A stretch of 64,000 nt of DNA. It comes from a virus. Positions 1 through 64,000 of this stretch are shown here, piece by piece. A program made the position numbers and the translations under genes. The stretch's first letter is position 1, and the number at the start of each line of letters is the position of its first letter. The stretch is taken from IMG/VR virus record IMGVR_UViG_3300028800_000073, positions 1 through 64,000 of that record, one strand, 5' to 3'. Under the pieces are notes generated by a model. It ran no database searches. It worked only from the letters and a program-made list of their open reading frames with translations, and was not told the DNA's origin.

Positions 1-247
1 ATGGTCTCAGCACTAGGCTGCCAAGCGTTCTGGTGAAGCCATTGGTGTCCTTCATAGTGAACCAATGAGTGCCATTGCGGAGCACCTTGGTGTTATCAGC
101 GATACTGAATACGACGGAACCAACCATGAGTACTCTCTCACCACCTGGCTTAGTAACGACTTTGTAGTTAAATGGCTCTAAGTCAAAGAACAGGGCGTCA
201 CCGCCTTTAATGAAATCTAGGAAATCATCGAAGCTTATCGTATGCAT
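1..247 (-). CDS. Small phage protein, C-terminus beyond window edge
   Basis: The ATG at 247 follows a GGGAAAC ribosome site and the frame stays open for 82 codons until the window ends at position 1, so the C-terminus is missing. The N-terminus has the pattern F-[DN]-D-x-L-[DE]-F-x-x-G-x-D, shared with the gene just upstream (225-506). The two look like tandem duplicates, and the starts overlap by 23 nt. No function is recognised. Confidence 0.7.
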   Translation of the reverse strand, partial: MHTISFDDFLDFIKGGDALFFDLEPFNYKVVTKPGGERVLMVGSVVFSIADNTKVLRNGTHWFTMKDTNGFTRTLGSLVLRP

Positions 248-506
248 AGTGTTTCCCATGTAGTGGTACAATGGTCAGGATCTGTGTGTCGTAAACCAAG
301 TCGATACCTGGCCGACCTGGATTGACTTGGATGTTTCTGATATCCTTCTCTTCTAATGAGACATGCACTGGCCCAAAGATAATGATCCTAGGAACGCTGT
401 AGACTGAATCGTATTTAAGGACTCTCAGCCCAACTAGGAGACCATTCACTAAGTAGTGATCAGCGCCATCTAAGAATTCCAAGACGTCATTGAAGTCGAG
501 TTTCAT
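225..506 (-). CDS. Hypothetical protein, paralog of the 1-247 gene
   Basis: A 93-residue protein with alternating hydrophobic strands, probably a small beta-rich fold. Residues 4-17 match the start of the next gene downstream (F-N-D-V-L-E-F against F-D-D-F-L-D-F, then G-x-D), which suggests a local duplication. Its start overlaps the end of the SLOG gene by 4 nt (ATGA). No known domain is recognised. Confidence 0.75.
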   Translation of the reverse strand: MKLDFNDVLEFLDGADHYLVNGLLVGLRVLKYDSVYSVPRIIIFGPVHVSLEEKDIRNIQVNPGRPGIDLVYDTQILTIVPLHGKHYAYDKLR

Positions 507-823
507 ATAGGCTTTATGTAGATCTTAAGACCACGGAGCTTAGCTAAACTAACCATACTTGCGGTACCCTTCGACTGACCGTCCCATAGGGCAATAAGGG
601 CGTCGGCATAATCAGCCATCTGCTTATTCCTAATAGGACCAGCAGCATTACCGTGCTTATCCCAATCAGCTGGGAATATCCTCAGTGGGATACCGTTCTC
701 CTTGGCGTATCTCTCACCGAGGGCGTCTACTCCGGAGGCGCCACCGGAGACAACTTCAGTAATCTCGAACTTACTCTCAGCTACGGCGGCTAAGAGGGTG
801 TCGTATTCATGGTAATCCCGCAT
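503..823 (-). CDS. SLOG-superfamily (DUF2493/YspA-like) nucleotide-binding protein
   Basis: Seen: the motifs SGGASGVDALGERYA and PADWDKHGNAAGPIRN, then LIALWDGQSKGT, the conserved core of DUF2493/YspA proteins of the SLOG superfamily, which bind nucleotide-derived ligands in a Rossmann-like fold. The first standard start is ATG 823, but family members begin one beta-strand earlier. Here the in-frame upstream codons encode KVIIAG, preceded by ACG at 844-842 and a GGAGG site 4 nt before that. The real protein may therefore start at 844, overlapping the upstream stop by 10 nt. Such proteins are common in phages; their role is inferred, for example sensing NAD or ADP-ribose derivatives. Confidence 0.85.
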   Translation of the reverse strand: MRDYHEYDTLLAAVAESKFEITEVVSGGASGVDALGERYAKENGIPLRIFPADWDKHGNAAGPIRNKQMADYADALIALWDGQSKGTASMVSLAKLRGLKIYIKPI

Positions 824-834
824 ACCGGCTATGA

Positions 835-1080
835 TTACTTTCGTAAAGCCTCCAGCGCCCTGACGTACACGCGTCCAGCCTTCTTGAACTCACTCTGAAC
901 CTCGAAGTGGTCATAAAGACCATTAGTGTCAGTCATGGACTCATATAGTTCAAGAGCCGCTGAGGCAAATGCGTCCTTGGCCTTGGTTACGTTAAACTGA
1001 CGCTCCCTCATCGTAATGGTTCTGCCTCTGGGCTCGCGTTGCCAGCCATAGAGCATCTCCTCAACATCATCACCGTTCAT
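835..1080 (-). CDS. Hypothetical protein
   Basis: An 81-residue charged, mostly helical protein with no recognised domain. Its ATG overlaps the stop of the upstream gene in an ATGA arrangement, and its 3' end holds the GGAGG that could serve the downstream SLOG gene. Confidence 0.7.
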   Translation of the reverse strand: MNGDDVEEMLYGWQREPRGRTITMRERQFNVTKAKDAFASAALELYESMTDTNGLYDHFEVQSEFKKAGRVYVRALEALRK

Positions 1081-1265
1081 TTGGTCTCCACAGGTTTAAG
1101 GCGCATCTCATCGAGATTGCCGATTTCGAAGAAGCCGTCACCGACGTATCTAACGTGATCCACGAATACTTTACAGGCCAGCTCCTCGATGCTCTTGGGA
1201 TGCCACTGAGCAACCTCTACGGCCATGTCGTGGCATAGCTGGTCGATATCAACGCGCTTAGTCAT
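1077..1265 (-). CDS. Hypothetical protein, possible paralog of 2181-2363
   Basis: A 62-residue acidic protein. The central pattern E-E-L-A followed by Y-x-G-x-x-F-F-x-I is shared with the gene at 2181-2363, suggesting a duplicated small family. It overlaps both neighbours by 4 and 8 nt, so it is translationally coupled. No function is recognised. Confidence 0.7.
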   Translation of the reverse strand: MTKRVDIDQLCHDMAVEVAQWHPKSIEELACKVFVDHVRYVGDGFFEIGNLDEMRLKPVETK

Positions 1266-1512
1266 AAGCTATTAACTCCAGGGTTTTTCTATTCATGATA
1301 AACAACTCTCTACACGCCGGGACACGGGCATCGTTAAGCTCCCTCACTGAAACACCCTTGGCATAGAGCCTAACACCTTCTTCGTGCAGTAGGCGCCGCA
1401 ACGTCTTAATGGTGTCCTTGTCCAGAGCTTCAAAGCCATGCTCGTCGGCACACCAATAGATCGTGCTTAAAGCATGGGATAAGTGGGTTACGACGGGCAG
1501 GTAATCAATCAC
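1258..1512 (-). CDS. Hypothetical protein
   Basis: An 84-residue protein, predicted largely helical, with no domain recognised. The start is GTG at 1512, which overlaps the TGA of the pilin-like gene upstream (GTGA coupling). Confidence 0.7.
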   Translation of the reverse strand: MIDYLPVVTHLSHALSTIYWCADEHGFEALDKDTIKTLRRLLHEEGVRLYAKGVSVRELNDARVPACRELFIMNRKTLELIAYD

Positions 1513-1775
1513 TGCTTCTCCACTGATGTGTCTGTGGTCAGTTCATCGCAGCTGACATGGATCTCTCTGTTATCCTCAGTACGCACAATGAAGGTAGCTG
1601 GGTAGGTCTTTTGATCCCTAGCTGTAACGTACACCCTATGGTTGTGCCACATACGGTACTCACCGGGATTGGGCCAATTGCGGTGCATCATGCTAGGAAT
1701 AGCGATAGCAGCAATGACGGCAATAATAGCGATAACGATCATGCACTCAATAAGGGTGAAGGCTTTTCTGATCAC
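1509..1775 (-). CDS. Type IV pilin-like protein with prepilin cleavage motif
   Basis: The 88-residue product begins with a short basic leader (M-I-R-K-A), then FTLIEC and a strongly hydrophobic run to about residue 28 (IVIAIIAVIAAIAIP). This is the class III prepilin signal: cleavage is expected before F6 and the mature position-5 Glu is present. Residue -1 is Ala rather than the usual Gly, which some prepilins tolerate. The remaining ~55 residues are far shorter than a pilin headgroup. The start is GTG 1775 overlapping the upstream TGA. Inference: it could be processed by the host prepilin peptidase and insert into, or interfere with, host type IV pilus or type II secretion assembly. Chance resemblance to a signal anchor is the alternative. 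Confidence 0.75.
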   Translation of the reverse strand: MIRKAFTLIECMIVIAIIAVIAAIAIPSMMHRNWPNPGEYRMWHNHRVYVTARDQKTYPATFIVRTEDNREIHVSCDELTTDTSVEKQ

Positions 1776-2032
1776 TTTGTGTTCCTTGCGGCTCTCTTTT
1801 CGAGATTGATGGTTTCTTCACACATTTTACCCACTTCTGTTGCAGCGAGCATGACAGCAAACAGATCGGTGCCAGGTGGGAGTATGCGGAGCATCATCCT
1901 GTGGATCTCCGCAGTCATCATGCCTCCCGGCGTAAGGTATGTCTGACCGATACGACGTAGCTCGGCTATCTGACGAAGTACGGATTTTGTTCTGTGTTCA
2001 TGGCATCCATAATCAGTAGCTTTACTGGTCAT
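1772..2032 (-). CDS. Hypothetical protein
   Basis: An 86-residue basic, helical protein. The frame is open to an ATG at 2080, but ATG 2032 is chosen because a GGAAAC site precedes it and it overlaps the stop of the small gene 2029-2193 as ATGA. No domain is recognised. Confidence 0.7.
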   Translation of the reverse strand: MTSKATDYGCHEHRTKSVLRQIAELRRIGQTYLTPGGMMTAEIHRMMLRILPPGTDLFAVMLAATEVGKMCEETINLEKRAARNTK

Positions 2033-2193
2033 TGTCCGTTTCCGTGTTGTTCGTTGTACTGTTCCAAGCAATACTGGCATACAATAGGTTCACCGGGCTC
2101 ATTGGTACACGGTGCCCCATCGTCTTCATCAAAGAGTCTACCGCAACCACACAGGATCTTGGGGTAACCGTTGGGTGGGTCTAGTAAGGGCAT
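2029..2193 (-). CDS. Small zinc-ribbon-like protein
   Basis: A 54-residue protein found by reading the gap. It has C-x-C near residue 15, a Cys in the middle and C-x2-C near residue 42, so one zinc site is plausible. ATG 2193 lies 12 nt inside the upstream gene and TGA overlaps the next ATG (ATGA). Coupling on both sides supports it as a real gene. The function is unknown. Confidence 0.65.
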   Translation of the reverse strand: MPLLDPPNGYPKILCGCGRLFDEDDGAPCTNEPGEPIVCQYCLEQYNEQHGNGQ

Positions 2194-2363
2194 ACATCAT
2201 CGATTCGGAAGAAGTTATGTCCCTCGTAAATGATTTCTTTGTCTAAAGCAGAACCGGCTGCGTCTGCCAGTTCTTCGTTGTCCATACCAGCGAAGTGCTC
2301 GGTTAACATCTGCAATAGCTTGGCTTTGTATGTACAACCGTCTTTATGATTTAGTGTTGTCAT
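2181..2363 (-). CDS. Hypothetical protein, possible paralog of 1077-1265
   Basis: A 60-residue protein. ATG 2363 is chosen over the upstream ATG 2396 because GGGAAACAC directly precedes it. The E-E-L-A ... Y-x-G-x-x-F-F-x-I pattern matches the product of 1077-1265. No function is recognised. Confidence 0.7.
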   Translation of the reverse strand: MTTLNHKDGCTYKAKLLQMLTEHFAGMDNEELADAAGSALDKEIIYEGHNFFRIDDVCPY

Positions 2364-2553
2364 GTGTTTCCCAGTAGTGGAAGCGAAAGCGTCCACAGTT
2401 GATGCGTTCTTTCCTCAGTAACCCGAGCTTGGCTGCTTCGAAGCAAGCATCGGTTCCCCTCCACTTGCGGTACTTCAAGGGATTAAGCTCAATGAAATGC
2501 CATCTCCTAGCAATGGCTACAACCTCTTCTACGGTTAGCTTAGGTGGCTTCAT
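2344..2553 (-). CDS. Hypothetical protein behind a two-state hairpin leader
   Basis: A 69-residue basic protein, probably a small DNA- or RNA-binding helical fold judging only from charge. ATG 2553 is preferred; an in-frame GTG at 2580 would add nine residues but lies inside a hairpin. The leader just upstream can fold in two mutually exclusive ways (see 2554-2585). No strong ribosome site is visible. Confidence 0.65.
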   Translation of the reverse strand: MKPPKLTVEEVVAIARRWHFIELNPLKYRKWRGTDACFEAAKLGLLRKERINCGRFRFHYWETHDNTKS

Positions 2554-2585
2554 AACAGCATCCGGGGTGCTGTTACACACCCCGG
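2554..2585 (-). promoter_or_regulatory. Two alternative hairpins ahead of the 2344-2553 gene
   Basis: In the minus-strand transcript CCGGGGTG (2585-2578) can pair with CACCCCGG (2569-2562), or AACAGCA (2574-2568) with TGCTGTT (2560-2554). The stems share 2568-2569, so only one can form at a time. The first resembles the GC hairpins at other operon junctions; the second ends at the start codon. This is an attenuator-like layout, inferred from base pairing alone. Confidence 0.4.
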
Positions 2586-2595
2586 AGTTGTGTTG

Positions 2596-2796
2596 TTACA
2601 GCGTTACTTCAACCAATGAGACCAGTTGCCAGTCCCCAGCACCAGCTAACTCGTCGTCGGTAGGCTTTGTATTAAAGATGGCAATATCAGTATCTGGGTC
2701 ATCTGTACCCTCCTCAATATACGCAGCTACCCAATACTTCTTAATCTTGGGCTTAAGATCTTTGGGGCTAGGAATTGGTAAGTTCTTGAGCTTCAC
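2596..2796 (-). CDS. Tandem paralog family A, member 4
   Basis: A 66-residue protein and the last of four tandem paralogs (2596-3447). They share K-x-K-x-x-P-I/F-P at the start, an aromatic strand in the middle, K-P-T-x-x-x-L, and a closing D-W-x-L-x-S/T-L-x-E-V. The start is taken as GTG 2796, which overlaps the upstream TGA and aligns the N-terminus with its paralogs; the ATG at 2829 would break that alignment. The function is unknown. Confidence 0.75.
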   Translation of the reverse strand: MKLKNLPIPSPKDLKPKIKKYWVAAYIEEGTDDPDTDIAIFNTKPTDDELAGAGDWQLVSLVEVTL

Positions 2797-2990
2797 TGTG
2801 TTATCTCCATGAGGTCTACTAGGGTCCACTCGCCATCAACATTAGCGAGCTGATCAGCCGATGGCTTCTCTCTGTAGAAATTACAGCAGCTCTCATGGCC
2901 TTCCATGTAAACATATACCGCAATCCACCCAGTCATTGGCTTGGGCTTGTCCTTCTTCGGCTTAGGGAATGGGACGTGCTTGATCTTCAC
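2793..2990 (-). CDS. Tandem paralog family A, member 3
   Basis: A 65-residue member of the four-gene array. It starts M-K-I-K-H-V-P-F-P, has a basic Lys/Pro linker, then W-I-A-V-Y-V, K-P-S-x-x-x-L and a closing W-T-L-V-D-L-M-E-I. ATG overlaps the upstream TGA. The function is unknown; the shared ending suggests a small beta-sheet domain kept under selection. Confidence 0.8.
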   Translation of the reverse strand: MKIKHVPFPKPKKDKPKPMTGWIAVYVYMEGHESCCNFYREKPSADQLANVDGEWTLVDLMEITQ

Positions 2991-3220
2991 AGCTTAACCT
3001 CAAGTAATGAGATAAGCTCCCAGTCACCATCGGCGTCGTCTAGCTCGTCCTTCAATTCCTCTGCTGTTGGCTTGGTCCTGTAAATCGTCGTATCAACATC
3101 GATTGGATCCTCTGGTTCGGGGTACTCATCAGCAACCTTAGCAAAGGTACCTACCCAGCAGGTTCCGGTCTTCCGCTTCGGCTTAGGGAAATCTGGAATC
3201 GGTATTGACTTAGCTTTCAC
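2987..3220 (-). CDS. Tandem paralog family A, member 2
   Basis: A 77-residue member of the array with a longer acidic central loop (E-P-E-D-P-I-D-V-D). It keeps the K-P-T-x-x-E-L and D-W-E-L-I-S-L-L-E-V signatures. ATGA coupling joins it to the member upstream. The function is unknown. Confidence 0.8.
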   Translation of the reverse strand: MKAKSIPIPDFPKPKRKTGTCWVGTFAKVADEYPEPEDPIDVDTTIYRTKPTAEELKDELDDADGDWELISLLEVKL

Positions 3221-3447
3221 TTGGTCACCTCTAGTAGGGTTAGGAGTTCCCAGCCTTCACTGGGATCATCATTGTCCGCGTCTTCTTGAAGCGCGGCGTT
3301 TGTCGGCTTCTCACAGAATTCGGCGGTGTTAATGCAGAGTTCACCGCTACCGGTGATCCTACCCCAAATAGCTGTCCATCGAACGACCTCTCCCTTTTTA
3401 GGGGGAGAGGGCTTCTTAATCTTGAACGGTACCGAAGTAACCTTCAT
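3217..3447 (-). CDS. Tandem paralog family A, member 1
   Basis: A 76-residue first member of the array. It has M-K-V-T-S-V-P-F-K, then W-T-A-I-W-G, K-P-T-N-A-A-L and the closing G-W-E-L-L-T-L-L-E-V. Its ATG shares one base with the stop of the NUMOD4 gene (TAATG). The function is unknown. Confidence 0.8.
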   Translation of the reverse strand: MKVTSVPFKIKKPSPPKKGEVVRWTAIWGRITGSGELCINTAEFCEKPTNAALQEDADNDDPSEGWELLTLLEVTK

Positions 3448-3776
3448 TACTTAGCCTTTGCCGCGATAGCACGCTTAGCCGGGGCATTGGACTCCTCAGC
3501 TAGCTCCAGGGCGTCCCACTCGGAGATGCTGGGGAAGGCTGCCATCAGCAGGGTGTGGACCTTGCAGCGGCGGCTATTGACACCGTCAGACAGCTTGACT
3601 GAGACGGTACCGTCACTGTCAACATGGCCCTTGATGGAGTGCTGCGGGAAATTGTAAACGATATTGGTCTTGCCCTGAGTCGAGAAGCCGTGGCGTCTCA
3701 CTTGGCCCTTGTTGGAGATCTCGTACATGCCGTTCCATCCTGAGATGGGGCGCCACAGAGTTACGGACTTAGTCAT
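3447..3776 (-). CDS. NUMOD4-motif protein lacking an HNH nuclease
   Basis: Residues 8-28 (WRPISGWNGMYEISNKGQVR) match the NUMOD4 motif found at the N-terminus of phage HNH homing endonucleases, and V-H-T-L-L-M-A-A-F is the usual strand before the HNH core. The protein stops at 109 residues with a basic Ala/Lys tail and no His-Asn-His residues. It is therefore either a remnant of a homing endonuclease or a free-standing DNA-binding module. ATG follows AAGGAAACAAC, a strong ribosome site. Confidence 0.8.
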   Translation of the reverse strand: MTKSVTLWRPISGWNGMYEISNKGQVRRHGFSTQGKTNIVYNFPQHSIKGHVDSDGTVSVKLSDGVNSRRCKVHTLLMAAFPSISEWDALELAEESNAPAKRAIAAKAK

Positions 3777-3797
3777 GTTGTTTCCTTAGAAACGGGT

Positions 3798-4079
3798 TTA
3801 GTTCTCAAGGTCAATGTAAGCGTCTTTTAATTCTAGCTCGTGAAGGAACTCATTGAGATCGTTACTACGATCAATAGCGGCATCACCACCGTCTGGGTCG
3901 GTAATCCAAGCGAGTTCCTCTTTGAATCGAGCCACTGAAATCATTGTTCTATTGGCATCACCGTAGGTGAATGAGCAATTACTGAGTTCATCCATGAACC
4001 TAGTGAATTGCCCCTCGCCAAAGAAGCACTCTAGTTCGCTCAGCGGAACGAATTGGCACTTCTGAATGTTAGGCGTCAT
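3798..4079 (-). CDS. Tandem paralog family B, member 2
   Basis: A 93-residue acidic protein. The start (K-C-Q-F-V-P-L-S-x-L-E-C-F-F then F-M-D-E-L) aligns with the upstream gene at 4069-4359 (K-C-K-Y-V-P-I-x-x-L-E-Q-F-F then F-L-S-E-L), so the pair is a tandem duplication. The genes overlap by 11 nt. The function is unknown. Confidence 0.75.
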   Translation of the reverse strand: MTPNIQKCQFVPLSELECFFGEGQFTRFMDELSNCSFTYGDANRTMISVARFKEELAWITDPDGGDAAIDRSNDLNEFLHELELKDAYIDLEN

Positions 4080-4359
4080 GCGCCATAACCTCGACTGGTA
4101 CTAGATCAATCAAGGTATCATCAGGAAGATTCGCCTTAAGCGCTTCAATTGTACTATCCAATACGCCGAGATCCTCGGCTACGGCTAGTAGTCTAGCCTT
4201 GGTAATGAGTACCCCTACTTGGCCTAGCTCAGAACCGCCTAGCTCCTCGACGTCCCAGGCATAGGCTAGCTCGGAGAGGAATAGGTCGAATCGGTTGCCA
4301 CTGAAGAACTGTTCAAGTGCTTCAATGGGTACGTACTTACACTGTTGTGTTGATATCAT
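4069..4359 (-). CDS. Tandem paralog family B, member 1
   Basis: A 96-residue acidic helical protein sharing its first ~30 residues with the following gene (3798-4079) and diverging afterwards. It starts one base after the end of the HicB-like gene. The function is unknown. Confidence 0.75.
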   Translation of the reverse strand: MISTQQCKYVPIEALEQFFSGNRFDLFLSELAYAWDVEELGGSELGQVGVLITKARLLAVAEDLGVLDSTIEALKANLPDDTLIDLVPVEVMAHDA

Positions 4360-4360
4360 G

Positions 4361-5611
4361 TTATTCTTTGGTTTTAGGGAAGTAGTGCTGATACAGGAAT
4401 GGTTGCTTTCTCTCGTAGCTGTACATGAAATCGCGTAGCATTTGCTCTGCTGTGCGCATCTCTTCTAGGCGTCTAATGCATTGCTCAACAGTTGGCTTAT
4501 CTTCATCGAAATCACAGAACCACTCGAAGAGCTTCCGTAGACCAGTCAGCTCCTCCATCGCTTCTTTATCGAAATCCTCGATGGCACGCTTAGCCATCGT
4601 GGCAACGCTGTGACCGTTTAACTCATCGTCAATGAACTTGCGCAGCTTCTCAATGGCTTCACCTGAGGTGGCCCCATAGATCAAGTCCAAACCGAAACCA
4701 ATCCTCACCGTAGAAAACGCTACCCAACGGTCACCGCTTACTACTTTAGCAGCCCCCAAGGTAACGGTGCGGCCATCAGCTAGCGTTACTGCTTGAGTGA
4801 CCTCAACGTTCTCGGCTTCCCACTTCTTCTCTAGCTTCTCCTTGATCTGCCGTGTCACTTCAGAGCGCACCGGCGCACAAGCACAGACGTCGGACTCTTT
4901 GCCGTCACCAAGGAACAGTTGGCCGTCCCACAGCTTCGCTACAACGCTATACCGGTAATCAACGGGGTACGTAGCGCCGCTCTTTATAGTGATATACTCA
5001 CGGAGCATACCACCGGGTACGTCTTCATTCGGAACCTTCCTAGCGCTACTACTGATAATGAGATACGTCTTGATCTTCTCCACGATCTCACCACGGGCTT
5101 CATCAATCGTAGCCCCGTAGGCCAGCATTCCTGGGATGGCATCAACCTCAGCGATGATGCGACCGTCATCCTCTTTATCGAACTCTACGGTATACGAATG
5201 AGCACCGATCTGGATTACATCGCTGAAGCGTGTACGCTCGAACAATGACTTCTCGCCACCTTGCTTGTGGCAATCCCCAATTAACTGGCAGTTAGCAGAG
5301 GCATCTCCGCACATCCACCAATAATTGTCCCAAACCGGCTTAACCTCGAAGCCGTTGACAGTACCGTCTGCGTCAACTGCCACCCAGTTATAGGTGGTCT
5401 TACTCCAGTCGATATCTTCATCAATCACTGGCGCTACCTGATACTCGTATTCAGCGAAGTTGAATGGAGCATCATGCGCCTTCGAAGCAAAGCAGTACTG
5501 CTCCTTGTAGTTGCCTTTACGGCGCTCCAAAATCTCCATACCATCGGCGGCTGACATCAGGATAGTGGCGCACATGTCGAAGGGCATCAACGCCCCTGGA
5601 TCGTTACTCAC
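4361..5611 (-). CDS. Large protein with HicB-like domain
   Basis: A 416-residue protein. Residues ~138-185 read as a HicB-type partial RNase H fold (T-V-E-F-D-K-E-D-D-G-R-I-I-A-E-V, then P-G-M-L-A-Y-G-A-T and E-A). A degenerate second copy may occupy ~297-333 (G-F-G-L-D-L-I-Y-G-A-T-S-G-E-A). No HicA-like mRNA interferase lies beside it, so a toxin-antitoxin role is unlikely; stand-alone HicB folds can be regulators. The rest is unrecognised, with several Cys and Trp residues at 95-115. It overlaps the gene upstream by 4 nt. Confidence 0.65.
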   Translation of the reverse strand: MSNDPGALMPFDMCATILMSAADGMEILERRKGNYKEQYCFASKAHDAPFNFAEYEYQVAPVIDEDIDWSKTTYNWVAVDADGTVNGFEVKPVWDNYWWMCGDASANCQLIGDCHKQGGEKSLFERTRFSDVIQIGAHSYTVEFDKEDDGRIIAEVDAIPGMLAYGATIDEARGEIVEKIKTYLIISSSARKVPNEDVPGGMLREYITIKSGATYPVDYRYSVVAKLWDGQLFLGDGKESDVCACAPVRSEVTRQIKEKLEKKWEAENVEVTQAVTLADGRTVTLGAAKVVSGDRWVAFSTVRIGFGLDLIYGATSGEAIEKLRKFIDDELNGHSVATMAKRAIEDFDKEAMEELTGLRKLFEWFCDFDEDKPTVEQCIRRLEEMRTAEQMLRDFMYSYERKQPFLYQHYFPKTKE

Positions 5612-6354
5612 TCCTCGCTCTCCTCGAACTCAATGATATCCCGTACTTCGCCGGCGTACTGGCACAGGAACTGGAGGGCCTTCTTGTGGTCCTCAATGAA
5701 GCTCCATGCCTTATCAGCTGCCTCGTCATTGGCGTAATCATAGTCCGTGGCTAGGCTCTGGAGTACCTTGCCCCAGAGGAACAGGAAGGCATCAACCTGC
5801 TCGTGATCCAGTTCAATGGACTCATCTGGATCAATACGGATCGGTGAGCCTTCTTCCTTGGCATCCGATAGCTTAAGCGCTGCCTCAGCGGATTCCTCGC
5901 GGCCTCGGACTTCAATATCAGCTAGAGTCGGCAAGTGTACCTTACCGTCACGCTCAGCACCGGCTAGGGTACGGATTGGCTTAGTGCCAACACCGGGATC
6001 CGCAGTCGCAAGGGCGTCCTTAATAGCTGGTGTAACCTTATCCGCTAGAACCGTCACCCCTGGGGTCCGATTCATGGCTTGTACTACTCCTAATACGGTT
6101 TCCGGTGAATACCCTAGATCAGCAGCGCACTTCGCTACTGAGCCCTCTGAGGGATGGTCACAGAAGTACTTGACGATCTCAGCAATGACAGCAACTTCGA
6201 TTTCGTTCATGGTTTCCCTGATGGTTTGTGGTGGCTCATCATACGCAATTGGATCGTTACTAATCTGTGACCTAAATGTGGCCGTTATGTTATCGTTGTC
6301 ATCAACGTAATACGTGGCCATGTAATTGCCCTCTTTCTGCGTAATCTCTCTCAT
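5608..6354 (-). CDS. Putative winged-helix-like acidic protein
   Basis: About 248 residues. Residues ~50-100 (I-A-E-I-V-K-Y-F-C-D, then V-A-K-C-A-A-D-L-G-Y-S-P-E-T-V) look like a winged-helix or HTH segment; the C-terminus is acidic. ATG 6354 is chosen because it overlaps the upstream TGA as ATGA. ATG 6363 and ATG 6321 (with AGAGGG ahead) are alternatives. It follows the AAA ATPase gene and may act with it. The function is not established. Confidence 0.55.
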   Translation of the reverse strand: MREITQKEGNYMATYYVDDNDNITATFRSQISNDPIAYDEPPQTIRETMNEIEVAVIAEIVKYFCDHPSEGSVAKCAADLGYSPETVLGVVQAMNRTPGVTVLADKVTPAIKDALATADPGVGTKPIRTLAGAERDGKVHLPTLADIEVRGREESAEAALKLSDAKEEGSPIRIDPDESIELDHEQVDAFLFLWGKVLQSLATDYDYANDEAADKAWSFIEDHKKALQFLCQYAGEVRDIIEFEESEE

Positions 6355-7619
6355 GTATTCCATTTCTCTTTAAGTGCTTTACGGACACAGGCTTCGGTGA
6401 ACTGAGCGGCAGTGAAGTCTTTTGAGCTATCAACTAAACCACTGATCTCTAACTGAGTGTGCTCCTTCAATATCCTCTTAGCTATCTTGACACGACTAGC
6501 ACTACTAAGGGTCTTCAGGTCCAAGATGCGGTCTATGCGCCCTGGTCTAGAAGTACCACCGTGTTCATCGAATACAGCTAGCGCCGGATCGATCTTCATG
6601 ATGTCGTTTGTTGTGATAACAGTGAATATGCCGTCTGTGGTATCCGCGCCAGCAATGGCGTTCAAGAAGCAGTCGAAGGTCAAACCACCATTGATGGTCT
6701 TATTGAGGTTCTCCCGCTTATTGAATACCGCATCGATATCCTCGAACAGTGCGATGAATGGGGTATTCGCTGAGGCTTCTTTCCATTTATCTACAAAAGA
6801 GCTATTACCAAATGTCGATAAGTCGAAACAAATAAGTGGCATATCCAAGGTCTTAGCCAAGGATTTCACTAAGGTGCTTTTGCCGGTACCGGGCTTACCG
6901 GTCAGCAGCCATCCTCGGCGCCACGGAATGCCCTTCTCACGGTACCAGCTGCTGAGCTGGAGCCATTGCTGGGCCTCTTTAACAGCTTCAGCGACGTTGT
7001 CATCAAGACTCAAATCATCCATCTCCGGAACATTCGAAGATGATAAAAGCTCTTCCTCACTGTGAGTTATAGCTTTAGACCATAGCGCGAAGTCTTTTCC
7101 TATTGAGATCTCATCCGCTGGCGGTGGTTGTGCCGTTGACGGTGACCCATTGTTCACTGGCCCACAGCAGTACCGCACCATGAACCTTCCCTTGCTTGGT
7201 CTATTGGCAAAGGACGCTTTAATGGCATTGACGAACTTATAGGGATTCAGCGTACCCCTGAGGTAACTGATCTTCAGTTGGTTAACCGTAGACTTGTTAT
7301 CTTGCCACGACACTTTAATCGGTATCAACCCATAGAACACCACCAGCGGGGTATACCCGATCTTCTCGAATAAGGCGTACTCCCGCTTGGAGTTCATGTT
7401 TATTGTCATGGCATTTACGGTAAGTATCCCTGCTGGGAACCGCTTACACTGATGCCAGATGAACCAATCAATAGGAACGGTATCACCGGAAACAGCTATC
7501 TCACCGATCAGTAGCGTACTCAACCATGACAGCGTATTCCGTATCAAGCCCCATCCACCAGCAATCGCAGCAGCACCACCAGCCAGCCATGGCCAGTTAC
7601 TTCCGAGGTTCAGGTCCAT
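6351..7619 (-). CDS. BCS1-like membrane-anchored AAA+ ATPase
   Basis: A 422-residue protein. Seen: a hydrophobic N-terminal segment (~10-40), a beta-rich middle, W-R-R-G-W-L-L, then Walker A GKPGTGKST (~239-247), Walker B FIALFEDIDAVF (~283-294), a TTND sensor-1 region and an R-P-G-R-I-D motif. W-R-R-G followed by G-x-P-G-T-G-K-S-T is typical of BCS1-type AAA proteins, which form membrane-anchored heptamers that translocate folded substrates. BCS1-like ATPases occur in bacteria and phages, often in defence or regulatory contexts. Neighbours are a 33-residue membrane peptide upstream and an acidic winged-helix-like gene downstream. The substrate is unknown. Confidence 0.85.
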   Translation of the reverse strand: MDLNLGSNWPWLAGGAAAIAGGWGLIRNTLSWLSTLLIGEIAVSGDTVPIDWFIWHQCKRFPAGILTVNAMTINMNSKREYALFEKIGYTPLVVFYGLIPIKVSWQDNKSTVNQLKISYLRGTLNPYKFVNAIKASFANRPSKGRFMVRYCCGPVNNGSPSTAQPPPADEISIGKDFALWSKAITHSEEELLSSSNVPEMDDLSLDDNVAEAVKEAQQWLQLSSWYREKGIPWRRGWLLTGKPGTGKSTLVKSLAKTLDMPLICFDLSTFGNSSFVDKWKEASANTPFIALFEDIDAVFNKRENLNKTINGGLTFDCFLNAIAGADTTDGIFTVITTNDIMKIDPALAVFDEHGGTSRPGRIDRILDLKTLSSASRVKIAKRILKEHTQLEISGLVDSSKDFTAAQFTEACVRKALKEKWNT

Positions 7620-7698
7620 CGTCGTCCCTATACATGTCTTTGATGCAGGCGACTAGGATCAAGAATCTCAGGGCAAAGTAATCAATGAGCTTTTTCAC
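7597..7698 (-). CDS. Predicted 33-residue membrane peptide
   Basis: A short frame starting with GTG 7698, which overlaps the upstream TGA (GTGA), and ending 23 nt inside the AAA gene. It encodes a basic start, a hydrophobic stretch (F-A-L-R-F-L-I-L-V-A-C-I) and a charged tail. The coupling pattern supports it; its size and the lack of homologs I recognise limit confidence. Confidence 0.45.
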   Translation of the reverse strand: MKKLIDYFALRFLILVACIKDMYRDDDGPEPRK

Positions 7699-7982
7699 AG
7701 GAAGTCGCTTCTCCGTAGACCACGGTAGGCATAGGGGTCACGGGCTTCTTCATTGGCGTCAATACGGATCTCTAGCTCTTCCTTGATCCAATCTTGGATA
7801 GCTAGCTCCTCTTTATCAGCTATCTCGTGATAACCAAAGCGCCGACACAATGCTACAAAAGCGCATAGCTCCTCGAATTCCGGTTCGTTGTCTCTTAAAT
7901 AGGTCTCGACTTCAGCACGCATGGCATCATATTCATCGTCTCTAGCATCAGCCATGGTGTAATCATCTAGTTCGTCGGGCAT
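7695..7982 (-). CDS. Hypothetical acidic helical protein
   Basis: A 95-residue very acidic helical protein (many Asp/Glu) with no domain recognised. ATG follows GGGGGAACA, a good ribosome site located in the end of the HAD gene. Confidence 0.7.
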   Translation of the reverse strand: MPDELDDYTMADARDDEYDAMRAEVETYLRDNEPEFEELCAFVALCRRFGYHEIADKEELAIQDWIKEELEIRIDANEEARDPYAYRGLRRSDFL

Positions 7983-8362
7983 TGTTCCCCCTGGATGATA
8001 CCTTTGTTACGGGTTACTCTGAACGCTCTATCATCATAAATAGCTCTGATGTTACGACTCTTGATACAGGTGATGGGGATGACCGCCCCTAGGTGTTCTA
8101 GGCACCACTCCTTGAGCTTATTGCGCACTACAGCGTAATCACGACCATCATGCGTTGGACCGACACGCGCCGTAAACAGACATACGCTATGGCCCTTGGC
8201 TATCCATTCTTTGACTGTGGCTACCATCTTCTCAATGGGCTCGCCACGGATCTCATGTGGATCCTTAGGATTAGGTCCGTCATTTGTTAGTAAGGTGCCA
8301 TCGAAATCTACGGCTTTCCACTTAAGCCCAACCAATTGATCACAGGCTTCGTACCAATTCAC
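7967..8362 (-). CDS. HAD-superfamily phosphatase
   Basis: A 131-residue protein. Motif I is V-D-F-D-G-T (D19 nucleophile, D21), with L-F-T-A-R as motif II and I-Y-D-D-R-A as motif IV near residue 109. The small size and absence of a large cap suggest a capless nucleotide or polynucleotide phosphatase, similar to the phosphatase part of phage end-healing enzymes. An RNA ligase is encoded far away at 61.9-63.1 kb, so an end-repair role is possible but inferred. Its ATG overlaps the upstream TGA. Confidence 0.85.
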   Translation of the reverse strand: MNWYEACDQLVGLKWKAVDFDGTLLTNDGPNPKDPHEIRGEPIEKMVATVKEWIAKGHSVCLFTARVGPTHDGRDYAVVRNKLKEWCLEHLGAVIPITCIKSRNIRAIYDDRAFRVTRNKGIIQGEQCPTN

Positions 8363-8667
8363 TTTATCCCCTTGACTGGTAAGCCCTTAACGCATTCTTT
8401 GATGTGCTCGCAGCACTTGGCCCACATAGTGATAAGCTCATTAGCTGTTATCTCGCCGCCTATTGAACCGACCTTCTTCGTGAGATACGCCTTCAGGGCC
8501 TGCTCTACAGTTCCGTAGTACCCATGTTGGTCATAACGGACTTTACCGATATTCTCTTCTTTAGTTGGTTTGCTCTTGGGGCCGGCGCCGGTAATGACCT
8601 TGAATAGCAACTGCACGCAATCGGTGTCGCAATCGAGACACCACTGTTCATCGATGTTGATCTTCAT
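8359..8667 (-). CDS. Hypothetical protein
   Basis: A 102-residue protein with a Cys cluster near the start (W-C-L-D-C-D-T-D-C) and C-C in the C-terminal helix; metal binding is possible. ATGA coupling at both ends. No family is recognised. Confidence 0.7.
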   Translation of the reverse strand: MKINIDEQWCLDCDTDCVQLLFKVITGAGPKSKPTKEENIGKVRYDQHGYYGTVEQALKAYLTKKVGSIGGEITANELITMWAKCCEHIKECVKGLPVKGIK

Positions 8668-8849
8668 TTTGCCTTAGTGGTTTGGTCTACTACGGTGAAT
8701 AGGATTCCGGTATTGGGTAAGTGGAGCTTACGCCATTTCGTCAGTAATGCCTCTTTGTCACCGTAGTCCTTGGTTATGCCATAGGAGTCGGTGACGTAAT
8801 GTCCTTTGTCGTCGACTCTCAAATAGCGATTCCAAGGGCAGTCGCTCAT
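8664..8849 (-). CDS. Hypothetical protein
   Basis: A 61-residue basic, aromatic-rich protein, probably a small beta-sheet fold. It overlaps both neighbours by 4 nt. No function is recognised. Confidence 0.65.
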   Translation of the reverse strand: MSDCPWNRYLRVDDKGHYVTDSYGITKDYGDKEALLTKWRKLHLPNTGILFTVVDQTTKAK

Positions 8850-9040
8850 TTCTTGATATAGTCCATGACATCGTCGATGATGCTGCTCTTGAACACCTGT
8901 AGTGCTACTACGAGATCCTTCTTAGCTCTAGAGATCTGCCGGGCATCCTTCTTGGTGCAGGCATCCATGTAGAGTTCAACGAATTCGACGATGTTCTCGA
9001 TGTCGTCATTGGGACGACGCTGTGGTGCTGGTGCGGCCAT
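8846..9040 (-). CDS. Hypothetical helical protein
   Basis: A 64-residue helical protein with a Pro/Arg-rich start. A strong CTAAGGAGATACC site precedes ATG 9040, so it probably opens a translation block after the 52-base gap. No domain is recognised. Confidence 0.7.
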   Translation of the reverse strand: MAAPAPQRRPNDDIENIVEFVELYMDACTKKDARQISRAKKDLVVALQVFKSSIIDDVMDYIKK

Positions 9041-9092
9041 GGTATCTCCTTAGCAGTAACTAACATACAGGGAATGATGGGTCAACTACTAT

Positions 9093-9566
9093 TCACTCTT
9101 CAAGTATCTTCTCGGCATCCCGTATAATACGGTCTATACCATCGAAATAACCACGGTCGTAATTATCTTTCATCCATTCCAGCCGATTGCTGATACGACA
9201 GCCGTGGATCTTAGTGCCCTCTGCATCTGGGTCATACGGTACGCCGTATGCGTCTATTCTTGTGTGTACGAAGTCCTTAAACTTCTGGAGGTCATCTCCA
9301 CGCTTCTTATGGTTATCGTAACCATGCTTCAGTACCGTAATGAAAGCCAGGATGTTGTTAGCCATTGAGACTGGATTCACTTCGGTATTACCGGGCACCG
9401 CTGTACCGTGAACCCGTAGGAGTTGCATGTACCCCTCATCATCAGCTGGCGGCAGTTCATCCGCAAGCATAGCCTCCATCTCCAATAGCAATCCACTATA
9501 TCCCGGCATTCCAGTCAATATAGCGTCATGGGCGTCTTTGAGGACGCGCTTTAGATCGGAATTCAT
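9093..9566 (-). CDS. Hypothetical protein
   Basis: A 157-residue soluble, mainly helical protein with no motif recognised. ATG follows the AAGGAAACAC leader common in this genome. Confidence 0.7.
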   Translation of the reverse strand: MNSDLKRVLKDAHDAILTGMPGYSGLLLEMEAMLADELPPADDEGYMQLLRVHGTAVPGNTEVNPVSMANNILAFITVLKHGYDNHKKRGDDLQKFKDFVHTRIDAYGVPYDPDAEGTKIHGCRISNRLEWMKDNYDRGYFDGIDRIIRDAEKILEE

Positions 9567-9574
9567 GTGTTTCC

Positions 9575-9784
9575 TTAGAACGCTGCTAGACTGTTGACGA
9601 AGTACACCGGAGTTTTTCCCTCGATTACTTTGATGAAATCACTGTTCTTACTACCATCTGTACCGGGCTTCTGCTGCCACGGTGTGAAGTGGCAAAGCCC
9701 CTCACCGAAGCCGTCACTCATTTGTCCACAGAACTCATCGGCTATCTTCTTGGATGGGAACCTGACTATGATGTCGTAACTCAT
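9575..9784 (-). CDS. Small alpha/beta phage protein
   Basis: A 69-residue protein beginning S-Y-D-I-I-V-R-F-P-S-K-K-I-A-D-E-F, a strand-helix start resembling small ferredoxin-like folds. Its ATG overlaps the stop of the small gene upstream (ATGA). The function is unknown. Confidence 0.7.
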   Translation of the reverse strand: MSYDIIVRFPSKKIADEFCGQMSDGFGEGLCHFTPWQQKPGTDGSKNSDFIKVIEGKTPVYFVNSLAAF

Positions 9785-9954
9785 TTCTTATCTCCGAAGA
9801 AGCCCTTAAACAGGTCTTCCATGGTTGCTTCTTTCTTGATGTCGAATACGGCCTCAATCTTCTTGATAACGTGCCTAACTAAGGCATCATCTACGCTGCC
9901 AATAGTGATGAACACCTTACCACGGGGATGGTTCAAAATGATGTGTTCAGTCAT
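9781..9954 (-). CDS. Hypothetical 57-residue protein
   Basis: Found by reading the gap between annotated neighbours. ATG 9954 overlaps the upstream TGA and its own TGA overlaps the next ATG, so coupling supports it on both sides. It is an alpha/beta protein ending in a Lys-rich helix (D-L-F-K-G-F-F-G-D-K-K). No family is recognised. Confidence 0.65.
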   Translation of the reverse strand: MTEHIILNHPRGKVFITIGSVDDALVRHVIKKIEAVFDIKKEATMEDLFKGFFGDKK

Positions 9955-10130
9955 ACCACCACGACGTCTGTAGCTTTAGGTTTGTCATCTAGCTCAATCC
10001 ATCCTATGCCTACCCATTCCTTTACTTTGCCTTCATGAACTACTCGCTGGGGAAGCTTCTTGGAATTACAAAAGGATAGACGCTTGAGCTTATCGAACGT
10101 GATTGTCTTAGTCTTAACTGCTTTTGCCAT
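9951..10130 (-). CDS. Hypothetical basic 59-residue protein
   Basis: A short gene, ATG 10130 to TGA 9951, coupled to the next gene by ATGA. It is Lys/Arg-rich (M-A-K-A-V-K-T-K-T at the start), with a W-V-G-I-G-W-I-E-L strand and a V-V-V-V end. Nucleic-acid binding is only a guess from charge. Confidence 0.65.
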   Translation of the reverse strand: MAKAVKTKTITFDKLKRLSFCNSKKLPQRVVHEGKVKEWVGIGWIELDDKPKATDVVVV

Positions 10131-10131
10131 A

Positions 10132-10443
10132 TCATCCCATTGGTTGGCCGTGCGGCGGATTGTCGTGCATCGTCTCGGCTTCGTGCTGCATCTGCATCAA
10201 TTGGCCATGCGTAGTACCCCTGGAGGTTGGAATATCCAATGGCCTATGATGCGGCAAAAGCTGCCTATTATGGTGAACTTTTGACAACTCGTTCTTAAAT
10301 ATTAGGAGCTGCGCTTCCTTCTCCGCGTTCTCCCTGAGAAGCGCATAGATGTAGTGCCTAATGTCTGATATGAGAGACATGTGCTCTACAGCGACTCCAT
10401 CCATGAGTACGTCTAGCTCAATCGCTATGGTCTTATCAATCAT
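10132..10443 (-). CDS. Hypothetical protein with His-rich tail
   Basis: ATG 10443 (M-I-D-K-T-I-A) is chosen; the frame is open further to 10503, but that part lies inside the upstream gene. The N-terminal ~65 residues are helical and the last ~40 are rich in His, Pro, Met and Gln, with H-H and H-D-N-P-P-H, a possible metal-binding or disordered tail. Confidence 0.6.
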   Translation of the reverse strand: MIDKTIAIELDVLMDGVAVEHMSLISDIRHYIYALLRENAEKEAQLLIFKNELSKVHHNRQLLPHHRPLDIPTSRGTTHGQLMQMQHEAETMHDNPPHGQPMG

Positions 10444-10648
10444 GTAGTACTTTCTTAGCCCTATCAGCAAACTCCTGGAATAACTCACGGAGCTGATAAG
10501 CATCGTCTAAAGCCATGTCTAGGTTAATATCAGCTTTACGGGTATTTGGCTGCTTCATGGCAAGGTTTAACTCATCCTGAAACATCTGATGTAAGTCATC
10601 GATTCGTAGGCTAATCTTCAGCAACTGATCTAAATCACGCTTTCTCAT
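10436..10648 (-). CDS. Hypothetical helical protein
   Basis: A 70-residue amphipathic, charged helical protein, perhaps a coiled-coil dimer. It overlaps the neighbouring genes by 8 and 14 nt. No family is recognised. Confidence 0.7.
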   Translation of the reverse strand: MRKRDLDQLLKISLRIDDLHQMFQDELNLAMKQPNTRKADINLDMALDDAYQLRELFQEFADRAKKVLHD

Positions 10649-10934
10649 TGAGTAACTCCAATTCCTTTATGTATTTACGAAGAAGAATACGTAGTCCAAC
10701 CGGCAGCCACGGACCTTCATGGTAGTTCGTCTCACGGGCTGCGGCTTCTGAATCCAACAGCTCCGCATAAACCTGATCCAGGAAGTCTTCAATATCTAAT
10801 AGCAGTTGACCACGGACATCATGCCTAAAAGCCCACTCACAGGCTTCCCAACCATACTCGAAGTGCTTCTGCTGGTCATCATCCCAACCGGTATGCTTGT
10901 GCATCCGCTCAAGGAGGTCGTAATCGACTTTCAT
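10635..10934 (-). CDS. Hypothetical protein
   Basis: A 99-residue acidic helical protein (E-D-F-L-D-Q-V-Y-A-E-L-L-D). It overlaps both neighbours (14 and 4 nt). No domain is recognised. Confidence 0.7.
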   Translation of the reverse strand: MKVDYDLLERMHKHTGWDDDQQKHFEYGWEACEWAFRHDVRGQLLLDIEDFLDQVYAELLDSEAAARETNYHEGPWLPVGLRILLRKYIKELELLNEKA

Positions 10935-11158
10935 GGTATTGCCTTAAGTAGCTGGTCCAACTCGAATTTGAATTCAGTGATCATCCAACGGAGTCGCATC
11001 TTGTCATTGGCCTGATCTTCTTTGGTCCAGAAATTCAGCGTGTGCTTACATCCCTCTCGCGTCATAGTCTGTACAAACAGGCTCTTGATGTCCTCTAAGT
11101 TAACATCTTTCCAAACCTCAAATCTCTGCTGGTACTTGTCTATCTCTTTAAAGTTCAT
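10931..11158 (-). CDS. Hypothetical protein
   Basis: A 75-residue protein from ATG 11158 (M-N-F-K-E-I-D-K-Y). Longer starts to 11227 lie inside the upstream gene and lack a ribosome site, whereas TGGAACCC sits just before 11158. Helical; the function is unknown. Confidence 0.65.
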   Translation of the reverse strand: MNFKEIDKYQQRFEVWKDVNLEDIKSLFVQTMTREGCKHTLNFWTKEDQANDKMRLRWMITEFKFELDQLLKAIP

Positions 11159-11363
11159 TGGGTTCCACTGGTTCCTCACGGATAACACCGTACTCCCACT
11201 CAGCGATAAGCTTGTCGAGTTCATCACGGGTATCCTTTAAGTCGCTAACCCCTAGAGTAGAGGTAAGCCCGTTGATATCCCCGGTAAGGTTCCTAACAGC
11301 CATCAACAGAGTAATGAGGCGGTCTATTCTAATCCTGGCATTTCGGTTGTTATAGACAGTCAC
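11148..11363 (-). CDS. Hypothetical protein
   Basis: A 71-residue helical protein ending in acidic E-E-P-V-E-P-N-E-L. It is coupled to the upstream gene by a 4-nt overlap. No family is recognised. Confidence 0.65.
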   Translation of the reverse strand: MTVYNNRNARIRIDRLITLLMAVRNLTGDINGLTSTLGVSDLKDTRDELDKLIAEWEYGVIREEPVEPNEL

Positions 11364-11632
11364 CGGCGCCGCCGTAGCTCAGCCTTGACATCACGGAGTT
11401 GACCACGGAGGTCACGTACCTCGTGCTGTAGCTTACAAATAGCTGCTGTAGCCGAACTGGGGCCACAGCGACTTAGGCAGTTATGCTTGTTACCGCAATC
11501 GTCGAATAGGCGCCAACCATGATGGGTCATCTCCCAGTGGAAGCCGCCTTCACCACAGAACTTACAAGTCTTGTATTCGCAGCAACAATCGAACTCTAAA
11601 TCGCATGCGCGTTGATACGCTGATTCGTACAT
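11360..11632 (-). CDS. Cys-rich putative zinc-binding protein with coiled-coil tail
   Basis: A 90-residue protein. Residues ~11-50 hold nine Cys and several His (D-C-C-C-E-Y-K-T-C-K-F-C-G, then C-G-N-K-H-N-C-L-S-R-C), enough for two zinc sites. The C-terminal ~30 residues form a charged heptad-like helix ending R-R-R-R. The nucleic-acid target is unknown. Confidence 0.7.
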   Translation of the reverse strand: MYESAYQRACDLEFDCCCEYKTCKFCGEGGFHWEMTHHGWRLFDDCGNKHNCLSRCGPSSATAAICKLQHEVRDLRGQLRDVKAELRRRR

Positions 11633-11634
11633 AG

Positions 11635-11859
11635 TTATTTCCCTGTTCTACTTATAGCGTGACCCATAAGTATTTGGTCTACTTCTTTGAAAATGCTCTT
11701 AAGCTTAGGTAGACAAAGATCGGCTTTATCTAGATATTCATTGCGCAAATCATCGCTATGCATTTGCTGAGCATAATACAAATGACTATGTAGCGTGTCC
11801 AACTCGCTCTTGAATGCTAAAAAGGTACCCATCAGCGTAGACATCTCGTTGTTGTTCAC
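11635..11859 (-). CDS. Hypothetical helical protein
   Basis: A 74-residue helical protein with no recognisable motif. It is coupled to the upstream gene by a 4-nt overlap. Confidence 0.65.
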   Translation of the reverse strand: MNNNEMSTLMGTFLAFKSELDTLHSHLYYAQQMHSDDLRNEYLDKADLCLPKLKSIFKEVDQILMGHAISRTGK

Positions 11860-12164
11860 AGGTCTCTCCAGTCGCCTCTTACCCGAATCTTATCACGGAC
11901 CTTGGCAGCGATGGCTACTAACTTCTCACCGACATCATTTATAACGTCTGCGTGTTCGGTGGTCTCTTTACTGGCTCTATAACGCCAATCACTAAGGGCC
12001 TGCTTCTTAGTGAAGAACGTCCTGGACTTAGGATTGTTACCTGACCACTCACCGTCTTTGGTGTTCGCCACCATAATGTCGTCACCCATGGTACCGATCA
12101 TCCATGCCGACTCGACTTGACCATCGGTACCACACATGACATAATAGACTTTAACCGGTTTCAT
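11856..12164 (-). CDS. Hypothetical protein
   Basis: About 102 residues from ATG 12164, which overlaps the upstream TGA and follows AAGGAGTGGAA. It opens with V-K-V-Y-Y-V-M-C-G, a beta start, followed by a mixed charged region. No domain is recognised. Confidence 0.7.
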   Translation of the reverse strand: MKPVKVYYVMCGTDGQVESAWMIGTMGDDIMVANTKDGEWSGNNPKSRTFFTKKQALSDWRYRASKETTEHADVINDVGEKLVAIAAKVRDKIRVRGDWRDL

Positions 12165-12388
12165 TTCCACTCCTTAACGTCGCCGTAGCGCACCATCAGA
12201 ATGTCGTTTCCTAAGCGTCTATCGCCTTTAAGGCGTAGCTCGCAATTCTCTATAATAGTTTGGAGCTGTGATAGGCCCCACTCGCTGATATGCTGTTCAC
12301 CTTTGAGTGCTAGCGCTATACCTTGACACTGTGCGATGCACTCACGATCAGCTTTGTTATCCGCTTCTAGTTGTGTGTATACACTCAT
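12161..12388 (-). CDS. Hypothetical protein
   Basis: A 75-residue helical protein with three Cys. ATG follows AAGGAAACAC. The function is unknown. Confidence 0.65.
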   Translation of the reverse strand: MSVYTQLEADNKADRECIAQCQGIALALKGEQHISEWGLSQLQTIIENCELRLKGDRRLGNDILMVRYGDVKEWK

Positions 12389-12397
12389 GTGTTTCCT

Positions 12398-12622
12398 TTA
12401 CTTCATCCATTCCGGTAATGGCACCCACAGCTTGGGCGTGCAGATGAACGTACCGTTATCAGCGCACGTATCTAAGTCACCATAGGGGGAGCATTCAGCC
12501 CACTTACCATGATTAACTGGGGATCCCCACTGTCGCTGATCAAGATACCGAGCGCAGCCGCAATCAGTCAGTATCACAGTGCCGTCAAGCGGCGCAGTGG
12601 CTATTGGTTGTGGTTTATTCAC
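12398..12622 (-). CDS. Small phage protein with P-I-A-T-A-P-x-D-G-T motif
   Basis: About 74 residues. The motif P-I-A-T-A-P-L-D-G-T-V-I-L and the closing L-W-V-P-L-P-E-W are typical of a widespread but uncharacterised family of small phage and prophage proteins. The start is GTG 12622, overlapping the upstream TGA after an AGGGTGG site; GTG 12631 is an alternative. Confidence 0.7.
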   Translation of the reverse strand: MNKPQPIATAPLDGTVILTDCGCARYLDQRQWGSPVNHGKWAECSPYGDLDTCADNGTFICTPKLWVPLPEWMK

Positions 12623-12816
12623 GTTGTCCACCCTGTGCGTTCTACTTCTTCTAATACTTTATCGATCCGCTTCACCTCTGGCTCCATGACCGCTAACATC
12701 GCTTCAGCGGCCTCATTGGAGATACGCGGGCTAGGGAACTGGGCTCCGAAGCCGTGATTGAATAACATATTCACGCAATTCCTGAGTCTGTTAGAATTAT
12801 CTTCTGTAAGCCTCAT
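12619..12816 (-). CDS. Hypothetical helical protein
   Basis: A 65-residue helical protein (A-A-E-A-M-L-A-V-M-E-P-E-V-K-R-I-D). AGGAAAACAC precedes ATG 12816, which also overlaps the upstream stop. No function is recognised. Confidence 0.7.
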   Translation of the reverse strand: MRLTEDNSNRLRNCVNMLFNHGFGAQFPSPRISNEAAEAMLAVMEPEVKRIDKVLEEVERTGWTT

Positions 12817-13091
12817 GTGTTTTCCTGTGATTCAATTCCGAAGTCCGATGGATAGACGTACGTAGCATACGCCATATTTTGATCCCAATCTCTATTATAC
12901 CTATAGTGAGGTACTATAACGCAAGGGTATGTCATTGGTTCCTCGATACGCCAGGTGCAGTAGCGCTCGAAAACAAAGGATGCCTCCACTTCTTCTTTAA
13001 AGAGCGAATAGTCACTGAGATCATCGAAGAAGCACTTACCACCGTATCTAATGAAATCCTTTACTTGCCTTAGCTTCTCTTCTTTAGTCAT
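12813..13091 (-). CDS. Hypothetical aromatic-rich protein
   Basis: A 92-residue acidic protein with many Tyr/Phe/Trp in its C-terminal half. It is coupled by ATGA to the ASCH-domain gene upstream. No family is recognised. Confidence 0.65.
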   Translation of the reverse strand: MTKEEKLRQVKDFIRYGGKCFFDDLSDYSLFKEEVEASFVFERYCTWRIEEPMTYPCVIVPHYRYNRDWDQNMAYATYVYPSDFGIESQENT

Positions 13092-13375
13092 TTGTACTTC
13101 CTAGTCAAATGCTCATGTTCATTGAAGTACCCCAGCGACATCAGGCAGTAGCCCTTCTTCAGACCGGGGAAGTCCCGCATGATATATAAGATGCTGCGAT
13201 AACAATACTTATAGGTGTACTTCTTTGTCTTCGGATCCCACTCCTCTAAGACAAGCGTATCACCGACTCGGAAGTCCCTATCATCTCTACGAAGCTCGTA
13301 GCGTTTAAAGCCTAGGTCCAATGCCTTAAAGAACTTAGGCCATGTCTTCAAATGGTGAACTGTTTCGCGTTTCAT
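13088..13375 (-). CDS. DUF3850/ASCH-domain protein
   Basis: A 95-residue protein. It begins K-R-E-T-V-H-H-L-K-T-W-P and continues F-K-R-Y-E-L-R-R-D-D-R-D-F-R-V-G-D, with a late G-Y-C-L-M-S-L. This is the DUF3850 form of the ASCH/PUA-like fold, thought to bind RNA or modified nucleotides. ATG 13375 is supported by AGAGGA and the TAATG overlap with the upstream gene; the longer frame to 13408 is unlikely. Confidence 0.8.
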   Translation of the reverse strand: MKRETVHHLKTWPKFFKALDLGFKRYELRRDDRDFRVGDTLVLEEWDPKTKKYTYKYCYRSILYIMRDFPGLKKGYCLMSLGYFNEHEHLTRKYK

Positions 13376-13560
13376 TAGTGCATCCTCTGGCTCTTCCAGA
13401 TACCGCACTTCGTGCAGTGCAAGTGCTTGCTGTACCCGTGCGCCAGCTCACCTGGAGCCGGCGTGGTACTTCCAAAGTACCTAATAGTTTCTATTGTTTC
13501 CCAATTATGATCACAGGAATTGAACTTACCAATCAACAGTCTATACAGCCAGCCCAGCAT
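13375..13560 (-). CDS. Small zinc-ribbon-like protein
   Basis: A 61-residue protein with a hydrophobic start (M-L-G-W-L-Y-R-L-L-I-G), then C-D-H-N-W and H-C-T-K-C-G-I-W-K. The C-x-H plus C-x2-C arrangement is common in small phage proteins and probably binds one zinc ion. The function is unknown. Confidence 0.7.
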   Translation of the reverse strand: MLGWLYRLLIGKFNSCDHNWETIETIRYFGSTTPAPGELAHGYSKHLHCTKCGIWKSQRMH

Positions 13561-13561
13561 G

Positions 13562-13759
13562 CTATTCCTTTACTAGAAACCACGGTTGGACATACGGCAT
13601 GATAGCCCAACAAAACAATGGAATCGAGGCGTATAACAAACAAAAAGAAAGCACGAAGTACATCTTCTGTTTAAATGGCTTAATTCCTCTCGATGGTACT
13701 CTGAAGATAAGCCAGGCGAGGACGCCGAAATAGAGCAATACAGCTAAGATCCCTGACAT
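13562..13759 (-). CDS. Small membrane protein, two predicted helices
   Basis: A 65-residue protein with hydrophobic segments at ~3-20 and ~34-58, separated by a basic loop (R-V-P-S-R-G-I-K-P-F-K-Q-K). It is an inner-membrane protein of unknown role; superinfection exclusion or lysis regulation are possible but unsupported. Confidence 0.65.
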   Translation of the reverse strand: MSGILAVLLYFGVLAWLIFRVPSRGIKPFKQKMYFVLSFCLLYASIPLFCWAIMPYVQPWFLVKE

Positions 13760-13995
13760 TGTTTCTTTCTTAATCGGTGTTCCTCGTAGTTCCGCAATCC
13801 ATCGAAGACCTTCTCAAGTTTACCCTTCATACAAAGAATAAGCTGAAAGGTCACGGCTACATCTTCATCGGTGTACTTGCCCGTACTGCCCATGAATTCA
13901 TGCATAACTAAGGCGTGCGACCTATTATCAAGAGCCCTAGCTATACCAACAACATCGTCTACAGCAGTACTGAAATCATATAACGGTGTAGTCAT
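13744..13995 (-). CDS. Hypothetical helical protein
   Basis: An 83-residue helical protein. ATG 13995 follows TTAGGAAACAC, directly after the GC-rich hairpin at 14008-14030, so it opens a new translation block. No family is recognised. Confidence 0.65.
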   Translation of the reverse strand: MTTPLYDFSTAVDDVVGIARALDNRSHALVMHEFMGSTGKYTDEDVAVTFQLILCMKGKLEKVFDGLRNYEEHRLRKKQCQGS

Positions 13996-14007
13996 GTGTT
14001 TCCTAAG

Positions 14008-14030
14008 CCCCTGGGTAGTTAGCCCAGGGG
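14008..14030 (-). terminator. GC-rich hairpin between two genes, terminator-like
   Basis: A perfect 8-bp stem (CCCCTGGG / CCCAGGGG) with a 7-base loop, preceded in the minus-strand transcript by AACAAACACAA. No U-tract follows (CTTAGGAA instead), so it may stabilise or process the mRNA rather than terminate it. On the plus strand it is followed by TTGTGTTTGTTTT and would read as a terminator. Confidence 0.5.
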
Positions 14031-14045
14031 TTGTGTTTGTTTTAG

Positions 14046-14393
14046 CTATGACTCAACGACGCCGGCATGATACTTCGTACCATGCTCGTCCCAATAGAAT
14101 CCCTCGAACATATCTATGGTGGCGCTACAATCGCGGCACTGACCATAAATACAATCACGAGGAATATAGTCACTGAAGGTGTCTTCACACCACTTTTCAT
14201 ACTTATTGCCACCAGCCGCTGTTGACAACGGCATGTTCTTAAGAGCCTCCATTCTCCTCAAAAACTCGGCCTCGTTCTTGCACGGTATAACAGCTTTCTC
14301 GTACTTATCGGCATCACCATGCATGAGACTCAGCTCAATCTCGTACTTATTTCTTGGATTAGTTTTGTGTTTAACTGGAGTGAGTTTAATCAT
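14046..14393 (-). CDS. Hypothetical Cys-containing protein
   Basis: 115 residues from ATG 14393 (M-I-K-L-T-P-V-K), which shares a base with the stop of the DUF932 gene (TAATG). The C-terminal part has C-I-Y-G-Q-C-R-D-C and H-G-T-K-Y-H, a possible zinc knuckle. The function is unknown. Confidence 0.7.
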   Translation of the reverse strand: MIKLTPVKHKTNPRNKYEIELSLMHGDADKYEKAVIPCKNEAEFLRRMEALKNMPLSTAAGGNKYEKWCEDTFSDYIPRDCIYGQCRDCSATIDMFEGFYWDEHGTKYHAGVVES

Positions 14394-15469
14394 TAGGTAC
14401 CAATAAGGTCTAGGGCTTCGTCCCAAGCCTTTTGCTTTAACGCTAGTCCAGTACCAAAGTTAGCGGTCTGGAACCGGCGAGCAGCGCCAGTGGCGTCACT
14501 GACATCATGGTGGTCAACGTACTCCGTGCATGCCTGGAGAGCAGCCCAAAGGGTGTCCTTGATGTCTGGGGCAGCACAGGTTGGGCTAGCCATGATCTGA
14601 TCGAGCTTCGTAATGATCTTAGCATCTCTGCGCATAGCCTTAACCTTCTCAGCCTCGTCTAGCCCCACTGGAGCCTCTAGCCCGAATACTGCCCGCCAGT
14701 AGGCCTGGGAGTCTTCACGAGCCATCTTTGTCTCTGCCATGGCCTCAGACACCTCTTGGGTAGCTTTGGCGTCCTTAACGATATTTGAATAGGCCCCGAC
14801 AACGCCAGCGAGGAGGGCGTCTAGGGAACCATTGTGACGGATCGAGAAGCCCTCGGACAGAGCTACATCGCTGTAGTCCTGGTCCACGGCACGCTTCTGT
14901 CGTGCCGCCTCAGCACCCACTCTCGTATCAGTTGCCATACGCAGCGTGTTAACACACACTACTCTAACTGTCGTTGGGGTAAGCATTAACGACTTAGCGT
15001 TACCGTGACCATTGGTAATTAGCATGTAGGTCTTGATGGCGTCCTTCTTGACGTTGTACACCAAGTCCGGCATATAACCCATGGTCCACACGATTTGACC
15101 ACCACGGAGAGCACCAGCGGTCTCCCAGGTCACATGGAGGTCCTTGGCGATGAGACGCATCGCCTTGACCATCTCATGGTTCTGGAACACCCTGTAGCGA
15201 TCACTAACGATGCTCAGGGGATAACCGTTATCACTGCGCTTCAGGACCTTGAAGCCTTCGATAGGTTGAAAGGCCCCATCGGCGCCTTCATGGTTATTAG
15301 CCGCAAACACTTCTTCTCGCTGCACTTCCCAATTCAGACCGGCCTCTTCGAGGACTTGGTCATCAGTAATCTCAGCGGCTAGTACCTTACCGAGTTTGTG
15401 CCACGGGGACTCCCGTAGGCTAAACATCTCGGCTGTACCATCTTTACGCATACTCAGTTCATGGGCCAT
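14393..15469 (-). CDS. DUF932 / TIGR03299 phage-plasmid protein
   Basis: A 358-residue protein. The start (E-M-F-S-L-R-E-S-P-W-H-K-L-G), the middle (S-D-R-Y-R-V-F-Q-N-H-E) and V-R-V-V-C-V-N-T-L match the DUF932 family found on phages and plasmids. Members are often called phage/plasmid-like proteins; their biochemical role is unsettled, though links to recombination have been suggested. The gene overlaps the dCMP deaminase by 11 nt. Confidence 0.85.
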   Translation of the reverse strand: MAHELSMRKDGTAEMFSLRESPWHKLGKVLAAEITDDQVLEEAGLNWEVQREEVFAANNHEGADGAFQPIEGFKVLKRSDNGYPLSIVSDRYRVFQNHEMVKAMRLIAKDLHVTWETAGALRGGQIVWTMGYMPDLVYNVKKDAIKTYMLITNGHGNAKSLMLTPTTVRVVCVNTLRMATDTRVGAEAARQKRAVDQDYSDVALSEGFSIRHNGSLDALLAGVVGAYSNIVKDAKATQEVSEAMAETKMAREDSQAYWRAVFGLEAPVGLDEAEKVKAMRRDAKIITKLDQIMASPTCAAPDIKDTLWAALQACTEYVDHHDVSDATGAARRFQTANFGTGLALKQKAWDEALDLIGT

Positions 15470-16010
15470 AGAGTTCGGACTTTCTTTCGGTTATAGTGAT
15501 TGTCTTGGGCCACCCATCCCAAGCGTACTTCGTGGCGTCAACGACATTGACGTCTAACATCGACCTAATGACTTCAACGTCACTGGCTAGTGCCAGTTCC
15601 TCTGAAGCCTTATCCTCGCGGTGCTGCATATAGACGACATGCTTAATCCCAAACGGGATAATGAAGTCTTTCATGCAACTGTGACATGGATAGTGGGTTA
15701 CATAGAGAATACAATGTGCTAAGTCGCCAATGGCCTGTGCGGCTTTACGGATGGCGTTGGCTTCAGCATGAATGGCATACAGATACTTGTTACCTGGGGC
15801 ATAAGCGTCTCTGTTATCCCATATCGACTTAAGGTCTGGCACCCCTGCTGGTAACCCGTTGTACCCCAAATAGATAGCCCCACTTACTGGATCATAGATC
15901 CCAGCACCTACTTTGGTTCTGGGATCCTTTGATCGCATCTGTGCCCACAACGTAGTGATCAGTAAGCAGCTAACGTCTATTGGGGCTGCTGACGTGTAGA
16001 CGTCATCCAT
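15459..16010 (-). CDS. dCMP/cytidine deaminase-family enzyme
   Basis: A 183-residue protein. Zinc-dependent deaminase motifs are complete: H81-A-E83 and P108-C-H-S-C112, with T-K-V-G-A-G-I upstream. Family knowledge: converts dCMP to dUMP, feeding thymidylate synthesis or modified-base pools during phage replication. Its ATG forms TAATG with the gene upstream. No thymidylate synthase is seen in this window. Confidence 0.9.
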   Translation of the reverse strand: MDDVYTSAAPIDVSCLLITTLWAQMRSKDPRTKVGAGIYDPVSGAIYLGYNGLPAGVPDLKSIWDNRDAYAPGNKYLYAIHAEANAIRKAAQAIGDLAHCILYVTHYPCHSCMKDFIIPFGIKHVVYMQHREDKASEELALASDVEVIRSMLDVNVVDATKYAWDGWPKTITITERKSELYGP

Positions 16011-16540
16011 TAGAGTCGCTTCAACAATTCAACAGTTGCGTCAATTGGATCTTTAGGGAGATCCCAGAGCTTGGCGGCTACACGCCAGTCACTGGTACCT
16101 GTCAGGAACTTCCAGACATCGAGTACTTCCGTGTCGGGCTTACACCAGAACGGTAGCTTCATGTACTTGCCATTCTTGGCTAAGTAACTGGCTACAAGGG
16201 CGCGGTCTACCCAGGGGTTGACGCCGGTGAGGACATAATCCTCCGGGTGCTCGGGTTCTACGCTAAGCGCCTCATCTCTGAATAATGTCTTATCAGTATA
16301 CCCCTGCCGCGTTCCAATCGAACTCGGTGGTGTGAAGTAACTTACCAACACCTCAGTGGGGTACGCAAACAGCGGATCGCTGACTAGCTCCATCTCAATC
16401 TTCTGGCGCTTCTCCTGAAGCTTCTCCTCGTATCCCTTAGTCGTCGGCAACATGTTGCCCATGGCCGGCTGTGGGATATAAGGATCGATACCTGGGTACA
16501 GCCTAGTGCTATTAACTACAACGATTACGTAAGTTGTCAT
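16010..16540 (-). CDS. Hypothetical protein
   Basis: A 176-residue protein with a beta start (T-Y-V-I-V-V-V-N-S-T) and Pro-rich loops. No domain is recognised. ATG follows GGAGACAAA. It lies directly upstream of the deaminase and is coupled to it. Confidence 0.7.
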   Translation of the reverse strand: MTTYVIVVVNSTRLYPGIDPYIPQPAMGNMLPTTKGYEEKLQEKRQKIEMELVSDPLFAYPTEVLVSYFTPPSSIGTRQGYTDKTLFRDEALSVEPEHPEDYVLTGVNPWVDRALVASYLAKNGKYMKLPFWCKPDTEVLDVWKFLTGTSDWRVAAKLWDLPKDPIDATVELLKRL

Positions 16541-16555
16541 TTTGTCTCCATTAAG

Positions 16556-17131
16556 TTAAACGGCATCAATAGCGGAATTCACACGATTCTTTTCCCACAA
16601 ATCATAAGCAATCTTCAGCACCGGTGGGTACTTATTCCAATCCTTGACGATAGCTAGACTACAACGTACGGCGTAGGCATCGTCGTCATTTTCATCTAAA
16701 ATCTCTTCGGCACGCAGCTTCTTGGCGTAGTCAATGAACCAATCTAGGAAAGGTGGCCATTGTTCGGGATACAGGACGTGTGGGTGTACATCATCGTTGA
16801 CCCACTCGAAGCCAAAGGCTGATAAGTGAATAAACTCGCTCTCCGGATACGGCTTATAGACGATACCGAAGTAAGAGTCATCTACTAAGTTACCGAGAAT
16901 CGATTCAAGGTTCTCCCAGCCCTCTAGACTCATCTCGACATGCAATCTGTTCATCAAAGACCAGAATATCGCGTTGTCGATCTGATAGAGTTCCCATAGC
17001 TTAGCTGCAATTGCGGGTTTTTGATCATTGGGGTAACCCGGGCTATCTAATGTATCGATGCAAGAGATACGCTCTTCAACGTTATCACGAATCATAGCCA
17101 TAACGTTCTCTTTAGTGAACGGTATAGTCAT
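16556..17131 (-). CDS. Hypothetical protein
   Basis: A 191-residue acidic soluble protein, rich in aromatic residues, with no recognised domain. Its ATG overlaps the stop of the small gene upstream (ATGA). Confidence 0.7.
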   Translation of the reverse strand: MTIPFTKENVMAMIRDNVEERISCIDTLDSPGYPNDQKPAIAAKLWELYQIDNAIFWSLMNRLHVEMSLEGWENLESILGNLVDDSYFGIVYKPYPESEFIHLSAFGFEWVNDDVHPHVLYPEQWPPFLDWFIDYAKKLRAEEILDENDDDAYAVRCSLAIVKDWNKYPPVLKIAYDLWEKNRVNSAIDAV

Positions 17132-17298
17132 CCGATATCCACTTCTTCTTGAACCACTGTTATACCGAGATCCTTGATCAGCTTGATCCAGAACTCCCTA
17201 GTCGTCTCGTGATCCCCGACATGAGCGTAGTGCTTCTTATCGATCCTAAATACTGATCTACCGTGAAAATCATCGTTACGTATTGTGAGTGTTTTCAT
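17128..17298 (-). CDS. Hypothetical 56-residue protein
   Basis: A small gene filling the gap between its neighbours. ATG 17298 shares a base with the upstream TAA and its TGA overlaps the next ATG. It is an alpha/beta protein with a basic start (M-K-T-L-T-I-R-N-D-D-F-H-G-R) and acidic end. No family is recognised. Confidence 0.65.
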   Translation of the reverse strand: MKTLTIRNDDFHGRSVFRIDKKHYAHVGDHETTREFWIKLIKDLGITVVQEEVDIG

Positions 17299-17714
17299 TA
17301 GTTAAAGTTTATTTTACTGGCTCGGTATTCCTTGAGCGCAGCGTTGAAGCTTTGTTCGATAAGTGCGAATGCCTTCTTTGGGAATGGATCATCTGAACCA
17401 CGGACAATAAGATTCAGAACCGTGTTCTCGGCTCCGTGATCCCCCTTCTCCGTAGCTGTAATGGATACCATCCCGTTCTCATTAACGCTTTGCCGGAGTA
17501 CTGAAGCAATGAGCTTCAGTACGACAGCGAAGTGCATGGGATCTCTATTTAGGCTGACCAGTAATGTACTGATCGTCATTTGGTCATCATTGGCGACGTA
17601 GGTATCAATAAGCCCATTCATCGCCATTTTCAAACCATCTGTTACTGCTTTAAATTCATCGGGGGAGAGTTTATCGTCCTCTCCCCCTTCGTCTGCTTCT
17701 TCTGGTGGTAGCAT
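17298..17714 (-). CDS. Hypothetical protein with acidic N-terminus
   Basis: A 138-residue protein. The first ~16 residues are strongly acidic (E-E-A-D-E-G-G-E-D-D); the rest is an alpha/beta domain without recognised motifs. It lies 6 nt after the metallophosphoesterase start region and probably shares its transcript. Confidence 0.7.
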   Translation of the reverse strand: MLPPEEADEGGEDDKLSPDEFKAVTDGLKMAMNGLIDTYVANDDQMTISTLLVSLNRDPMHFAVVLKLIASVLRQSVNENGMVSITATEKGDHGAENTVLNLIVRGSDDPFPKKAFALIEQSFNAALKEYRASKINFN

Positions 17715-17720
17715 GTTTCC

Positions 17721-18860
17721 TTATTCGAGGACTTCCTTGGCGCTCACATAGATGCGCTTCCGTAGTCCATGTTTGGCGTGCCACAGGAACCCCGTGAGCC
17801 TACGCTGCGAACCGATATAACCCATCTCAGCGGACCACGCATCTGGACTAACCAATGACTCCATATGCTCCATAACGACTCCGTGCATGGACTCCACGAC
17901 GTTGCGGTGGATATGACCCATGAACCAATGTCTGACAGTTGTCTCGCCCCATGCCTTGGGCTGCTCTACCGCCATCAGGCTCGGTAGATCCTTCGGCTTG
18001 ACTAAGTGCCCATGATGGAAGCCCAAGAGGACTGTACCATGCTGGACGTACTGCCGTGTTGCTGGGGTGTTAATGACTTCGACACGCTTCTCGTTACGGT
18101 AATACGCTTCGAGTAAGCGGGATAGGTGGAATGAGGATTCCCAGTCATGGTTGCCGGGGATCACAATGAGTTGGATTGAGTTACACCGTGATGCAATGAG
18201 GTCTACGCAGGTATGTAGGATCCGTGTGGCTACTTCCCAAATCTTGAACTGACGGGAATCAACATCTAAGTGATTGCCGCCACGCTCAGTGATCGCCTTC
18301 CGGGTATCACTGTGGAACAAGTCACCGCCGCACACCAGTACGGCTTTACCGAAATCGCCAGCCTCAGCTACTAGCTTGCTGATGGCACCAATTACAAGTT
18401 TCTCACAGATCTTGAGATCGTAGTCTTCTCCGGTCTCAGACGCGTGTGCCAACATGCCGATATGCTGGTCCCAGAGTCCGACGTGGAACATCACGTCATT
18501 CGGTAGGTCCTTTGTAGGCTTCGGTAGCTTAGGGCACTTGCCCTCTACCTTAGCGCATAGCTCATCGGACACCTTCTGGAGAAGCTGTGCTTCAGGGGCT
18601 AGCTTACGCCATTCCGTAATGATCTTACCTTCACCATCGTATTGTACTGTAGTCCGTGTAGTCCTGAGACCCTCGGGTACCGGCACGTTCACCATCGCTC
18701 CGGGGTTGATCCCTAGCAAGCGTTGAGCCGCTGCTAAGCGGTCTCTAAAGGTGGAACGTGGGATCCCGAGTTCTCGTGCTGCTGCTCTACCACTACGATC
18801 TGCGTCTTCCCATGCTTCCATGGTCTCTTCGGCTAGCTCGCGTGTCATGATTTCAGGCAT
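17721..18860 (-). CDS. Calcineurin-like metallophosphoesterase with N-terminal HTH
   Basis: A 379-residue protein. Residues ~22-47 form an HTH (A-A-A-R-E-L-G-I-P-R-S-T-F-R-D). The C-terminal domain has all metal-binding blocks: D131-x-H133, G-G-D180-L-F-H, G-N237-H-D239, and G-H-I-H at 315-318. Family knowledge: two-metal phosphodiesterases or nucleases. The HTH fusion suggests a DNA-directed enzyme, possibly a sequence-specific nuclease, distinct from the SbcD homolog at 52-53 kb. A short CCCCG/CGGGG hairpin lies just upstream. Confidence 0.85.
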   Translation of the reverse strand: MPEIMTRELAEETMEAWEDADRSGRAAARELGIPRSTFRDRLAAAQRLLGINPGAMVNVPVPEGLRTTRTTVQYDGEGKIITEWRKLAPEAQLLQKVSDELCAKVEGKCPKLPKPTKDLPNDVMFHVGLWDQHIGMLAHASETGEDYDLKICEKLVIGAISKLVAEAGDFGKAVLVCGGDLFHSDTRKAITERGGNHLDVDSRQFKIWEVATRILHTCVDLIASRCNSIQLIVIPGNHDWESSFHLSRLLEAYYRNEKRVEVINTPATRQYVQHGTVLLGFHHGHLVKPKDLPSLMAVEQPKAWGETTVRHWFMGHIHRNVVESMHGVVMEHMESLVSPDAWSAEMGYIGSQRRLTGFLWHAKHGLRKRIYVSAKEVLE

Positions 18861-18912
18861 AGTAATCCTTCTTTGGAATGATCCCCGAGTTGTATGAACC
18901 GGGGCTAAGTAA

Positions 18913-19479
18913 TCAAGAGGCCGCGACTGCGACCTTTTCTTCTCCGACCTTCCAGGCCCAGTGTACTGCGATGAACTCCCCTAGCATTGCCTCATCGCTG
19001 AGGTCGGCTGGTTCCCGGTAGCCCTCTTCATCTGAAATGCGCTTAACGGCTTCCCTAGTGAAGTCGATGGCTTGCCTACGAGTCACGGTAACAACGGAGT
19101 CACCGCCGGTGCAATGGGGCTCATTGAATCGGTACAGCTCCTTGTCATCGGGGAGCAGGACTTTGGGGGGAGTCTGGTCTAACTCCGGCTCAATTTGATG
19201 CTTTTCCAGCCAGTCATCGAAATCCTCTTCGGGATCCTCTTTTGTGTCGGCTAAGCGCTGGTGAAGCTCCTGAATAAACAATACGGCTCTCTGGAGGTTA
19301 GTGAATGGATTAGCGTTCGACACGTTGTGCAACGACATGCCATTACTCATCCAAACTATGTAACCACAAGCATCTACATGAATATAATGACCCAAACATA
19401 ATGTCTCTATGACGGCGTTGCTTTTGAATATTTGATCAATCGGTGGTAGTTCTGGAGTAAAAGTAATGCCTTCGAACAT
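18913..19479 (-). CDS. Hypothetical protein, first gene after a promoter
   Basis: A 188-residue acidic protein. No domain is recognised; residues 30-50 look beta-rich and 90-110 are acidic. It is the first gene downstream of the sigma70-type promoter at 19510-19538, and CGAGGAGAGACT is its ribosome site. Early expression is inferred from the host-type promoter. Confidence 0.7.
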   Translation of the reverse strand: MFEGITFTPELPPIDQIFKSNAVIETLCLGHYIHVDACGYIVWMSNGMSLHNVSNANPFTNLQRAVLFIQELHQRLADTKEDPEEDFDDWLEKHQIEPELDQTPPKVLLPDDKELYRFNEPHCTGGDSVVTVTRRQAIDFTREAVKRISDEEGYREPADLSDEAMLGEFIAVHWAWKVGEEKVAVAAS

Positions 19480-19509
19480 AGTCTCTCCTCGGGGCGCTTG
19501 GGACCAGCA

Positions 19510-19538
19510 ATTATAGGTGTACTGCGGTTACATAGCAA
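19510..19538 (-). promoter_or_regulatory. Sigma70-type promoter
   Basis: Minus strand: TTGCTA (-35), a 17-base spacer, then a perfect TATAAT (-10). It lies in a 105-base gap upstream of 18913-19479, with an expected transcript start about 30 bases before that gene's ATG. Confidence 0.75.
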
Positions 19539-19584
19539 ATCTACGCTGCACCAGTTGTAAGTCATTATCGACGCGTTAATTAGA

Positions 19585-20010
19585 CTATACCGTAGTGACT
19601 AGATCGATGAAATTATACTGAGGAGATAACGGGTCGGCAAGATCACGCTGAATCAGGAGATGCTCAGTGGGGGTCATGAACATGGAATTGCCACCGAAGG
19701 TTACCTCTAGGTTCTTCCGTGTTTTGCTGTAGATCCACTTGACCTTTGTCAGTGAAGCCAGGATGCGCAGCATAGTCGCGCTGTTATAACCTGCGCAAGT
19801 CGCCTTTACATTATGATCCGGTAACGCCCAAGCGATGGGATGGCTCTTATACTCTGCCCTAAATTGTGTCGTCTGGTCACTGACGTATTCACCATCCAGC
19901 CAGATCCATAGATTTGAGCGGCCTACGCGTTTAACGGATCGCATCCCCATCCAGGCTCTAACGGAAATTAAATCATAGAAATCAAATGGCAAATCGTTGG
20001 TGAGCTGCAT
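19585..20010 (-). CDS. Hypothetical protein
   Basis: A 141-residue basic protein, mixed alpha/beta with many aromatic residues. No motif is recognised. It overlaps the vWA-like gene by 29 nt and ends just before the promoter gap, so it is the last gene of its transcript. Confidence 0.7.
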   Translation of the reverse strand: MQLTNDLPFDFYDLISVRAWMGMRSVKRVGRSNLWIWLDGEYVSDQTTQFRAEYKSHPIAWALPDHNVKATCAGYNSATMLRILASLTKVKWIYSKTRKNLEVTFGGNSMFMTPTEHLLIQRDLADPLSPQYNFIDLVTTV

Positions 20011-20731
20011 TTAGTTTCCAGTTCTCTGCGTTGTGGAAGTCATCTAGTTTTCCTATTTTATTGTGGAATTCCTCGTTACCCCGCCACCCCTCTGGGAACG
20101 CCTTCTGGCGATCTTCAGAGTCGAAAGCAGTCACTGAGGCTGCTCTCTTGGCGTTGTAGAGGTCAGCTAATACCCTGAGCCTACTAATGGAATTACTGCA
20201 ACTCTCAATAGCCCCTTCAAGCGTTGGTACCCCACAGACCAGCGTATGCGTCCTGGGGACGCCATAGCGGGTACTAACGAAGTTGGTATCATGGTTAGCA
20301 CCGACATACAGCACTTGGTTAGTACTATGACCGAGAAAGTGTGTAGTCCTCCGCTCACAGGACACGGCACCACTATCATCATTGGGGCTGAGCCGCAGTG
20401 CTACGATGACATTGCGCTCATCGTAGTTAATCTCTTGGTACACACTTTGAAATGCGTCACAGAGCCTAGTGGTATGGGAATCACTGATGAACAATGAAGG
20501 TACCACACGGCGCTGTACGTCTAACCAACCACTACGGTACCCGGCACCATAGAGTCGGTACTTGAAGGTACCTGAGGGGTTCTCTAACTGCTTACTAATG
20601 AGGGACTGTATACTCTTGGCTACTAAGGGCTCTAGCCCCCGTATCGCCTTTGAAGTATCAACAATAAAAGTAACTGAACAGTCCCCGAATTTCAACGGTT
20701 GTCCGGGTATACTACTTCGATGAACATCCAC
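19982..20731 (-). CDS. Putative von Willebrand factor A-like protein
   Basis: A 249-residue protein. V-T-F-I-V-D-T-S-K-A near residues 20-29 resembles a degenerate MIDAS start (D-x-S-x-S expected, D-T-S-K seen), followed by a helix and V-I-V-A-L-R-L-S. This is suggestive of a vWA fold but not conclusive. ATG 20731 lies 40 nt inside the upstream gene; a TTG at 20695 that overlaps the upstream TGA is an alternative start. It is coupled to a secreted 3D-domain gene. Confidence 0.5.
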   Translation of the reverse strand: MDVHRSSIPGQPLKFGDCSVTFIVDTSKAIRGLEPLVAKSIQSLISKQLENPSGTFKYRLYGAGYRSGWLDVQRRVVPSLFISDSHTTRLCDAFQSVYQEINYDERNVIVALRLSPNDDSGAVSCERRTTHFLGHSTNQVLYVGANHDTNFVSTRYGVPRTHTLVCGVPTLEGAIESCSNSISRLRVLADLYNAKRAASVTAFDSEDRQKAFPEGWRGNEEFHNKIGKLDDFHNAENWKLNAAHQRFAI

Positions 20732-21201
20732 TTAGCACCCCATTCTTGAGCTGAGTGAAAAGTTCTGAACTTAACGTCAATCTGTGTAATTCCCTGCCGG
20801 TAGCTTCGTCGTATGACACTTCCACCGGGTGAGTCAACTTCCCAATATTTTTCCCCTTTGCTAGACATATAGCCTGGTACGTATATCTGCGTACCTCGGG
20901 GAAATTGCTGGTAAAACGCTGCAATGTTGTAGGTTGCTCCACGGTATCCATGTTGTTTATAGTATTCTCTGTCTTGGGGGTCCTCTGGAGAACAAGCCGT
21001 TACCTTAGCCCATATACGGTGTACATTAACTACCGGCTCGGCTGGGGGTGGTGGCTCTTCAACCTTAATCGGCTGTTCAACGGGGTCCGGGTATGGGACG
21101 GTGTAGGATGTTGGTCTGCCGGTTTCCCTCTCTACCATTGGGGCAAAGAGTGAGGAGGCCGACATGACCATGAGTGTTATGGCTTTAAGTAGTACTGTCA
21201 T
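20692..21201 (-). CDS. Secreted 3D-domain (double-psi beta-barrel) protein
   Basis: A 169-residue protein. Residues 1-20 form a signal peptide, followed by a Pro-rich linker (P-P-P-P-A-E-P). The C-terminal ~100 residues carry the 3D-domain pattern: A-C-S-P-E-D early, G-T-Q-I-Y-V-P-G-Y, W-E-V-D-S-P-G-G, and I-T-Q-I-D-V-K-F. Related domains occur in cell-wall hydrolases such as RlpA/MltA types. A role in the periplasm on peptidoglycan, in lysis or entry, is inferred. It could also be a lipoprotein-like moron, but no lipobox is visible. Confidence 0.75.
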   Translation of the reverse strand: MTVLLKAITLMVMSASSLFAPMVERETGRPTSYTVPYPDPVEQPIKVEEPPPPAEPVVNVHRIWAKVTACSPEDPQDREYYKQHGYRGATYNIAAFYQQFPRGTQIYVPGYMSSKGEKYWEVDSPGGSVIRRSYRQGITQIDVKFRTFHSAQEWGAKWMFIEVVYPDNR

Positions 21202-22315
21202 TGATGGTTTCCACGAGGATGCGGGCTGCTTCTACTATGTGAATATCTTTGCCTTTAAACTCATCTAGCTTCAATCGTAGCGGAGGATGAGAGTTACAGG
21301 CTCCTGTGATCAGGCTTCCCAGGTAATCGCCGTCTGGATTGTCTTTAGCTAGCTCTTTCTTCATCTGGAGCTTAATGGTAGCCAGCATAGGCAGGCTCTT
21401 CTCATCGGCCTTGGGGATGACTAAGGTGGTCTCGTCGATCTTACCCCTTACAGTGGCTGAATCTATAACCATTGCGAGATACTCAAGACAAGCGTGTGCT
21501 ACTTCACCGATATTGGAGTTTTCCAGGTTCTTGCCCAATTCCGGGCGATCCTGGTAGACCATATCCATCTTGTCATCGAGTTCCTTGAACCGGATACGAC
21601 AGAGCTTGATGGTCTCTCTCAGGCGATAATCGGCTTCCTTCTTCTCTTCATCGGTACCGCTGCGGGCCTTCATGTACCCGTCAAGTTCTTCAGCGATATC
21701 GGTATGACAGACCTTAATGACTTCCAGTAGAAGCGGGTTCATCGCCCCTTCTGTAGCTGGCGCCTTAGACGGGGCAGCTGCCTCGACTCTGAATGCGGGT
21801 GGGATCGGAACAATGAATGCCAGTGCCCAATCTCTGGCCCACAGTAGCTTGCTGACTTCGATTGGGAGGTATCTCTGGCCGTCATCGAATCCGATGGGCT
21901 GATAGACATCCTTACCGACCTTCGCGAATACTGCTCCGGCGTCTTTGGGGTCACTGAAGAACCCGGTCTGCTCCCATGGCCGATCACCGTTCTGCCGAGA
22001 CAGTGTAGCCCCGGTCTTGAAGGTGGCGGCGAAGAGCTTCTCTAGGGCTCTACGTACTTTCCCAGGTAGATCCTCTACGGGGTCCTTGTTGAACTCGTTT
22101 ACAACTAGCTCAACCATACCGTCAGTTACGAAGGACTCTGGCTTCATGGAGTTAGCGTGAATATTGGTTAGCCAGCTAAATAGGCGATCATGCGACGCCT
22201 TGGCTTCGTCACTCATAGCCGGATTAGCGTCAGCCATCTCGAAAGCCTTGTCGGAGTGGCTCTTGATCTGCTTATCGTAATCGGCGTGCTTGGCGTGTGG
22301 CGCGGTCTTGGTCAT
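21185..22315 (-). CDS. Hypothetical protein
   Basis: A 376-residue mostly helical, charged protein with an Ala/Pro-rich linker near residues 175-190 dividing two halves. No domain is recognised. A GGATAAAA ribosome site precedes ATG. Confidence 0.7.
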   Translation of the reverse strand: MTKTAPHAKHADYDKQIKSHSDKAFEMADANPAMSDEAKASHDRLFSWLTNIHANSMKPESFVTDGMVELVVNEFNKDPVEDLPGKVRRALEKLFAATFKTGATLSRQNGDRPWEQTGFFSDPKDAGAVFAKVGKDVYQPIGFDDGQRYLPIEVSKLLWARDWALAFIVPIPPAFRVEAAAPSKAPATEGAMNPLLLEVIKVCHTDIAEELDGYMKARSGTDEEKKEADYRLRETIKLCRIRFKELDDKMDMVYQDRPELGKNLENSNIGEVAHACLEYLAMVIDSATVRGKIDETTLVIPKADEKSLPMLATIKLQMKKELAKDNPDGDYLGSLITGACNSHPPLRLKLDEFKGKDIHIVEAARILVETINDSTT

Positions 22316-22317
22316 TT

Positions 22318-22692
22318 TTATCCTATATAGGTCTTGTTATCGTTTCCGTACCGTTTACCGGATGGCTTAACGGCGTCACATTGTTGTACCATCAACTCGA
22401 ACTCTACGGCGTCTGATTGGGCGATTCTGACATTGGCACTTCTGAACTGTAGCAACCTTGGGCTTGCTGCATCAGAAAATGTCAATCTCGAAATAACTCC
22501 GTCAGTGTGATCGATGCAGTACCACCTGAAAAGGTGCTTACCGAATATGGTGTAGAGATAGAGTCTAAATGCTGATGGTGGCTCTTCTTCTGTCGTGAAG
22601 ATGCCACCGATTTCATGCAGTAAATTATCTGTTAATGCACCTTTAGCAATCGCTACTTCGTCCAGCGATTTCGACGTTATCGATACAAGCAT
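22318..22692 (-). CDS. Hypothetical protein
   Basis: A 124-residue mixed alpha/beta protein with no motif recognised. It sits between the resolvase gene and 21185-22315, separated by only a few bases on both sides. Confidence 0.65.
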   Translation of the reverse strand: MLVSITSKSLDEVAIAKGALTDNLLHEIGGIFTTEEEPPSAFRLYLYTIFGKHLFRWYCIDHTDGVISRLTFSDAASPRLLQFRSANVRIAQSDAVEFELMVQQCDAVKPSGKRYGNDNKTYIG

Positions 22693-22698
22693 CGGTTC

Positions 22699-23226
22699 TC
22701 ATGGGAGGGTTTCAACGAGATAACCGTAATACGCAATAATCAATGCTTCAGCCATGCCATCTGAAGGGACACGGCACCCCTTGGGGATCAGATTCACCGT
22801 GGGGAACTTCTTCTGTGCCCACTCGATAGCGGCCTTCTTCTGAATCACTTTACGCTTTGCCTTATCCTCAACGTCTTTACCCATATAGACATTGTCAGCA
22901 ATAAGCGTTTTCTTCTTCCATGCCTGCGGGCTGACGTAGACGCTACGGATACTTGAAGAACCAACGACACCTTCAAGCTTCCCTAGGTTGCGTCCAAATT
23001 GAAAGCTAGAGGCTACACCTTGGCCAGGCATGCTATGCACGGATTCAATGTAAATTACATCGCTCTCCATCGCAGCCCAGGAACGATGGTCACCGAGCCA
23101 ATCATGTAGCGCCTTGATGTCAATTTGGTTATTACCATCCAGGGGCGTTGGTATGGCTTCGACGCGTTCTCCGTCGATCATAGCTATACCACCACTAGCC
23201 CCTGGATCAGCGCCGAATATCTTCAT
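22699..23226 (-). CDS. RuvC-like Holliday-junction resolvase
   Basis: A 175-residue protein. RNase H-fold resolvase pattern: D7-P-G-A-S-G-G at the start, Y-I-E61-S-V-H-S-M-P-G-Q-G, an S-P-Q-A-W-K-K segment, and S-D156-G-M-A-E160-A at the end give the acidic catalytic set. Family knowledge: cleaves four-way or branched DNA. In this phage it would act with the RecA-like recombinase and SbcCD and resolve branches before packaging. ATG overlaps the upstream TGA. Confidence 0.9.
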   Translation of the reverse strand: MKIFGADPGASGGIAMIDGERVEAIPTPLDGNNQIDIKALHDWLGDHRSWAAMESDVIYIESVHSMPGQGVASSFQFGRNLGKLEGVVGSSSIRSVYVSPQAWKKKTLIADNVYMGKDVEDKAKRKVIQKKAAIEWAQKKFPTVNLIPKGCRVPSDGMAEALIIAYYGYLVETLP

Positions 23227-23423
23227 CTAAAGTCCTGGGGTACATCCAATATCTCACTCCACACCCTGGAGGACTCCTCGCCTTGTCTACCGCAGAGGTA
23301 CTCGTCACCGAGCCATAGGGTGCCGTCATTGCAAAGAGCTACAATAAACGAATGACACTGGGTACTAGGATTGTTATTTACCCCAGTGACAGCAATCTGG
23401 ATTATCTTACGGACTTCGCCCAT
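23223..23423 (-). CDS. Small conserved phage protein
   Basis: A 66-residue protein. F-I-V-A-L-C-N-D-G-T-L-W and W-S-E-I-L-D-V-P resemble a very common family of small phage proteins of unknown function. It is coupled to both neighbours. Confidence 0.7.
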   Translation of the reverse strand: MGEVRKIIQIAVTGVNNNPSTQCHSFIVALCNDGTLWLGDEYLCGRQGEESSRVWSEILDVPQDFR

Positions 23424-23890
23424 TACTTCTTCGCTGGCACGAGTACTGAGACGGCTTGCTTCCAGACGTCTCTAACGGAGTACACCGTTGATACGAACTG
23501 GAACTCGGCTGGCTCCGGGATCTTCTTCATGGTCCCGAGATCGTAGACCGCAATCCCTTGCTCTGAGTTGCTTGGCATCAACAGGTCGGAGCCGTTGACG
23601 AATGCCACGGCGTCCTGTTGGAGATCGGCTTCACTACGGGTCTTTAAGACATTGATGATCTTAAGGATGTAGGTCCACTTGACTCCGCCGACTAGCATCA
23701 GCAGAGCGATCATGGAGATAACGTAGACCCTGAGCATGGGACCGTCGTACTCTTCACCGGCCACCATATCGAGACACGTCCTAAATTCAGCCTCGTGCTC
23801 AGCCATGTTCATAGACGTCAGGTACTTGATAACCAAGTCCGGAGCTATGGGCTCGCCTTGAGGCTGTATGATGTCATCGAAGTTCACCAT
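23423..23890 (-). CDS. Hypothetical protein with one hydrophobic segment
   Basis: A 155-residue protein. A hydrophobic run near residues 55-80 (I-S-M-I-A-L-L-M-L-V-G-G-V) could be a membrane helix or buried core. The TAATG overlap with the next gene indicates coupling. The function is unknown. Confidence 0.65.
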   Translation of the reverse strand: MVNFDDIIQPQGEPIAPDLVIKYLTSMNMAEHEAEFRTCLDMVAGEEYDGPMLRVYVISMIALLMLVGGVKWTYILKIINVLKTRSEADLQQDAVAFVNGSDLLMPSNSEQGIAVYDLGTMKKIPEPAEFQFVSTVYSVRDVWKQAVSVLVPAKK

Positions 23891-23893
23891 GAC

Positions 23894-24181
23894 TTAGATT
23901 CTCGGGCAAAGCCGGAAATCCTGCTCGTAAGCAATGATCGGGCTCGTACGATCCTCTGCCGTAGCTAGTACGGGGCGCGGGCCACCACGGACTTCCATAC
24001 CATGGCTTGGGGCGTTCTTCTTGACCCAGGTATCATTGAGGTCGTGCTTGACCGCTAGTGATCTGATGTAGTTGATAACGTCGGAGGGATTAGCCTTCTC
24101 TGGGATAGGCATCTTGACGGTAATAACGAAGGCGCCGGACGGCTTTTCTGGGGCGATGACTTCGTAGTTAAAAGTAAGCAT
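23894..24181 (-). CDS. Hypothetical protein, first gene after a promoter
   Basis: 95 residues from ATG 24181 (M-L-T-F-N-Y-E-V), with AAAGGATTCCAC ahead. The frame is open to 24217, but that start would lie upstream of the expected transcript start. The strand-turn-strand opening (A-F-V-I-T-V-K-M-P) suggests an alpha/beta fold. No family is recognised. Confidence 0.65.
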   Translation of the reverse strand: MLTFNYEVIAPEKPSGAFVITVKMPIPEKANPSDVINYIRSLAVKHDLNDTWVKKNAPSHGMEVRGGPRPVLATAEDRTSPIIAYEQDFRLCPRI

Positions 24182-24208
24182 GTGGAATCCTTTAATGGGT
24201 TCGCGGTG

Positions 24209-24236
24209 ACTGTACAACTGGAATAGGTCTTGTCAA
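24209..24236 (-). promoter_or_regulatory. Sigma70-type promoter
   Basis: Minus strand: a perfect TTGACA (-35), a 16-base spacer, then TACAGT (4 of 6 matches to the -10). The predicted start lies about 20 bases before ATG 24181, giving a short leader containing AAAGGA. Confidence 0.7.
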
Positions 24237-24241
24237 TAGAG

Positions 24242-24913
24242 TCATTTTGCCTCTGGTTCTACTTCGTCGAGGAATTCTAGCCCCTCGGGAAGTCTCCATT
24301 TCTGGGTGTCCAAACATGCAAGTCCTGACACAGGCTGCACTTCGACACCTTTATCAGAGGCGACAGACAGTTGTCGTGTCGTGAACTCTGATCTAATGAC
24401 CTTACTGATCTCACATAGGCTAGCGATCTGTGCTTCGTGGCGTTCGGTTTGTGTTACGATGAACTTCTCGATATGTGTGGTAACTGATTCGCTGAACAGC
24501 CATTCGAACTCCGCAAAGGTCTTCCAGCCTCTGGGGGTCAGTACGAAGCGCATGTTCCTGTTGCTGATAGCGATTCGCTCTATCTTCGGGGCAGCAACCT
24601 CGGCTTCATAGATCATTGAGAATCTATCTATTGCCCACTTTCCCGTCTCACTAGTCAGCGATACCCATTGAAGCGCGTTCTTGCGATACAGGTTCCAGAA
24701 CACGCCGCCAAGGGATCTACAGGTCTTCATCAAGTGTTCCCTCGCCTTAGCGGTGAAGTCACTGGACAAGGTACCGATAAACCTGATATCCTCTGGCGGA
24801 TAGATAAACAACTTAGTGATTAAGGCTGGACTAATAGTGCCTACAAAATCATATGGGGCTGCGCCATTGAGATATACTTCATCGTCCCGTAATTCAATCG
24901 TGCCGTTAGTCAT
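24242..24913 (-). CDS. Hypothetical protein
   Basis: About 223 residues from ATG 24913, which overlaps the upstream stop by 8 nt; an ATG at 24937 lacks a ribosome site. No domain is recognised. It is the last gene before the promoter at 24209-24236. Confidence 0.65.
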   Translation of the reverse strand: MTNGTIELRDDEVYLNGAAPYDFVGTISPALITKLFIYPPEDIRFIGTLSSDFTAKAREHLMKTCRSLGGVFWNLYRKNALQWVSLTSETGKWAIDRFSMIYEAEVAAPKIERIAISNRNMRFVLTPRGWKTFAEFEWLFSESVTTHIEKFIVTQTERHEAQIASLCEISKVIRSEFTTRQLSVASDKGVEVQPVSGLACLDTQKWRLPEGLEFLDEVEPEAK

Positions 24914-25376
24914 CGTCTCGACGTTCTTCGTCTTCATCGTGGTACTTTCTCTTTGTGCTTCTCTTAGAGCACATTAGGTCATCGCGATCCCGCTTCTTCG
25001 GAGTTTGACCGTACTCCAACTGGAACCTCGCCAGCGTAAGGGAATCTACTTTGCAATTTGACATTTTGGCAAGTATTTTCTTGAGTACTTCATCCATGCT
25101 ATAGCTCATATAGGCTATGGACTTCGCGTACATTTCCGGGGTTGTACCGGTTGGTAGTTCTTGGATGCAGTTGTTGAGTTGGAACAGCGACGTTCGGATC
25201 GCTGGGTTCTGCGACCGAGCTAACGTCTTAAGGTGTCGTATAGCTGTTCTGATGGCTTGGATGATTCTGCTGTGCTCCGTAGGCAGCTCGCTGTTTAACC
25301 GAGCAACGTACTGGACTTTGATGTCACCGTCACGGTACTTGATGTCTTGTTTGATAACCGTCTTTTTACGGGCCAT
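24906..25376 (-). CDS. Hypothetical basic protein
   Basis: 156 residues from ATG 25376 (M-A-R-K-K-T-V-I-K), preceded by GGAG in the end of the upstream gene. Helical, with a basic C-terminal third and an acidic last six residues. DNA binding is possible but unproven. Confidence 0.65.
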   Translation of the reverse strand: MARKKTVIKQDIKYRDGDIKVQYVARLNSELPTEHSRIIQAIRTAIRHLKTLARSQNPAIRTSLFQLNNCIQELPTGTTPEMYAKSIAYMSYSMDEVLKKILAKMSNCKVDSLTLARFQLEYGQTPKKRDRDDLMCSKRSTKRKYHDEDEERRDDD

Positions 25377-25377
25377 A

Positions 25378-25686
25378 CTAGACTCCATCTAATGTAAGGG
25401 GTAGCCTATCATCGATACGGGCAATATCGAGATCAGCACTGACAACGGACTCTACGGTAAAGTTGATCTTACGCCCTTTGATGATAGCCAATATGTGCTC
25501 GGATCGCATGAGGTTAGCCAGTGAAGCTAAACCGTCATCATTGATGTCATAATCGAAGACATGTGGTTTAGACCCGTCAGTGAGAGCAAACGCGAATACG
25601 CGCTCCGGTGACTCCTTGGCGATGGATAAACCGCCATAGGTCATCGTAACTGGGACCTCCCCTAATTTGGTACGGGTCAAGTGCAT
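25378..25686 (-). CDS. Hypothetical protein
   Basis: A 102-residue alpha/beta protein without recognised motifs. It overlaps the upstream gene by 10 nt. Confidence 0.65.
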   Translation of the reverse strand: MHLTRTKLGEVPVTMTYGGLSIAKESPERVFAFALTDGSKPHVFDYDINDDGLASLANLMRSEHILAIIKGRKINFTVESVVSADLDIARIDDRLPLTLDGV

Positions 25687-26240
25687 TGTGTATTAACAAC
25701 TAGGGGCTCACCGGGGACGTTGCGCTCTACAACAAACAAGTCACCTCCGAGTCGTTTAGGGAGAACCATGAGCACAGTCACTGGGGATATCCCATTGAAT
25801 GGGTCCAGTATCGGTACCGGTTCAAACCGTAGGACCCACCGCTCGGTCATATCTCGGCGGAACTCAAAGGACTCCAAGTACGATAGACAGAACAATGAAT
25901 CAGCTTTGGAGATACCTTGAATCGACTGAAACCATGGGCCGTACTGCTCCCATGGGGTGACAAACAACTGCTTCGGTGCTAGGTGCGACACCACTGGTAC
26001 AGGCAAGTTGCGAGCCCAAGAACAGAGATCAAATAGAGATTTATCCATTCTAAGCTGCATATAAGCAAGACCGGGGATGACCCAACACATTCCTGGGTCC
26101 AAGCGGTCAGGCGCCTTGTGATATTGCTCGCTGTGCTTTGGGACATTTGTTAATACCCTATCCCCTTGATGTGGCTTCGGCAGTGGATCTTTCTGGAGCA
26201 GCTTTGGCGGCTCCTCCATCCACTTGAGATCTTCTACCAT
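25677..26240 (-). CDS. Hypothetical protein
   Basis: A 187-residue protein rich in Trp, Pro and Phe. ATG 26240 has a clear ATAAGGATCC site, which makes the 83-nt overlap with the end of the upstream gene genuine. No family is recognised. Confidence 0.7.
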   Translation of the reverse strand: MVEDLKWMEEPPKLLQKDPLPKPHQGDRVLTNVPKHSEQYHKAPDRLDPGMCWVIPGLAYMQLRMDKSLFDLCSWARNLPVPVVSHLAPKQLFVTPWEQYGPWFQSIQGISKADSLFCLSYLESFEFRRDMTERWVLRFEPVPILDPFNGISPVTVLMVLPKRLGGDLFVVERNVPGEPLVVNTQCT

Positions 26241-26985
26241 GCTGGATCCTTATATATGATGCGTCGCATTGTGTAGAAGTCTTCATACATTCACTACAAT
26301 CATTGTCAAGTCCCTGTGGGCACTCAGGTCCTTCTCTGTGAAGCTTATCGTATCGGGTCCTTAACTTGAGGATGCCGACGTTACGCTTCTTCATGTGTTT
26401 AGAGATCTGCCACTCCGATATATCTGTTTGGCCCTCATCACGTTGTGATGGTACAAGTAGCCCCGATATCCTCAGCCCCAGGAAGATCTTGGGCTCATAG
26501 GGGTAGTTCATTCTTTTGTTGAACCCTATTTGATACGCCAGAAAGCTGAGCCATCCCATAGGGAACTTCCTCGTAATAACGTGCCCAGCCGCTGTCCCAG
26601 ACAGACACAGGAACGAGAACTGTTGACCTTTCTCGCTATCCTTCCATATAGCATCTTGAATCGCTACAATCTCCATAGGAACCCATTCCGGGGTTACTAT
26701 GTTACGGAACACCGGTACTACCCTAGCCTCTAGCTCCTGTACCCTAGCAGCTATTTGCCGTGACAGCAAATCTGCTGTCTTAATCGTCAGTACCTGGGAC
26801 TCGTACTGAAGGATCATGGGGTAGACGTTTTCGTAGATCTCGAACTTCTCAAATATGTAGTCAGCTCGCCTAGCCAACTGCCGGGCTAGGTCCTTGGAGA
26901 TAATAGCATTCTCAAAAGGTAGAAAAGCGCTGAACAAGTCAGCCGACTTCTTTTCTACCTTCTTGAGTTCACGGGCCTCAGACAT
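26158..26985 (-). CDS. Hypothetical protein with Cys-rich C-terminus
   Basis: A 275-residue protein. The first ~200 residues are alpha/beta; near residues 225-250 lies C-P-Q-G-L-D-N-D-C-S-E-C then C-D, a possible zinc site. The last ~27 residues are encoded in the unusually long 83-nt overlap with the next gene and are Ala/Arg-rich, so the C-terminus may be a recent extension. TAATG couples it to the upstream gene. Confidence 0.65.
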   Translation of the reverse strand: MSEARELKKVEKKSADLFSAFLPFENAIISKDLARQLARRADYIFEKFEIYENVYPMILQYESQVLTIKTADLLSRQIAARVQELEARVVPVFRNIVTPEWVPMEIVAIQDAIWKDSEKGQQFSFLCLSGTAAGHVITRKFPMGWLSFLAYQIGFNKRMNYPYEPKIFLGLRISGLLVPSQRDEGQTDISEWQISKHMKKRNVGILKLRTRYDKLHREGPECPQGLDNDCSECMKTSTQCDASYIRIQHGRRSQVDGGAAKAAPERSTAEATSRG

Positions 26986-27191
26986 TAGGTCTTAACCGCT
27001 CTGTTAGGATTCGGCTCTGGCCAATCCGCTACAGTGGAGTCGTGGGGTGTAAATGGCTTATCTAGCTTAAGATTATCGACATACACAATTTCACCCATCT
27101 GAGTTTGACACTCAGAAACTAGAGGCCCTTTAGTCAGCATCCGTACTATAAATGGTGCTGGACGATAAAACGCGAATTCGCCTTCTTCCAT
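26985..27191 (-). CDS. Hypothetical protein
   Basis: A 68-residue beta-rich protein with no domain recognised. It is coupled to both neighbours by single-base TAATG overlaps. Confidence 0.65.
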   Translation of the reverse strand: MEEGEFAFYRPAPFIVRMLTKGPLVSECQTQMGEIVYVDNLKLDKPFTPHDSTVADWPEPNPNRAVKT

Positions 27192-28051
27192 TACTCCTCC
27201 GACTTAGTTTCGTCTAGTAAGATCTGGAGCGGCTCAATGACGGCCTGGAGAGCTGACTTGAGATTGGCTACGTGTTCCTTGAAATTCTTCTGTGCCCTAT
27301 CGCTGTCGAAGCCACGCTTTGTCATCTCCTTCAATACGATTAGGACATCAGGCACTTCAGTAATGGCTCGGCTAATCAGCTTCTCCATTGACGCCAGGGT
27401 CTTCAGGGGATGCGGTATAGCTATGGGCTCAGCACGCTCGACATTGGCTGGCTTAGCCTTCTCCTCGGGCTTCTTAGCCTCTGGGGCTTTAGCCTCTTCT
27501 GGGGTACCAGCTACTGGCCCCTCCCCTCCCTCAACCGGTGGGAACCCTGAGGTAGTCTCAGCCTTGGGGCTAGAGACCTCAGCAATCTTTGTAATAGCCT
27601 TATCCCGGGCCTCTTCCTTGATAATGCTGTCTAGCTCCCGGGTACTAACAATAGTCCCGTCTTCATGGGCTAGCTTAGCCATAACCTTGGCTCTTAGGCC
27701 ATCGCTGAGGACGAACAGGGACTTAGCATGGGTAACGGTGAAACCGTGCTCCGCTAAGGCCATTAGGTCGTCAACATCGCTGTAATCATCATAAATGCTC
27801 TTGGCCCAGTAGAGGAACCGCTTGCCGTCCTTGATATCAACTAGTAAGCCCCTATCAGATAGGTCCTCGGCTAGCTGATCAACGGTGCGCTCTCCATAGG
27901 CGTTCCGTGGCACTCCTTCTGTGAACTCGTTGAAGAGTTCCCCGATCCCATGGTATCGCTTAAGATTGTCAGCTTCACCACCACGTGCTGTGGCAGCGAA
28001 CTTGTCTAGAAGGGCCTTATAGGTTTTGTCGGCTACGCTTAGTGCGGTCAT
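27191..28051 (-). CDS. Hypothetical protein with Ala/Pro/Glu-rich hinge
   Basis: About 286 residues from ATG 28051 (M-T-A-L-S-V-A-D-K), preceded by AAGGATGAAT; longer starts at 28057 and 28069 are less well placed. A low-complexity Pro/Glu/Lys linker (~165-205) joins two helical halves. It lies in the recombinase operon; a DNA-replication accessory role is only positional inference. Confidence 0.65.
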   Translation of the reverse strand: MTALSVADKTYKALLDKFAATARGGEADNLKRYHGIGELFNEFTEGVPRNAYGERTVDQLAEDLSDRGLLVDIKDGKRFLYWAKSIYDDYSDVDDLMALAEHGFTVTHAKSLFVLSDGLRAKVMAKLAHEDGTIVSTRELDSIIKEEARDKAITKIAEVSSPKAETTSGFPPVEGGEGPVAGTPEEAKAPEAKKPEEKAKPANVERAEPIAIPHPLKTLASMEKLISRAITEVPDVLIVLKEMTKRGFDSDRAQKNFKEHVANLKSALQAVIEPLQILLDETKSEE

Positions 28052-28331
28052 ATTCATCCTTATTGGCAAATCCCACTACCCCCTCTGAACCGTTAGCCAC
28101 AGCGGCATTCAGACAGGCGTCCAGAAGTAGGGTTAGTGGGGTATCTCCGTTATTCTCTTCACGATTCAGCTCATATACAAGATCTTCTGCTAATCGCTTG
28201 GCATCAACTACTTTAAAGAACGGCTCACCGAAATCGTCTCGACACTCCTGCGGCCAGATCTCTCTGCGCTCCAATGCTTCGCGGCGGATCTCGATAACAA
28301 TCTTGTTGCCTACTATTTTAGCTAGACTCAC
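28017..28331 (-). CDS. Hypothetical protein
   Basis: A 104-residue charged helical protein. The start is GTG 28331 overlapping the upstream TGA (GTGA). It overlaps the next gene by 35 nt. No domain is recognised. Confidence 0.65.
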   Translation of the reverse strand: MSLAKIVGNKIVIEIRREALERREIWPQECRDDFGEPFFKVVDAKRLAEDLVYELNREENNGDTPLTLLLDACLNAAVANGSEGVVGFANKDEYDRTKRSRQNL

Positions 28332-28837
28332 AAGAGCTTGCTTTCGTAGTTGTCACCGAACATATTCTTGAAGTAGTCCTTAAACGGGACTATATGCAGT
28401 GTATCGCCTTCAAGGTTCCACTCTGGGATCCGAATCGATGGGCCGTAGCTATACGGATAACTCGTCATGACAAACCGCCCCATGGCATGATGCTTGAACA
28501 CCATGATATGGTTTACGGTATCTAGAGTTTCACCACTGGCTGCTGGGCCGGCGATAAATGCGTCGAGCAAGTCCGATTTGTTGGGGTTCAGCAACAGGTC
28601 TTCGAAGTTGTACTTGAAGCACCGCGTAGTCCAGAGGTAGACGTCGTCGCTACTCAGGATATGCGTGGTGATCCAGTCGGTGCCGAAGGCTGGCCCTAAC
28701 TCGTCTTCTAAAGCGTTGATCTTCCCAGTTGGGATCCCTAATTGTTTCAGAATCATCTTCGACGTTGATACATCGAAGTTCTCTAGCTTCTCGGCTTCGG
28801 ATAGAGATCCGAAAGCCGATGCTACTGGGTCGTCCAT
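28328..28837 (-). CDS. Hypothetical protein
   Basis: 169 residues from ATG 28837, preceded by AGGGACTAAC; the ATG at 28852 is poorly spaced. Alpha/beta protein with many aromatic residues near the C-terminus. No motif is recognised. Confidence 0.65.
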   Translation of the reverse strand: MDDPVASAFGSLSEAEKLENFDVSTSKMILKQLGIPTGKINALEDELGPAFGTDWITTHILSSDDVYLWTTRCFKYNFEDLLLNPNKSDLLDAFIAGPAASGETLDTVNHIMVFKHHAMGRFVMTSYPYSYGPSIRIPEWNLEGDTLHIVPFKDYFKNMFGDNYESKLL

Positions 28838-28838
28838 G

Positions 28839-28964
28839 TTAGTCCCTATCATCCTCGGGTTGGGCTTCTAAGCCGTTATCGTAAATGTCGTCTTCGTAAT
28901 CATCGGGATACACTACTGGAGGCTTCGGGATTTCGGGAATATCAACGTGATCACTTGGCTTCAT
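28839..28964 (-). CDS. Hypothetical acidic 41-residue peptide
   Basis: A short frame between the recombinase gene and 28328-28837. ATG 28964 follows GGAGAGGAAG, a strong ribosome site inside the recombinase 3' end; the stop lies one base before the next ATG. It is Pro- and Asp/Glu-rich (D-D-Y-E-D-D-I), likely disordered. Confidence 0.55.
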   Translation of the reverse strand: MKPSDHVDIPEIPKPPVVYPDDYEDDIYDNGLEAQPEDDRD

Positions 28965-30210
28965 CTTCCTCTCCCCCGCCGAGTTCTACGTCGGCTTCTT
29001 GGATATCGGGATACTTGAAAATGCGAAGGAATTTCGTGACCTTCTCCAGAACTTCTGGATTGCTACGAACTGCCTTACCGAACTCCGTCAAGGACACACC
29101 CTCAAGGTTCAACTCAGGGCACTTGACCTCGTTGGTCTTTGGCTGAGTGAATGCTAGAGTGGCTTTCAGACGGTCTCTATCAAATGCGTGGAGCATCTTA
29201 TCGTTGATCAACATCTCAACGAGTAGTCTGCCTAGAGCACCATCCCAGTCGTACCACATGAGCTGCTGCATCGTACCGTCTTCCTTCTCGGTGTACTGCC
29301 AGAGTACATCGACACCTAATTGACGGTGATCCGGACCAAGGCATGATCTCTCGGTCTGGAGCCACAGGGTGTAACCCTCAACTGGTGGACCTTCAACGCG
29401 TGCCGCTGGGTGAGTAGCCTTATCATAGGCTGAACCCTTACGGACTCTCAAGTGGACGCTACCTTGATACGATGAAATAGCTGCCCCAGACTCCTTATAC
29501 GCTGGACCACCGTAGCCCGGAGGGGCGCCTAGGTCTTGTACGAGGTGTTGGACATAACCGATATTGGCAGTTGTGCCAATCAGCCCGGTCCCCTTGAAGA
29601 ACCGTGTAATCTGAGCTGCTTCAACGGGGAATGCTCTGGCGTCAGCAGATCCTTCTTTCTTGATCTTCTCTGCGGTGGCGTCTGAGGATTTACCGTTAAG
29701 CGAATCGATAGTAATCAAGATAGGGATACGCTGGCCCTTGGGGCGATCAGCAACCTTCTTGGCTCTCTTAATAGCAGCGGTAACCATGCTCTGCCATTCC
29801 TCGACAGAGTTCGTCTCCTTGAAGATACGCCGGGTACCAGCTAGCTTAGCGATTTCTGGATCATAAGCGGTCATGGCATCAAGCATTGACGCTGATGTCT
29901 TACCTTCGTTATCCAATGCAATGTGCATACCACCGGCTCTGAGGTACCAGTTGCCGATGTCCATCAGCAGTGTCGATTTAAACGACTTCGGTAACCCTGA
30001 GATGCCGATATGCCGTTGTGATGGCAATACGTTGATACCACCGACTAGCCATTGAAATGCCAAGTGAGGGATCAATGGACCCCAGGTATGCTCGGCGTGC
30101 TCACCTTGGAGATAAGCTTTAGAACCGGTTCCTTCTTTGTTTAAGTCACCGATGAGGGACTGCGTGATATCGTCGATATCACTGACTGGAGTAGACTTAG
30201 GTCTCGCCAT
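28951..30210 (-). CDS. RecA/UvsX-like strand-exchange recombinase
   Basis: A 419-residue protein. Walker A is GLPKSFKST (72-80), Walker B is ILITIDSLN (164-172), a D-N-E-G motif at 100-103 resembles the catalytic Glu region, and the middle resembles the RecA core with a DNA-loop segment (G-T-T-A-N-I-G-Y). The acidic C-terminus is typical. Family knowledge: loads on single-stranded DNA and drives strand exchange, as T4 UvsX does. It is transcribed after the putative single-strand binding protein and before small accessory genes. CTAAGGAACAAC precedes ATG. Confidence 0.88.
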   Translation of the reverse strand: MARPKSTPVSDIDDITQSLIGDLNKEGTGSKAYLQGEHAEHTWGPLIPHLAFQWLVGGINVLPSQRHIGISGLPKSFKSTLLMDIGNWYLRAGGMHIALDNEGKTSASMLDAMTAYDPEIAKLAGTRRIFKETNSVEEWQSMVTAAIKRAKKVADRPKGQRIPILITIDSLNGKSSDATAEKIKKEGSADARAFPVEAAQITRFFKGTGLIGTTANIGYVQHLVQDLGAPPGYGGPAYKESGAAISSYQGSVHLRVRKGSAYDKATHPAARVEGPPVEGYTLWLQTERSCLGPDHRQLGVDVLWQYTEKEDGTMQQLMWYDWDGALGRLLVEMLINDKMLHAFDRDRLKATLAFTQPKTNEVKCPELNLEGVSLTEFGKAVRSNPEVLEKVTKFLRIFKYPDIQEADVELGGGEEDEAK

Positions 30211-30364
30211 GTTGTTCCTTAGTGTTTTTGATAAGCAGAAATGTAACTAAAAAGATTGCTGGCCAAATAACTACCCAGGCCATCGCTTGGCCGAATAGAG
30301 TTGAATCAGAAACCAGATGCCGTGTGAATCCTGTAGCCTCGTTAAACGCTTCTTTAGGCGTCAT
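30197..30364 (-). CDS. Small single-helix membrane protein
   Basis: A 55-residue protein. ATG 30364 follows AAAGGTTAT and the stop lies 14 nt inside the recombinase gene. Residues ~28-47 (A-M-A-W-V-V-I-W-P-A-I-F-L-V-T-F-L-L) form a membrane segment. It is the first gene after the terminator at 30381-30428. The role is unknown. Confidence 0.65.
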   Translation of the reverse strand: MTPKEAFNEATGFTRHLVSDSTLFGQAMAWVVIWPAIFLVTFLLIKNTKEQHGET

Positions 30365-30380
30365 ATAACCTTTATTAAAA

Positions 30381-30428
30381 GTGTTTGCGCAAACACAAAC
30401 ACCCCCTCAGGCAATGCGCCTGAGAGGG
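30381..30428 (-). terminator. Intrinsic terminator, double hairpin
   Basis: After the stop of 30443-31591, the minus-strand transcript reads an AACACCAAG tract, then a stem CCCTcTCAGGC / GCCTGAGGG with one bulge, a U-rich TGTTTGTG run, and a second perfect palindrome GTGTTTGCGCAAACAC followed by TTTTAAT. Either hairpin could terminate. Confidence 0.75.
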
Positions 30429-30442
30429 CTTGGTGTTTTAGC

Positions 30443-31591
30443 TTACAGGTCGCCTAGCAGCTTCTTGTACTGCTCGGTCAGTTCCTCAGCCGTCATGTTC
30501 TTCGTATCCTTAGCCGAGGATCCCGCTGCGGCACTAGCTGCGGCTGCGGCGGCTGCCGGAGCTGGAGCGGGTGCTGGGGCATTCGCCTCAACGTCTTCTG
30601 GCTCACCCTCAATCACTGGGGCGCCAGTATCCTCTAGAGCCAGCTCCTTGCCGCTGACAACCTTTGTCTCAGCTGGCTTCGACGCTGCTGGTGCTGGAGT
30701 ACTAATTGCACTAGCTACCGCCGCTGACACTACGGTCGTTGAGCGGATATGCATCGCTACTTCGTCGGGGAACGCGAATTCAACGATATCCCGACCAAAC
30801 AGCTTAATCGCGATCTGTAGGTTCTCCGCAGTGGTGTACCGCTTGAACGCAGTCTCCCATGGGGTCCACAGCTTCTTGGCAGTATCCTCAGAAATCGGTA
30901 GCTGCTTCCCTAGTTCGACTACATACATCGGAACGTGGCGACCCTGTGACGGATCCTTAGGAAGGCCCTTGATGATAATGCTATAACCTTCCTTAGCTGA
31001 GAAGATATCCTTACCTTCTTTAGCCCACTTCTCAGCTAGTGCAAACAATTGGCCAACTGCCGGCTTGGTCAAGCACAGTGCCTGACGGCTACGGGGCTTG
31101 TCAAAGGGCTTGCTATTCAGCGATAGCCCGATGCCTTGGATGAAACCATTCTCCGCAGCGCGAGGCAGGTAACTGAAGCTACCGTCACCCTTCGGATTTG
31201 GACGCGACAGCAGAAGGTCGTTGACCTTAGTCTGAAGCTCCATCGGCACCTTGTTGTTCTTCACCTTGTTCTTGATCCGGATATACATACCGCTCATGAT
31301 ATGCCCAACGGCGTTCATATCAGGGGTAGCATCGGATGCCTTGCACAAGCCGGAGAACTTCGAGGTATTACCGGCGTTGATGCAGACATCTTCCATGACC
31401 AGATTCGATAGGTCAGGACCGCCTGGGGTCATAGCCTTAACCATTGGTAGGGCTACACCGTCTACGTACTCTGCAATCGGCCGGAATTCAGTAATTGCCG
31501 AGGTAGTCGGCTTGAGCACCCCTAGTGTGCCATCTTTGAAACACTGTTGGTAAAAACCCTTTTTCTCAGTGCTGTTGTTAAAAGTAGTCAT
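30443..31591 (-). CDS. Putative single-stranded DNA-binding protein
   Basis: A 382-residue protein with a globular N-terminal ~290 residues, then a long Ala/Pro-rich linker with (A-P)n and (A)n runs and a charged C-terminal peptide (E-Q-Y-K-K-L-L-G-D-L). A core plus flexible linker plus terminal peptide, encoded between the polymerase and the recombinase and closed by its own terminator, fits a phage single-strand binding protein such as T4 gp32. This is an inference from architecture and position; no OB-fold signature is certain. TAAGGAAAACAAA precedes ATG. Confidence 0.55.
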   Translation of the reverse strand: MTTFNNSTEKKGFYQQCFKDGTLGVLKPTTSAITEFRPIAEYVDGVALPMVKAMTPGGPDLSNLVMEDVCINAGNTSKFSGLCKASDATPDMNAVGHIMSGMYIRIKNKVKNNKVPMELQTKVNDLLLSRPNPKGDGSFSYLPRAAENGFIQGIGLSLNSKPFDKPRSRQALCLTKPAVGQLFALAEKWAKEGKDIFSAKEGYSIIIKGLPKDPSQGRHVPMYVVELGKQLPISEDTAKKLWTPWETAFKRYTTAENLQIAIKLFGRDIVEFAFPDEVAMHIRSTTVVSAAVASAISTPAPAASKPAETKVVSGKELALEDTGAPVIEGEPEDVEANAPAPAPAPAAAAAAASAAAGSSAKDTKNMTAEELTEQYKKLLGDL

Positions 31592-31684
31592 TTTGTTTTC
31601 CTTAGTTTAAGGTGGTTAACGTGTGTCACTACTCACATGAGCAGCGGCACCGGCCACGATACACCATTTCGTACGAAGTCAATA

Positions 31685-34600
31685 CTAAGCTGCCTTCTTT
31701 TCCTTCTCACTCCAACGTGTTGCCACTTCTATATCTACGTCGAGGTAGTGGTCAGTACCGGGGATCTTGTTCATCAGTGACATGCAGGTACGGATGACTG
31801 CCTTGCACTGCTCAACCTGATCTTCGCGGCACTCAATAAGAAACGCGTCATGAATCGGTAGAATTACCTTGAAATCAAGTGTCTTACCGACTTCAGTCAT
31901 GTACTTGAATCTGTAGAAGTTCTTACCGGCTTGCGCCAGAAGATAGGCCACAAGACCTTGGAGATTCGAGTTCATGGCTTCGCGACGAACCGCTGCCTGA
32001 TGCTTCTGTGACAGCTTACGGATGCCTGGGAAATACCTTCTGGCACCGAAGGCATTTTCGAGGTATTCGTGTTCAATAGCGAAAGCCGCATTACCCTGGA
32101 GCCAGTCCCAAGCTGTTGGGAACATCTTGGAAATCTGGTTGATAAGGGCTATACATTCATCCTTAGTCGTCGGAACACCTTGAGCACCAATCTCGCGGGC
32201 AAGCGCTGACGGGCCTCTACCATAAATCAAACCGAATAGAACAGACTTGGCAACCACACGGAGGTTGTCATGGTTCTTCTTAAAATCAGCGACCCACCTG
32301 TCGTACTCATCGCGTTTGCCTTCGTCGAGTTGCTTCAATAGCCTTGGTAGTACTTCCGCCTCGGGTAGCTTGAAATTGACAGCAGCTACTTCGGAGTGGA
32401 TATCGCGGTTCTGCGAGATGACCTTAATAAGGTTAGTATCACCGCTACAGAATGCCCACGATCTGATCTCGGCGTTCTTGAAGTCGACTTCTATGAGTAC
32501 ATAGCCCTTGGGGGCCATAACACAGGACTTGAACTTCGTCTGATGAATCTGGTCAGCCTTCTCGATACGGTCTGGCCCAGCGTAGGCTGGCTTACCCTTA
32601 TCGTTTCCATTAAAGGCTCTGCGTTCATACTCCTTAGCGGTTATACCGAATTTATGGTACACCAGCGCTTCGAATACCGCAGCTTCTTGCTTCTTGACCC
32701 ATGTCTGAAGATTGGTCTTCTTCGACGTATAGCGGCCAGTGGCAGTCAGCTGGGAGAAGTGCGACGTGACTCTACCGTCATTCCTGATGTTCTCAGCGAA
32801 CCCGTTGCCATCCTTGGGAACACCGAACTCATTCAAGGTAATAGGCTTAAGACACGACGACAGCATCTTGCCGAGTACACTGATATGACGCAACAGCACT
32901 AGAGACTTATTCTCAGGGTCCTCTTGAGCCAGTGCGACGATGACATCAACTTCAGTCGATGGGGTAGTATAAGCCTGTTGCCCATCAGCTTCTACGAGTT
33001 CCCAGGACTTCGGATACTTATCGGTGTTGTACAATGGCTTACAATTGAATAGCACAGCCTCTGGTGGGCATGACCCCTTGGCTTTATCACGTCCTTTGTA
33101 GACATGCCGGTTGAACAGCAAATAGGCTACATCGTCTTTGGAGGTTGGCTCAAAGCTTGACCAGCTAATTGCTGCCCTGAGCTTGTCCAGAAGTTCCTCG
33201 TAGATCGGATGGTACTCCTCACGGAGTTCCATGCGACGTTCGTCATCAATCAATAGACCGTGTCTCTCAACGTCCAAGAGGTGGAGGCTCGCCCATGTCG
33301 TGGTATTGTAATAGAGATGCTTCAACTTAGGGAACCGGTCAAGTTCCTTTTCAAGTATCTCAGCGACTTGCCAACTATAATCGGCGTCTCGGAGGCCATA
33401 GAGAGTAAGAATTGGCAGTGGTACGTCGCGGTAACCGAACTGTAATCGCTTCTTCCGCTGATTAGCGGATAACCACTCCTCTAGTTCTCTCCAATACGCC
33501 CCGACCTCTGGAAGGTACTCCCTAACAAGGTGGTCTAAGCCATGGCTATCATCACCGTGCATCAGGTAATGCACCAACATGGTGTCGAAGCCATCAGCTA
33601 TTCTCAAGTCAATGTAGGCACCGTTTCTGGCGAACTCCTCGGTATCAACACGCATGTGTTGACCACTAATCTGTATCTCTTTAGTGAGAAACAGCTTAGT
33701 AAGGGCTATCCAGATGCGCTTCTCATCGGCGTCGCTAAGGAACTTGACCCCGCACTTTGGCTCGGGATAGATCGTCTTAGTCTTAGTCTTTCGGACCCCT
33801 TCTTTATTGGGTTTCCCATAGGGAACCTCAACATCATAGGGCTTCTGCTCTACTTGGTCCCTAAGCTTAATAAACGCAGCCTTGCCCTTACCCCAGGCTA
33901 GCTGGACTGAAAGGGTGTAACGATATTCCTCACGGGCTACGTCATTGCCGAACTCCGTATCAAATACAAGCCTCTTAGGCTTCTCAGCGATCAAGCGATC
34001 ACATAGAGCTTCAACACCATCTGCGGTGTCTAGTACGAGATACTCTTCCGGCACCGGCTTAGCGACAACGACATCATTAAGCACCCCAACGGCACGCTTC
34101 AACTCACTGCGGAAGACCTCGATATCGGAGTAACCACTCAAGAAGCCAGCTGGGCTAACTGTAGCGATTACCTTGCACCGGTGGCCATTCTCGAAGTGTG
34201 GACTCAAATCTAGGTCCAATACATCACCTCTGACACTATCCAATTTGGCTTTAGATCCAAAGAGGTATGGCAGCATCTTGGCGCCACATACAATAACCAC
34301 TTTGGGCTTACATGCCTGGATGTCGGCTAGCATATAACCGGAGCTAGCCTTGAGGTGCTGGGACTTCAACGACTTCAGATGCGCCGGTAAAGCGAACCTA
34401 GCCCCGTGGGTGACCATGACATCATTCAGGTCTACCCCAGCCTTCTCTAGCTCATTCCGCATGAAGGAACCCACCTCAGAGGCTGGGCTCAGGCCGATAC
34501 CACTTTCGACGTCTTCATAACTGGGGTTCTGTACAATCACCATAACTGGCATGCCGGTCTTCCAGCCTTGGCGCTGCTCTAGGAAGTCAGCGTATTCATC

Positions 34601-34783
34601 ATCATCAAGTGGTAGCCGTGAACCGGACCCCATCCACGTTACTGGTAAGTGAATAGGGTTTCCGGGGCACTCTACCTCGGGTAACGGCAGCGCTTCACGA
34701 CAGACCTTAGCCAGAAATGCCTCTGGGGAGAGTTCCGGGAATGCGCTGAGCCGATATTCATTATGTAGCTCAGGCAATTCCAT
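31685..34783 (-). CDS. Family A DNA polymerase with N-terminal UDG-like domain
   Basis: A 1032-residue protein. Residues ~40-240 resemble a family-4 uracil-DNA glycosylase (V-I-V-Q-N-P-S-Y-E-D, then G-x-x-L-S-P, I-V-C-G-A-K), but the usual HP[SA] motif reads S-P-A, so it may not be catalytic. A DnaQ-type 3'-5' exonuclease follows (F-D274-T-E-F). Pol motifs: A is V-D-F-K-N-A-E-I-R (~766), B is R-V-V-A-K-S-V-L-F-G-L-I-Y-G (~839) and C is H-D-A-F (~980). No 5' nuclease domain is present. AGGAGG precedes ATG, which overlaps the primase stop by 14 nt. It is the phage replicative polymerase. Confidence 0.92.
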   Translation of the reverse strand: MELPELHNEYRLSAFPELSPEAFLAKVCREALPLPEVECPGNPIHLPVTWMGSGSRLPLDDDEYADFLEQRQGWKTGMPVMVIVQNPSYEDVESGIGLSPASEVGSFMRNELEKAGVDLNDVMVTHGARFALPAHLKSLKSQHLKASSGYMLADIQACKPKVVIVCGAKMLPYLFGSKAKLDSVRGDVLDLDLSPHFENGHRCKVIATVSPAGFLSGYSDIEVFRSELKRAVGVLNDVVVAKPVPEEYLVLDTADGVEALCDRLIAEKPKRLVFDTEFGNDVAREEYRYTLSVQLAWGKGKAAFIKLRDQVEQKPYDVEVPYGKPNKEGVRKTKTKTIYPEPKCGVKFLSDADEKRIWIALTKLFLTKEIQISGQHMRVDTEEFARNGAYIDLRIADGFDTMLVHYLMHGDDSHGLDHLVREYLPEVGAYWRELEEWLSANQRKKRLQFGYRDVPLPILTLYGLRDADYSWQVAEILEKELDRFPKLKHLYYNTTTWASLHLLDVERHGLLIDDERRMELREEYHPIYEELLDKLRAAISWSSFEPTSKDDVAYLLFNRHVYKGRDKAKGSCPPEAVLFNCKPLYNTDKYPKSWELVEADGQQAYTTPSTEVDVIVALAQEDPENKSLVLLRHISVLGKMLSSCLKPITLNEFGVPKDGNGFAENIRNDGRVTSHFSQLTATGRYTSKKTNLQTWVKKQEAAVFEALVYHKFGITAKEYERRAFNGNDKGKPAYAGPDRIEKADQIHQTKFKSCVMAPKGYVLIEVDFKNAEIRSWAFCSGDTNLIKVISQNRDIHSEVAAVNFKLPEAEVLPRLLKQLDEGKRDEYDRWVADFKKNHDNLRVVAKSVLFGLIYGRGPSALAREIGAQGVPTTKDECIALINQISKMFPTAWDWLQGNAAFAIEHEYLENAFGARRYFPGIRKLSQKHQAAVRREAMNSNLQGLVAYLLAQAGKNFYRFKYMTEVGKTLDFKVILPIHDAFLIECREDQVEQCKAVIRTCMSLMNKIPGTDHYLDVDIEVATRWSEKEKKAA

Positions 34784-35849
34784 GGGAAGCCTCCTGTATC
34801 AATTTGTTCATTACGGACATACCGACATCGGCGGGGTCCGGCACTTTAATGTCTTCACCGTTATTGTTGCGCCGACCAAGCTCTAGTAGCTCCATTGGCC
34901 ACCGGATCATACGAGCCGGTATCTTGAGTCTACTATCAAGCTTTGCTTTGAGCTTCTGCGCAAATACCGTTTGACCACCGCGCTCCCTGGGATCAGGAAC
35001 AAAGGTCTCGGGATCAGTGGCAATAATAGCGCAGGACCACCTGGACGCTATATAGTCCAATTGGAAGTTCGTTATGGTCTTACCGAACAACGCACCGGCA
35101 TTAGGGCCACAAGCAATAGCTGATGGAATACCCTCGGCTATAATAGGTATGCCCATGGGGTCTATTTTGTCACCGTTATAAAACGGCTTAGAATACCCAA
35201 GTGGAATGTACCACCGTGGATCGATATCCTCTATAGTTCTACCTTGCCACAGAATCAGCTCTCCGCCTTGCGTGACTGGGAATATGACCCTATTCCTGGA
35301 CCTCGGATGGAGTGGGTCGGATTCGGCGGTGAAGCCTACGCCGTAGTTCTGAGCTAAGTACTTGGGATCAAAGTTATTGCTGTACTGCTTCTTAATGAAC
35401 GCCAGAGCCGGGTGATCCGCTGGCAACGTATCCAGGAGCTGGAAGCCCTTAGGCAGCTCTATGGTACGCGCTTCTGGGATCTCTTTGATCTCAGTAATAC
35501 GCTCATCAGGTCCTGATATCAGGAGGCCGACTTTAGCCATCTCTATTTCAGCAATAAGGGGCTGCCAGAACTTCTCTTCTCGAACAGGGCACTCCTCGTT
35601 GTAGCAATGCGCCAAATCGGTTCTGCGCTTTTGCTCCAAAGGGGGCTTCTCTAGCCAGAGATAGGAGATCGATAATCTACCCTTGGTATCGCCACAGAGG
35701 GGGCAATCGACGCCGTAGTTCTCACCGGCTGAGATGACTTCGTGTCGACCGTCTCTGTGGCGTCTCTCGATACGCTTAGAGTTTTCATTGGTAATGCGCA
35801 CCTTGCCAAAGCGCGCATGTAGGACCTCATAAAGAGGTTTATTCAACAT
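34770..35849 (-). CDS. DnaG/T7-type primase with zinc finger and TOPRIM domain
   Basis: A 359-residue protein. C49-P-L-C52 with H81-C82 and C87 forms the N-terminal zinc site. The TOPRIM region around 233-255 has A-E-G-I-P-S-A-I-A-C-G and later I-A-T-D-P-E. Family knowledge: makes RNA primers and is recruited to template by the zinc domain. The helicase is a separate gene upstream, unlike the T7 gp4 fusion. It overlaps the polymerase gene and is followed directly by it in transcription. CAAGGAAAGCGT precedes ATG. Confidence 0.88.
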   Translation of the reverse strand: MLNKPLYEVLHARFGKVRITNENSKRIERRHRDGRHEVISAGENYGVDCPLCGDTKGRLSISYLWLEKPPLEQKRRTDLAHCYNEECPVREEKFWQPLIAEIEMAKVGLLISGPDERITEIKEIPEARTIELPKGFQLLDTLPADHPALAFIKKQYSNNFDPKYLAQNYGVGFTAESDPLHPRSRNRVIFPVTQGGELILWQGRTIEDIDPRWYIPLGYSKPFYNGDKIDPMGIPIIAEGIPSAIACGPNAGALFGKTITNFQLDYIASRWSCAIIATDPETFVPDPRERGGQTVFAQKLKAKLDSRLKIPARMIRWPMELLELGRRNNNGEDIKVPDPADVGMSVMNKLIQEASHGIA

Positions 35850-35862
35850 ACGCTTTCCTTGG

Positions 35863-36135
35863 TTAGTTGACGACGTCTGAATCTATGGCTATAACAACAA
35901 TGTCTTCACCGCAATTGTACTGGTAACAGCCATTGGCTAGGGCTATCTCAATCTCAAATTCTACTCGATCCACATCCTCACTGACTTCCTCCGAAAGCGA
36001 CCTTTTAACACGTTTAACAAACTCGTCTTTAGCATCTTGTTCTCTACCATAAATAGTAGTCCCTGTACGACCCGTAGAAGTGTACCGATTGGTGTATATA
36101 TTAGTGACCAACCAGACTACCTGCTTCTCAACCAT
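35863..36135 (-). CDS. Tandem paralog family C, member 2
   Basis: About 90 residues. W-L-V-T-N near the start, then an R-E-Q-D-A-x-x-E-F segment and a C-terminal acidic stretch align with the upstream gene (36141-36416), so these are tandem paralogs. ATG 36135 is chosen; a TTG at 36144 overlapping the upstream TGA is possible. The position between helicase and primase suggests a replisome accessory role, unproven. Confidence 0.65.
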   Translation of the reverse strand: MVEKQVVWLVTNIYTNRYTSTGRTGTTIYGREQDAKDEFVKRVKRSLSEEVSEDVDRVEFEIEIALANGCYQYNCGEDIVVIAIDSDVVN

Positions 36136-36140
36136 AGTAA

Positions 36141-36416
36141 TCAATAGAGGAACTCAGTGCGGAGGGTGATTTCACCGTCATACTGATCCTCGTTATACCA
36201 GTACTCGTCGTACTCATGTGCCTGTTTGATAGCATCCGCTACTTCACCGTCCGTTACCTCGGAGCCCAAAACACCAGCTACGGCGTAGTCGAAGTTCTCT
36301 ACGGCGTCCTTCTCTTTCCTGAATAAAGCAGCATCGATCTCGTCACCACGGCGGTGTGTTACCACCCATATCCGTATTGGTATCTTTACTGACTTAGTTT
36401 TCTTAGCTTTAGCCAT
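36141..36416 (-). CDS. Tandem paralog family C, member 1
   Basis: A 91-residue protein with a basic start (M-A-K-A-K-K-T-K-S-V-K), I-W-V-V-T-H-R-R, R-K-E-K-D-A-V-E-N-F, then an acidic aromatic tail. It is paralogous to the gene at 35863-36135. The basic head could bind DNA. The function is unknown. Confidence 0.7.
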   Translation of the reverse strand: MAKAKKTKSVKIPIRIWVVTHRRGDEIDAALFRKEKDAVENFDYAVAGVLGSEVTDGEVADAIKQAHEYDEYWYNEDQYDGEITLRTEFLY

Positions 36417-36417
36417 G

Positions 36418-37869
36418 TTATTCCTTTGGTAGATGACTGGATTTGTCTTCTTTGTCCAACTTGCTGTTCAGCCTATTGGACTTCGCGGCAATCTCGAATT
36501 GGTGACTACAATCAACGAACTGACTCAACTCACCTTTGAGCTTGATCGGTATTTTGACATCGGGGATGTCGTCACGGGCCTTAGCGATCTTAAAGATCGA
36601 TATACCTGTTGTACTGTCCCTGGGATTGATGACGAAGGCGTACTTCATCATTTCGGTAAATGAGTTACAATCCATACCGCAGTAGTGATCGTTCTCGGCA
36701 CGAGCACCCATCTTGAAGTTCTTAGCAGCCATCTGGTGGCTAATCGAAATGATGATGTTGTTCCTAGCGGCGCACTGAGCTATTTCACTTTGTAATAGCT
36801 TCAGGGCATCGTACTTCGACTTCAGGGCCTTGTTGCCACGTTGCAGCATCCGATCAGCGATGGGGCCTGCCCAGTCTACGTAGACATAGGCTAAGTCACT
36901 GTTACTGAGCTTCTTAGCACTGATCTCACCGGTAATAGCATCTAAGTCACCACTGTTCTTTACTAAGTCAAGGACGTGGACGTACTTATCAACCGCAGCG
37001 AAGCGCTTAGCAATCGCCACTGGGTTCTCTGACGCCTTGGCTATGACATCCAAATCGTCCTTAGCTGCCTCTAGAGCTACCGTTGATACCCCAATGGCAC
37101 AGGAGATGATTCTCCGCTTGATGGCCTGTGATAGGCCTTCCTCGGCTAACACCAATAGGGTGTGCCTTTCCTGAAGCGCTTGAGCAATAGCCATTTGAAT
37201 ACCCATAGCAGTCTTGCCGACGCCTTGTCCAGCAATGATGGCTATACCACAACCATTTACCGGTCCCCTACCATTACCGAGACGAGCGTCTAGCCAGGGT
37301 ATCCCAGAACTAACGCGTTCACCAGCCGCTGGGGATGGGGTAGAGATGATATTGTTAAACGATAGACCACCGGAGATCGCAGCTTGTTTAGCTTCGATAT
37401 CCTGGATCTGCTTTCCGAGTCCTTCAAGGTTCTTATGACTCAGAGCACTGCTAAGGAGTTCTTCCATGGCTGGGCCGTGGATGCACTTCTCAGCGATGGA
37501 CTTAATCATGCCCCGAACATGGGGTTCACTACGGGCATCAACGTTTGGCCGGTAGCGTTTGAACTGAGCGAACTCCTCTTGAATGTCCTCTAGGACCTCG
37601 GGGCGTCCACTAGCAGATAGAGCACAGAACCGTGCTAGCTCAGCTAAGAAGATGCCGTCATCGGGGCATATCTTGTGGGCGTCATAGTAGTCCTTAATGA
37701 TTCGATAGATTAGTGCCTGCCCTCGGGTTGCTCCGGCAGACTTAAGATGTTCAGGCATAATCAACTGGCATGCTAGTTCAGCTATGCTAGGAGACCGTAG
37801 TACCTGAGCTAAAAAGATCCGGAAGTGCTCAGGTAAGAGAACTTCCCAGATCCTTAATTCTTGCGTCAC
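36418..37869 (-). CDS. DnaB-like replicative helicase
   Basis: About 483 residues. The N-terminal ~170 residues are helical, with a DnaB-N-like pattern (H-F-R-I-F-L-A-Q-V-L then A-L-I-Y-R-I-I-K-D-Y-Y). The RecA-type motor has Walker A AGQGVGKTAM (~211-220), E-E-G-L, Walker B Y-V-Y-V-D-W and S-I-S-H-Q-M. GTG 37869 is taken as start because GAGAGG sits 6 bases before it; TTG 37872 is adjacent. It would unwind at the fork with the separate primase. Confidence 0.87.
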   Translation of the reverse strand: MTQELRIWEVLLPEHFRIFLAQVLRSPSIAELACQLIMPEHLKSAGATRGQALIYRIIKDYYDAHKICPDDGIFLAELARFCALSASGRPEVLEDIQEEFAQFKRYRPNVDARSEPHVRGMIKSIAEKCIHGPAMEELLSSALSHKNLEGLGKQIQDIEAKQAAISGGLSFNNIISTPSPAAGERVSSGIPWLDARLGNGRGPVNGCGIAIIAGQGVGKTAMGIQMAIAQALQERHTLLVLAEEGLSQAIKRRIISCAIGVSTVALEAAKDDLDVIAKASENPVAIAKRFAAVDKYVHVLDLVKNSGDLDAITGEISAKKLSNSDLAYVYVDWAGPIADRMLQRGNKALKSKYDALKLLQSEIAQCAARNNIIISISHQMAAKNFKMGARAENDHYCGMDCNSFTEMMKYAFVINPRDSTTGISIFKIAKARDDIPDVKIPIKLKGELSQFVDCSHQFEIAAKSNRLNSKLDKEDKSSHLPKE

Positions 37870-38428
37870 CAAAGACCTCTCGGGCTGAGGGTGTATTGAG
37901 TAGTTCCTGGAGTGCCGCCGCTGCGAAGGTATGGGCCAATGCCTTCATACCGTACTCCTGGGCTACGACGTACTTGAATAACGGAGAAAAATCATTCGCT
38001 TGATCCGTGAGAGCATTGAGTGGACCGTAGAGCTTGCACCGCGAATCGAAGAGTGCAAGTTGAGCCTTATAATGCCTTATAACGTCTAATTTTATGTCAC
38101 CACCATCGTCACCGGCATCCGCTGTCACTTCAGAGTAGATCAACTTCGGATAGAACTTACCGGTGACAGCCATACCTCTTAGCTGCTTAGTCACGAATAC
38201 TTTAGGATCCTCTTTACGACTATGACAGATGACTGCTGCTCTATAGAACGCTGTTGCGTGCTTCTTAGAGAGCGGTGGGGTTCCACCGACATACTGGGGA
38301 TACAGTGTCACGAAGGTGTCGTGCAGCTCTTGGGCTAAGTCGACTAGCGTTGGACGTGGTGCAATGTGACGCCCTTTGTCGTCCTTAAGTTCAAGAGTCT
38401 CAAGCGCGGCTTTAATGTTGATGCGCAT
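37829..38428 (-). CDS. Replisome-associated hypothetical protein
   Basis: A 199-residue mainly helical protein with no motif recognised. It overlaps the helicase start by 41 nt, so the two are co-translated. A helicase loader or accessory factor is a reasonable positional guess only. Confidence 0.6.
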   Translation of the reverse strand: MRINIKAALETLELKDDKGRHIAPRPTLVDLAQELHDTFVTLYPQYVGGTPPLSKKHATAFYRAAVICHSRKEDPKVFVTKQLRGMAVTGKFYPKLIYSEVTADAGDDGGDIKLDVIRHYKAQLALFDSRCKLYGPLNALTDQANDFSPLFKYVVAQEYGMKALAHTFAAAALQELLNTPSAREVFGDARIKDLGSSLT

Positions 38429-38430
38429 GT

Positions 38431-39882
38431 TTAATCTCTAAAGGTGATGTTCCAACCATTATTCTTGTACGCCTTAATACGAGCTTTAGACCGGGACAAC
38501 AGATTTCCACTGAAACTATCGTAGAAGTCCACTAGGATGCCTACGCTTTTATCTGTTGTTTTACCTAAACGACTCAACCGACCGGGGATCTGATTAGCCG
38601 CAATAGAAGACGCTAAGCCATCAGCGCGGACGAGACCCGCTAGTTCGCGGAAGTCTACGCCCTTATCCCAGACACGGGTAGAAATGACTCGTTTCAACTC
38701 GTTCCTTTCGAATGCCTTTCTATGGGCATCACGATCTTTGGTACTACACAGGATTTGCTCCTTAGTCATAGCGCCATTAGCCAACAATTCTTCTGTGCGT
38801 TCCTTTGGTAGGACCCCGGTCACAATGGTGTAACCCGGTAAGGACTGCCCCAGAAGATAGGCATGCTCGATCTTGTCGACCATGACTAAGATCTGTGCTT
38901 CAGGGCCTAGCTCTTCTTCGAGTTCTTTAACAGCTCGAATAACAAGCTTATTCCTATCATTGTTCCGAATAATGCCCAGGCGATCAGCGGTTGCTTTGTT
39001 GCTAATGCCACTGACATCAGGGCCAACTGGAGAGCGATATATACGGGCATCGATTTGTACAATGTTTCCATGAGCTACGCCTTCTTGGTAACTAACATCA
39101 GATATAATGGGGCCAAACATACACTCCATAAAGCCATCGGCACCATCACTACGTCCTTCCGGGGTGGCAGTCAGGCCGAACATCTTGGCTTTCGTAAAGC
39201 GGTTCAACAGCTTGATGTACGATGTTGTACACAACGTATGAGCTTCGTCACAGAGTACCAAATTGGCATCTCTGGGGCAATGCTCCAAACTCTTTGCTAC
39301 TGCTATAGTTACGCGACCAGGATGCTGTCCACCGGTACCACAGAATCCCAGGTCGGGGATGTCGAACTTCAAATCGTCAAAGATTCCCTTAGCAATGTCT
39401 AAGGACGTGACTGTTACGACGATCTTCGACGTAGGATACACCCGAGCCAATTGCTTCGCCAAGAAGGATTTGCCATAGCCCATTGGGCATTTGATGATCC
39501 CACTCCTGTGGGCCAGCAGACTAGCAAAGACCTCGTTCTGGCGGTGACGCCATTCAATACCTTTTAAGACACTCAAATTTGGGTCAGGTAGTCCGCAGGG
39601 TCTCCGGTCGTCATAGACTATCTCCATGCCCAACTTCTGGAGACCCCCGACTATCCTTGGGACGTACCCGATGTAGGTGACGAAGACCTCTTCATTGCTG
39701 ACGGGGTCCTTGTCGTACCAATACATCGGGTGCGGTACCGCTACTCTGGTACGCTTCCAATGGTTCTCCGGTGACGGGTTTTCACTCTTCATTACCGTCA
39801 CCGTACAGTCGCTCTCGAAAGCCTTACCTAGAGCGGCAGGCCTTAGTAGCATCAACCTGCCGTTGTAGGTTATATTGATCAC
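38431..39882 (-). CDS. SF2 DEAH-type helicase (UvsW-like)
   Basis: A 483-residue protein. Motif I is PMGYGKSF (~131-138), motif II DEAH (~210-213), motif III L-T-A-T-P, and motif VI Q-I-P-G-R-L-S-R-L-G near the C-terminus. The N-terminal ~100 residues are a separate domain, as in UvsW-type helicases, which remodel branched DNA and R-loops and help switch from origin- to recombination-dependent replication. It directly follows the second ubiquitin-like cassette in the same transcript. Confidence 0.85.
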   Translation of the reverse strand: MINITYNGRLMLLRPAALGKAFESDCTVTVMKSENPSPENHWKRTRVAVPHPMYWYDKDPVSNEEVFVTYIGYVPRIVGGLQKLGMEIVYDDRRPCGLPDPNLSVLKGIEWRHRQNEVFASLLAHRSGIIKCPMGYGKSFLAKQLARVYPTSKIVVTVTSLDIAKGIFDDLKFDIPDLGFCGTGGQHPGRVTIAVAKSLEHCPRDANLVLCDEAHTLCTTSYIKLLNRFTKAKMFGLTATPEGRSDGADGFMECMFGPIISDVSYQEGVAHGNIVQIDARIYRSPVGPDVSGISNKATADRLGIIRNNDRNKLVIRAVKELEEELGPEAQILVMVDKIEHAYLLGQSLPGYTIVTGVLPKERTEELLANGAMTKEQILCSTKDRDAHRKAFERNELKRVISTRVWDKGVDFRELAGLVRADGLASSIAANQIPGRLSRLGKTTDKSVGILVDFYDSFSGNLLSRSKARIKAYKNNGWNITFRD

Positions 39883-39888
39883 AGTCCC

Positions 39889-40074
39889 TTACCTTCCGTA
39901 TTCATGCAGTACCCGTGTTTTAACTAGTCGATATTCTATGACCGCCTCTGGATCTTCAATGACTACTCTACGACAGGTGGGGCAGAAGTACAAAGAAGCT
40001 ACCTCATGAACCATATGCTCTTGCATCATATCCCCACAACTACACCCCACACTGTCTTGTCCACACCGGCTCAT
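39889..40074 (-). CDS. Zinc-ribbon protein at the end of cassette 2
   Basis: A 61-residue protein. C-S-C-G near residue 11 and C-P-T-C near 31 form a likely zinc ribbon, with other Cys at 4 and 11. Its ATG overlaps the E1 stop as ATGA, so it is coupled to the conjugation genes. Adaptor or E3-like roles are speculative. Confidence 0.7.
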   Translation of the reverse strand: MSRCGQDSVGCSCGDMMQEHMVHEVASLYFCPTCRRVVIEDPEAVIEYRLVKTRVLHEYGR

Positions 40075-40757
40075 CGCGCCGCCGCTGCTACCGCTACTGT
40101 CTTAGGGGTGTTGAACAGTTCTAGGGACAATAGATTCAAATTAAAGTCCTTTTCTAATGACATACCCCGTAGGTACTTAGAGAACTGACTAACCATCAGA
40201 CCAGCCGCGATATTGGCTGTGAAGATGGTGGACTTAGCGGTACAACTCCCTTGGAAGGCATCCTCTGCTGCAAATAGGCTATCACCATACGAGGGGGTAA
40301 CGAAGTTGTCTTCGGTCACCACGCGAATGGTCTCAGCCGACATGCGGGCGTCAATGAACACCTCAGTCTCGGGAAGCTTAGCAACCGTAGCGAAGATCTT
40401 ACCTCTTGTGGTAATATCGTCGACACAGCAGAAATAGATATCACCCTTAACTGCGTCACAGAACCGCATGTCATGAGCCGTAGTAGCTCCGGGGTTGAGC
40501 CCCTCACAATCAACAAGAAGAGCATCGACCTTCTTCTTACCGACGTCCCCGGGCCTAAAGCCCTGGGGACCGACATTGACGATGTCAACGGTGTCGAAAT
40601 CAACGATGTTCAATTTACCGATGCCACAGGCAGATAGCTGGAGAGCTACCTGCCTGCCAATGGCGCCGACTCCAATAACAACAGCCGCAGTCGCCTTGAG
40701 ATCTGCGGTTGGCAGCAAAGTAGACTGCCTATCGAACCGTGTTGGTTCAGTAGCCAT
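40071..40757 (-). CDS. E1/ThiF-like activating enzyme (cassette 2)
   Basis: A 228-residue protein. The nucleotide site is V-I-G-V-G-A-I-G near residue 32, followed by D-F-D-T-V-D-I-V-N (ATP-Mg contacts), where the usual N-x-x-R-Q reads N-V-G-P-Q, then G-K-K-K-V-D and D-D-I-T-T-R. Candidate catalytic Cys is C172 in G-S-C-T-A-K-S-T. Family knowledge: adenylates the C-terminus of a ubiquitin-like protein and forms a thioester. It is a minimal ThiF/MoeB-sized enzyme with no extra C-terminal E2-binding domain. ATG shares one base with the JAB stop (TAATG). Confidence 0.88.
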   Translation of the reverse strand: MATEPTRFDRQSTLLPTADLKATAAVVIGVGAIGRQVALQLSACGIGKLNIVDFDTVDIVNVGPQGFRPGDVGKKKVDALLVDCEGLNPGATTAHDMRFCDAVKGDIYFCCVDDITTRGKIFATVAKLPETEVFIDARMSAETIRVVTEDNFVTPSYGDSLFAAEDAFQGSCTAKSTIFTANIAAGLMVSQFSKYLRGMSLEKDFNLNLLSLELFNTPKTVAVAAAAR

Positions 40758-42202
40758 TAGGATTCCCCTAGCATGATTTGAGTTTCTTCTTCGCTCGCCG
40801 GCTTAGCCGGTGGAGTGCCGCAATACTCAATGAATGAACCACCATTCTCGATAACATCACTTTCGTCGTACATATCCTGGATCTGGAACAGAGCCGCATC
40901 AGCAGTCAGCTCGCCAGATACGACTTTCTCAGCCAATAGCATCTCATCGTGGGTCAGGATGAGGGCATCACAGGCGTCTACGGAGCCACGTAGCTGCCAT
41001 AGACAGTTAGCCCGAACCTTCTTGTACACATTCGTGACGATGTCGCCGGTAATGACGGTATCACCGTACTTCCGGGTATGCGTCAGATTGTTCATTGCTC
41101 TCTCGAAATCATCACGCTCAGCGTTGATGTTCTCTTCGAAGTCAACAAATGCCCACGCCTGACTAAACGGCAAATCGTAGAACGTCTCACCACGAGACAG
41201 CGTAAACCGCTGAGTCCCGTTTGTTACATTTATGACTTCCTTGAAACCATACTCCTTGAGATACTCTACTCTTTCTGGCGTGGAAGGCGGAACCCACTTA
41301 AGCTGCTCCATAGACCAGAGAGCGTCAACGTACGTACCCTCTGCAAGAGTGGGGGGCGTGACGCCACCTTGTTGTCTGGGAAACGGAATCGTGGACAGTG
41401 CCTCCTCCCCATGGGACTTGGCGCCAATTATGATTTCCTGAGTAATCTCCGCGACTGCGTCAGTAATCGCCTGCTGCGTCGGAGTCGTCTCCTGACGAAG
41501 AGCGAGATTCTCCCGTGCAGCAGCTCTAGCGGCCCGCTTCTGCTGCTTCTTGCTAAGAGGCATCTGCTGCTGTACCTGCTTGCCCCAGTACCCACTTGGG
41601 AGCTGTGAGCGCCCCTTGTAGCCACCACGGGTATCTGCGTCTTCACCGTAACCACCATAGGCATAGCCCTGGACAGTAATCTTGGGGGTGATCTCTGCCT
41701 TCCACTCAGCGTGATTAGCGCCCTTGAAGTCAGTGGTAAGAGTCAGCTCCTCCTTGAGCATCATCTGGAGGTTAACATCATTGCCAAGGGATACTCGAAT
41801 ACGGGCATAGAGCGGGCCACCCTTAGGAAGGATAACCATCATTGCCCATGGCATGGAGCCAAAGGATTCAGCGAAAATATTCTCATCGTGCTGCGACGGA
41901 TTCAGGCATCCAGACGGGTGGGTGTGGATGTAGATACGTCCAACCTGATGGGGCTTCAACTTATGCGGCCCCTCGGGGTCACAGTACTTCATGAACATGT
42001 TGTCAGCGATATCCGCTGCGTCCATGTCAACGAATACCGTGGAACACTTCTGCTTCGGAATATACAGATCGGTAACCAAGAATGGGTCAGCCGTTTCAGC
42101 TAGACCCATGGCTCCGACTTCATGGTTATAATGATCGCAGATGAATTGGAGCTTAGCCCGAGCATACGGGGTAAACTTGAGCGTGATGCCGGTGATGTTC
42201 AT
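40757..42202 (-). CDS. JAB/JAMM metallopeptidase (cassette 2)
   Basis: A 481-residue protein. The full JAMM motif is visible in the first ~110 residues: E28, H93-T-H95-P, S103 and D106. This predicts a zinc isopeptidase that trims Ubl precursors or removes conjugated Ubl. A basic Gln/Lys/Ala-rich stretch at ~205-230 leads to a long C-terminal region (~280-480) with no recognised fold, possibly a substrate- or E1-binding domain. It lies between the E2 and E1 genes in the same operon. Confidence 0.88.
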   Translation of the reverse strand: MNITGITLKFTPYARAKLQFICDHYNHEVGAMGLAETADPFLVTDLYIPKQKCSTVFVDMDAADIADNMFMKYCDPEGPHKLKPHQVGRIYIHTHPSGCLNPSQHDENIFAESFGSMPWAMMVILPKGGPLYARIRVSLGNDVNLQMMLKEELTLTTDFKGANHAEWKAEITPKITVQGYAYGGYGEDADTRGGYKGRSQLPSGYWGKQVQQQMPLSKKQQKRAARAAARENLALRQETTPTQQAITDAVAEITQEIIIGAKSHGEEALSTIPFPRQQGGVTPPTLAEGTYVDALWSMEQLKWVPPSTPERVEYLKEYGFKEVINVTNGTQRFTLSRGETFYDLPFSQAWAFVDFEENINAERDDFERAMNNLTHTRKYGDTVITGDIVTNVYKKVRANCLWQLRGSVDACDALILTHDEMLLAEKVVSGELTADAALFQIQDMYDESDVIENGGSFIEYCGTPPAKPASEEETQIMLGES

Positions 42203-42207
42203 TGTGT

Positions 42208-44604
42208 TTATCTTGATGGGGTTTCGGATATAGCGGGTGCTGCCGTAATGAAGTCTACGTGTGCTAGCCTACAGAGCGTATCAGCAACAACCTCAATTGT
42301 AAGACCAGAACGGAAGGTACCATGGTCATTAAGAGCGCTCCTGAGCCGATGAATGGTTTCATACCAGTCAACGGATTCCCAGTCTTCGAGTTCTGAGCTA
42401 TCCTCTTCAAAATCTTCATCCTTAACAAGTACTAGATCCATGATATACGCCTGAGGCACGAAATGCTGCAACAGAGTCATCAAATAAGCTTCCCGCATAC
42501 CGGGTTGGCATACCGCGTCTGATAGGCCCACTGAAGATGGGTCACAGGTCTTACAGGTCTCGGTATTCATGATCTCATCGAAGGCAACAATGGTATTGTT
42601 GAAAACAGCATCGGACAAATTTATTTCGCCTAGTGTGGCACCACAGCTTGGGCAATTGCACCCCGGCGTTGGAGCTACTACTGGGAACGCTACAGTGGAA
42701 TCCGCTTCAATAGCCGCACGTTGAGCCTCTATAACTGCACGCTGAGCCTCGCGGGCTACTCGTGCTGCCTCACGCTGAGCAGCTTCTAATGCTAGTCTAG
42801 CCTCTATCTCTTTGTTAACACAGTTCGCGCAGATACAAGTGCTGCCTTGATTACGACCGTGGTAGCGCCTGGAATCATATCTGGTATTACACGTTGCACA
42901 CGGCTTGATATAGCGCTTATCAATCGACTGTTTACTGATACCACAGACCTCAGTGCAATTCGGGCACATATGGATATCGGCATGCGGATCACGCTTCCTG
43001 GTCTCAGCGACAAGGGGCGTAGTACAGATATCACAGCGATCCATATCGGACCAATTATCAAGACTGATATATGGCGAACGGCCATACGTCATCAAGATGC
43101 GCTCGATATATTGGAATAGATCCGCGATTAGTCCATTACGCATCAGGTTGCCAGCGGTAGCTAGACCCTCACCGAAACATAGGTGCGTACCCTCAACGTG
43201 GGGGTGCGACCAGCTTGTCCCGCGTTCACGCCTGGGGAAATGCGGGGTAAGCGCCTTAATCCTACAGACTCTATCGACATTACGCTGTGTATCTCCACAG
43301 GCATAACCGAAGTCATACGCTGCGATGATAATAGCGAACTTATTGAACTTAATCGGGATCTTTCTATCGTCCATCAGTTCGACATCTTCGGTTACGAACT
43401 TGATACCAATGGGTGCTACTCCATTGTCTATCATGGAACCCTCTTCATGGAACTGAAGAGCCTTGGCACGCATCAAGGTGGCGCACTCAACGATGAACCG
43501 ATCAATGACGTCTTGCGACGGACGAGGCGGTTCCACGTTGTAGGGGTTCTCACCATTTTTAATGGCCAGCAATTCGTCTAGCACCTTCTTCTTCATGTCA
43601 TTAGAGAAAGCTTCACGAAGAATAGTGGGCAGCTTCTGGGCACTCTCGCCGCAGCAGAACAGGCCGTGCCAATGGGCTAACACATTAGTGACGCGTTGGA
43701 AATTCCCAGCGTTACCATTTGCTGCGCCCTTCTTGAGCCCCTCTTCGTAACCGAAATAGAAGTTCTGCACTACTTTAATGAGTTTGTCTAAATCCTCGAT
43801 GGCATCAGGAACTAGCCTGCGCACCGTCGAGTCTACAGCAGTTCCCTGCTCTGTGTTCAGTGTTCTCACTTGTCTTTCCTGTGGTGTTACTACTGCAATA
43901 GCGCTTCTGTCTGATCCCGTACTAGCGAAGTCGGTACTTACGCTGAAAATTCTGGGAGCGTCGCTACTCACCATAAACATATGCGGTGGTATGCCCATAG
44001 CCCGGGTGTAGTCACTTAATGTAGCCCGCAATGGACCTTCTTCTACTACCATGTGAGCCGGAATCGGCTGGATCGGAGGCGCCATTGGTTCTAACGCCTC
44101 CTGAATAGCACGGAGACTAGCAGCCGCAGATGCAGGGCTGGGGAAGGCGCCAGTTAAGTCGCCACCGACAGTACCAACTGTATTGTTCGCCCCAGCTGCT
44201 CGCTGGCTTTCAATGGCGTGCATAATCTCACGACCATCAGCGTTAATCTCGTCCATCACAGTATGATTAGCCGGTCTACCACGTATCGTAAAAACATCCC
44301 CGGGGCGGATCTGAGTCATTACGGGAGCGCGGCTATTATCCAGTAGAACGCGGTTGACTTCGTCTCTAAACTGTACTTCGCTTAACGGCACTGGTACTGG
44401 GCGGTTAAGTGCCCTATCTACAATATTTGTCGAAGCGTTATCACCGAACTGTTCTCTCCAGGCGCTCTGGCGTACCAAAAGCTCATCTAAGACATCTCGT
44501 GACATATTCGGGAATCGCTCCCGTAAATTAGGGGGATGCCTGAAATAGTCCAGAGCGTCCTGGAGCATGTCATCCGGTGAGGAAAAAGGGTTGAACTCAC
44601 TCAC
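42208..44604 (-). CDS. E2-like protein fused to RING/ribbon-like zinc modules (cassette 2)
   Basis: A 798-residue protein. Residues ~440-505 read like an E2 core: strand-rich K-F-A-I-I-I-A-A-Y, then S-H-P-H-V-E-G-T-H-L-C-F-G-E-G with candidate catalytic C476, followed by helices and P-Y-I-S-L-D-N-W. Directly after (~523-595) are paired CxxC clusters, C-D-I-C ... C-P-N-C and C-A-T-C ... C-I-C-A-N-C, then an Ala/Glu/Arg coiled coil (~598-635) and another C-N-C-P-S-C ... C-K-T-C set. This gives an E2 plus zinc-treble-clef layout that could combine E2 and E3 functions. The N-terminal ~400 residues are unrecognised. Confidence 0.75.
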   Translation of the reverse strand: MSEFNPFSSPDDMLQDALDYFRHPPNLRERFPNMSRDVLDELLVRQSAWREQFGDNASTNIVDRALNRPVPVPLSEVQFRDEVNRVLLDNSRAPVMTQIRPGDVFTIRGRPANHTVMDEINADGREIMHAIESQRAAGANNTVGTVGGDLTGAFPSPASAAASLRAIQEALEPMAPPIQPIPAHMVVEEGPLRATLSDYTRAMGIPPHMFMVSSDAPRIFSVSTDFASTGSDRSAIAVVTPQERQVRTLNTEQGTAVDSTVRRLVPDAIEDLDKLIKVVQNFYFGYEEGLKKGAANGNAGNFQRVTNVLAHWHGLFCCGESAQKLPTILREAFSNDMKKKVLDELLAIKNGENPYNVEPPRPSQDVIDRFIVECATLMRAKALQFHEEGSMIDNGVAPIGIKFVTEDVELMDDRKIPIKFNKFAIIIAAYDFGYACGDTQRNVDRVCRIKALTPHFPRRERGTSWSHPHVEGTHLCFGEGLATAGNLMRNGLIADLFQYIERILMTYGRSPYISLDNWSDMDRCDICTTPLVAETRKRDPHADIHMCPNCTEVCGISKQSIDKRYIKPCATCNTRYDSRRYHGRNQGSTCICANCVNKEIEARLALEAAQREAARVAREAQRAVIEAQRAAIEADSTVAFPVVAPTPGCNCPSCGATLGEINLSDAVFNNTIVAFDEIMNTETCKTCDPSSVGLSDAVCQPGMREAYLMTLLQHFVPQAYIMDLVLVKDEDFEEDSSELEDWESVDWYETIHRLRSALNDHGTFRSGLTIEVVADTLCRLAHVDFITAAPAISETPSR

Positions 44605-44894
44605 GTCTTCCTCGACAACTTCTCAAGCGCAGCATCTAGCCCTTTGACTCTGAACTCGCTGACATCTCCTTCATGGTTACAAAGACCACAAACGCATAGG
44701 CTATGCTCGTGAAAGTCGAATTCGGCCATGTCGACCATTATTCCTTTACTGTCAAAAATACCTACACATACGCCGCCTATCTCAAAACGAGATCTACCTC
44801 CGCATCCCGGGCAGATCAGGTCTTGGGATGTGCCCCGGTTTATGTCGTTTTTCGTTAATCTGAACTTCGTTATTACTTCATTGGGGTCATTCAT
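44601..44894 (-). CDS. Zinc-ribbon protein
   Basis: A 97-residue protein. C-P-G-C-G near residue 28 and C-V-C-G-L-C-N-H near 67 form a ribbon with extra ligands. It is coupled by TAATG to the gene upstream and by ATGA to the E2-like gene. It may be an adaptor in the cassette; no direct evidence. Confidence 0.7.
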   Translation of the reverse strand: MNDPNEVITKFRLTKNDINRGTSQDLICPGCGGRSRFEIGGVCVGIFDSKGIMVDMAEFDFHEHSLCVCGLCNHEGDVSEFRVKGLDAALEKLSRKT

Positions 44895-45688
44895 TACTTA
44901 CCTACGATAGTGAACTTCTTTGCTAATTTAAGACGCTTCTGCAATGTCTCACGATCCCAACCCTGGCCCTTGGGCTTCGGCTTAGGGCTAAGCTGGAAAA
45001 CCATAACCAATACACCTTCGCCACCTACGCCTATACTAAGAGTTTCGAGATGCTTACCTACGTGTCCATTCTTATAGCAGCTGGACAACGTAAACTGAAT
45101 GAAATCCTCCTCGCTCGGATTCGGAGTACCATAGTCCAGCACTGCGTTTTCTACTAACCCGGCTCTGTAGGAACTATACTTACAAGGCTTATTGAACGTT
45201 AGGAAGAGTAGCCCACCACGCTTCTTCATCATTGAAGTGAGACCTCTCTCTAATTGCCGAGCACAATCACCGTAGTCGTCGCAGGCTATAACATCGAATT
45301 TCCAGCTATCGCGATCAGCTATCTCGGCAAACTGGGCTGCCATAACTGTAAGCGCGTCGCCGTCTTCCTTGCGTCGGTTAACCATTTCAGAACAGAAGGG
45401 TCGGAAAGCCTTAGTCATCTCACCTTCCTGCCCATCATCCTTAAAAGCATGGGACTGATACAGAACTAGCCCGGATTTACCCTCCAGCCATTTTTGTATG
45501 AGTCCCTGTTTTTCGGTATGGTGCATCGAAGGATGCCCAGTAGCCTTTTTCCATTGACGCCTGTAAATGTTAACCTTAGACAATTCCAAATTCAACTTCT
45601 CGCCAATCTCTTTGTTCGGTGCGCCGCTATGCATCATTGCAAATATTGCGTCACGAAGTTTAGTACCATCAGCTAGGCGTATAGTCAT
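44894..45688 (-). CDS. HTH protein with possible methyltransferase-like core
   Basis: A 264-residue protein. Residues ~20-50 form an HTH (A-P-N-K-E-I-G-E-K-L-N-L-E-L-S-K-V). The central part (F-D-V-I-A-C-D-D-Y-G-D-C, then K-R-G-G-L-L-F-L-T-F) faintly resembles the D-P-F-G and G-G-L-L strands of Trm1-like methyltransferases, but no SAM glycine motif is seen. It is the first gene after the terminator that closes the polyUbl operon; TAGGAAAAAAC precedes ATG. Confidence 0.55.
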   Translation of the reverse strand: MTIRLADGTKLRDAIFAMMHSGAPNKEIGEKLNLELSKVNIYRRQWKKATGHPSMHHTEKQGLIQKWLEGKSGLVLYQSHAFKDDGQEGEMTKAFRPFCSEMVNRRKEDGDALTVMAAQFAEIADRDSWKFDVIACDDYGDCARQLERGLTSMMKKRGGLLFLTFNKPCKYSSYRAGLVENAVLDYGTPNPSEEDFIQFTLSSCYKNGHVGKHLETLSIGVGGEGVLVMVFQLSPKPKPKGQGWDRETLQKRLKLAKKFTIVGK

Positions 45689-45700
45689 GTTTTTTCCTAT

Positions 45701-45734
45701 AGAAAAAGATGCCCCCGTGGGGTTACCACGGGGG
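45701..45734 (-). terminator. Intrinsic terminator after the polyUbl gene
   Basis: Minus strand: AACACAAAGT, then a perfect 9-bp stem CCCCCGTGG / CCACGGGGG with a 5-base loop, then CATCTTTTTCT. It closes the transcript running from about 53.4 kb through SbcD, E2, JAB, E1, Ubl, SbcC and polyUbl. Confidence 0.88.
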
Positions 45735-45762
45735 ACTTTGTGTTTACAGCGTACGAACTAAA

Positions 45763-46428
45763 TTAGGCGCCCTGGACCTTGAGCGGGGTGACGGAGATCT
45801 TGTCCCCGTTACGCAGCACAGTCGCAGCCGTGGAGATCTCGTTGTTCACACGAACGAGCTTGCCACGGATGTCATTCAGGCCCTGCTGAGCAAGGAACTG
45901 AGTCAGGGTGATGCCGTCAATGGTCTGAACGGAGCTGGCGAAGCCGGCACCATCGTTGTTGATGTACAGAACCTTAATGGTCTCCACGGCACCCTGGACC
46001 TTGAGCGGGGTAACCGAGACCTTATCGCCGTTCTGGAGAACGTAACCCGCATCAGCCAGGTTGTTATTCACGCGAACCATCTTGTTGGCGATGCTGACAC
46101 CACGACCCGAAATGAACGCCGCGAGCGTGGTGCCCGGGGTGAACGCAACGGAGTCAGCGAAGCCGCCGCCATCGTTGTTGATGAACAGGACCTTGCTAGC
46201 AGCAGCGGGAGCCGCGTAAGCAGGGGCCGCAGCGAACTCGATCTCAATGTAGTCACCGTGCTTAATCGTAGCGTGACCGCTTGAGGGGGTCTCGGAACGG
46301 TTAATGTAGACGGAGGAACCAGCGGGGAGGCCTAGCGCGTTGATGAGTGCATAGACCGTGATATCACCGGCGAAATCCTTGAATGCCGGGGTGCCGCCGT
46401 TGATTTCAACGTTTACTGAGATAGTCAT
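45763..46428 (-). CDS. Tandem polyubiquitin-like protein (three beta-grasp units)
   Basis: 221 residues in three units: 1-79 (divergent, followed by an Ala/Pro linker), 80-152 and 153-221. Units 2 and 3 share V-L-x-I-N-N-D-G-x-G-F, T-L-x-x-F, R-V-N-N, L-x-N-G-D-K and both end P-L-K-V-Q-G-A. The repeated end at an internal position and at the true C-terminus is what a polyprotein cut into monomers would show; G-A replaces the usual G-G. Codons are markedly G/C-ended and the gene has its own terminator, suggesting abundant product. Likely substrate of the neighbouring E1, E2 and JAB proteins. An unprocessed structural protein is the alternative. Confidence 0.82.
   Translation of the reverse strand: MTISVNVEINGGTPAFKDFAGDITVYALINALGLPAGSSVYINRSETPSSGHATIKHGDYIEIEFAAAPAYAAPAAASKVLFINNDGGGFADSVAFTPGTTLAAFISGRGVSIANKMVRVNNNLADAGYVLQNGDKVSVTPLKVQGAVETIKVLYINNDGAGFASSVQTIDGITLTQFLAQQGLNDIRGKLVRVNNEISTAATVLRNGDKISVTPLKVQGA
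45769..46035. repeat. Direct DNA repeat inside the polyUbl gene
   Basis: Two near-identical segments of about 45 bases (45769-45813 and 45990-46035) encode the shared ends of units 2 and 3. Differences are mostly synonymous or isolated, so the repeat arose by unit duplication. Confidence 0.8.
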
Positions 46429-46432
46429 TTTG

Positions 46433-48754
46433 TTATTCCTTCTTAGCTAATTTGATGGTTTGATCAAAGAAGCTGGTTAGTGATTCGGCGTGTGTAACTA
46501 TTAATATCTGTCTCCCGGTACTCCCGGAAAACTGCTTTAATTTCAAGAGTAACTGTTGTAGATGAACAACGTTGCTCTCGTCTAAATGGTTCGTCGGTTC
46601 GTCGAGTATGAGTAACCCAACGGAACGCGCAAATGTGTCAGACATCGCGAGGCGGAAGCTTGTACTTGCTACAATCTTCTGACCACCGCTTAACCGGTGA
46701 GCCGGTAGCTCAAAGCCACTACTGAACTTGGCTCTAAACGACAGGTCTGCATCCAAGTAAAATTGAAACGGGGCTTCCCAAATCGCCATATAGTGCGCCA
46801 TGCGCCTATTGATCTTATTGGCGTACTCCCGCATCATTAGAGCTGGTAATCCATTGACATGGACTACTTCTCTAGCTCGGGAACACAGTGAAGACCACTT
46901 AGCGGCATTACGCTCGTGGTCATACTGCTTCCTAAGCTGATCAACCGTACTACGGAGCTGGATAAGCTTGGCCTCAGTAACGCCGAGCTTAGTAACTAGT
47001 TCGCTTCGAGTTTGTGTCCGCGCAGACAATATCTCAATCTTTTCTTGAGCTTCTTGTAACTCTGCTGGGGACATCTCGAACTCACTGGTACCCAGTTTAA
47101 GCACCATATCCTTGAGCCGTGCTACCTCTGACGCACACGACGCTTGGGCTGCTTGCTTAATCTGTACCCCTGACTCCGCTTTAACTACCTGATCCTGTAG
47201 CTCCCTAAAGGCATCTACGGCCTTCTGGAGTGACTCAATTTTACCGCTATCAATGCTGGGCAACCTACTGAGTTGAGTACTGATATCGAGTAAACGATTA
47301 GTACCCTGTTTATAGGCTCCCCATTGTGTCTCCAAAGCGGCCTTACTAGCGAGCATTTGGTCGTATTGCGGTTTCGTGGCTTCAAGCATATTTGCCACAG
47401 CCACGCAAGCCGCTTTACGACGCTCTTCTAGTTGCTCCGATATAGTACCCAAATCCCTCTGGGCAGCAGCGACTCTCATCGATTGGTCGCTCTTAATCTT
47501 AGCTATCTCAGCATGCATAGTAGCGGCACGCTGCTTGAGATCGGCATCATTGAAGTCGACAATAGGCCGGTGGCACGTTGGACAGCTACCATCGGCAAAT
47601 GTCTGTAATTCGTACTGAATCCTGCGGATGTCAGCCTCGATGACCACTAGCTTGGGGTCGTCACGTTTCAGTTCTGACAACTGTTTCGTTAACCCTTCGA
47701 CACGATTCGCTAGATCCCTATCCTCTTCTGTTTGGGGTAAGGGTATCTCTTTGCGAATAATGGCTTTTAACTTTGAGCGGGTCTCGGTGAGCTTATTAAT
47801 GGTCTCATCGTATATAGTGATCTCAGCACCGGGCTTAACCAGTTTGGCGTCAATAGTTTGACGCTCGCTGCTCAATACATTACGTTGTGTCCAAGCTGAC
47901 TTAGCTTGATCCAATTCTTTAGCCTGTTCAGCAGCTCCGGTCCGTAGAGCGGAGAAACGCTGAGCAATGATATCGTATTCCTGCTTGGCTAAACTCAGAA
48001 CCTTGTCGGCCTCTATGTAGCGCTCCTGCGCCAGGGAAAGAGCCTCTTCGGTTTGCCGTTTAGCTGACGCACTCTGTTGAGCGATCCTGTAATGCCTCAG
48101 GCGCTCTTCGTACTTCGACAATCCAAGTAGTTCTTCTTCAATAACCCTGAGTTGCTCCCGGAACTCCTGTAGTTCCGTTGTAACCGTTTGTGCGGCCCCT
48201 GAAGTAACTCCGAGCTGCTCTTCTAGCCCTGGAGTGACAGTCAGAGAAGAAATCTCAGTGGACAGTAACCTGTAGACATCAGCGGCCTTGGATAAGCCGA
48301 AGGTGTCTTGGAACTCTTTGAGTCTCTCGGTATTCGTCTTAAATAGGATGTCGTCAATGGCGTGCTGAGCAATGAAGACGTTGTTGAGCAACGCATCCAT
48401 TCTGGTATTGAGTAGAAGAGTCATCTTCTCTTCTATCTCAGCCTGCCGACTAACGATGCCTCCAGGGAACTTTAATTGTTGCCGAGATGGCTCTAGTACG
48501 CGCTTGATCTCGTAACTGCTATCCCCGTGGGTGAACGCCAACGTAACTGATCCAGTACGTTCACCCACAGTGATATTTTCAGCACGAGGCCCCGACGCGA
48601 CTGACTCACCGGTAACAGCAAATCGGATCGCATCGAGTAGCGACGATTTACCGCAACCATTAGGCCCCAAGATACCGGTCAAGCCTTCACTGAACCGGAT
48701 ATCCAAGGACTTCAGTGGCCCCCAGTTTGTCGTTTGTAGCCGCGTCAGAATCAC
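46433..48754 (-). CDS. sbcC: SbcC/Rad50-like ATPase
   Basis: A 773-residue protein. Walker A GPNGCGKSS near residue 32, long coiled coils either side of a zinc hook C387-P-T-C390, ABC signature LSGGQ (~687) and Walker B LLILDEPTNHLD (~714) complete the Rad50/T4 gp46 pattern. With SbcD it forms the Mre11-Rad50-type nuclease that processes DNA ends during recombination-dependent replication. Unusually, it is encoded between the Ubl gene and the polyUbl gene, separated by 2 and 4 bases, so it is part of the conjugation operon. Confidence 0.93.
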   Translation of the reverse strand: MILTRLQTTNWGPLKSLDIRFSEGLTGILGPNGCGKSSLLDAIRFAVTGESVASGPRAENITVGERTGSVTLAFTHGDSSYEIKRVLEPSRQQLKFPGGIVSRQAEIEEKMTLLLNTRMDALLNNVFIAQHAIDDILFKTNTERLKEFQDTFGLSKAADVYRLLSTEISSLTVTPGLEEQLGVTSGAAQTVTTELQEFREQLRVIEEELLGLSKYEERLRHYRIAQQSASAKRQTEEALSLAQERYIEADKVLSLAKQEYDIIAQRFSALRTGAAEQAKELDQAKSAWTQRNVLSSERQTIDAKLVKPGAEITIYDETINKLTETRSKLKAIIRKEIPLPQTEEDRDLANRVEGLTKQLSELKRDDPKLVVIEADIRRIQYELQTFADGSCPTCHRPIVDFNDADLKQRAATMHAEIAKIKSDQSMRVAAAQRDLGTISEQLEERRKAACVAVANMLEATKPQYDQMLASKAALETQWGAYKQGTNRLLDISTQLSRLPSIDSGKIESLQKAVDAFRELQDQVVKAESGVQIKQAAQASCASEVARLKDMVLKLGTSEFEMSPAELQEAQEKIEILSARTQTRSELVTKLGVTEAKLIQLRSTVDQLRKQYDHERNAAKWSSLCSRAREVVHVNGLPALMMREYANKINRRMAHYMAIWEAPFQFYLDADLSFRAKFSSGFELPAHRLSGGQKIVASTSFRLAMSDTFARSVGLLILDEPTNHLDESNVVHLQQLLLKLKQFSGSTGRQILIVTHAESLTSFFDQTIKLAKKE

Positions 48755-48756
48755 GC

Positions 48757-48963
48757 TTAGTTACTCTTGATCTTCTGGGTCAAGAGAACAGCGTTACCCT
48801 CCATGAGGACGGTGCCAAGGGCGCCGACGCTGCCATTGATGCGGATGTCGAAGCCTGAGGCGTCGATACCAGCTGCTGCTAGGGCATCAGCTACCGTCTT
48901 GCCTTCCGGGAGGTTGAGGGGGCGGATGGATGAGCCAGGGAACTTGCCGATGGTGATATTCAT
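48757..48963 (-). CDS. Single beta-grasp ubiquitin-like protein (cassette 1)
   Basis: A 68-residue protein of ThiS/MoaD size. G-K-T-V-A-D-A-L-A-A-A-G-I-D then R-I-N-G-S-V, and V-L-x-x-G-N-A-V-L-L-T-Q, match the units of the polyUbl protein. The C-terminus is K-I-K-S-N, with no G-G or G-A. It must therefore be trimmed, be used as a non-conjugated ligand, or have lost conjugation ability. It lies immediately downstream of the cassette 1 E1 gene. Confidence 0.8.
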   Translation of the reverse strand: MNITIGKFPGSSIRPLNLPEGKTVADALAAAGIDASGFDIRINGSVGALGTVLMEGNAVLLTQKIKSN

Positions 48964-48974
48964 GTGATTCTTTC

Positions 48975-49673
48975 TTATGACCGGGTTAGGATACAGGGAG
49001 GTGTGACGCCGAAAATTGTTTCTCTTGGCATCCGTTCGACCTTAGAGGCCTTGTCGGTGTACCAATTGAACCAGTTAATGAAACTCCATACCGCTAGACC
49101 GCTAACGATCTCAGCAGTGGGGCCAACGGTAATTTGCGAACCACAAGCACTGACAACAACGACTTCTTCGTCGCCGCAGAGAGTGCCCTCCCAGAATTTG
49201 ACGTCATCAGGACTCGTCGGACGCACCGTATAGGTACGACCTAAGTCGACACCCATACGGGTCTCGAACATGACGTCGATAAATGGCTTATACCGCACGG
49301 CCCCTTCCCAGATTTCCTTTCTGGAGGACATTGTGTCGGTAAGCAAGAATACTACGGACCCCAGCGTTGTGCGGCCATTAACGGCCTCACAATGTTTGGT
49401 CACGTCTAAATTCGTCTGTGTCTTAATAAGGTCAGCTAAGGCGTCTACCTTGAACTTACCGATGTCGTTGTTGCCGTAAATCTGATTTGCGATATTGTGG
49501 GACTCGACCTTGTCGAAATCCCAGACATGCAAATTGATAACACCGAGCTTAGCCAGACCCATGGCGATACGACTACCAGTGGCTCCGACTCCGATAACGT
49601 CAATACGGGTATTGTCGAACTTAACCGGCGAGAATACCTTTTGGTGCCGCATGGCATCGACTAAGTTACTCAC
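48975..49673 (-). CDS. E1/ThiF-like activating enzyme (cassette 1)
   Basis: About 232 residues. V-I-G-V-G-A-T-G-S-R is the nucleotide glycine motif; D-F-D-K-V-E-S-H-N-I-A-N-Q is the Mg-ATP loop with Asn where Arg is usual; then G-K-F-K-V-D and T-D-T-M-S-S-R. The candidate catalytic Cys lies in S-A-C-G-S-Q (residue 177). The start is set at GTG 49673, which overlaps the JAB stop by 8 nt; ATG 49754 would overlap the JAB gene by 89 nt and ATG 49652 is also possible. It activates the Ubl encoded next to it (inferred). Confidence 0.85.
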   Translation of the reverse strand: MSNLVDAMRHQKVFSPVKFDNTRIDVIGVGATGSRIAMGLAKLGVINLHVWDFDKVESHNIANQIYGNNDIGKFKVDALADLIKTQTNLDVTKHCEAVNGRTTLGSVVFLLTDTMSSRKEIWEGAVRYKPFIDVMFETRMGVDLGRTYTVRPTSPDDVKFWEGTLCGDEEVVVVSACGSQITVGPTAEIVSGLAVWSFINWFNWYTDKASKVERMPRETIFGVTPPCILTRS

Positions 49674-50433
49674 CCCAGAACGTTTCTTCGCTGAATTGTC
49701 CAAAGCGACCCGACGCAGGACCAGCCTGCTGTCCGGATGCCGAGAACTCCGCATGCGTCTTCATAGGTGCCGCGTGGGGATCTACAAAGTTACTTCTCGG
49801 TGTCGGCGTTGGAGTCTGATATGGATACGAGATCAGAGACTTATTGGCCGAATAAAACGATTCAACCAACGAGTTGACCTCTTTACCCCAGTGGCTTTTT
49901 CGGTCGCCCCCGGCAGCGTAATCGATCTCCCAATCAATATCCTCGACTACGATGTCCATCTCGAACCAGAAGAAGTCCAACTTCATCTTGTGACGCTTGT
50001 TCACGATGCCACGGAGCACCCAGGGGTACTCGTAGTTATCGCGGAACGCCATCGTCTGGTCGTTGTCCTGACCACTGGGCAAAACGTCCATATTGACGTG
50101 GCTATGGAAATAGCCGCGCAAGTTATTGGCACGCCACAACGCTGGATCGATACCAGCGGCCATGTCCTCAGCGATAAGCTGAGTACCTAGTGTGGATAGC
50201 CCCTCGGAAGTCAGCTCAGTGGTTGTCGAGTGAACCTGCTGCTTGAACAAATAGACGTCATCAACATAAATGACGCGCTCGCCGTTCTCTTTGACTAAAC
50301 GAGCCGTGGTCAGCCAGCCGACTTCGGTACTAACAATATCAGTCAAAATCCACATATCCGTAGCCGCCCTGAGTGAGACTTTCACTCGGGGGCAGCCTAG
50401 GACGGTGGTCTGGAATGCATGTGGATTAAACAT
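49666..50433 (-). CDS. JAB/JAMM metallopeptidase (cassette 1)
   Basis: A 255-residue protein. Complete JAMM motif: E37, H110-S-H112-V, S120 and D123. The C-terminal ~70 residues are basic and Pro/Gln-rich. Shorter than the cassette 2 JAB (481 residues), which has an added C-terminal region. Predicted Ubl maturation or deconjugation. Its ATG shares one base with the E2 stop. Confidence 0.88.
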   Translation of the reverse strand: MFNPHAFQTTVLGCPRVKVSLRAATDMWILTDIVSTEVGWLTTARLVKENGERVIYVDDVYLFKQQVHSTTTELTSEGLSTLGTQLIAEDMAAGIDPALWRANNLRGYFHSHVNMDVLPSGQDNDQTMAFRDNYEYPWVLRGIVNKRHKMKLDFFWFEMDIVVEDIDWEIDYAAGGDRKSHWGKEVNSLVESFYSANKSLISYPYQTPTPTPRSNFVDPHAAPMKTHAEFSASGQQAGPASGRFGQFSEETFWGE

Positions 50434-52175
50434 TAGAACGGCCCTTCTCCTGGAGTTCTTTCTACTTCGTCAGCATCTTCTGGTGCCCCAACTGCTACAA
50501 GCTCTTCTAAAGCAGCGGCAATAACTTCAACAATCTCTGCACCGTCAACAGCAGTAGCCGTGCCAGTAGCGCCGGCTCCGGCATCAACAATCGTTACAGT
50601 ATCAACAGCAACAGGTGGTACCGCAACAGGTGGTACCGCAACAGGTGGTACCGCAACAGGTGGTGCTTCAGCCACTGCTGGGGTTTCTTCTTCACCCTCT
50701 AGAATGCCTTCAACAACAGTCTCAACGGTATCGACTTCAACGGGCTGCCCAGCTGCCGCTCGTGCTGCACGACGCAACTCCCGAGCTGCTTCCTTATCGA
50801 TCTCCTGTTGCTTAACCGATAGCGGCCAAGCATGAACCATCTTGCCGGCGGCGTCGTCAACATTGCAGGTCTGGAGAATCGCAATCACTAGCTCGATGGC
50901 ATCAGCAATCTGATATCCAGCGACTAGCTTCGGTAGCACCTCTTCCATATTGCCGAGACACATACGCCCCGTTGGGAACACATGGGGACCATGCATATTG
51001 GGCTGCATACCAGTCACTTGGCGATCAAGGTTGGTAACGACGATGTTGTACCGCTTGATATCGATATGAATCGACATGCGACCAACTTCGTGCTCCTTCT
51101 TCGACCGTGGATCAACTACTGTCAAAGTATTGGTGCGCACCGTAATATTACCGTTACGCATCCTGATCTGCTGGATCAACGGATTAGCCGCCAGACGATC
51201 ATACTCTGCTGTGAATCGCGGAGTACTGAAATCGGCATCATTGTCTAGTACTGCTATTTCCTTGAGGCACTGGCGTTCTTCGCGGATCCCGTCAAATACC
51301 TTCTTATTCAAGTTCGTAAGCTCGGTCTGGACCGTGTTCAGTCTATTGGTGATCTCACGGACCTGGATCTGCTTACGCTTCTCAACCATTCTGACGTAGT
51401 CCGCTCGTAGCGCTGCTGGATCAGTCTCGACGAGCTTAGCACGGGCATAGTTCTCGGCAACGTATTGAATGATCTTCTTGAAGATCTCAACTTCTCTAGG
51501 GCTATTGTTGTGACACAAGTCCGAATAGATATAGAGGTTATTCTCATCGAAGCCTGCAATCGGTCGCTCGGGATACTCCGGGGAGCAAACGTCTATGCCC
51601 TCAGTCCATGGGACGCCATCCATTGCGTCACGGGTCTGTAACTCCATGCCCCACAGAATCCGAGGTGGATCATACGAGGGCTCGCCTCCATCTCGTGCTT
51701 CTGGAGTAGCCCACACATGAATCTTGAACATCGATTCAAGGGTATTGGGAACAATGGAACGACTATTATGTGGTACGTCGATAGTGACATCGCGCTTAAT
51801 GACGGGGACCAAGATCTCACGGCAGATCTTTAGCCAGCCATCGGCTACTGGGTTACTGACAACACCACCACGGATATGACCCCAGTTAACTATACGGATC
51901 GTTGAAGGATCCCTACCGGCAACGGACGGGGTACCATCACGATAAACAATTTGAGCAACCTTTATGATAACCCCGGCAGCTTCAGCTGTTGGCGGTGTAG
52001 CAACGGTAGCGGTGATATTGTAGAGCTTACGACCAGAGCTTTCAATCTTAGCGATTAATGCTTCTCTAGCTACGAAGTGACCACCATGCTGGGGTTCACC
52101 GTAGATACGCAAGCCGATCCCACGAAGTTCTTCGCGGGACATCTCGGTTGCTTTGACAAGGACTAGTTCAGGCAT
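50433..52175 (-). CDS. E2-like conjugating protein (cassette 1)
   Basis: A 580-residue protein. The core around 375-440 has R-Y-N-I-V-V-T-N-L, then H-G-P-H-V-F-P-T-G-R-M-C-L-G-N with candidate catalytic C406, followed by helices (A-I-E-L-V-I-A-I-L-Q). The H-x-x-x ... G-x-x-C-L pattern parallels H-P-N ... G-x-I-C-L of E2 enzymes. Residues ~265-320 are coiled coil. After the core comes an Arg/Ala helix and V-P-P-V-A repeats, ending in an acidic tail. No zinc clusters, unlike the cassette 2 E2. It overlaps the SbcD gene by 8 nt. Confidence 0.75.
   Translation of the reverse strand: MPELVLVKATEMSREELRGIGLRIYGEPQHGGHFVAREALIAKIESSGRKLYNITATVATPPTAEAAGVIIKVAQIVYRDGTPSVAGRDPSTIRIVNWGHIRGGVVSNPVADGWLKICREILVPVIKRDVTIDVPHNSRSIVPNTLESMFKIHVWATPEARDGGEPSYDPPRILWGMELQTRDAMDGVPWTEGIDVCSPEYPERPIAGFDENNLYIYSDLCHNNSPREVEIFKKIIQYVAENYARAKLVETDPAALRADYVRMVEKRKQIQVREITNRLNTVQTELTNLNKKVFDGIREERQCLKEIAVLDNDADFSTPRFTAEYDRLAANPLIQQIRMRNGNITVRTNTLTVVDPRSKKEHEVGRMSIHIDIKRYNIVVTNLDRQVTGMQPNMHGPHVFPTGRMCLGNMEEVLPKLVAGYQIADAIELVIAILQTCNVDDAAGKMVHAWPLSVKQQEIDKEAARELRRAARAAAGQPVEVDTVETVVEGILEGEEETPAVAEAPPVAVPPVAVPPVAVPPVAVDTVTIVDAGAGATGTATAVDGAEIVEVIAAALEELVAVGAPEDADEVERTPGEGPF
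50608..50666. repeat. 15-bp tandem repeat in the E2 gene
   Basis: About four copies of GCAACAGGTGGTACC (plus-strand reading), encoding the V-P-P-V-A repeats in the disordered C-terminal region of the cassette 1 E2-like protein. Copies are identical except the last, so the array is recent and probably variable in length. Confidence 0.85.
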
Positions 52176-53268
52176 TGATATTTTCTCGTTTCTTAATGAG
52201 TATTTCTACTGGGTCTGAGTTTGGTTCTAAGAGATTGAGTAAGAAGCCGTGTAATTCGGACTGTTTATTGGGGTCGACTAATGTACTAAGTAATGCTGCG
52301 ACAGAGATGTCATCGGTCTCTTGTGACGACTGAAGCTCCTCAGCGTCTTCGGTGTCTAGGACGGGGTCGCGGTGGATGATGGCCTTTCGTGTTTCTACGA
52401 AGCGTTTGTAGATCTCCGAAAATGAGGTATTCATTTCCGGTGAATGATGGATCCAAGCAAATGGGGGAAGTGGTCCAGCTTCCATGTCACCGCAGGCTTC
52501 GCAGAGCCAGTTGTGGACATGAGACAGACCGATATCGTCTAAGACCGTAAAGCGTTTGATATGACGGTACGACAAGGGATGCCGGTCATAGGACAGGTCG
52601 TCGTTAATGACGACACAGCTCTTGGGTCCGATCTGCGTGATATCCCTGGCGTGACCGGGACCGGTATAACAGGCTCGGCGGTTACCGGGTAGTGTGAAGT
52701 CCATCGGTACGTGGATATCACCGATAACAGTCAATTTACAGTTACCCGGAATCCACTCTAAATCACAGTTCCAAGCATTCTCGAAGCCCAGGGCTTGCTT
52801 GACGGCTTGGTGGAGGAACAAAACCCTTTCTGTGCCTTCAGGATCGACTTTGTTGGCTAACCCCTCCAAGGAGGCCTTGATGTCATCTTTCGAGCTGTAA
52901 TCGAACCCCAGGGCAGAGCAACCACCTAAATCAAACGGTTCCCCGTTGCCAACGTACTTCGGCCAGTCATGGAGCGCACTGGGCCACGGAGTCTTTTGGA
53001 GGTCATGATTGCCTTGGATAAAGAATACTGGGATCCCAGCTTCTTTGGCGCGATCCATTTGTCTTCGGTGAATCGTTACGAGATCAGAAGACGGTTTCGT
53101 AGTGTCAAAGAGATCCCCAACGATCACTGCTGGTACCTTCAGCCCAATGGCTGCGCCAATGAAACTGCTGTAACCCAGTTCAGAGTCTCCTCTTACGGTA
53201 TCTATACTACTCCAGATCTTAGGGTCTAAGTGGATGTCTCCAAGTGCTACTGCAATCGGTTTTGTCAT
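52168..53268 (-). CDS. sbcD: SbcD/Mre11-like nuclease
   Basis: A 366-residue protein. Metal-binding blocks: G-D11-I-H13, G-D52-L-F-D, G-N87-H-D89, then V-I-G-D-I-H-V-P. This is the Mre11/T4 gp47 pattern; it partners SbcC to trim DNA ends. It is the first gene after the palindromic region at 53299-53476 and starts the operon that contains the complete cassette 1 conjugation genes. The C-terminal ~60 residues are acidic. Confidence 0.9.
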   Translation of the reverse strand: MTKPIAVALGDIHLDPKIWSSIDTVRGDSELGYSSFIGAAIGLKVPAVIVGDLFDTTKPSSDLVTIHRRQMDRAKEAGIPVFFIQGNHDLQKTPWPSALHDWPKYVGNGEPFDLGGCSALGFDYSSKDDIKASLEGLANKVDPEGTERVLFLHQAVKQALGFENAWNCDLEWIPGNCKLTVIGDIHVPMDFTLPGNRRACYTGPGHARDITQIGPKSCVVINDDLSYDRHPLSYRHIKRFTVLDDIGLSHVHNWLCEACGDMEAGPLPPFAWIHHSPEMNTSFSEIYKRFVETRKAIIHRDPVLDTEDAEELQSSQETDDISVAALLSTLVDPNKQSELHGFLLNLLEPNSDPVEILIKKRENINA

Positions 53269-53298
53269 AAAGTATTGTCCAAGTTAGTGTTATACAAA

Positions 53299-53403
53299 CG
53301 TGTTCTTAATTCGAGTAAGTACTCTCTATTTTCTTTGTCTATTAGGTCATACAAAGTCTATTATATAGAGAGATATAATATACTTTCCCGCAATAAGAAC
53401 ACG
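53299..53403. repeat. 105-bp imperfect palindrome, unit 1
   Basis: Ends are inverted copies of C-[GA]-TGTTCTTA-[AT]-T-N-CG-[AG]-G (53299-53322 plus strand, 53374-53403 minus strand). Inside lie CTCTCTAT / ATAGAGAG (53322-53329, 53365-53372) and CTTTGT / ACAAAG (53333-53338, 53351-53356). The whole unit can form one long stem. It is AT-rich and non-coding, just upstream of SbcD. It may be an operator/promoter block or a replication origin. Confidence 0.75.
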
Positions 53404-53424
53404 TTTTGGGACCTACTGAAAAAT

Positions 53425-53476
53425 CATGTTCTTATTAATGGAAAGTATTATAATACTTTCTCGAATTAAGAACATG
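53425..53476. repeat. 52-bp near-perfect palindrome, unit 2
   Basis: The centre is the perfect 20-bp palindrome GAAAGTATTATAATACTTTC (53441-53460), flanked by inverted CATGTTCTTA copies (53425 onward on plus, 53476 downward on minus). With unit 1 this gives four copies of TGTTCTTA-N8-AAGTA, two per strand. The centre contains TATAAT on both strands. The right end overlaps the last codons of 53466-54182. Confidence 0.8.
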
Positions 53477-54182
53477 TCTGTTTCCGACCGACTCTGGCCC
53501 ACCTATGGATGTCTCTGAACTTCTCAACAACTAGTTCGTAGTCGCCATTGACTTCATTGACATCGAGTCCAAGGAACGGTGGAACACAGTCCTGGGTCCA
53601 AGCACTGAGGGCACCTTCCTTAGAAGTGAAAAGATTATCAGTAACTCCTAATGCCTTATAACTATCTATGGCTTTACCGGTATCCCGGAATTGCTTGAGA
53701 TCACTGATCCCTGACAGGCTACAGATACCGTGGTTGGTACCACCGATGTAGGTGACATATCTGGTATAGAAACCAATATTCCATCGTCTCGGCTTAGTAA
53801 TCCGTTTATAGGCTACACCGTTAATCTCTTGATCCAGCGGAATCGTATCGAGATACCGCCAGACATAGTAGGGATAATCCATTTCTACAAAACGAGTTAA
53901 GAGTCTTGACTGGATCCTGTACCAACAACTTGGGCATGCCAAGCTGTTACAGTAGTGTCCCGACCTATTGAACCCCCGCAGCCCCCTACACTCGGCTCCG
54001 CTTAACTCGTCGTAGCGTTCCTGTCTATTCCTGAAGAAACGCCACCAATTACTATAGTTCTCGCTATGAGCCAGCATAGACTGCGTCAAATAGTAGTTCA
54101 TCATGTCTTGGACGCTGTCGCCAAGAAACTCTGGTTCCATATATTCCTTTAAAGAGACCGGGTAGTCTCGGCTACCGGTCAA
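53466..54182 (-). CDS. Cys-motif protein beside the palindromic region
   Basis: A 238-residue protein. C-R-G-L-R-G-F-N-R-S-G-H-Y-C-N and A-C-P-S-C-W-Y-R near residues 65-90 give a likely zinc site of a type seen near the N-terminus of some replication initiators. No HUH or tyrosine-nickase motif is seen, so this is not a confident Rep call. Its stop lies inside the palindrome at 53425-53476. The coupled small membrane gene is upstream. The function is unknown. Confidence 0.6.
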   Translation of the reverse strand: MTGSRDYPVSLKEYMEPEFLGDSVQDMMNYYLTQSMLAHSENYSNWWRFFRNRQERYDELSGAECRGLRGFNRSGHYCNSLACPSCWYRIQSRLLTRFVEMDYPYYVWRYLDTIPLDQEINGVAYKRITKPRRWNIGFYTRYVTYIGGTNHGICSLSGISDLKQFRDTGKAIDSYKALGVTDNLFTSKEGALSAWTQDCVPPFLGLDVNEVNGDYELVVEKFRDIHRWARVGRKQTCS

Positions 54183-54391
54183 CAGCCTGTTTTGACGAAT
54201 CTTCTGTATCGCTCGTCGAAACAGTACTTACTACAGAATATCGCGGCATCAAACAGCCAGATGGCTGCGAGAATAGCGATACCCCCAACAAAGGCGTGCC
54301 ACAGCATATCGAGGATTCCCGACAACTGAAGGGCAGCGATGATAACTAAGATACCTGATATCACCGAGATGATTTTCTTGAATTGGTTCAT
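54179..54391 (-). CDS. Small two-helix membrane protein
   Basis: A 70-residue protein. Hydrophobic segments at ~7-26 and ~32-50, then a basic Cys/Tyr-rich end. ATGA-type overlap with the following gene. The role is unknown; no holin context is evident. Confidence 0.65.
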   Translation of the reverse strand: MNQFKKIISVISGILVIIAALQLSGILDMLWHAFVGGIAILAAIWLFDAAIFCSKYCFDERYRRFVKTGC

Positions 54392-54492
54392 AAATACCTC
54401 AGCCGTTAATGTAAGTGATCTCAGCTACACGGCTTAGCTGAATCACATAGTGTCCGCGCAGACACTAATACTCTTGCTTTTTAAGGTATTGT
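54392..54492. promoter_or_regulatory. Divergent control region between left operon and terminase
   Basis: 101 non-coding bases separating a minus-strand and a plus-strand start. Two inverted repeats are visible: TCAGCT (54421-54426) / AGCTGA (54436-54441), flanked by GAT / ATC, and GTGTC / GACAC (54450-54465). AAGG at 54483-54486 is the terminase ribosome site. No convincing -35/-10 pair was found, so promoters here may be phage-specific. Confidence 0.5.
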
Positions 54493-56214
54493 GTGTATGA
54501 CGCAGTAGTGAATACCAAAGAGTTCCTGCAACACCTCAACTCTGTGCTCCAGCGGGATCCCAATGGTAGTATCGTTCCGTTGCTACCGCTGATCTTCAGG
54601 TTGAAGAACAAGCCGTATAGCTTGGACTACAGCCACTTCATGTTTGAGCCGTTGTACCACCTGAAGAACATTCCACGACGCATGGTCTGGAAGACGGCAC
54701 GTCAGTGTAGTAAGAGTACCTCGCTAGCAGCCTCACAGATCTCTATGGCTGCCTTAATTCCGCACTTTAACCAGTTGACGGTCACTCCGCTCTATGAACA
54801 GGTAAGACGCTTCAGTCAGAACTATGTCCGACCGTTTATCTCGTCGTCCCCTTTCAGGGACTCCCTATTTAGAGGGGAGGCGAATATCGACAACGTCTTG
54901 CAGCGCACTCTAGCGAATATGTCGAGTCTGTTCTACGGTTATTCACAAGGCGATCCAGATCGGCTTCGTGGTCTCAACCTTGACGCCATTCTCGCTGACG
55001 AAGTCGCTGACCTCGATATATCTGACCTACCAGTCATTGAAGCTGGTATGTCGGCATCACCGTACAAGTTAGTCAAGTATGCCGGTACACCTAAAACACT
55101 GGATAACACTCTAAGCCTTCTATGGGAGGATAGCTCCCAGGGAATCTGGCACATTCCGTGTCACAACTCCGCTAAACCATGTAATCACCTGAACCGTTGT
55201 AGTGTACCCGGTGATCTCCTGGAGATGGTTGGGGACAGCACATTGGTCTGTGCGGTTTGCAAGCATCCCATCGATAGTCGTCTTGGGAGGTTCATCCATG
55301 ACTTCCCCAGTAGAGTTGATTCATTTGCGGGCTACCACGTTAGTCAGCCCATTTTGCCGATGCACTATGATTTGACAAAGAACTGGAAAATCATCACTGA
55401 CTTCCGCAAAGAAAAGCCACTCTATTCCTTTTATAACGAGATCCTTGGTCTAGCTTTTGATACAGGATCGAAGTTAGTAACAGCGGATCAACTTAGGGTA
55501 GCGGCTGTAGCACCGGCTGTTGAGCCTGAGATGACACATATGATCCCGTCTATTATGACTACTGTTGGTATAGACTTTGGCGGTCGAGGCAGGGAGAAGT
55601 CTACCGATAATGATGACTTCATCAGTAACACTGCAATGGCGATTGCTAACTTAACTCCAAACGGGGTTATTGATATCTCGTACTTGTATAAAGTACCATA
55701 CAGCGTTGATCCAACGTCAGAAACCGAAATAGCTGTACATATTGCACAGGCTAGCAGAGCCGCCTATATTGCCCTGGATTACGGGGGTCAAGGAAATGTT
55801 CAGGAGTCGCTGATCCGCAGCCGAGGTTGGCCAGAGGAGAAAATCGTACCATTTACGTACGCCGTTATGGCACCGTCAAAACCTATTGTCTTTTTTAACC
55901 CGCCACAAGTACGCGGAGTACGTTCTAGTTATACCCTTGATAAACCACGCAGCCTCTTGCTACTCTGTGAATTGGTTAAGCGAGGGATGGTGAGACTTCC
56001 TAATGACCCGAAATACCTCGATGATCACCTGAAGGACTTCCTGAACTTAATCGAAGAGTCCATGGACAATCCTAGAGGCTCTCCTAGGCGCTTAGTTAAG
56101 AGAGCCTCTCGCAGGACGGATGACGTTGTAATGGCTATAAATTACGCTGTAATGGCGATTTATCATGCTGTAGGCTGGCCGGAACTCGCATCCGCTTTCG
56201 TTGAAGCGGAATGA
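54493..56214 (+). CDS. terL: Terminase large subunit
   Basis: A 573-residue protein. Translocase ATPase: Walker A-like R70-Q-C-S-K74-S-T76, Walker B L-D-A-I-L-A-D169-E170. Nuclease: V-G-I-D361-F-G-G and a later D-D-V-V-M-A-I-N. Cys at 223, 230, 236, 253 and 256 indicate a zinc module, as in GpA/T5-like large subunits. It packages DNA into the prohead. The start is GTG 54493 after AAGG; no ATG is in frame nearby. It is one of only two plus-strand genes here. No small terminase was identified. Confidence 0.9.
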   Translation: MYDAVVNTKEFLQHLNSVLQRDPNGSIVPLLPLIFRLKNKPYSLDYSHFMFEPLYHLKNIPRRMVWKTARQCSKSTSLAASQISMAALIPHFNQLTVTPLYEQVRRFSQNYVRPFISSSPFRDSLFRGEANIDNVLQRTLANMSSLFYGYSQGDPDRLRGLNLDAILADEVADLDISDLPVIEAGMSASPYKLVKYAGTPKTLDNTLSLLWEDSSQGIWHIPCHNSAKPCNHLNRCSVPGDLLEMVGDSTLVCAVCKHPIDSRLGRFIHDFPSRVDSFAGYHVSQPILPMHYDLTKNWKIITDFRKEKPLYSFYNEILGLAFDTGSKLVTADQLRVAAVAPAVEPEMTHMIPSIMTTVGIDFGGRGREKSTDNDDFISNTAMAIANLTPNGVIDISYLYKVPYSVDPTSETEIAVHIAQASRAAYIALDYGGQGNVQESLIRSRGWPEEKIVPFTYAVMAPSKPIVFFNPPQVRGVRSSYTLDKPRSLLLLCELVKRGMVRLPNDPKYLDDHLKDFLNLIEESMDNPRGSPRRLVKRASRRTDDVVMAINYAVMAIYHAVGWPELASAFVEAE

Positions 56215-56858
56215 TGAAGTGGCTTCACAAGCGCGTCTTTTAAGGACATGCCGTACTTCTTTATGCGCCTCCATACAGTTGGATAAGCTAACTTACTATA
56301 CTTCTTGACTATATCCTGAAGTATTAGCCTTTCCCCGTTAAACTCGTAATGAACATTAGTTCGCCTATTTCGGGACTGCTCTTTATCGGTACTCCACTTG
56401 CAGTTATCTTTTGTGTAGTCCCCATCATTGTCAATTCTATCTAGAGTTCGGTCATTTTTATAGGACGCTATCATATCATTATAGAAGTTAATAAAGGTAT
56501 GCCAGTCTTTGCATACCTTTATTCCACGACCACCATAATTATGGTAAGCATCATGGTTTTCCATATAGCAGCGACGATGCATCCCATTCCATATCCTATG
56601 AAGCCTAGTATTACTTAAACCGTGAACTCGGCTCATGGTATTACCAAGCATATCTTCTTTGTGCTTACAACCGCAGGACTGCCTATTTCTACGTCTCAAG
56701 CATGTACCGGCGATGGACACCTCTTTACCACAGGAGCACTTACACAGCCAATAATACATTCGGTTCTTAGTACCGTCTTTGTTAAACCGGTCTGGCGCCC
56801 TCCCAGTAACCGTTAGTCTTCCGAAAACAGCGCTAGTTAAATCGAACTCTTTACTCAA
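56163..56858 (-). CDS. HNH homing-type endonuclease
   Basis: About 231 residues. F-G-R-L-T-V near the start, a zinc-type C-K-C-S-C-G ... S-C-G-C, then I-W-N-G-M-H-R-R-C, Y-G-G-R-G-I and the core L-D-R-I-D-N-D-G-D-Y with N-C-K-W are typical of free-standing phage HNH endonucleases with AP2-like DNA-binding parts. The C-terminal ~40 residues resemble a recognition helix. TTG 56858 is chosen: GGAGGGGAAAC precedes it and it overlaps the upstream stop. Its last 52 bases run antisense to the end of the terminase gene, a likely homing site neighbour. Confidence 0.87.
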   Translation of the reverse strand: MSKEFDLTSAVFGRLTVTGRAPDRFNKDGTKNRMYYWLCKCSCGKEVSIAGTCLRRRNRQSCGCKHKEDMLGNTMSRVHGLSNTRLHRIWNGMHRRCYMENHDAYHNYGGRGIKVCKDWHTFINFYNDMIASYKNDRTLDRIDNDGDYTKDNCKWSTDKEQSRNRRTNVHYEFNGERLILQDIVKKYSKLAYPTVWRRIKKYGMSLKDALVKPLHHSASTKADASSGQPTA

Positions 56859-57144
56859 GTTTCCCCTCCATGACTTCTCCACAGGTGATGTCCAGGCACT
56901 CCTGGTTCTTACTGTGGAAGTGTCGACTAACATGTGAACCATAGGCTAAGCATTTCTCGTCCCAACCGTCACCTAGCCCAGGCTGCGCCACGAATGCTTG
57001 AGCCTCCCAGTCGTCTGATATCAAGTCTTCTTCCCATTCGCTAACGTTTTGCTCGGCCCACTTCTCAGCAATCTCTGGAGAGGCAGCTGCAACATAAATA
57101 ACGGCTCGACGCTCACATACTACTTTGAATAGCTTTTTACTCAT
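56851..57144 (-). CDS. Hypothetical protein
   Basis: A 97-residue alpha/beta protein opening K-K-L-F-K-V-V-C-E-R-R-A-V-I-Y-V, then an E-I-A-E-K-W-A helix. It resembles small phage proteins of unknown function. Its 3' end supplies the ribosome site for the HNH gene. Confidence 0.65.
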   Translation of the reverse strand: MSKKLFKVVCERRAVIYVAAASPEIAEKWAEQNVSEWEEDLISDDWEAQAFVAQPGLGDGWDEKCLAYGSHVSRHFHSKNQECLDITCGEVMEGKLE

Positions 57145-57347
57145 CAGATCTCCTTGATAGCATCTGCGATATCATTTCCGAGTTGTCTTACACGTTCTAG
57201 GTGCCGCTCGACTTCTTCCTCGGTGTAACAGGAAGCACAATGGGAGTCGCGGCATTTATAGCCGTGACACTCAGTCCTTTCCGTGGGGATCATGTAATAT
57301 GCCCTTTTCAATAATTCCCCTAGACGTGCTGGTAGAGGATCACTCAT
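57144..57347 (-). CDS. Small Cys-rich protein
   Basis: A 67-residue protein with C-H-G-Y-K-C-R-D-S-H-C-A-S-C in the middle, a probable zinc site, followed by a charged helix. It overlaps the upstream gene by 8 nt. No family is recognised. Confidence 0.65.
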   Translation of the reverse strand: MSDPLPARLGELLKRAYYMIPTERTECHGYKCRDSHCASCYTEEEVERHLERVRQLGNDIADAIKEI

Positions 57348-57573
57348 CGGACTTCACTAGGTTAAGGAGATCATCGCAGTACCCACGGGCAGCATTCGCC
57401 TTGACGATTGCTGTACGGGCATCTGGGAAGTCACCTGATGGCCTGTTCTCTGAAATACTCGCTAGAAGCCCTATAGCTTCGTCCAGATGCTGCCTGGCTT
57501 GACTAACTAGATCAAGTTCATCCTCGCTCGGGATAGTTACGTCCCGAGGAGGTCTTTTTACTTCATTGGCCAT
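57340..57573 (-). CDS. Hypothetical helical protein
   Basis: A 77-residue mostly helical protein with no motif. ATG shares a base with the upstream stop (TAATG). Confidence 0.65.
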   Translation of the reverse strand: MANEVKRPPRDVTIPSEDELDLVSQARQHLDEAIGLLASISENRPSGDFPDARTAIVKANAARGYCDDLLNLVKSDE

Positions 57574-58040
57574 TAGTCTTTATCCACAAACAGTGGTTTA
57601 GCGTAGCGCTGAGCCTGGAGATATCCTTCTAGATCCGCCTGTAACTTGGAGACGACCTCATCGAGACGCTCGGTGTTAATAACGAGTTTGTTATCAATAA
57701 TGAACTTAGCCATAGTCTCGCCGTCATGGAAATTGAGATCGACATTGCTATCGTGGATCCGCAGGCTGGCTTTATCGTCACAGAACGACGCTTCTAGACC
57801 GTGATACTCATCATACATCAATTTCTTGAATTCAATGAGCTTACTATCACGGACATCCTCTAAACGGGTACCTAACCAGAACTTTGTAGTTGAGGCGTAC
57901 CAGTTGTAGTTAGCTAGGGCTCCAGTAGCTAGGATGACTTTACCGAGCCCCTTATCAAGCTTACGCTGTAGGTTAATCCGCTTAGAGTACAAGCGCTTCT
58001 CTTGTTCCTCCGTTTTCCTGATGTCCTTCAATAAAGCCAT
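57573..58040 (-). CDS. Hypothetical protein with coiled-coil start
   Basis: About 155 residues from ATG 58040, 17 nt after the upstream stop. ATG 58082 (GAGG six bases ahead) inside the upstream gene is an alternative start. The first ~35 residues are a Lys/Glu/Arg helix, the rest mixed alpha/beta. The function is unknown. Confidence 0.6.
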   Translation of the reverse strand: MALLKDIRKTEEQEKRLYSKRINLQRKLDKGLGKVILATGALANYNWYASTTKFWLGTRLEDVRDSKLIEFKKLMYDEYHGLEASFCDDKASLRIHDSNVDLNFHDGETMAKFIIDNKLVINTERLDEVVSKLQADLEGYLQAQRYAKPLFVDKD

Positions 58041-58056
58041 GCTCCTAGAAAGAAGC

Positions 58057-58338
58057 TTAGAACGAGGATTCGTAGACTTCATCTTCAACCTCGACTGGTT
58101 CCGGTTCATCCTCAGTCAGAATGGCTTGAGCGGCCTTATGGGCGCGGATCATGTGATCTCTGGATGGGCTACACCGAATAGCCTCGAATACCTCATCGGG
58201 GACATACAGCGATTCTGGATCGAAATTGTCGACGTAGTACTTCACTAGGAAGGGATGCGTCACCGGTAATAGCTTCGGGATGTCTATTGTACGGACATCA
58301 ACGATGTCGATTGCAGAGTCGAAGATCTTGGTGCTCAT
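58057..58338 (-). CDS. Hypothetical protein
   Basis: A 93-residue protein with an acidic C-terminus (E-D-E-P-E-P-V-E-V-E-D-E). It is coupled to the upstream family D gene by a 4-nt overlap. No family is recognised. Confidence 0.65.
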   Translation of the reverse strand: MSTKIFDSAIDIVDVRTIDIPKLLPVTHPFLVKYYVDNFDPESLYVPDEVFEAIRCSPSRDHMIRAHKAAQAILTEDEPEPVEVEDEVYESSF

Positions 58339-58577
58339 GAGAGTTTCTTTTGAACGTAGTTAACGGACTTCTCTTCACCGAAAATCGACAGGACCGGTAC
58401 TAACTTGTAAATGATGAATGGAGCATTGTGGTCTTCTATATTAAGCTCCTCATCAATACATGCCTTGGCTAGCTCAATGGCTGAATCTAGGTCGGGGTGT
58501 ACCGTAACGCCGTCTGTAATAGACCGCTCTTGGGATCCACCACAAACGACGAATTGTTCGTCTTTCTTAGTGGCCAT
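58335..58577 (-). CDS. Tandem paralog family D, member 3
   Basis: An 80-residue protein. The segment P-F-I-I-Y-K-L-V-P-V-L followed by a closing V-x-x-K-L is shared with the next two genes upstream. Adjacent start and stop overlaps tie the three together. The function is unknown. Confidence 0.75.
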   Translation of the reverse strand: MATKKDEQFVVCGGSQERSITDGVTVHPDLDSAIELAKACIDEELNIEDHNAPFIIYKLVPVLSIFGEEKSVNYVQKKLS

Positions 58578-58843
58578 TAGAGTTTCTTCTCGATGAACCT
58601 GACGCCGTCGTTTACAGCCGAAATCTCTAGAACTGGTACCAGCTTGTAGATGACGTAGGGCGTCGAATTTATACCGGGGTCAATGATGTCGGCCTCAAGT
58701 TTATCCTTGGCACTCCCAACGGCGTCGCTGAACCTGTCGTGTAGCGATGCGGTATCTAAATCGTTATTACTATCGGTACCAGTCAAATGGTGTTGTGATA
58801 CCAGAAATACACCGAAATCATCCGCAACGGTCTTCTTGGCCAT
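58577..58843 (-). CDS. Tandem paralog family D, member 2
   Basis: An 88-residue protein with P-Y-V-I-Y-K-L-V-P-V-L-E-I and a closing F-I-E-K-K-L, aligning with members at 58335-58577 and 58845-59087. TAATG links it to the next gene. The function is unknown. Confidence 0.75.
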   Translation of the reverse strand: MAKKTVADDFGVFLVSQHHLTGTDSNNDLDTASLHDRFSDAVGSAKDKLEADIIDPGINSTPYVIYKLVPVLEISAVNDGVRFIEKKL

Positions 58844-58844
58844 G

Positions 58845-59087
58845 TTACTCGAACTTCCGTTCAGTGATCTCTAGATCAGGCAACTCGCCGTGCATAATAG
58901 TAACGGGTACCAACTTATAGATGTAGACATCCATGTCAGTTTCCCCTTGCTCACTGAATTGATATTCCAATTCCTCTTTAGCGTCTTGTTTAGCCTTTTT
59001 AAGGTTTGCAAAAACCGCATCGACGTCAATACCACCATCTACGTCTAATGGGTTCCTAGTAACGATAAACATCTCTTTAGCAGTCAC
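58845..59087 (-). CDS. Tandem paralog family D, member 1
   Basis: An 80-residue protein. V-Y-I-Y-K-L-V-P-V-T-I then L-E-I-T-E-R-K, with an acidic helix before it. It is the most upstream of the three paralogs. The function is unknown. Confidence 0.75.
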   Translation of the reverse strand: MTAKEMFIVTRNPLDVDGGIDVDAVFANLKKAKQDAKEELEYQFSEQGETDMDVYIYKLVPVTIMHGELPDLEITERKFE

Positions 59088-59095
59088 GGTGTTCC

Positions 59096-59461
59096 TTAGT
59101 ATTTGAGGAAGTTATTAGCTTCCTCTTCGGTGATATACTTGATACGGGGATTCGTGTACGTACACTCAGCATCCGTCTCCGGGCCGTCCATTGTCTCGTA
59201 GTGGTCCCATACGATTGAGACGTCAATAACGACTTCAGCAAAGAATTCACCGCCACGTGGTTCCTGAAATACGTCTTCGAGGATGTCATCGATGTCGTTC
59301 TCGAATTCCTCATCGATCCAGTCATACGTTAGATCCGAGAGGAATCCCCCGGTGAAGTGTTCCTGGAAGTACACCTCATAGTCTCTGTTACCCTCACTAT
59401 CAATATAACTATGAATGATCCAGCGCAGTACAGCGCTGTGCTCAGGCTTTGGCGCAGGCAT
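59096..59461 (-). CDS. Hypothetical acidic protein
   Basis: About 121 residues from ATG 59461 (M-P-A-P-K-P-E-H), after a GAGAAAA site in the end of the upstream gene. It is acidic, with many Asp/Glu. No domain is recognised. Confidence 0.65.
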   Translation of the reverse strand: MPAPKPEHSAVLRWIIHSYIDSEGNRDYEVYFQEHFTGGFLSDLTYDWIDEEFENDIDDILEDVFQEPRGGEFFAEVVIDVSIVWDHYETMDGPETDAECTYTNPRIKYITEEEANNFLKY

Positions 59462-59708
59462 TTTTCTCGTCGCTCCATCCATATGAGAGGTCCCACCACA
59501 TGAATTCTTGGTCACACTTGCTCTTAGACCATCCAAGACGCTTCTTCAGATGAGCAGTAAACCACTTCTTAAACGATGTCCGCTGCTTATCGGTCCAGGT
59601 ATGCTGGGTGTACCACTTCTCGGTCTTACAGTACTCCGGGGAGTAGGTAAGCCCAACGATCTTGAATTGCTTAGTCATTAATTCATCTATGATAGCTCGA
59701 TCAACCAT
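59442..59708 (-). CDS. Hypothetical protein, Trp-rich
   Basis: An 88-residue basic protein with eight or more Trp/Tyr residues, including F-M-W-W-D-L-S-Y-G-W. No family is recognised. It is the first gene of the small leftward block, back to back with the plus-strand surface gene. Confidence 0.65.
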   Translation of the reverse strand: MVDRAIIDELMTKQFKIVGLTYSPEYCKTEKWYTQHTWTDKQRTSFKKWFTAHLKKRLGWSKSKCDQEFMWWDLSYGWSDEKNACAKA

Positions 59709-59770
59709 GCTTGGTCCTTGTGGGGTATATACCTTATATGAAAGACAATACTCAGTGATAGCATCCCAGC

Positions 59771-61609
59771 ATGTTTAAACATCTTACTGGTCTATCCAAC
59801 TACGTCGTATCCACCATTGTCTCGGCTAAGCGATTGATGCTTTTTGCACTCATCGCCTTAACAATGCTCGCCCCAGCTAAAGCGGATGCTGCTGTGTCTA
59901 CGTGGGTAGCGGCCGGTAGTACAAGTAACTTCAGCGATAACCTCAATTGGGATGCGCCGCCAACACCGGATTGCGACTTAGTCTTCGCAGCTAACGCTTT
60001 CGCTTCTAAGGGAGCACCAGTTAACGATCTCGTTGGGCTAGACGTTAACGCTATCAACATCTATGAGGCCTATAACATCACTGGTAACGCTATTACCTGC
60101 AAGGTCATCAACGATAACAACGCAACCATTGCTACAGTCAACCTACCGATTAGCACCTTTGGATCGGCAGTACTGACTGTTACGGTAACCACTGCTGGAG
60201 CAACTCTTAACCTCCCCGGCATCCTGTCCGGTGCTGGCCCGGCTACCTACGGTGGTCCCGGTACTACGCGTCTCTGCGGTACAGTTAATAACACTTTGTC
60301 CGGTCTGACAAGTGTAGCCATGGGCAACCTACTCATCGATAGCGCTGCTCCAGAGGCTATCGCGGGGCCAATGATCATCGATAGCGGTGCTATAGCGACT
60401 ATCAAAACTGCCCCAGGTATCAAGAACTCAGTAGCAGTCATCGTCAATGGAACCCTCGATCTATCGCCTGCCGTAGGCAATGAGGGTACCGATACTGAGA
60501 CCATAGGGGGCTTATCAGGAAACGGGGTAGTCAATCTTGGTGCAGCCACCTTAGGTTGTACCGCTCAAGCCAGCCCGACTAACTACCTAGGTAGTTTCAT
60601 CGGAACCGGTAGTTTTCGCCAATCCATCAGTGGCACACAGATCCTTAGTGGAAACGCCTCGTCGAGTACGGGACCAACTGTCGTGGCTGGTGGTGAACTC
60701 CATATATGGGGCGTACAAACTGCCTCTCCAGTGGTTGTCACTTCAGGAACACTCCTACTGGCTAACGATAGTTCTGTCGGTGATGTCACTCTTAGCGGTG
60801 GTAGTGTACTAACGTTTGATGAGACCATCACTGCGATGAACCTGCATAGTACTACGCCTAATCTTGTTGTAGGTAACGGGTCTACCTTTCATGTCACGAC
60901 TCGGGGTGCTCCTCCAACGTTGTACTCATACGTTACAACGGGATCCGCTGATGTTAGCGGTGCTCTGCTTACTATTGATACTACAACGTACGCCCCGGCG
61001 CCGAACGCTGTTATGATTATCATCGAGAATACCGGTGCTCCAGTTGTCGGTACGTTCTTGGGATTACCTGAAAACTCACAAGTAGCATCCTCAACGGATC
61101 CCACTGTGATCTTTACCATAAGCTATATCGGTGGTACCGGTAATAGCGTCACCTTAACCAGGGGGCTCCCGATTGCTGATGTAACGCCACCGGTTATATC
61201 AGCTATTACCACAAACACCCTTACCGTTAGTTCTACCAAGGTTTCTTGGTTAACCAATGAGGCCAGCGATACCCAGGTCCAATACGGCCTGACCAATGCC
61301 TATGGAACAGCAACAACCCTCAGCGCTGCTGCGGTTCTAACGCACAGTGCTACAATCGTCGGACTAGTTCCAGATACGATCTACCATTTCCGAGTGCTTA
61401 GCCGCGACTCCTCGGGAAACCTAGCAACCAGCGTTGATGGTACCTTTAAGTCAGCCGCCCCCGCACCTGTAGTACAGAATGACCCCAATACTGGTCGCAA
61501 GGACCAGTTCCAAGACGCCGTAGGTGGCTGTGGGGCCGGTGCTGCCGGCGTCTTGCTACTGGGGATGCTGTTCTCGCTACAAATGCGTGGGCGCAAGTCT
61601 AGACGCTAA
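59771..61609 (+). CDS. Secreted surface protein with FN3 domain and CTERM-like tail
   Basis: A 612-residue protein. A signal peptide spans ~20-41. The long middle (~45-460) is Gly/Ser/Thr/Ala-rich with repeated G-T-L-x-L, G-D-V-T-L-S-G-G patterns like a passenger beta-helix. Residues ~475-565 look like a fibronectin III domain (P-P-V-I-S ... D-T-Q-V-Q-Y-G ... Y-H-F-R-V). The C-terminus is G-G-C-G-A-G-A-A-G-V, a hydrophobic helix and a basic end, like bacterial C-terminal sorting tails of the GGC-x-A-G type. It is probably displayed on the host surface by host sorting enzymes. No clear ribosome site precedes ATG. Confidence 0.75.
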   Translation: MFKHLTGLSNYVVSTIVSAKRLMLFALIALTMLAPAKADAAVSTWVAAGSTSNFSDNLNWDAPPTPDCDLVFAANAFASKGAPVNDLVGLDVNAINIYEAYNITGNAITCKVINDNNATIATVNLPISTFGSAVLTVTVTTAGATLNLPGILSGAGPATYGGPGTTRLCGTVNNTLSGLTSVAMGNLLIDSAAPEAIAGPMIIDSGAIATIKTAPGIKNSVAVIVNGTLDLSPAVGNEGTDTETIGGLSGNGVVNLGAATLGCTAQASPTNYLGSFIGTGSFRQSISGTQILSGNASSSTGPTVVAGGELHIWGVQTASPVVVTSGTLLLANDSSVGDVTLSGGSVLTFDETITAMNLHSTTPNLVVGNGSTFHVTTRGAPPTLYSYVTTGSADVSGALLTIDTTTYAPAPNAVMIIIENTGAPVVGTFLGLPENSQVASSTDPTVIFTISYIGGTGNSVTLTRGLPIADVTPPVISAITTNTLTVSSTKVSWLTNEASDTQVQYGLTNAYGTATTLSAAAVLTHSATIVGLVPDTIYHFRVLSRDSSGNLATSVDGTFKSAAPAPVVQNDPNTGRKDQFQDAVGGCGAGAAGVLLLGMLFSLQMRGRKSRR

Positions 61610-61861
61610 CTATACTACGCAGCCGAACCTATCGAATACAGCACGCTTACGCTTTATTCGATAGGTTTCATTACTATTGTTGCCGCTTATAGAAAGGATG
61701 GTCCAGCTTTTGTCCCTGGGTGTCTGCACATGCTGAACCCCCTCTGTGCCATCCAAGAAGTCTAGGGCACAGATAAAGCCTTCTCTGAACTCCCGGTTAC
61801 AGTTATCCAATTCCACCATCGTTAATCCGCTCATTAATGCCGCATGCGGATCTTTACTCAT
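61610..61861 (-). CDS. Hypothetical protein
   Basis: About 83 residues. AAGGG sits five bases before the third in-frame ATG (61861), which is chosen. It overlaps the RNA ligase stop by 8 nt and ends one base after the stop of the convergent surface-protein gene. No domain is recognised. Confidence 0.65.
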   Translation of the reverse strand: MSKDPHAALMSGLTMVELDNCNREFREGFICALDFLDGTEGVQHVQTPRDKSWTILSISGNNSNETYRIKRKRAVFDRFGCVV

Positions 61862-63053
61862 CATCACCCTTAGCCGCCAAATAGGCCTTCGAGCGGTACT
61901 TCAGAATCAGACGACCGCCGAGTTCTTCGGAGCGCTGTTCCACCATGGGGTGGATAACGATACCCTCTTCGAGACAGTTCCCCTTCTTGTTGAGGATGCT
62001 CTTCTGTTCAGCAGCCTTCTCGACTGATGGCAGACTCAGGTACTTCAGCCACTCCGATAGCTTGATGTTCTGGGCCAGTATCGGTACCAAGTACTGCGTG
62101 TAACCGAATCCAGTTAGTACATGATTGATCTCATCGATATTAAGGAACTTGTCCCCGACTCTGATATCGAAGATGTAGCCCTTGTACTCGTCGAACCCAT
62201 AAATGTTGCCGCTGATACCACTAGTACCCTTATTCGAACCACAGGCCTCAAAATAGACAAGGGCGTCTTCACCGGATCCCAAATGAAGCTTCTTAGCTAG
62301 ATCAATGAATCCATGGGATTCAGCGATCTGCCATAGCGGATTGTTCTTGTCTTTCTCAATGGTGAACCGCCGCTGGTTCACGTAGATCTTACCTTTACGG
62401 CATAGCACCGCTGCGTTCTGGCCTTCAACCTTTAGTGAGATCCAGACTTCCTTGTCCATAAGGGACTCAGTGAGTTCCTTATAGCGGTTGCAGCCCTCGA
62501 TGTCGTAAACAGGCAACCCAAGTGTATTTAGGGGAATCAATACGCCGGGGGGCTTGCCGTAGAGCCACTTCGTGAAGCTGTAGCCAAACAGGGAGCGCAA
62601 AATCTTCTTATGCCAGGGCCAACGCTTGGTACGGCGATCCTGCTGCTCCGGTGTGTCCTTGATCTCGTTCTTACTCTCGGGATCGTGCTTCGTAATGCCC
62701 AGGAACTCCGTGATTTGTTCTGGAGTGGGGTTCTTCTTCTTAGCCAGGAGATCCTTGATCAAAGATAGATCAGTAGCGATGCCCTGGGAATAGGTACCTT
62801 TCAACTTGATGGTCTTCACACGATTTTTGGCGTGACCACCGAGCTTGCCCTGAAGACCCATCTTCTCTAGAACTGCGTCGGGGACAATGGCGTCTAAGGG
62901 AATGTAGACACATTCATCACCGACTTGGAATTGATCTTTAAGTACAACGAACGACAGGTCCATGCCCTTGAGCGTGGCCTTGACGATCTTGTCGGCACCC
63001 TTGATGGGTTCAATGGCACCGATGGTTTCTTTAGTTACTGCGAAGAACGACAT
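61854..63053 (-). CDS. RNA ligase with N-terminal OB-like domain
   Basis: A 399-residue protein. Nucleotidyltransferase motifs: I is K208-V-E-G (adenylated Lys), IIIa/III F-E-A-C-G-S, IV E-G-I-V-I-H-P and V L-I-L-K-Y-R-S-K-A-Y. The N-terminal ~100 residues resemble the OB-type domain that precedes the ligase core in DraRnl-type RNA ligases. Family knowledge: seals RNA nicks, used by phages to repair tRNA or RNA cut by host defence nucleases. It is coupled to the short genes on both sides. Confidence 0.88.
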   Translation of the reverse strand: MSFFAVTKETIGAIEPIKGADKIVKATLKGMDLSFVVLKDQFQVGDECVYIPLDAIVPDAVLEKMGLQGKLGGHAKNRVKTIKLKGTYSQGIATDLSLIKDLLAKKKNPTPEQITEFLGITKHDPESKNEIKDTPEQQDRRTKRWPWHKKILRSLFGYSFTKWLYGKPPGVLIPLNTLGLPVYDIEGCNRYKELTESLMDKEVWISLKVEGQNAAVLCRKGKIYVNQRRFTIEKDKNNPLWQIAESHGFIDLAKKLHLGSGEDALVYFEACGSNKGTSGISGNIYGFDEYKGYIFDIRVGDKFLNIDEINHVLTGFGYTQYLVPILAQNIKLSEWLKYLSLPSVEKAAEQKSILNKKGNCLEEGIVIHPMVEQRSEELGGRLILKYRSKAYLAAKGDDE

Positions 63054-63054
63054 A

Positions 63055-63333
63055 TTATGCGTCTCTCTTTTGGATTTTCTTATTGAACGAGGCTATTTGC
63101 CTCTTGGTTTTGGGGTACAAGTCATTGTCACGACACAAATGTTGATGTTGATATGCCAAATTGCATACCCGGCAGCCATGATCCTTGTTGCCTTCCCATG
63201 GTGGTGTTCCATCGGAGTTTCCAAAGGATCCGTTACAGCAATTGTTCCCGCATTCCGGACATGTGATATGGGCACCGCACTGACTGCACCACGACCATAG
63301 GAATAGGTTGTAAACCGCTTTACTCTCCGCCAT
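63055..63333 (-). CDS. Cys-rich zinc-binding protein
   Basis: A 92-residue protein with C-S-Q-C-G, C-P-E-C-G-N-N-C-C and later C-R-V-C plus His pairs; at least two zinc sites are likely. The last ~15 residues are basic. It is the gene upstream of the RNA ligase in transcription order, so RNA binding is a plausible guess. Confidence 0.7.
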   Translation of the reverse strand: MAESKAVYNLFLWSWCSQCGAHITCPECGNNCCNGSFGNSDGTPPWEGNKDHGCRVCNLAYQHQHLCRDNDLYPKTKRQIASFNKKIQKRDA

Positions 63334-63802
63334 TAGTTACTTTCTTGAGCCCTTCGCGAGCTATAGCGAGTTTTTCGAGTGCTTGATCCATTTCCAATAA
63401 AGCACGTTTAGCATAACTAACATGTTTCTCGGTATACGGTTTACCACCGTCAATTTTTGGTATACTTCTCATCAAGTTAGCCTGGCGTTCCTCTAATTCA
63501 TTCTTCCAGACTTTAACAGCAAAGGCTTTAGCAGTATGCTCGGAGTGGGTCCCCAATGCTGCTTGAGCGGCGATTTCAGCAACACGGAGTTCTTCCGTAG
63601 CCGCCTCTACGAATGCTATGTTATTAAGCACCGTTCCGCGTATCACTTCAGCGTAGGCCTCAGGATTTTTATAGCCATCCCGGAAATATTCGCTTCCCGG
63701 TTGGATATCCCAGGAACCGGTTATTTTCTTTAACACTTCTCGCTCAGCGTCATGTACGGCCCTGCGCCAAGCACTATCAGCTACTTGTTGTTTAGGGGTC
63801 AT
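63320..63802 (-). CDS. Hypothetical protein
   Basis: 160 residues from ATG 63802, which overlaps the TGA of the HAD gene upstream and has AGGA eight bases ahead; the longer frame to 63829 is not needed. Helical and charged. No family is recognised. Confidence 0.7.
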   Translation of the reverse strand: MTPKQQVADSAWRRAVHDAEREVLKKITGSWDIQPGSEYFRDGYKNPEAYAEVIRGTVLNNIAFVEAATEELRVAEIAAQAALGTHSEHTAKAFAVKVWKNELEERQANLMRSIPKIDGGKPYTEKHVSYAKRALLEMDQALEKLAIAREGLKKVTNGGE

Positions 63803-64000
63803 GAAAACAGTCCTTGTTGTTGTGACCACTCAGGTTTGACATAACCCAGTAGCTCCTTAGCGACTTCATACCAATCTACGAATGGGCGTCGGAAAGCAGC
63901 CCTCTCAACGAGGGGGCACCCAAATGCGGCATCATCGATATAAATATGGGCGTAAACCTTGGGGCTCTTGGTCCATGAATCCTGATCGGGATTATGGTTT
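63799..64000 (-). CDS. HAD-like hydrolase, C-terminal fragment
   Basis: Only the last 66 codons are in the window; the start lies beyond 64000. It reads W-T-K-S-P-K-V-Y-A-H-I-Y-I-D-D-A-A-F-G, the late D-D motif and following G-C-P-L typical of small phage HAD-family phosphatases. Identification is moderate because the catalytic N-terminus is missing. Confidence 0.65.
   Translation of the reverse strand, partial: NHNPDQDSWTKSPKVYAHIYIDDAAFGCPLVERAAFRRPFVDWYEVAKELLGYVKPEWSQQQGLFS

Follow-up and report, generated by a model that had tools for sequence, protein, structure and literature searches.

Ubiquitin-like (Ubl) pathways built from the same kinds of genes as those described here are known from bacteria, where Bil and type II CBASS work in antiphage defence (PMC11354881, PMC10097602). 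The E1 of the Bil pathway, BilD, has an inactive and an active adenylation domain plus a Cys domain (PMC11354881), and Iyer et al. 2006 predicted prokaryotic E1/E2/JAB/Ubl operons of types 6a-6e (PMC1779556). Phage-run ubiquitin-like conjugation has barely been treated in the accessible literature. The window analysed here, a stretch of 64,000 nucleotides taken from a virus record of 79.8 kb, holds two E2/JAB/E1 gene sets, cassettes 1 and 2. Cassette 2 is like Bil (BilABCD) in the kinds and the order of its genes, with a tandem-domain Ubl, an E2, a JAB-type DUB and an E1 (PMC11354881). Unlike Bil, it is phage-encoded and its E2 bears Cys-pair modules, and the E1s of the window are single ThiF domains (228 aa and 259 aa), without the architecture of the Bil E1. 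PADLOC models gave no match to the E2, JAB or Ubl of the window.

The E2 gene of cassette 2 lies on the minus strand (42208..44604, GTG start) and encodes a protein of 798 aa, hereafter E2-Zn; the call rests on the ORF and on a homologue in a sister contig, IMGVR_UViG_3300028800_000089 (L009 and L012). The initial annotation, which gave no strand, had reported an E2-like Cys and CxxC clusters in one 798-aa protein, and this is what the minus strand encodes. The start of the gene overlaps by 4 bases the gene of a 97-aa Cys-rich protein directly upstream (44601..44894, minus; CPGC...CGLC), which is kept in the sister and is a possible further zinc partner. The JAB/JAMM protease gene (40757..42202, minus; 481 aa) begins 5 bases past the end of E2-Zn and has one base in common with the E1/ThiF gene (40071..40757, minus; 228 aa, Pfam ThiF 2e-21). 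In the direction of transcription the genes run SbcD-like, cassette 1 E2, JAB and E1, SbcC-like and three-domain Ubl, then HTH protein, 97-aa Cys-rich protein, E2-Zn, its JAB and E1, helicase, primase and DNA polymerase, the SbcC, helicase and primase labels being assigned by inspection of sequence features. The HTH protein, whose gene stands between those for the Ubl and the E2 (44894..45688, minus), gave a weak GerE match and has a counterpart of equal length in the sister. The set of Ubl, E2, DUB and E1 genes is complete around cassette 2, and the operon that follows the Ubl, made up of E2, a JAB whose metal motif is intact, and E1, is retained in the sister.

The E2/UBC-like core of E2-Zn (43045..43512, minus; residues about 365-520) was located by HMMs and by PDB and hhalign matches. 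It contains the active-site motif HPHVEGTHLCFG with Cys476 (43171..43206, minus), found by a pattern match for which shuffles give 0 expected chance matches. The Cys segment had been noted before as SHPHVEGTHLCFG with the catalytic residue numbered C476; the segment is there, at residues 466-478, and the numbering is correct, with the Cys in an HP[NH]-x-G-x-C context (HPHVEGTHLC). Scans with the active-site pattern at the DNA level and with E1 alignments opened up the E2 family. One of the E1-based scans gave 219 stretches encoding an E1 relative, 80 of which were taken further, and by both kinds of scan the same kinds of genes recur in many viral contigs. Iterated HMM searches of the ORFs from the scanned loci gave 84 E2-like ORFs, and the active-site Cys is kept in all except one (83/84). 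When the model was built without E2-Zn, its sister, L013 and L015, it still matched residues 367-555 of E2-Zn (E=6.1e-8); the family HMM searched against the phage's own genome found the core at E=2e-24. In a PDB search with a profile of 29 family sequences, 19 of the 26 matches were ubiquitin- or SUMO-conjugating enzymes, individually marginal (best E 0.009), and the alignments shown keep HP[HN]..G..C in register; two more matches, to chains labelled L3A2-1, have alignments resembling that of UBE2L3. The hhalign comparison of the family profile with five eukaryotic E2s, whose sequences were entered by hand and two of which agree with stretches in the search alignments, gave 95.9% (E=5.5e-9), whereas an unrelated control reached 0.9%.

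An AF2 model of residues 345-525 was moderate (pLDDT 73.8, pTM 0.68) and showed the order helix, strands, helix, helix, and a second AF2 model of E2-Zn reached pLDDT 67. Foldseek searches of both models (pLDDT 67 and 74) against the PDB retrieved no E2 and nothing significant, and those against viral models retrieved uncharacterised phage proteins (best E 8.8e-4). Searches with the single sequence of E2-Zn gave no useful match, and no Pfam, PHROGs, NCBIfam or PADLOC model fits the family convincingly. The failure of Foldseek to recover E2s from these predicted models is the main evidence against the E2 identity. We nevertheless favour that identity because the sequence evidence, together with the operon and the invariance of the Cys, carries more weight with us; that Cys476 sits in a UBC/E2-like core is well supported by the sequence comparisons.

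Past the core, E2-Zn has CxxC pairs at residues 524/527, 547/550, 569/572, 592/595, 651/654 and 684/687. Composition shuffles give 1.19 such pairs on average where residues 501-700 hold six, and 1 of 10,000 shuffles reached six. The first four pairs form module 1 (C524, C527, C547, C550; 42955..43035, minus) and module 2 (C569, C572, C592, C595; 42820..42900, minus), both invariant in four homologues and spaced as C-x2-C-x19-C-x2-C-x18-C-x2-C-x19-C-x2-C. After a gap of 55 residues that contains a helix there follows C-x2-C-x29-C-x2-C, which is the ribbon-like module 3 (C651, C654, C684, C687; 42544..42654, minus), present in E2-Zn and its sister only and giving weak zinc-ribbon Pfam matches. 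The helix lies in a linker at residues 597-640 (42685..42816, minus), rich in Ala, Arg and Glu, shorter in the sister and modelled by AF2 as helical from model residue 264. The invariance of the CxxC pairs strongly suggests that these modules bind zinc.

The initial annotation had described two CxxC clusters directly after the active-site Cys, a coiled coil and a third cluster. All three clusters exist, the third at 651/654 and 684/687, although "directly" is loose for a first pair 48 residues past the Cys, and what had been called a coiled coil is the Ala/Arg/Glu-rich helix at about 597-640 that is shortened in the sister. The cross-brace of a RING, FYVE or PHD domain has eight ligands, of which the second and third pairs lie close together. 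Such spacing is absent from E2-Zn, where the gap between pairs 2 and 3 is 18 residues, and the zinc-fold Pfam matches of the modules all fall below the curated cut-offs (best FYVE, 0.041). Because the 19-18-19 spacing lacks the short gap between pairs 2 and 3, the modules cannot be called RING. The proposed fusion of an E2 core to Cys-pair modules stands; their RING or treble-clef identity is not supported by that spacing or by the sub-threshold matches.

Homologues place this fusion in a wider setting. The counterpart of E2-Zn in the sister contig has 772 aa and keeps all CxxC pairs; the two proteins are 39% identical overall, 52% in the E2 core, 55% in the third zinc module and 29% in the first 260 residues. 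L013 and L015, at 22-23% identity to E2-Zn, keep the first four CxxC pairs and have no third cluster. The region of L013 at 4649-9461 has three E2-like ORFs, each with C-terminal CxxC pairs, and the two small ones (202 and 180 aa) have a single zinc-ribbon-like module each. In four other members, L093 and L094, which share the E1 clade of cassette 2, and L046 and L037, canonical C4C4 RING/FYVE-like modules with the spacing 11-12, 4, 11-14 occupy the same place as the modules of E2-Zn. An aligned profile of the RING-like relatives matches FYVE, NOT4 RING and cellulose synthase RING-type models at E 0.001-0.009. L092 has twelve CxxC pairs with a spacing that begins 11, 4, 3; its region 6004-7128 encodes an E2-like protein and then these pairs, closely set in a dense RING/PHD-like array. 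The E1 tree puts cassette 2 in a clade of six members in which every E2 partner has a zinc-type tail (SH-aLRT 95). On the whole tree the zinc label changes 6 times, one of these changes being an artefact at L009, because L009 is represented there by the cassette 1 E1 of the sister. A tblastn search with the zinc-clade core led back to the contigs L093 and L094 (E 8e-8 and 2e-7), and a final scan with that core found no new members. Judged from these sequence patterns, the zinc fusion is recurrent within the E2 family, and RING-like forms exist in it.

The putative modifier of the pathway is a three-domain ubiquitin-like protein of 221 aa (45763..46428, minus) with three beta-grasp-like stretches, which gave Pfam Ub-Mut7C/TGS matches at about 1e-4, slightly under the cut-offs. 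Its domains 2 and 3 are 60% identical and each ends with LKVQGA. The protein resembles a linear poly-Ubl precursor. The Ubl of the sister ends VEGAGSRN, so that a short tail would need to be trimmed there, and in many contigs small Ubl-like ORFs upstream of the E2s end GG or GA (VKGG, VEGG, VAGA or similar). We infer that such tails are consistent with processing by a JAB. The HxH...S..D metal motif is present in both JABs of the window, as HTHPSGCLNPSQHD in cassette 2 and as HSHVNMDVLPSGQD in cassette 1. That of cassette 2 has a long additional C-terminal part, weak RadC/Prok-JAB Pfam matches and a counterpart in the same position in the sister, and the E1 beside it has the ThiF domain and a conserved Cys, C172, invariant in two alignments (A1 and A3).

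Cassette 1 consists of an E2 recognised by family HMM matches (50433..52175, minus; 580 aa, GPHVFPTGRMCLG), a JAB with a weak Prok-JAB match (49666..50433, minus) and an E1/ThiF (48975..49754, minus; 259 aa, Pfam ThiF 5.4e-16). Its E2 had been said to lack zinc clusters, and we found no CxxC anywhere in its 580 residues. Both cassettes (40071-42202 and 48975-52175) are kept in the sister contig. Their E1s sit on distant branches of the E1 tree, which lends no support to the idea that one cassette arose recently by duplication of the other. A search around both cassettes yielded a single Ubl-like ORF, so they may share it. Target recognition could differ between them.

The homology, the operon and the conservation of the Cys residues in the E2-Zn cassette are established on sequence grounds, and we infer from there the enzymatic steps and an E3-like role. 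E2-Zn probably serves as the E2 in a ubiquitin-like conjugation pathway encoded by the phage, with its modules acting in an E3-like manner in cis. The JAB peptidase would cut the Ubl precursor, with its three domains, behind the VQGA tails, the small E1 would adenylate the C-terminus of the Ubl and take it onto a Cys, and the Ubl would then be handed on to Cys476 of E2-Zn. The C-terminal Cys-pair modules would bind either the target or the E2~Ubl intermediate; being in the same chain as the E2 core, they would do in cis the work of a separate E3 or adaptor. The tag could later be removed by the JAB. With zinc modules fused to an E2 core and the tagging machinery in the operon, a single phage protein may be tag carrier and target selector at once, and the polymerase, primase, helicase and SbcCD-like neighbours suggest that the targets are proteins of DNA metabolism. 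The E3-like role is plausible, and the RING/FYVE-type relatives L093, L094, L046 and L037 keep the combined E2 and E3 idea alive by homology only. As a wider and more tentative proposal, viruses may possess single-chain E2-E3 proteins, formed by repeated fusions in phages of UBC cores with RING- or ribbon-like zinc modules and used for ubiquitin-like tagging of their own; the window would then show a linear poly-Ubl precursor common to two distant E2/JAB/E1 sets of one genome.

A serious rival gives the modules a DNA- or target-binding role: the E2 core would be working, and the modules would be nucleic-acid-binding or scaffold parts that tether it to phage DNA or the replisome, outside the E2~Ubl chemistry. 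Their spacing would suit independent four-Cys ribbons or knuckles and not a cross-brace, which fits such a role, as do the weak zinc-ribbon matches of module 3 and the adjoining genes for DNA replication and repair. However, C4C4 RING/FYVE-like modules stand at the same position in some family members, and the best zinc match of the W2-type proteins, though weak, is ZZ-like and not a DNA-binding ribbon; we consider this explanation somewhat unlikely.

The other alternatives concern what the cassette is for. It could serve counter-defence, tagging or blocking a host immune protein or disturbing host Bil or CBASS conjugation, instead of regulating DNA metabolism; this reading concerns the targets and does not conflict with the E2 chemistry. 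Antiphage Ubl pathways with the same kinds of genes are known in Bil and type II CBASS (PMC11354881, PMC10097602), and the E1s of the window match CBASS E1-E2 models, but the match is confined to the common adenylation domain and may say nothing about function, and no defence-related neighbour was identified; we consider counter-defence unlikely. We regard it as highly improbable that the E2-like core lacks catalytic activity, in the RWD/UEV manner, or that the set is for sulfur carriage in the manner of ThiS/MoaD, with no protein tagging. The E1s are indeed of the small ThiF type and Cys-less E2-like paralogues occur in the family (L162, L064), but the Cys and the HPH motif are intact in E2-Zn, the Cys is kept in 83 of 84 members, thiamine or molybdopterin synthesis would need neither an E2 nor a JAB, and no gene of either synthesis was recognised nearby.

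Related cassettes were seen in a few bacterial contigs, among them L158 (an Ignavibacteriae MAG) and L160 (a Myxococcales MAG). L158 encodes at 5886-8618 a Ubl ending VEGGNN, an E2 with a Cys-rich tail, a JAB and an E1, and by inspection its downstream ORFs resemble trigger factor, ClpP and ClpX. In L162 (Candidatus Uhrbacteria, 4383-8921) three consecutive E2-like ORFs, one of which has the Cys, accompany a JAB, an E1 and a Ubl-like ORF; the two that have no such Cys may serve as UEV-like partners. In crAss-like and Flavobacterium phages (L002, L003 and L004) a protein with HSH...CLG, a JAB with an HSH metal motif and a ThiF are consecutive; in L002 and L003 a candidate Ubl ORF precedes them. 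The set probably represents the same pathway in diverged form. Its HSH...CLG protein escapes detection by the E2 HMMs, and we therefore rank it as a resemblance only.

Compared with the operons predicted by Iyer et al., as far as the accessible part of their account describes them, cassette 2 resembles types 6d and 6e but matches neither (PMC1779556). Type 6d operons likewise have separate Ubl, E2, JAB and E1 genes, but their E2s are without the His at the HPN position that E2-Zn has; type 6e operons, like the window, have a multi-domain Ubl and a separate Zn-finger gene, but their E2-like domains are without the Cys that E2-Zn has. That part of the account describes no E2-zinc fusion for types 6a-6e (PMC1779556). 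The PRTRC ThiF model is matched weakly by an E1 of the window. PRTRC protein B was rejected as a bacterial counterpart, the one protein B compared showing no alignment with the family E2 profile (hhalign 0.5%). Eukaryotic E2s of the UBE2W type share with E2-Zn the HP[HN]..G..C active site and align over the core, UBE2W also having HPH, whereas E2-Zn has an extra helix immediately past the Cys and, at either terminus, a large additional part. The eukaryotic E2/E3 hybrids BIRC6 and UBE2O join a UBC domain and substrate-binding parts in a single chain; the domains added to it are not known to be fusions of a RING type like that considered for E2-Zn. The family of E2-Zn offers compact candidate chains in which an E2 is joined to possible E3 or adaptor modules, and since these have relatives in cultured phage, two questions become testable: what is tagged by a phage as it infects, and whether one chain can play the parts of both E2 and E3 outside eukaryotes. 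The cultured relative is from Xanthomonas phage PhiXhv-12 (L239), where an ORF ending SGG, the E2-like gene and a ThiF gene lie at 3736-7612 and are annotated as hypothetical and thiamine biosynthesis. Its protein XYR92829.1 differs from E2-Zn in having 892 aa, another Cys pattern and no JAB recognised alongside, but it too combines an E2-like core, here with HPH...CLG (E=4.4e-6), with a Cys-rich C-terminus, and its gene is next to a ThiF gene and downstream of an ORF that ends GG.
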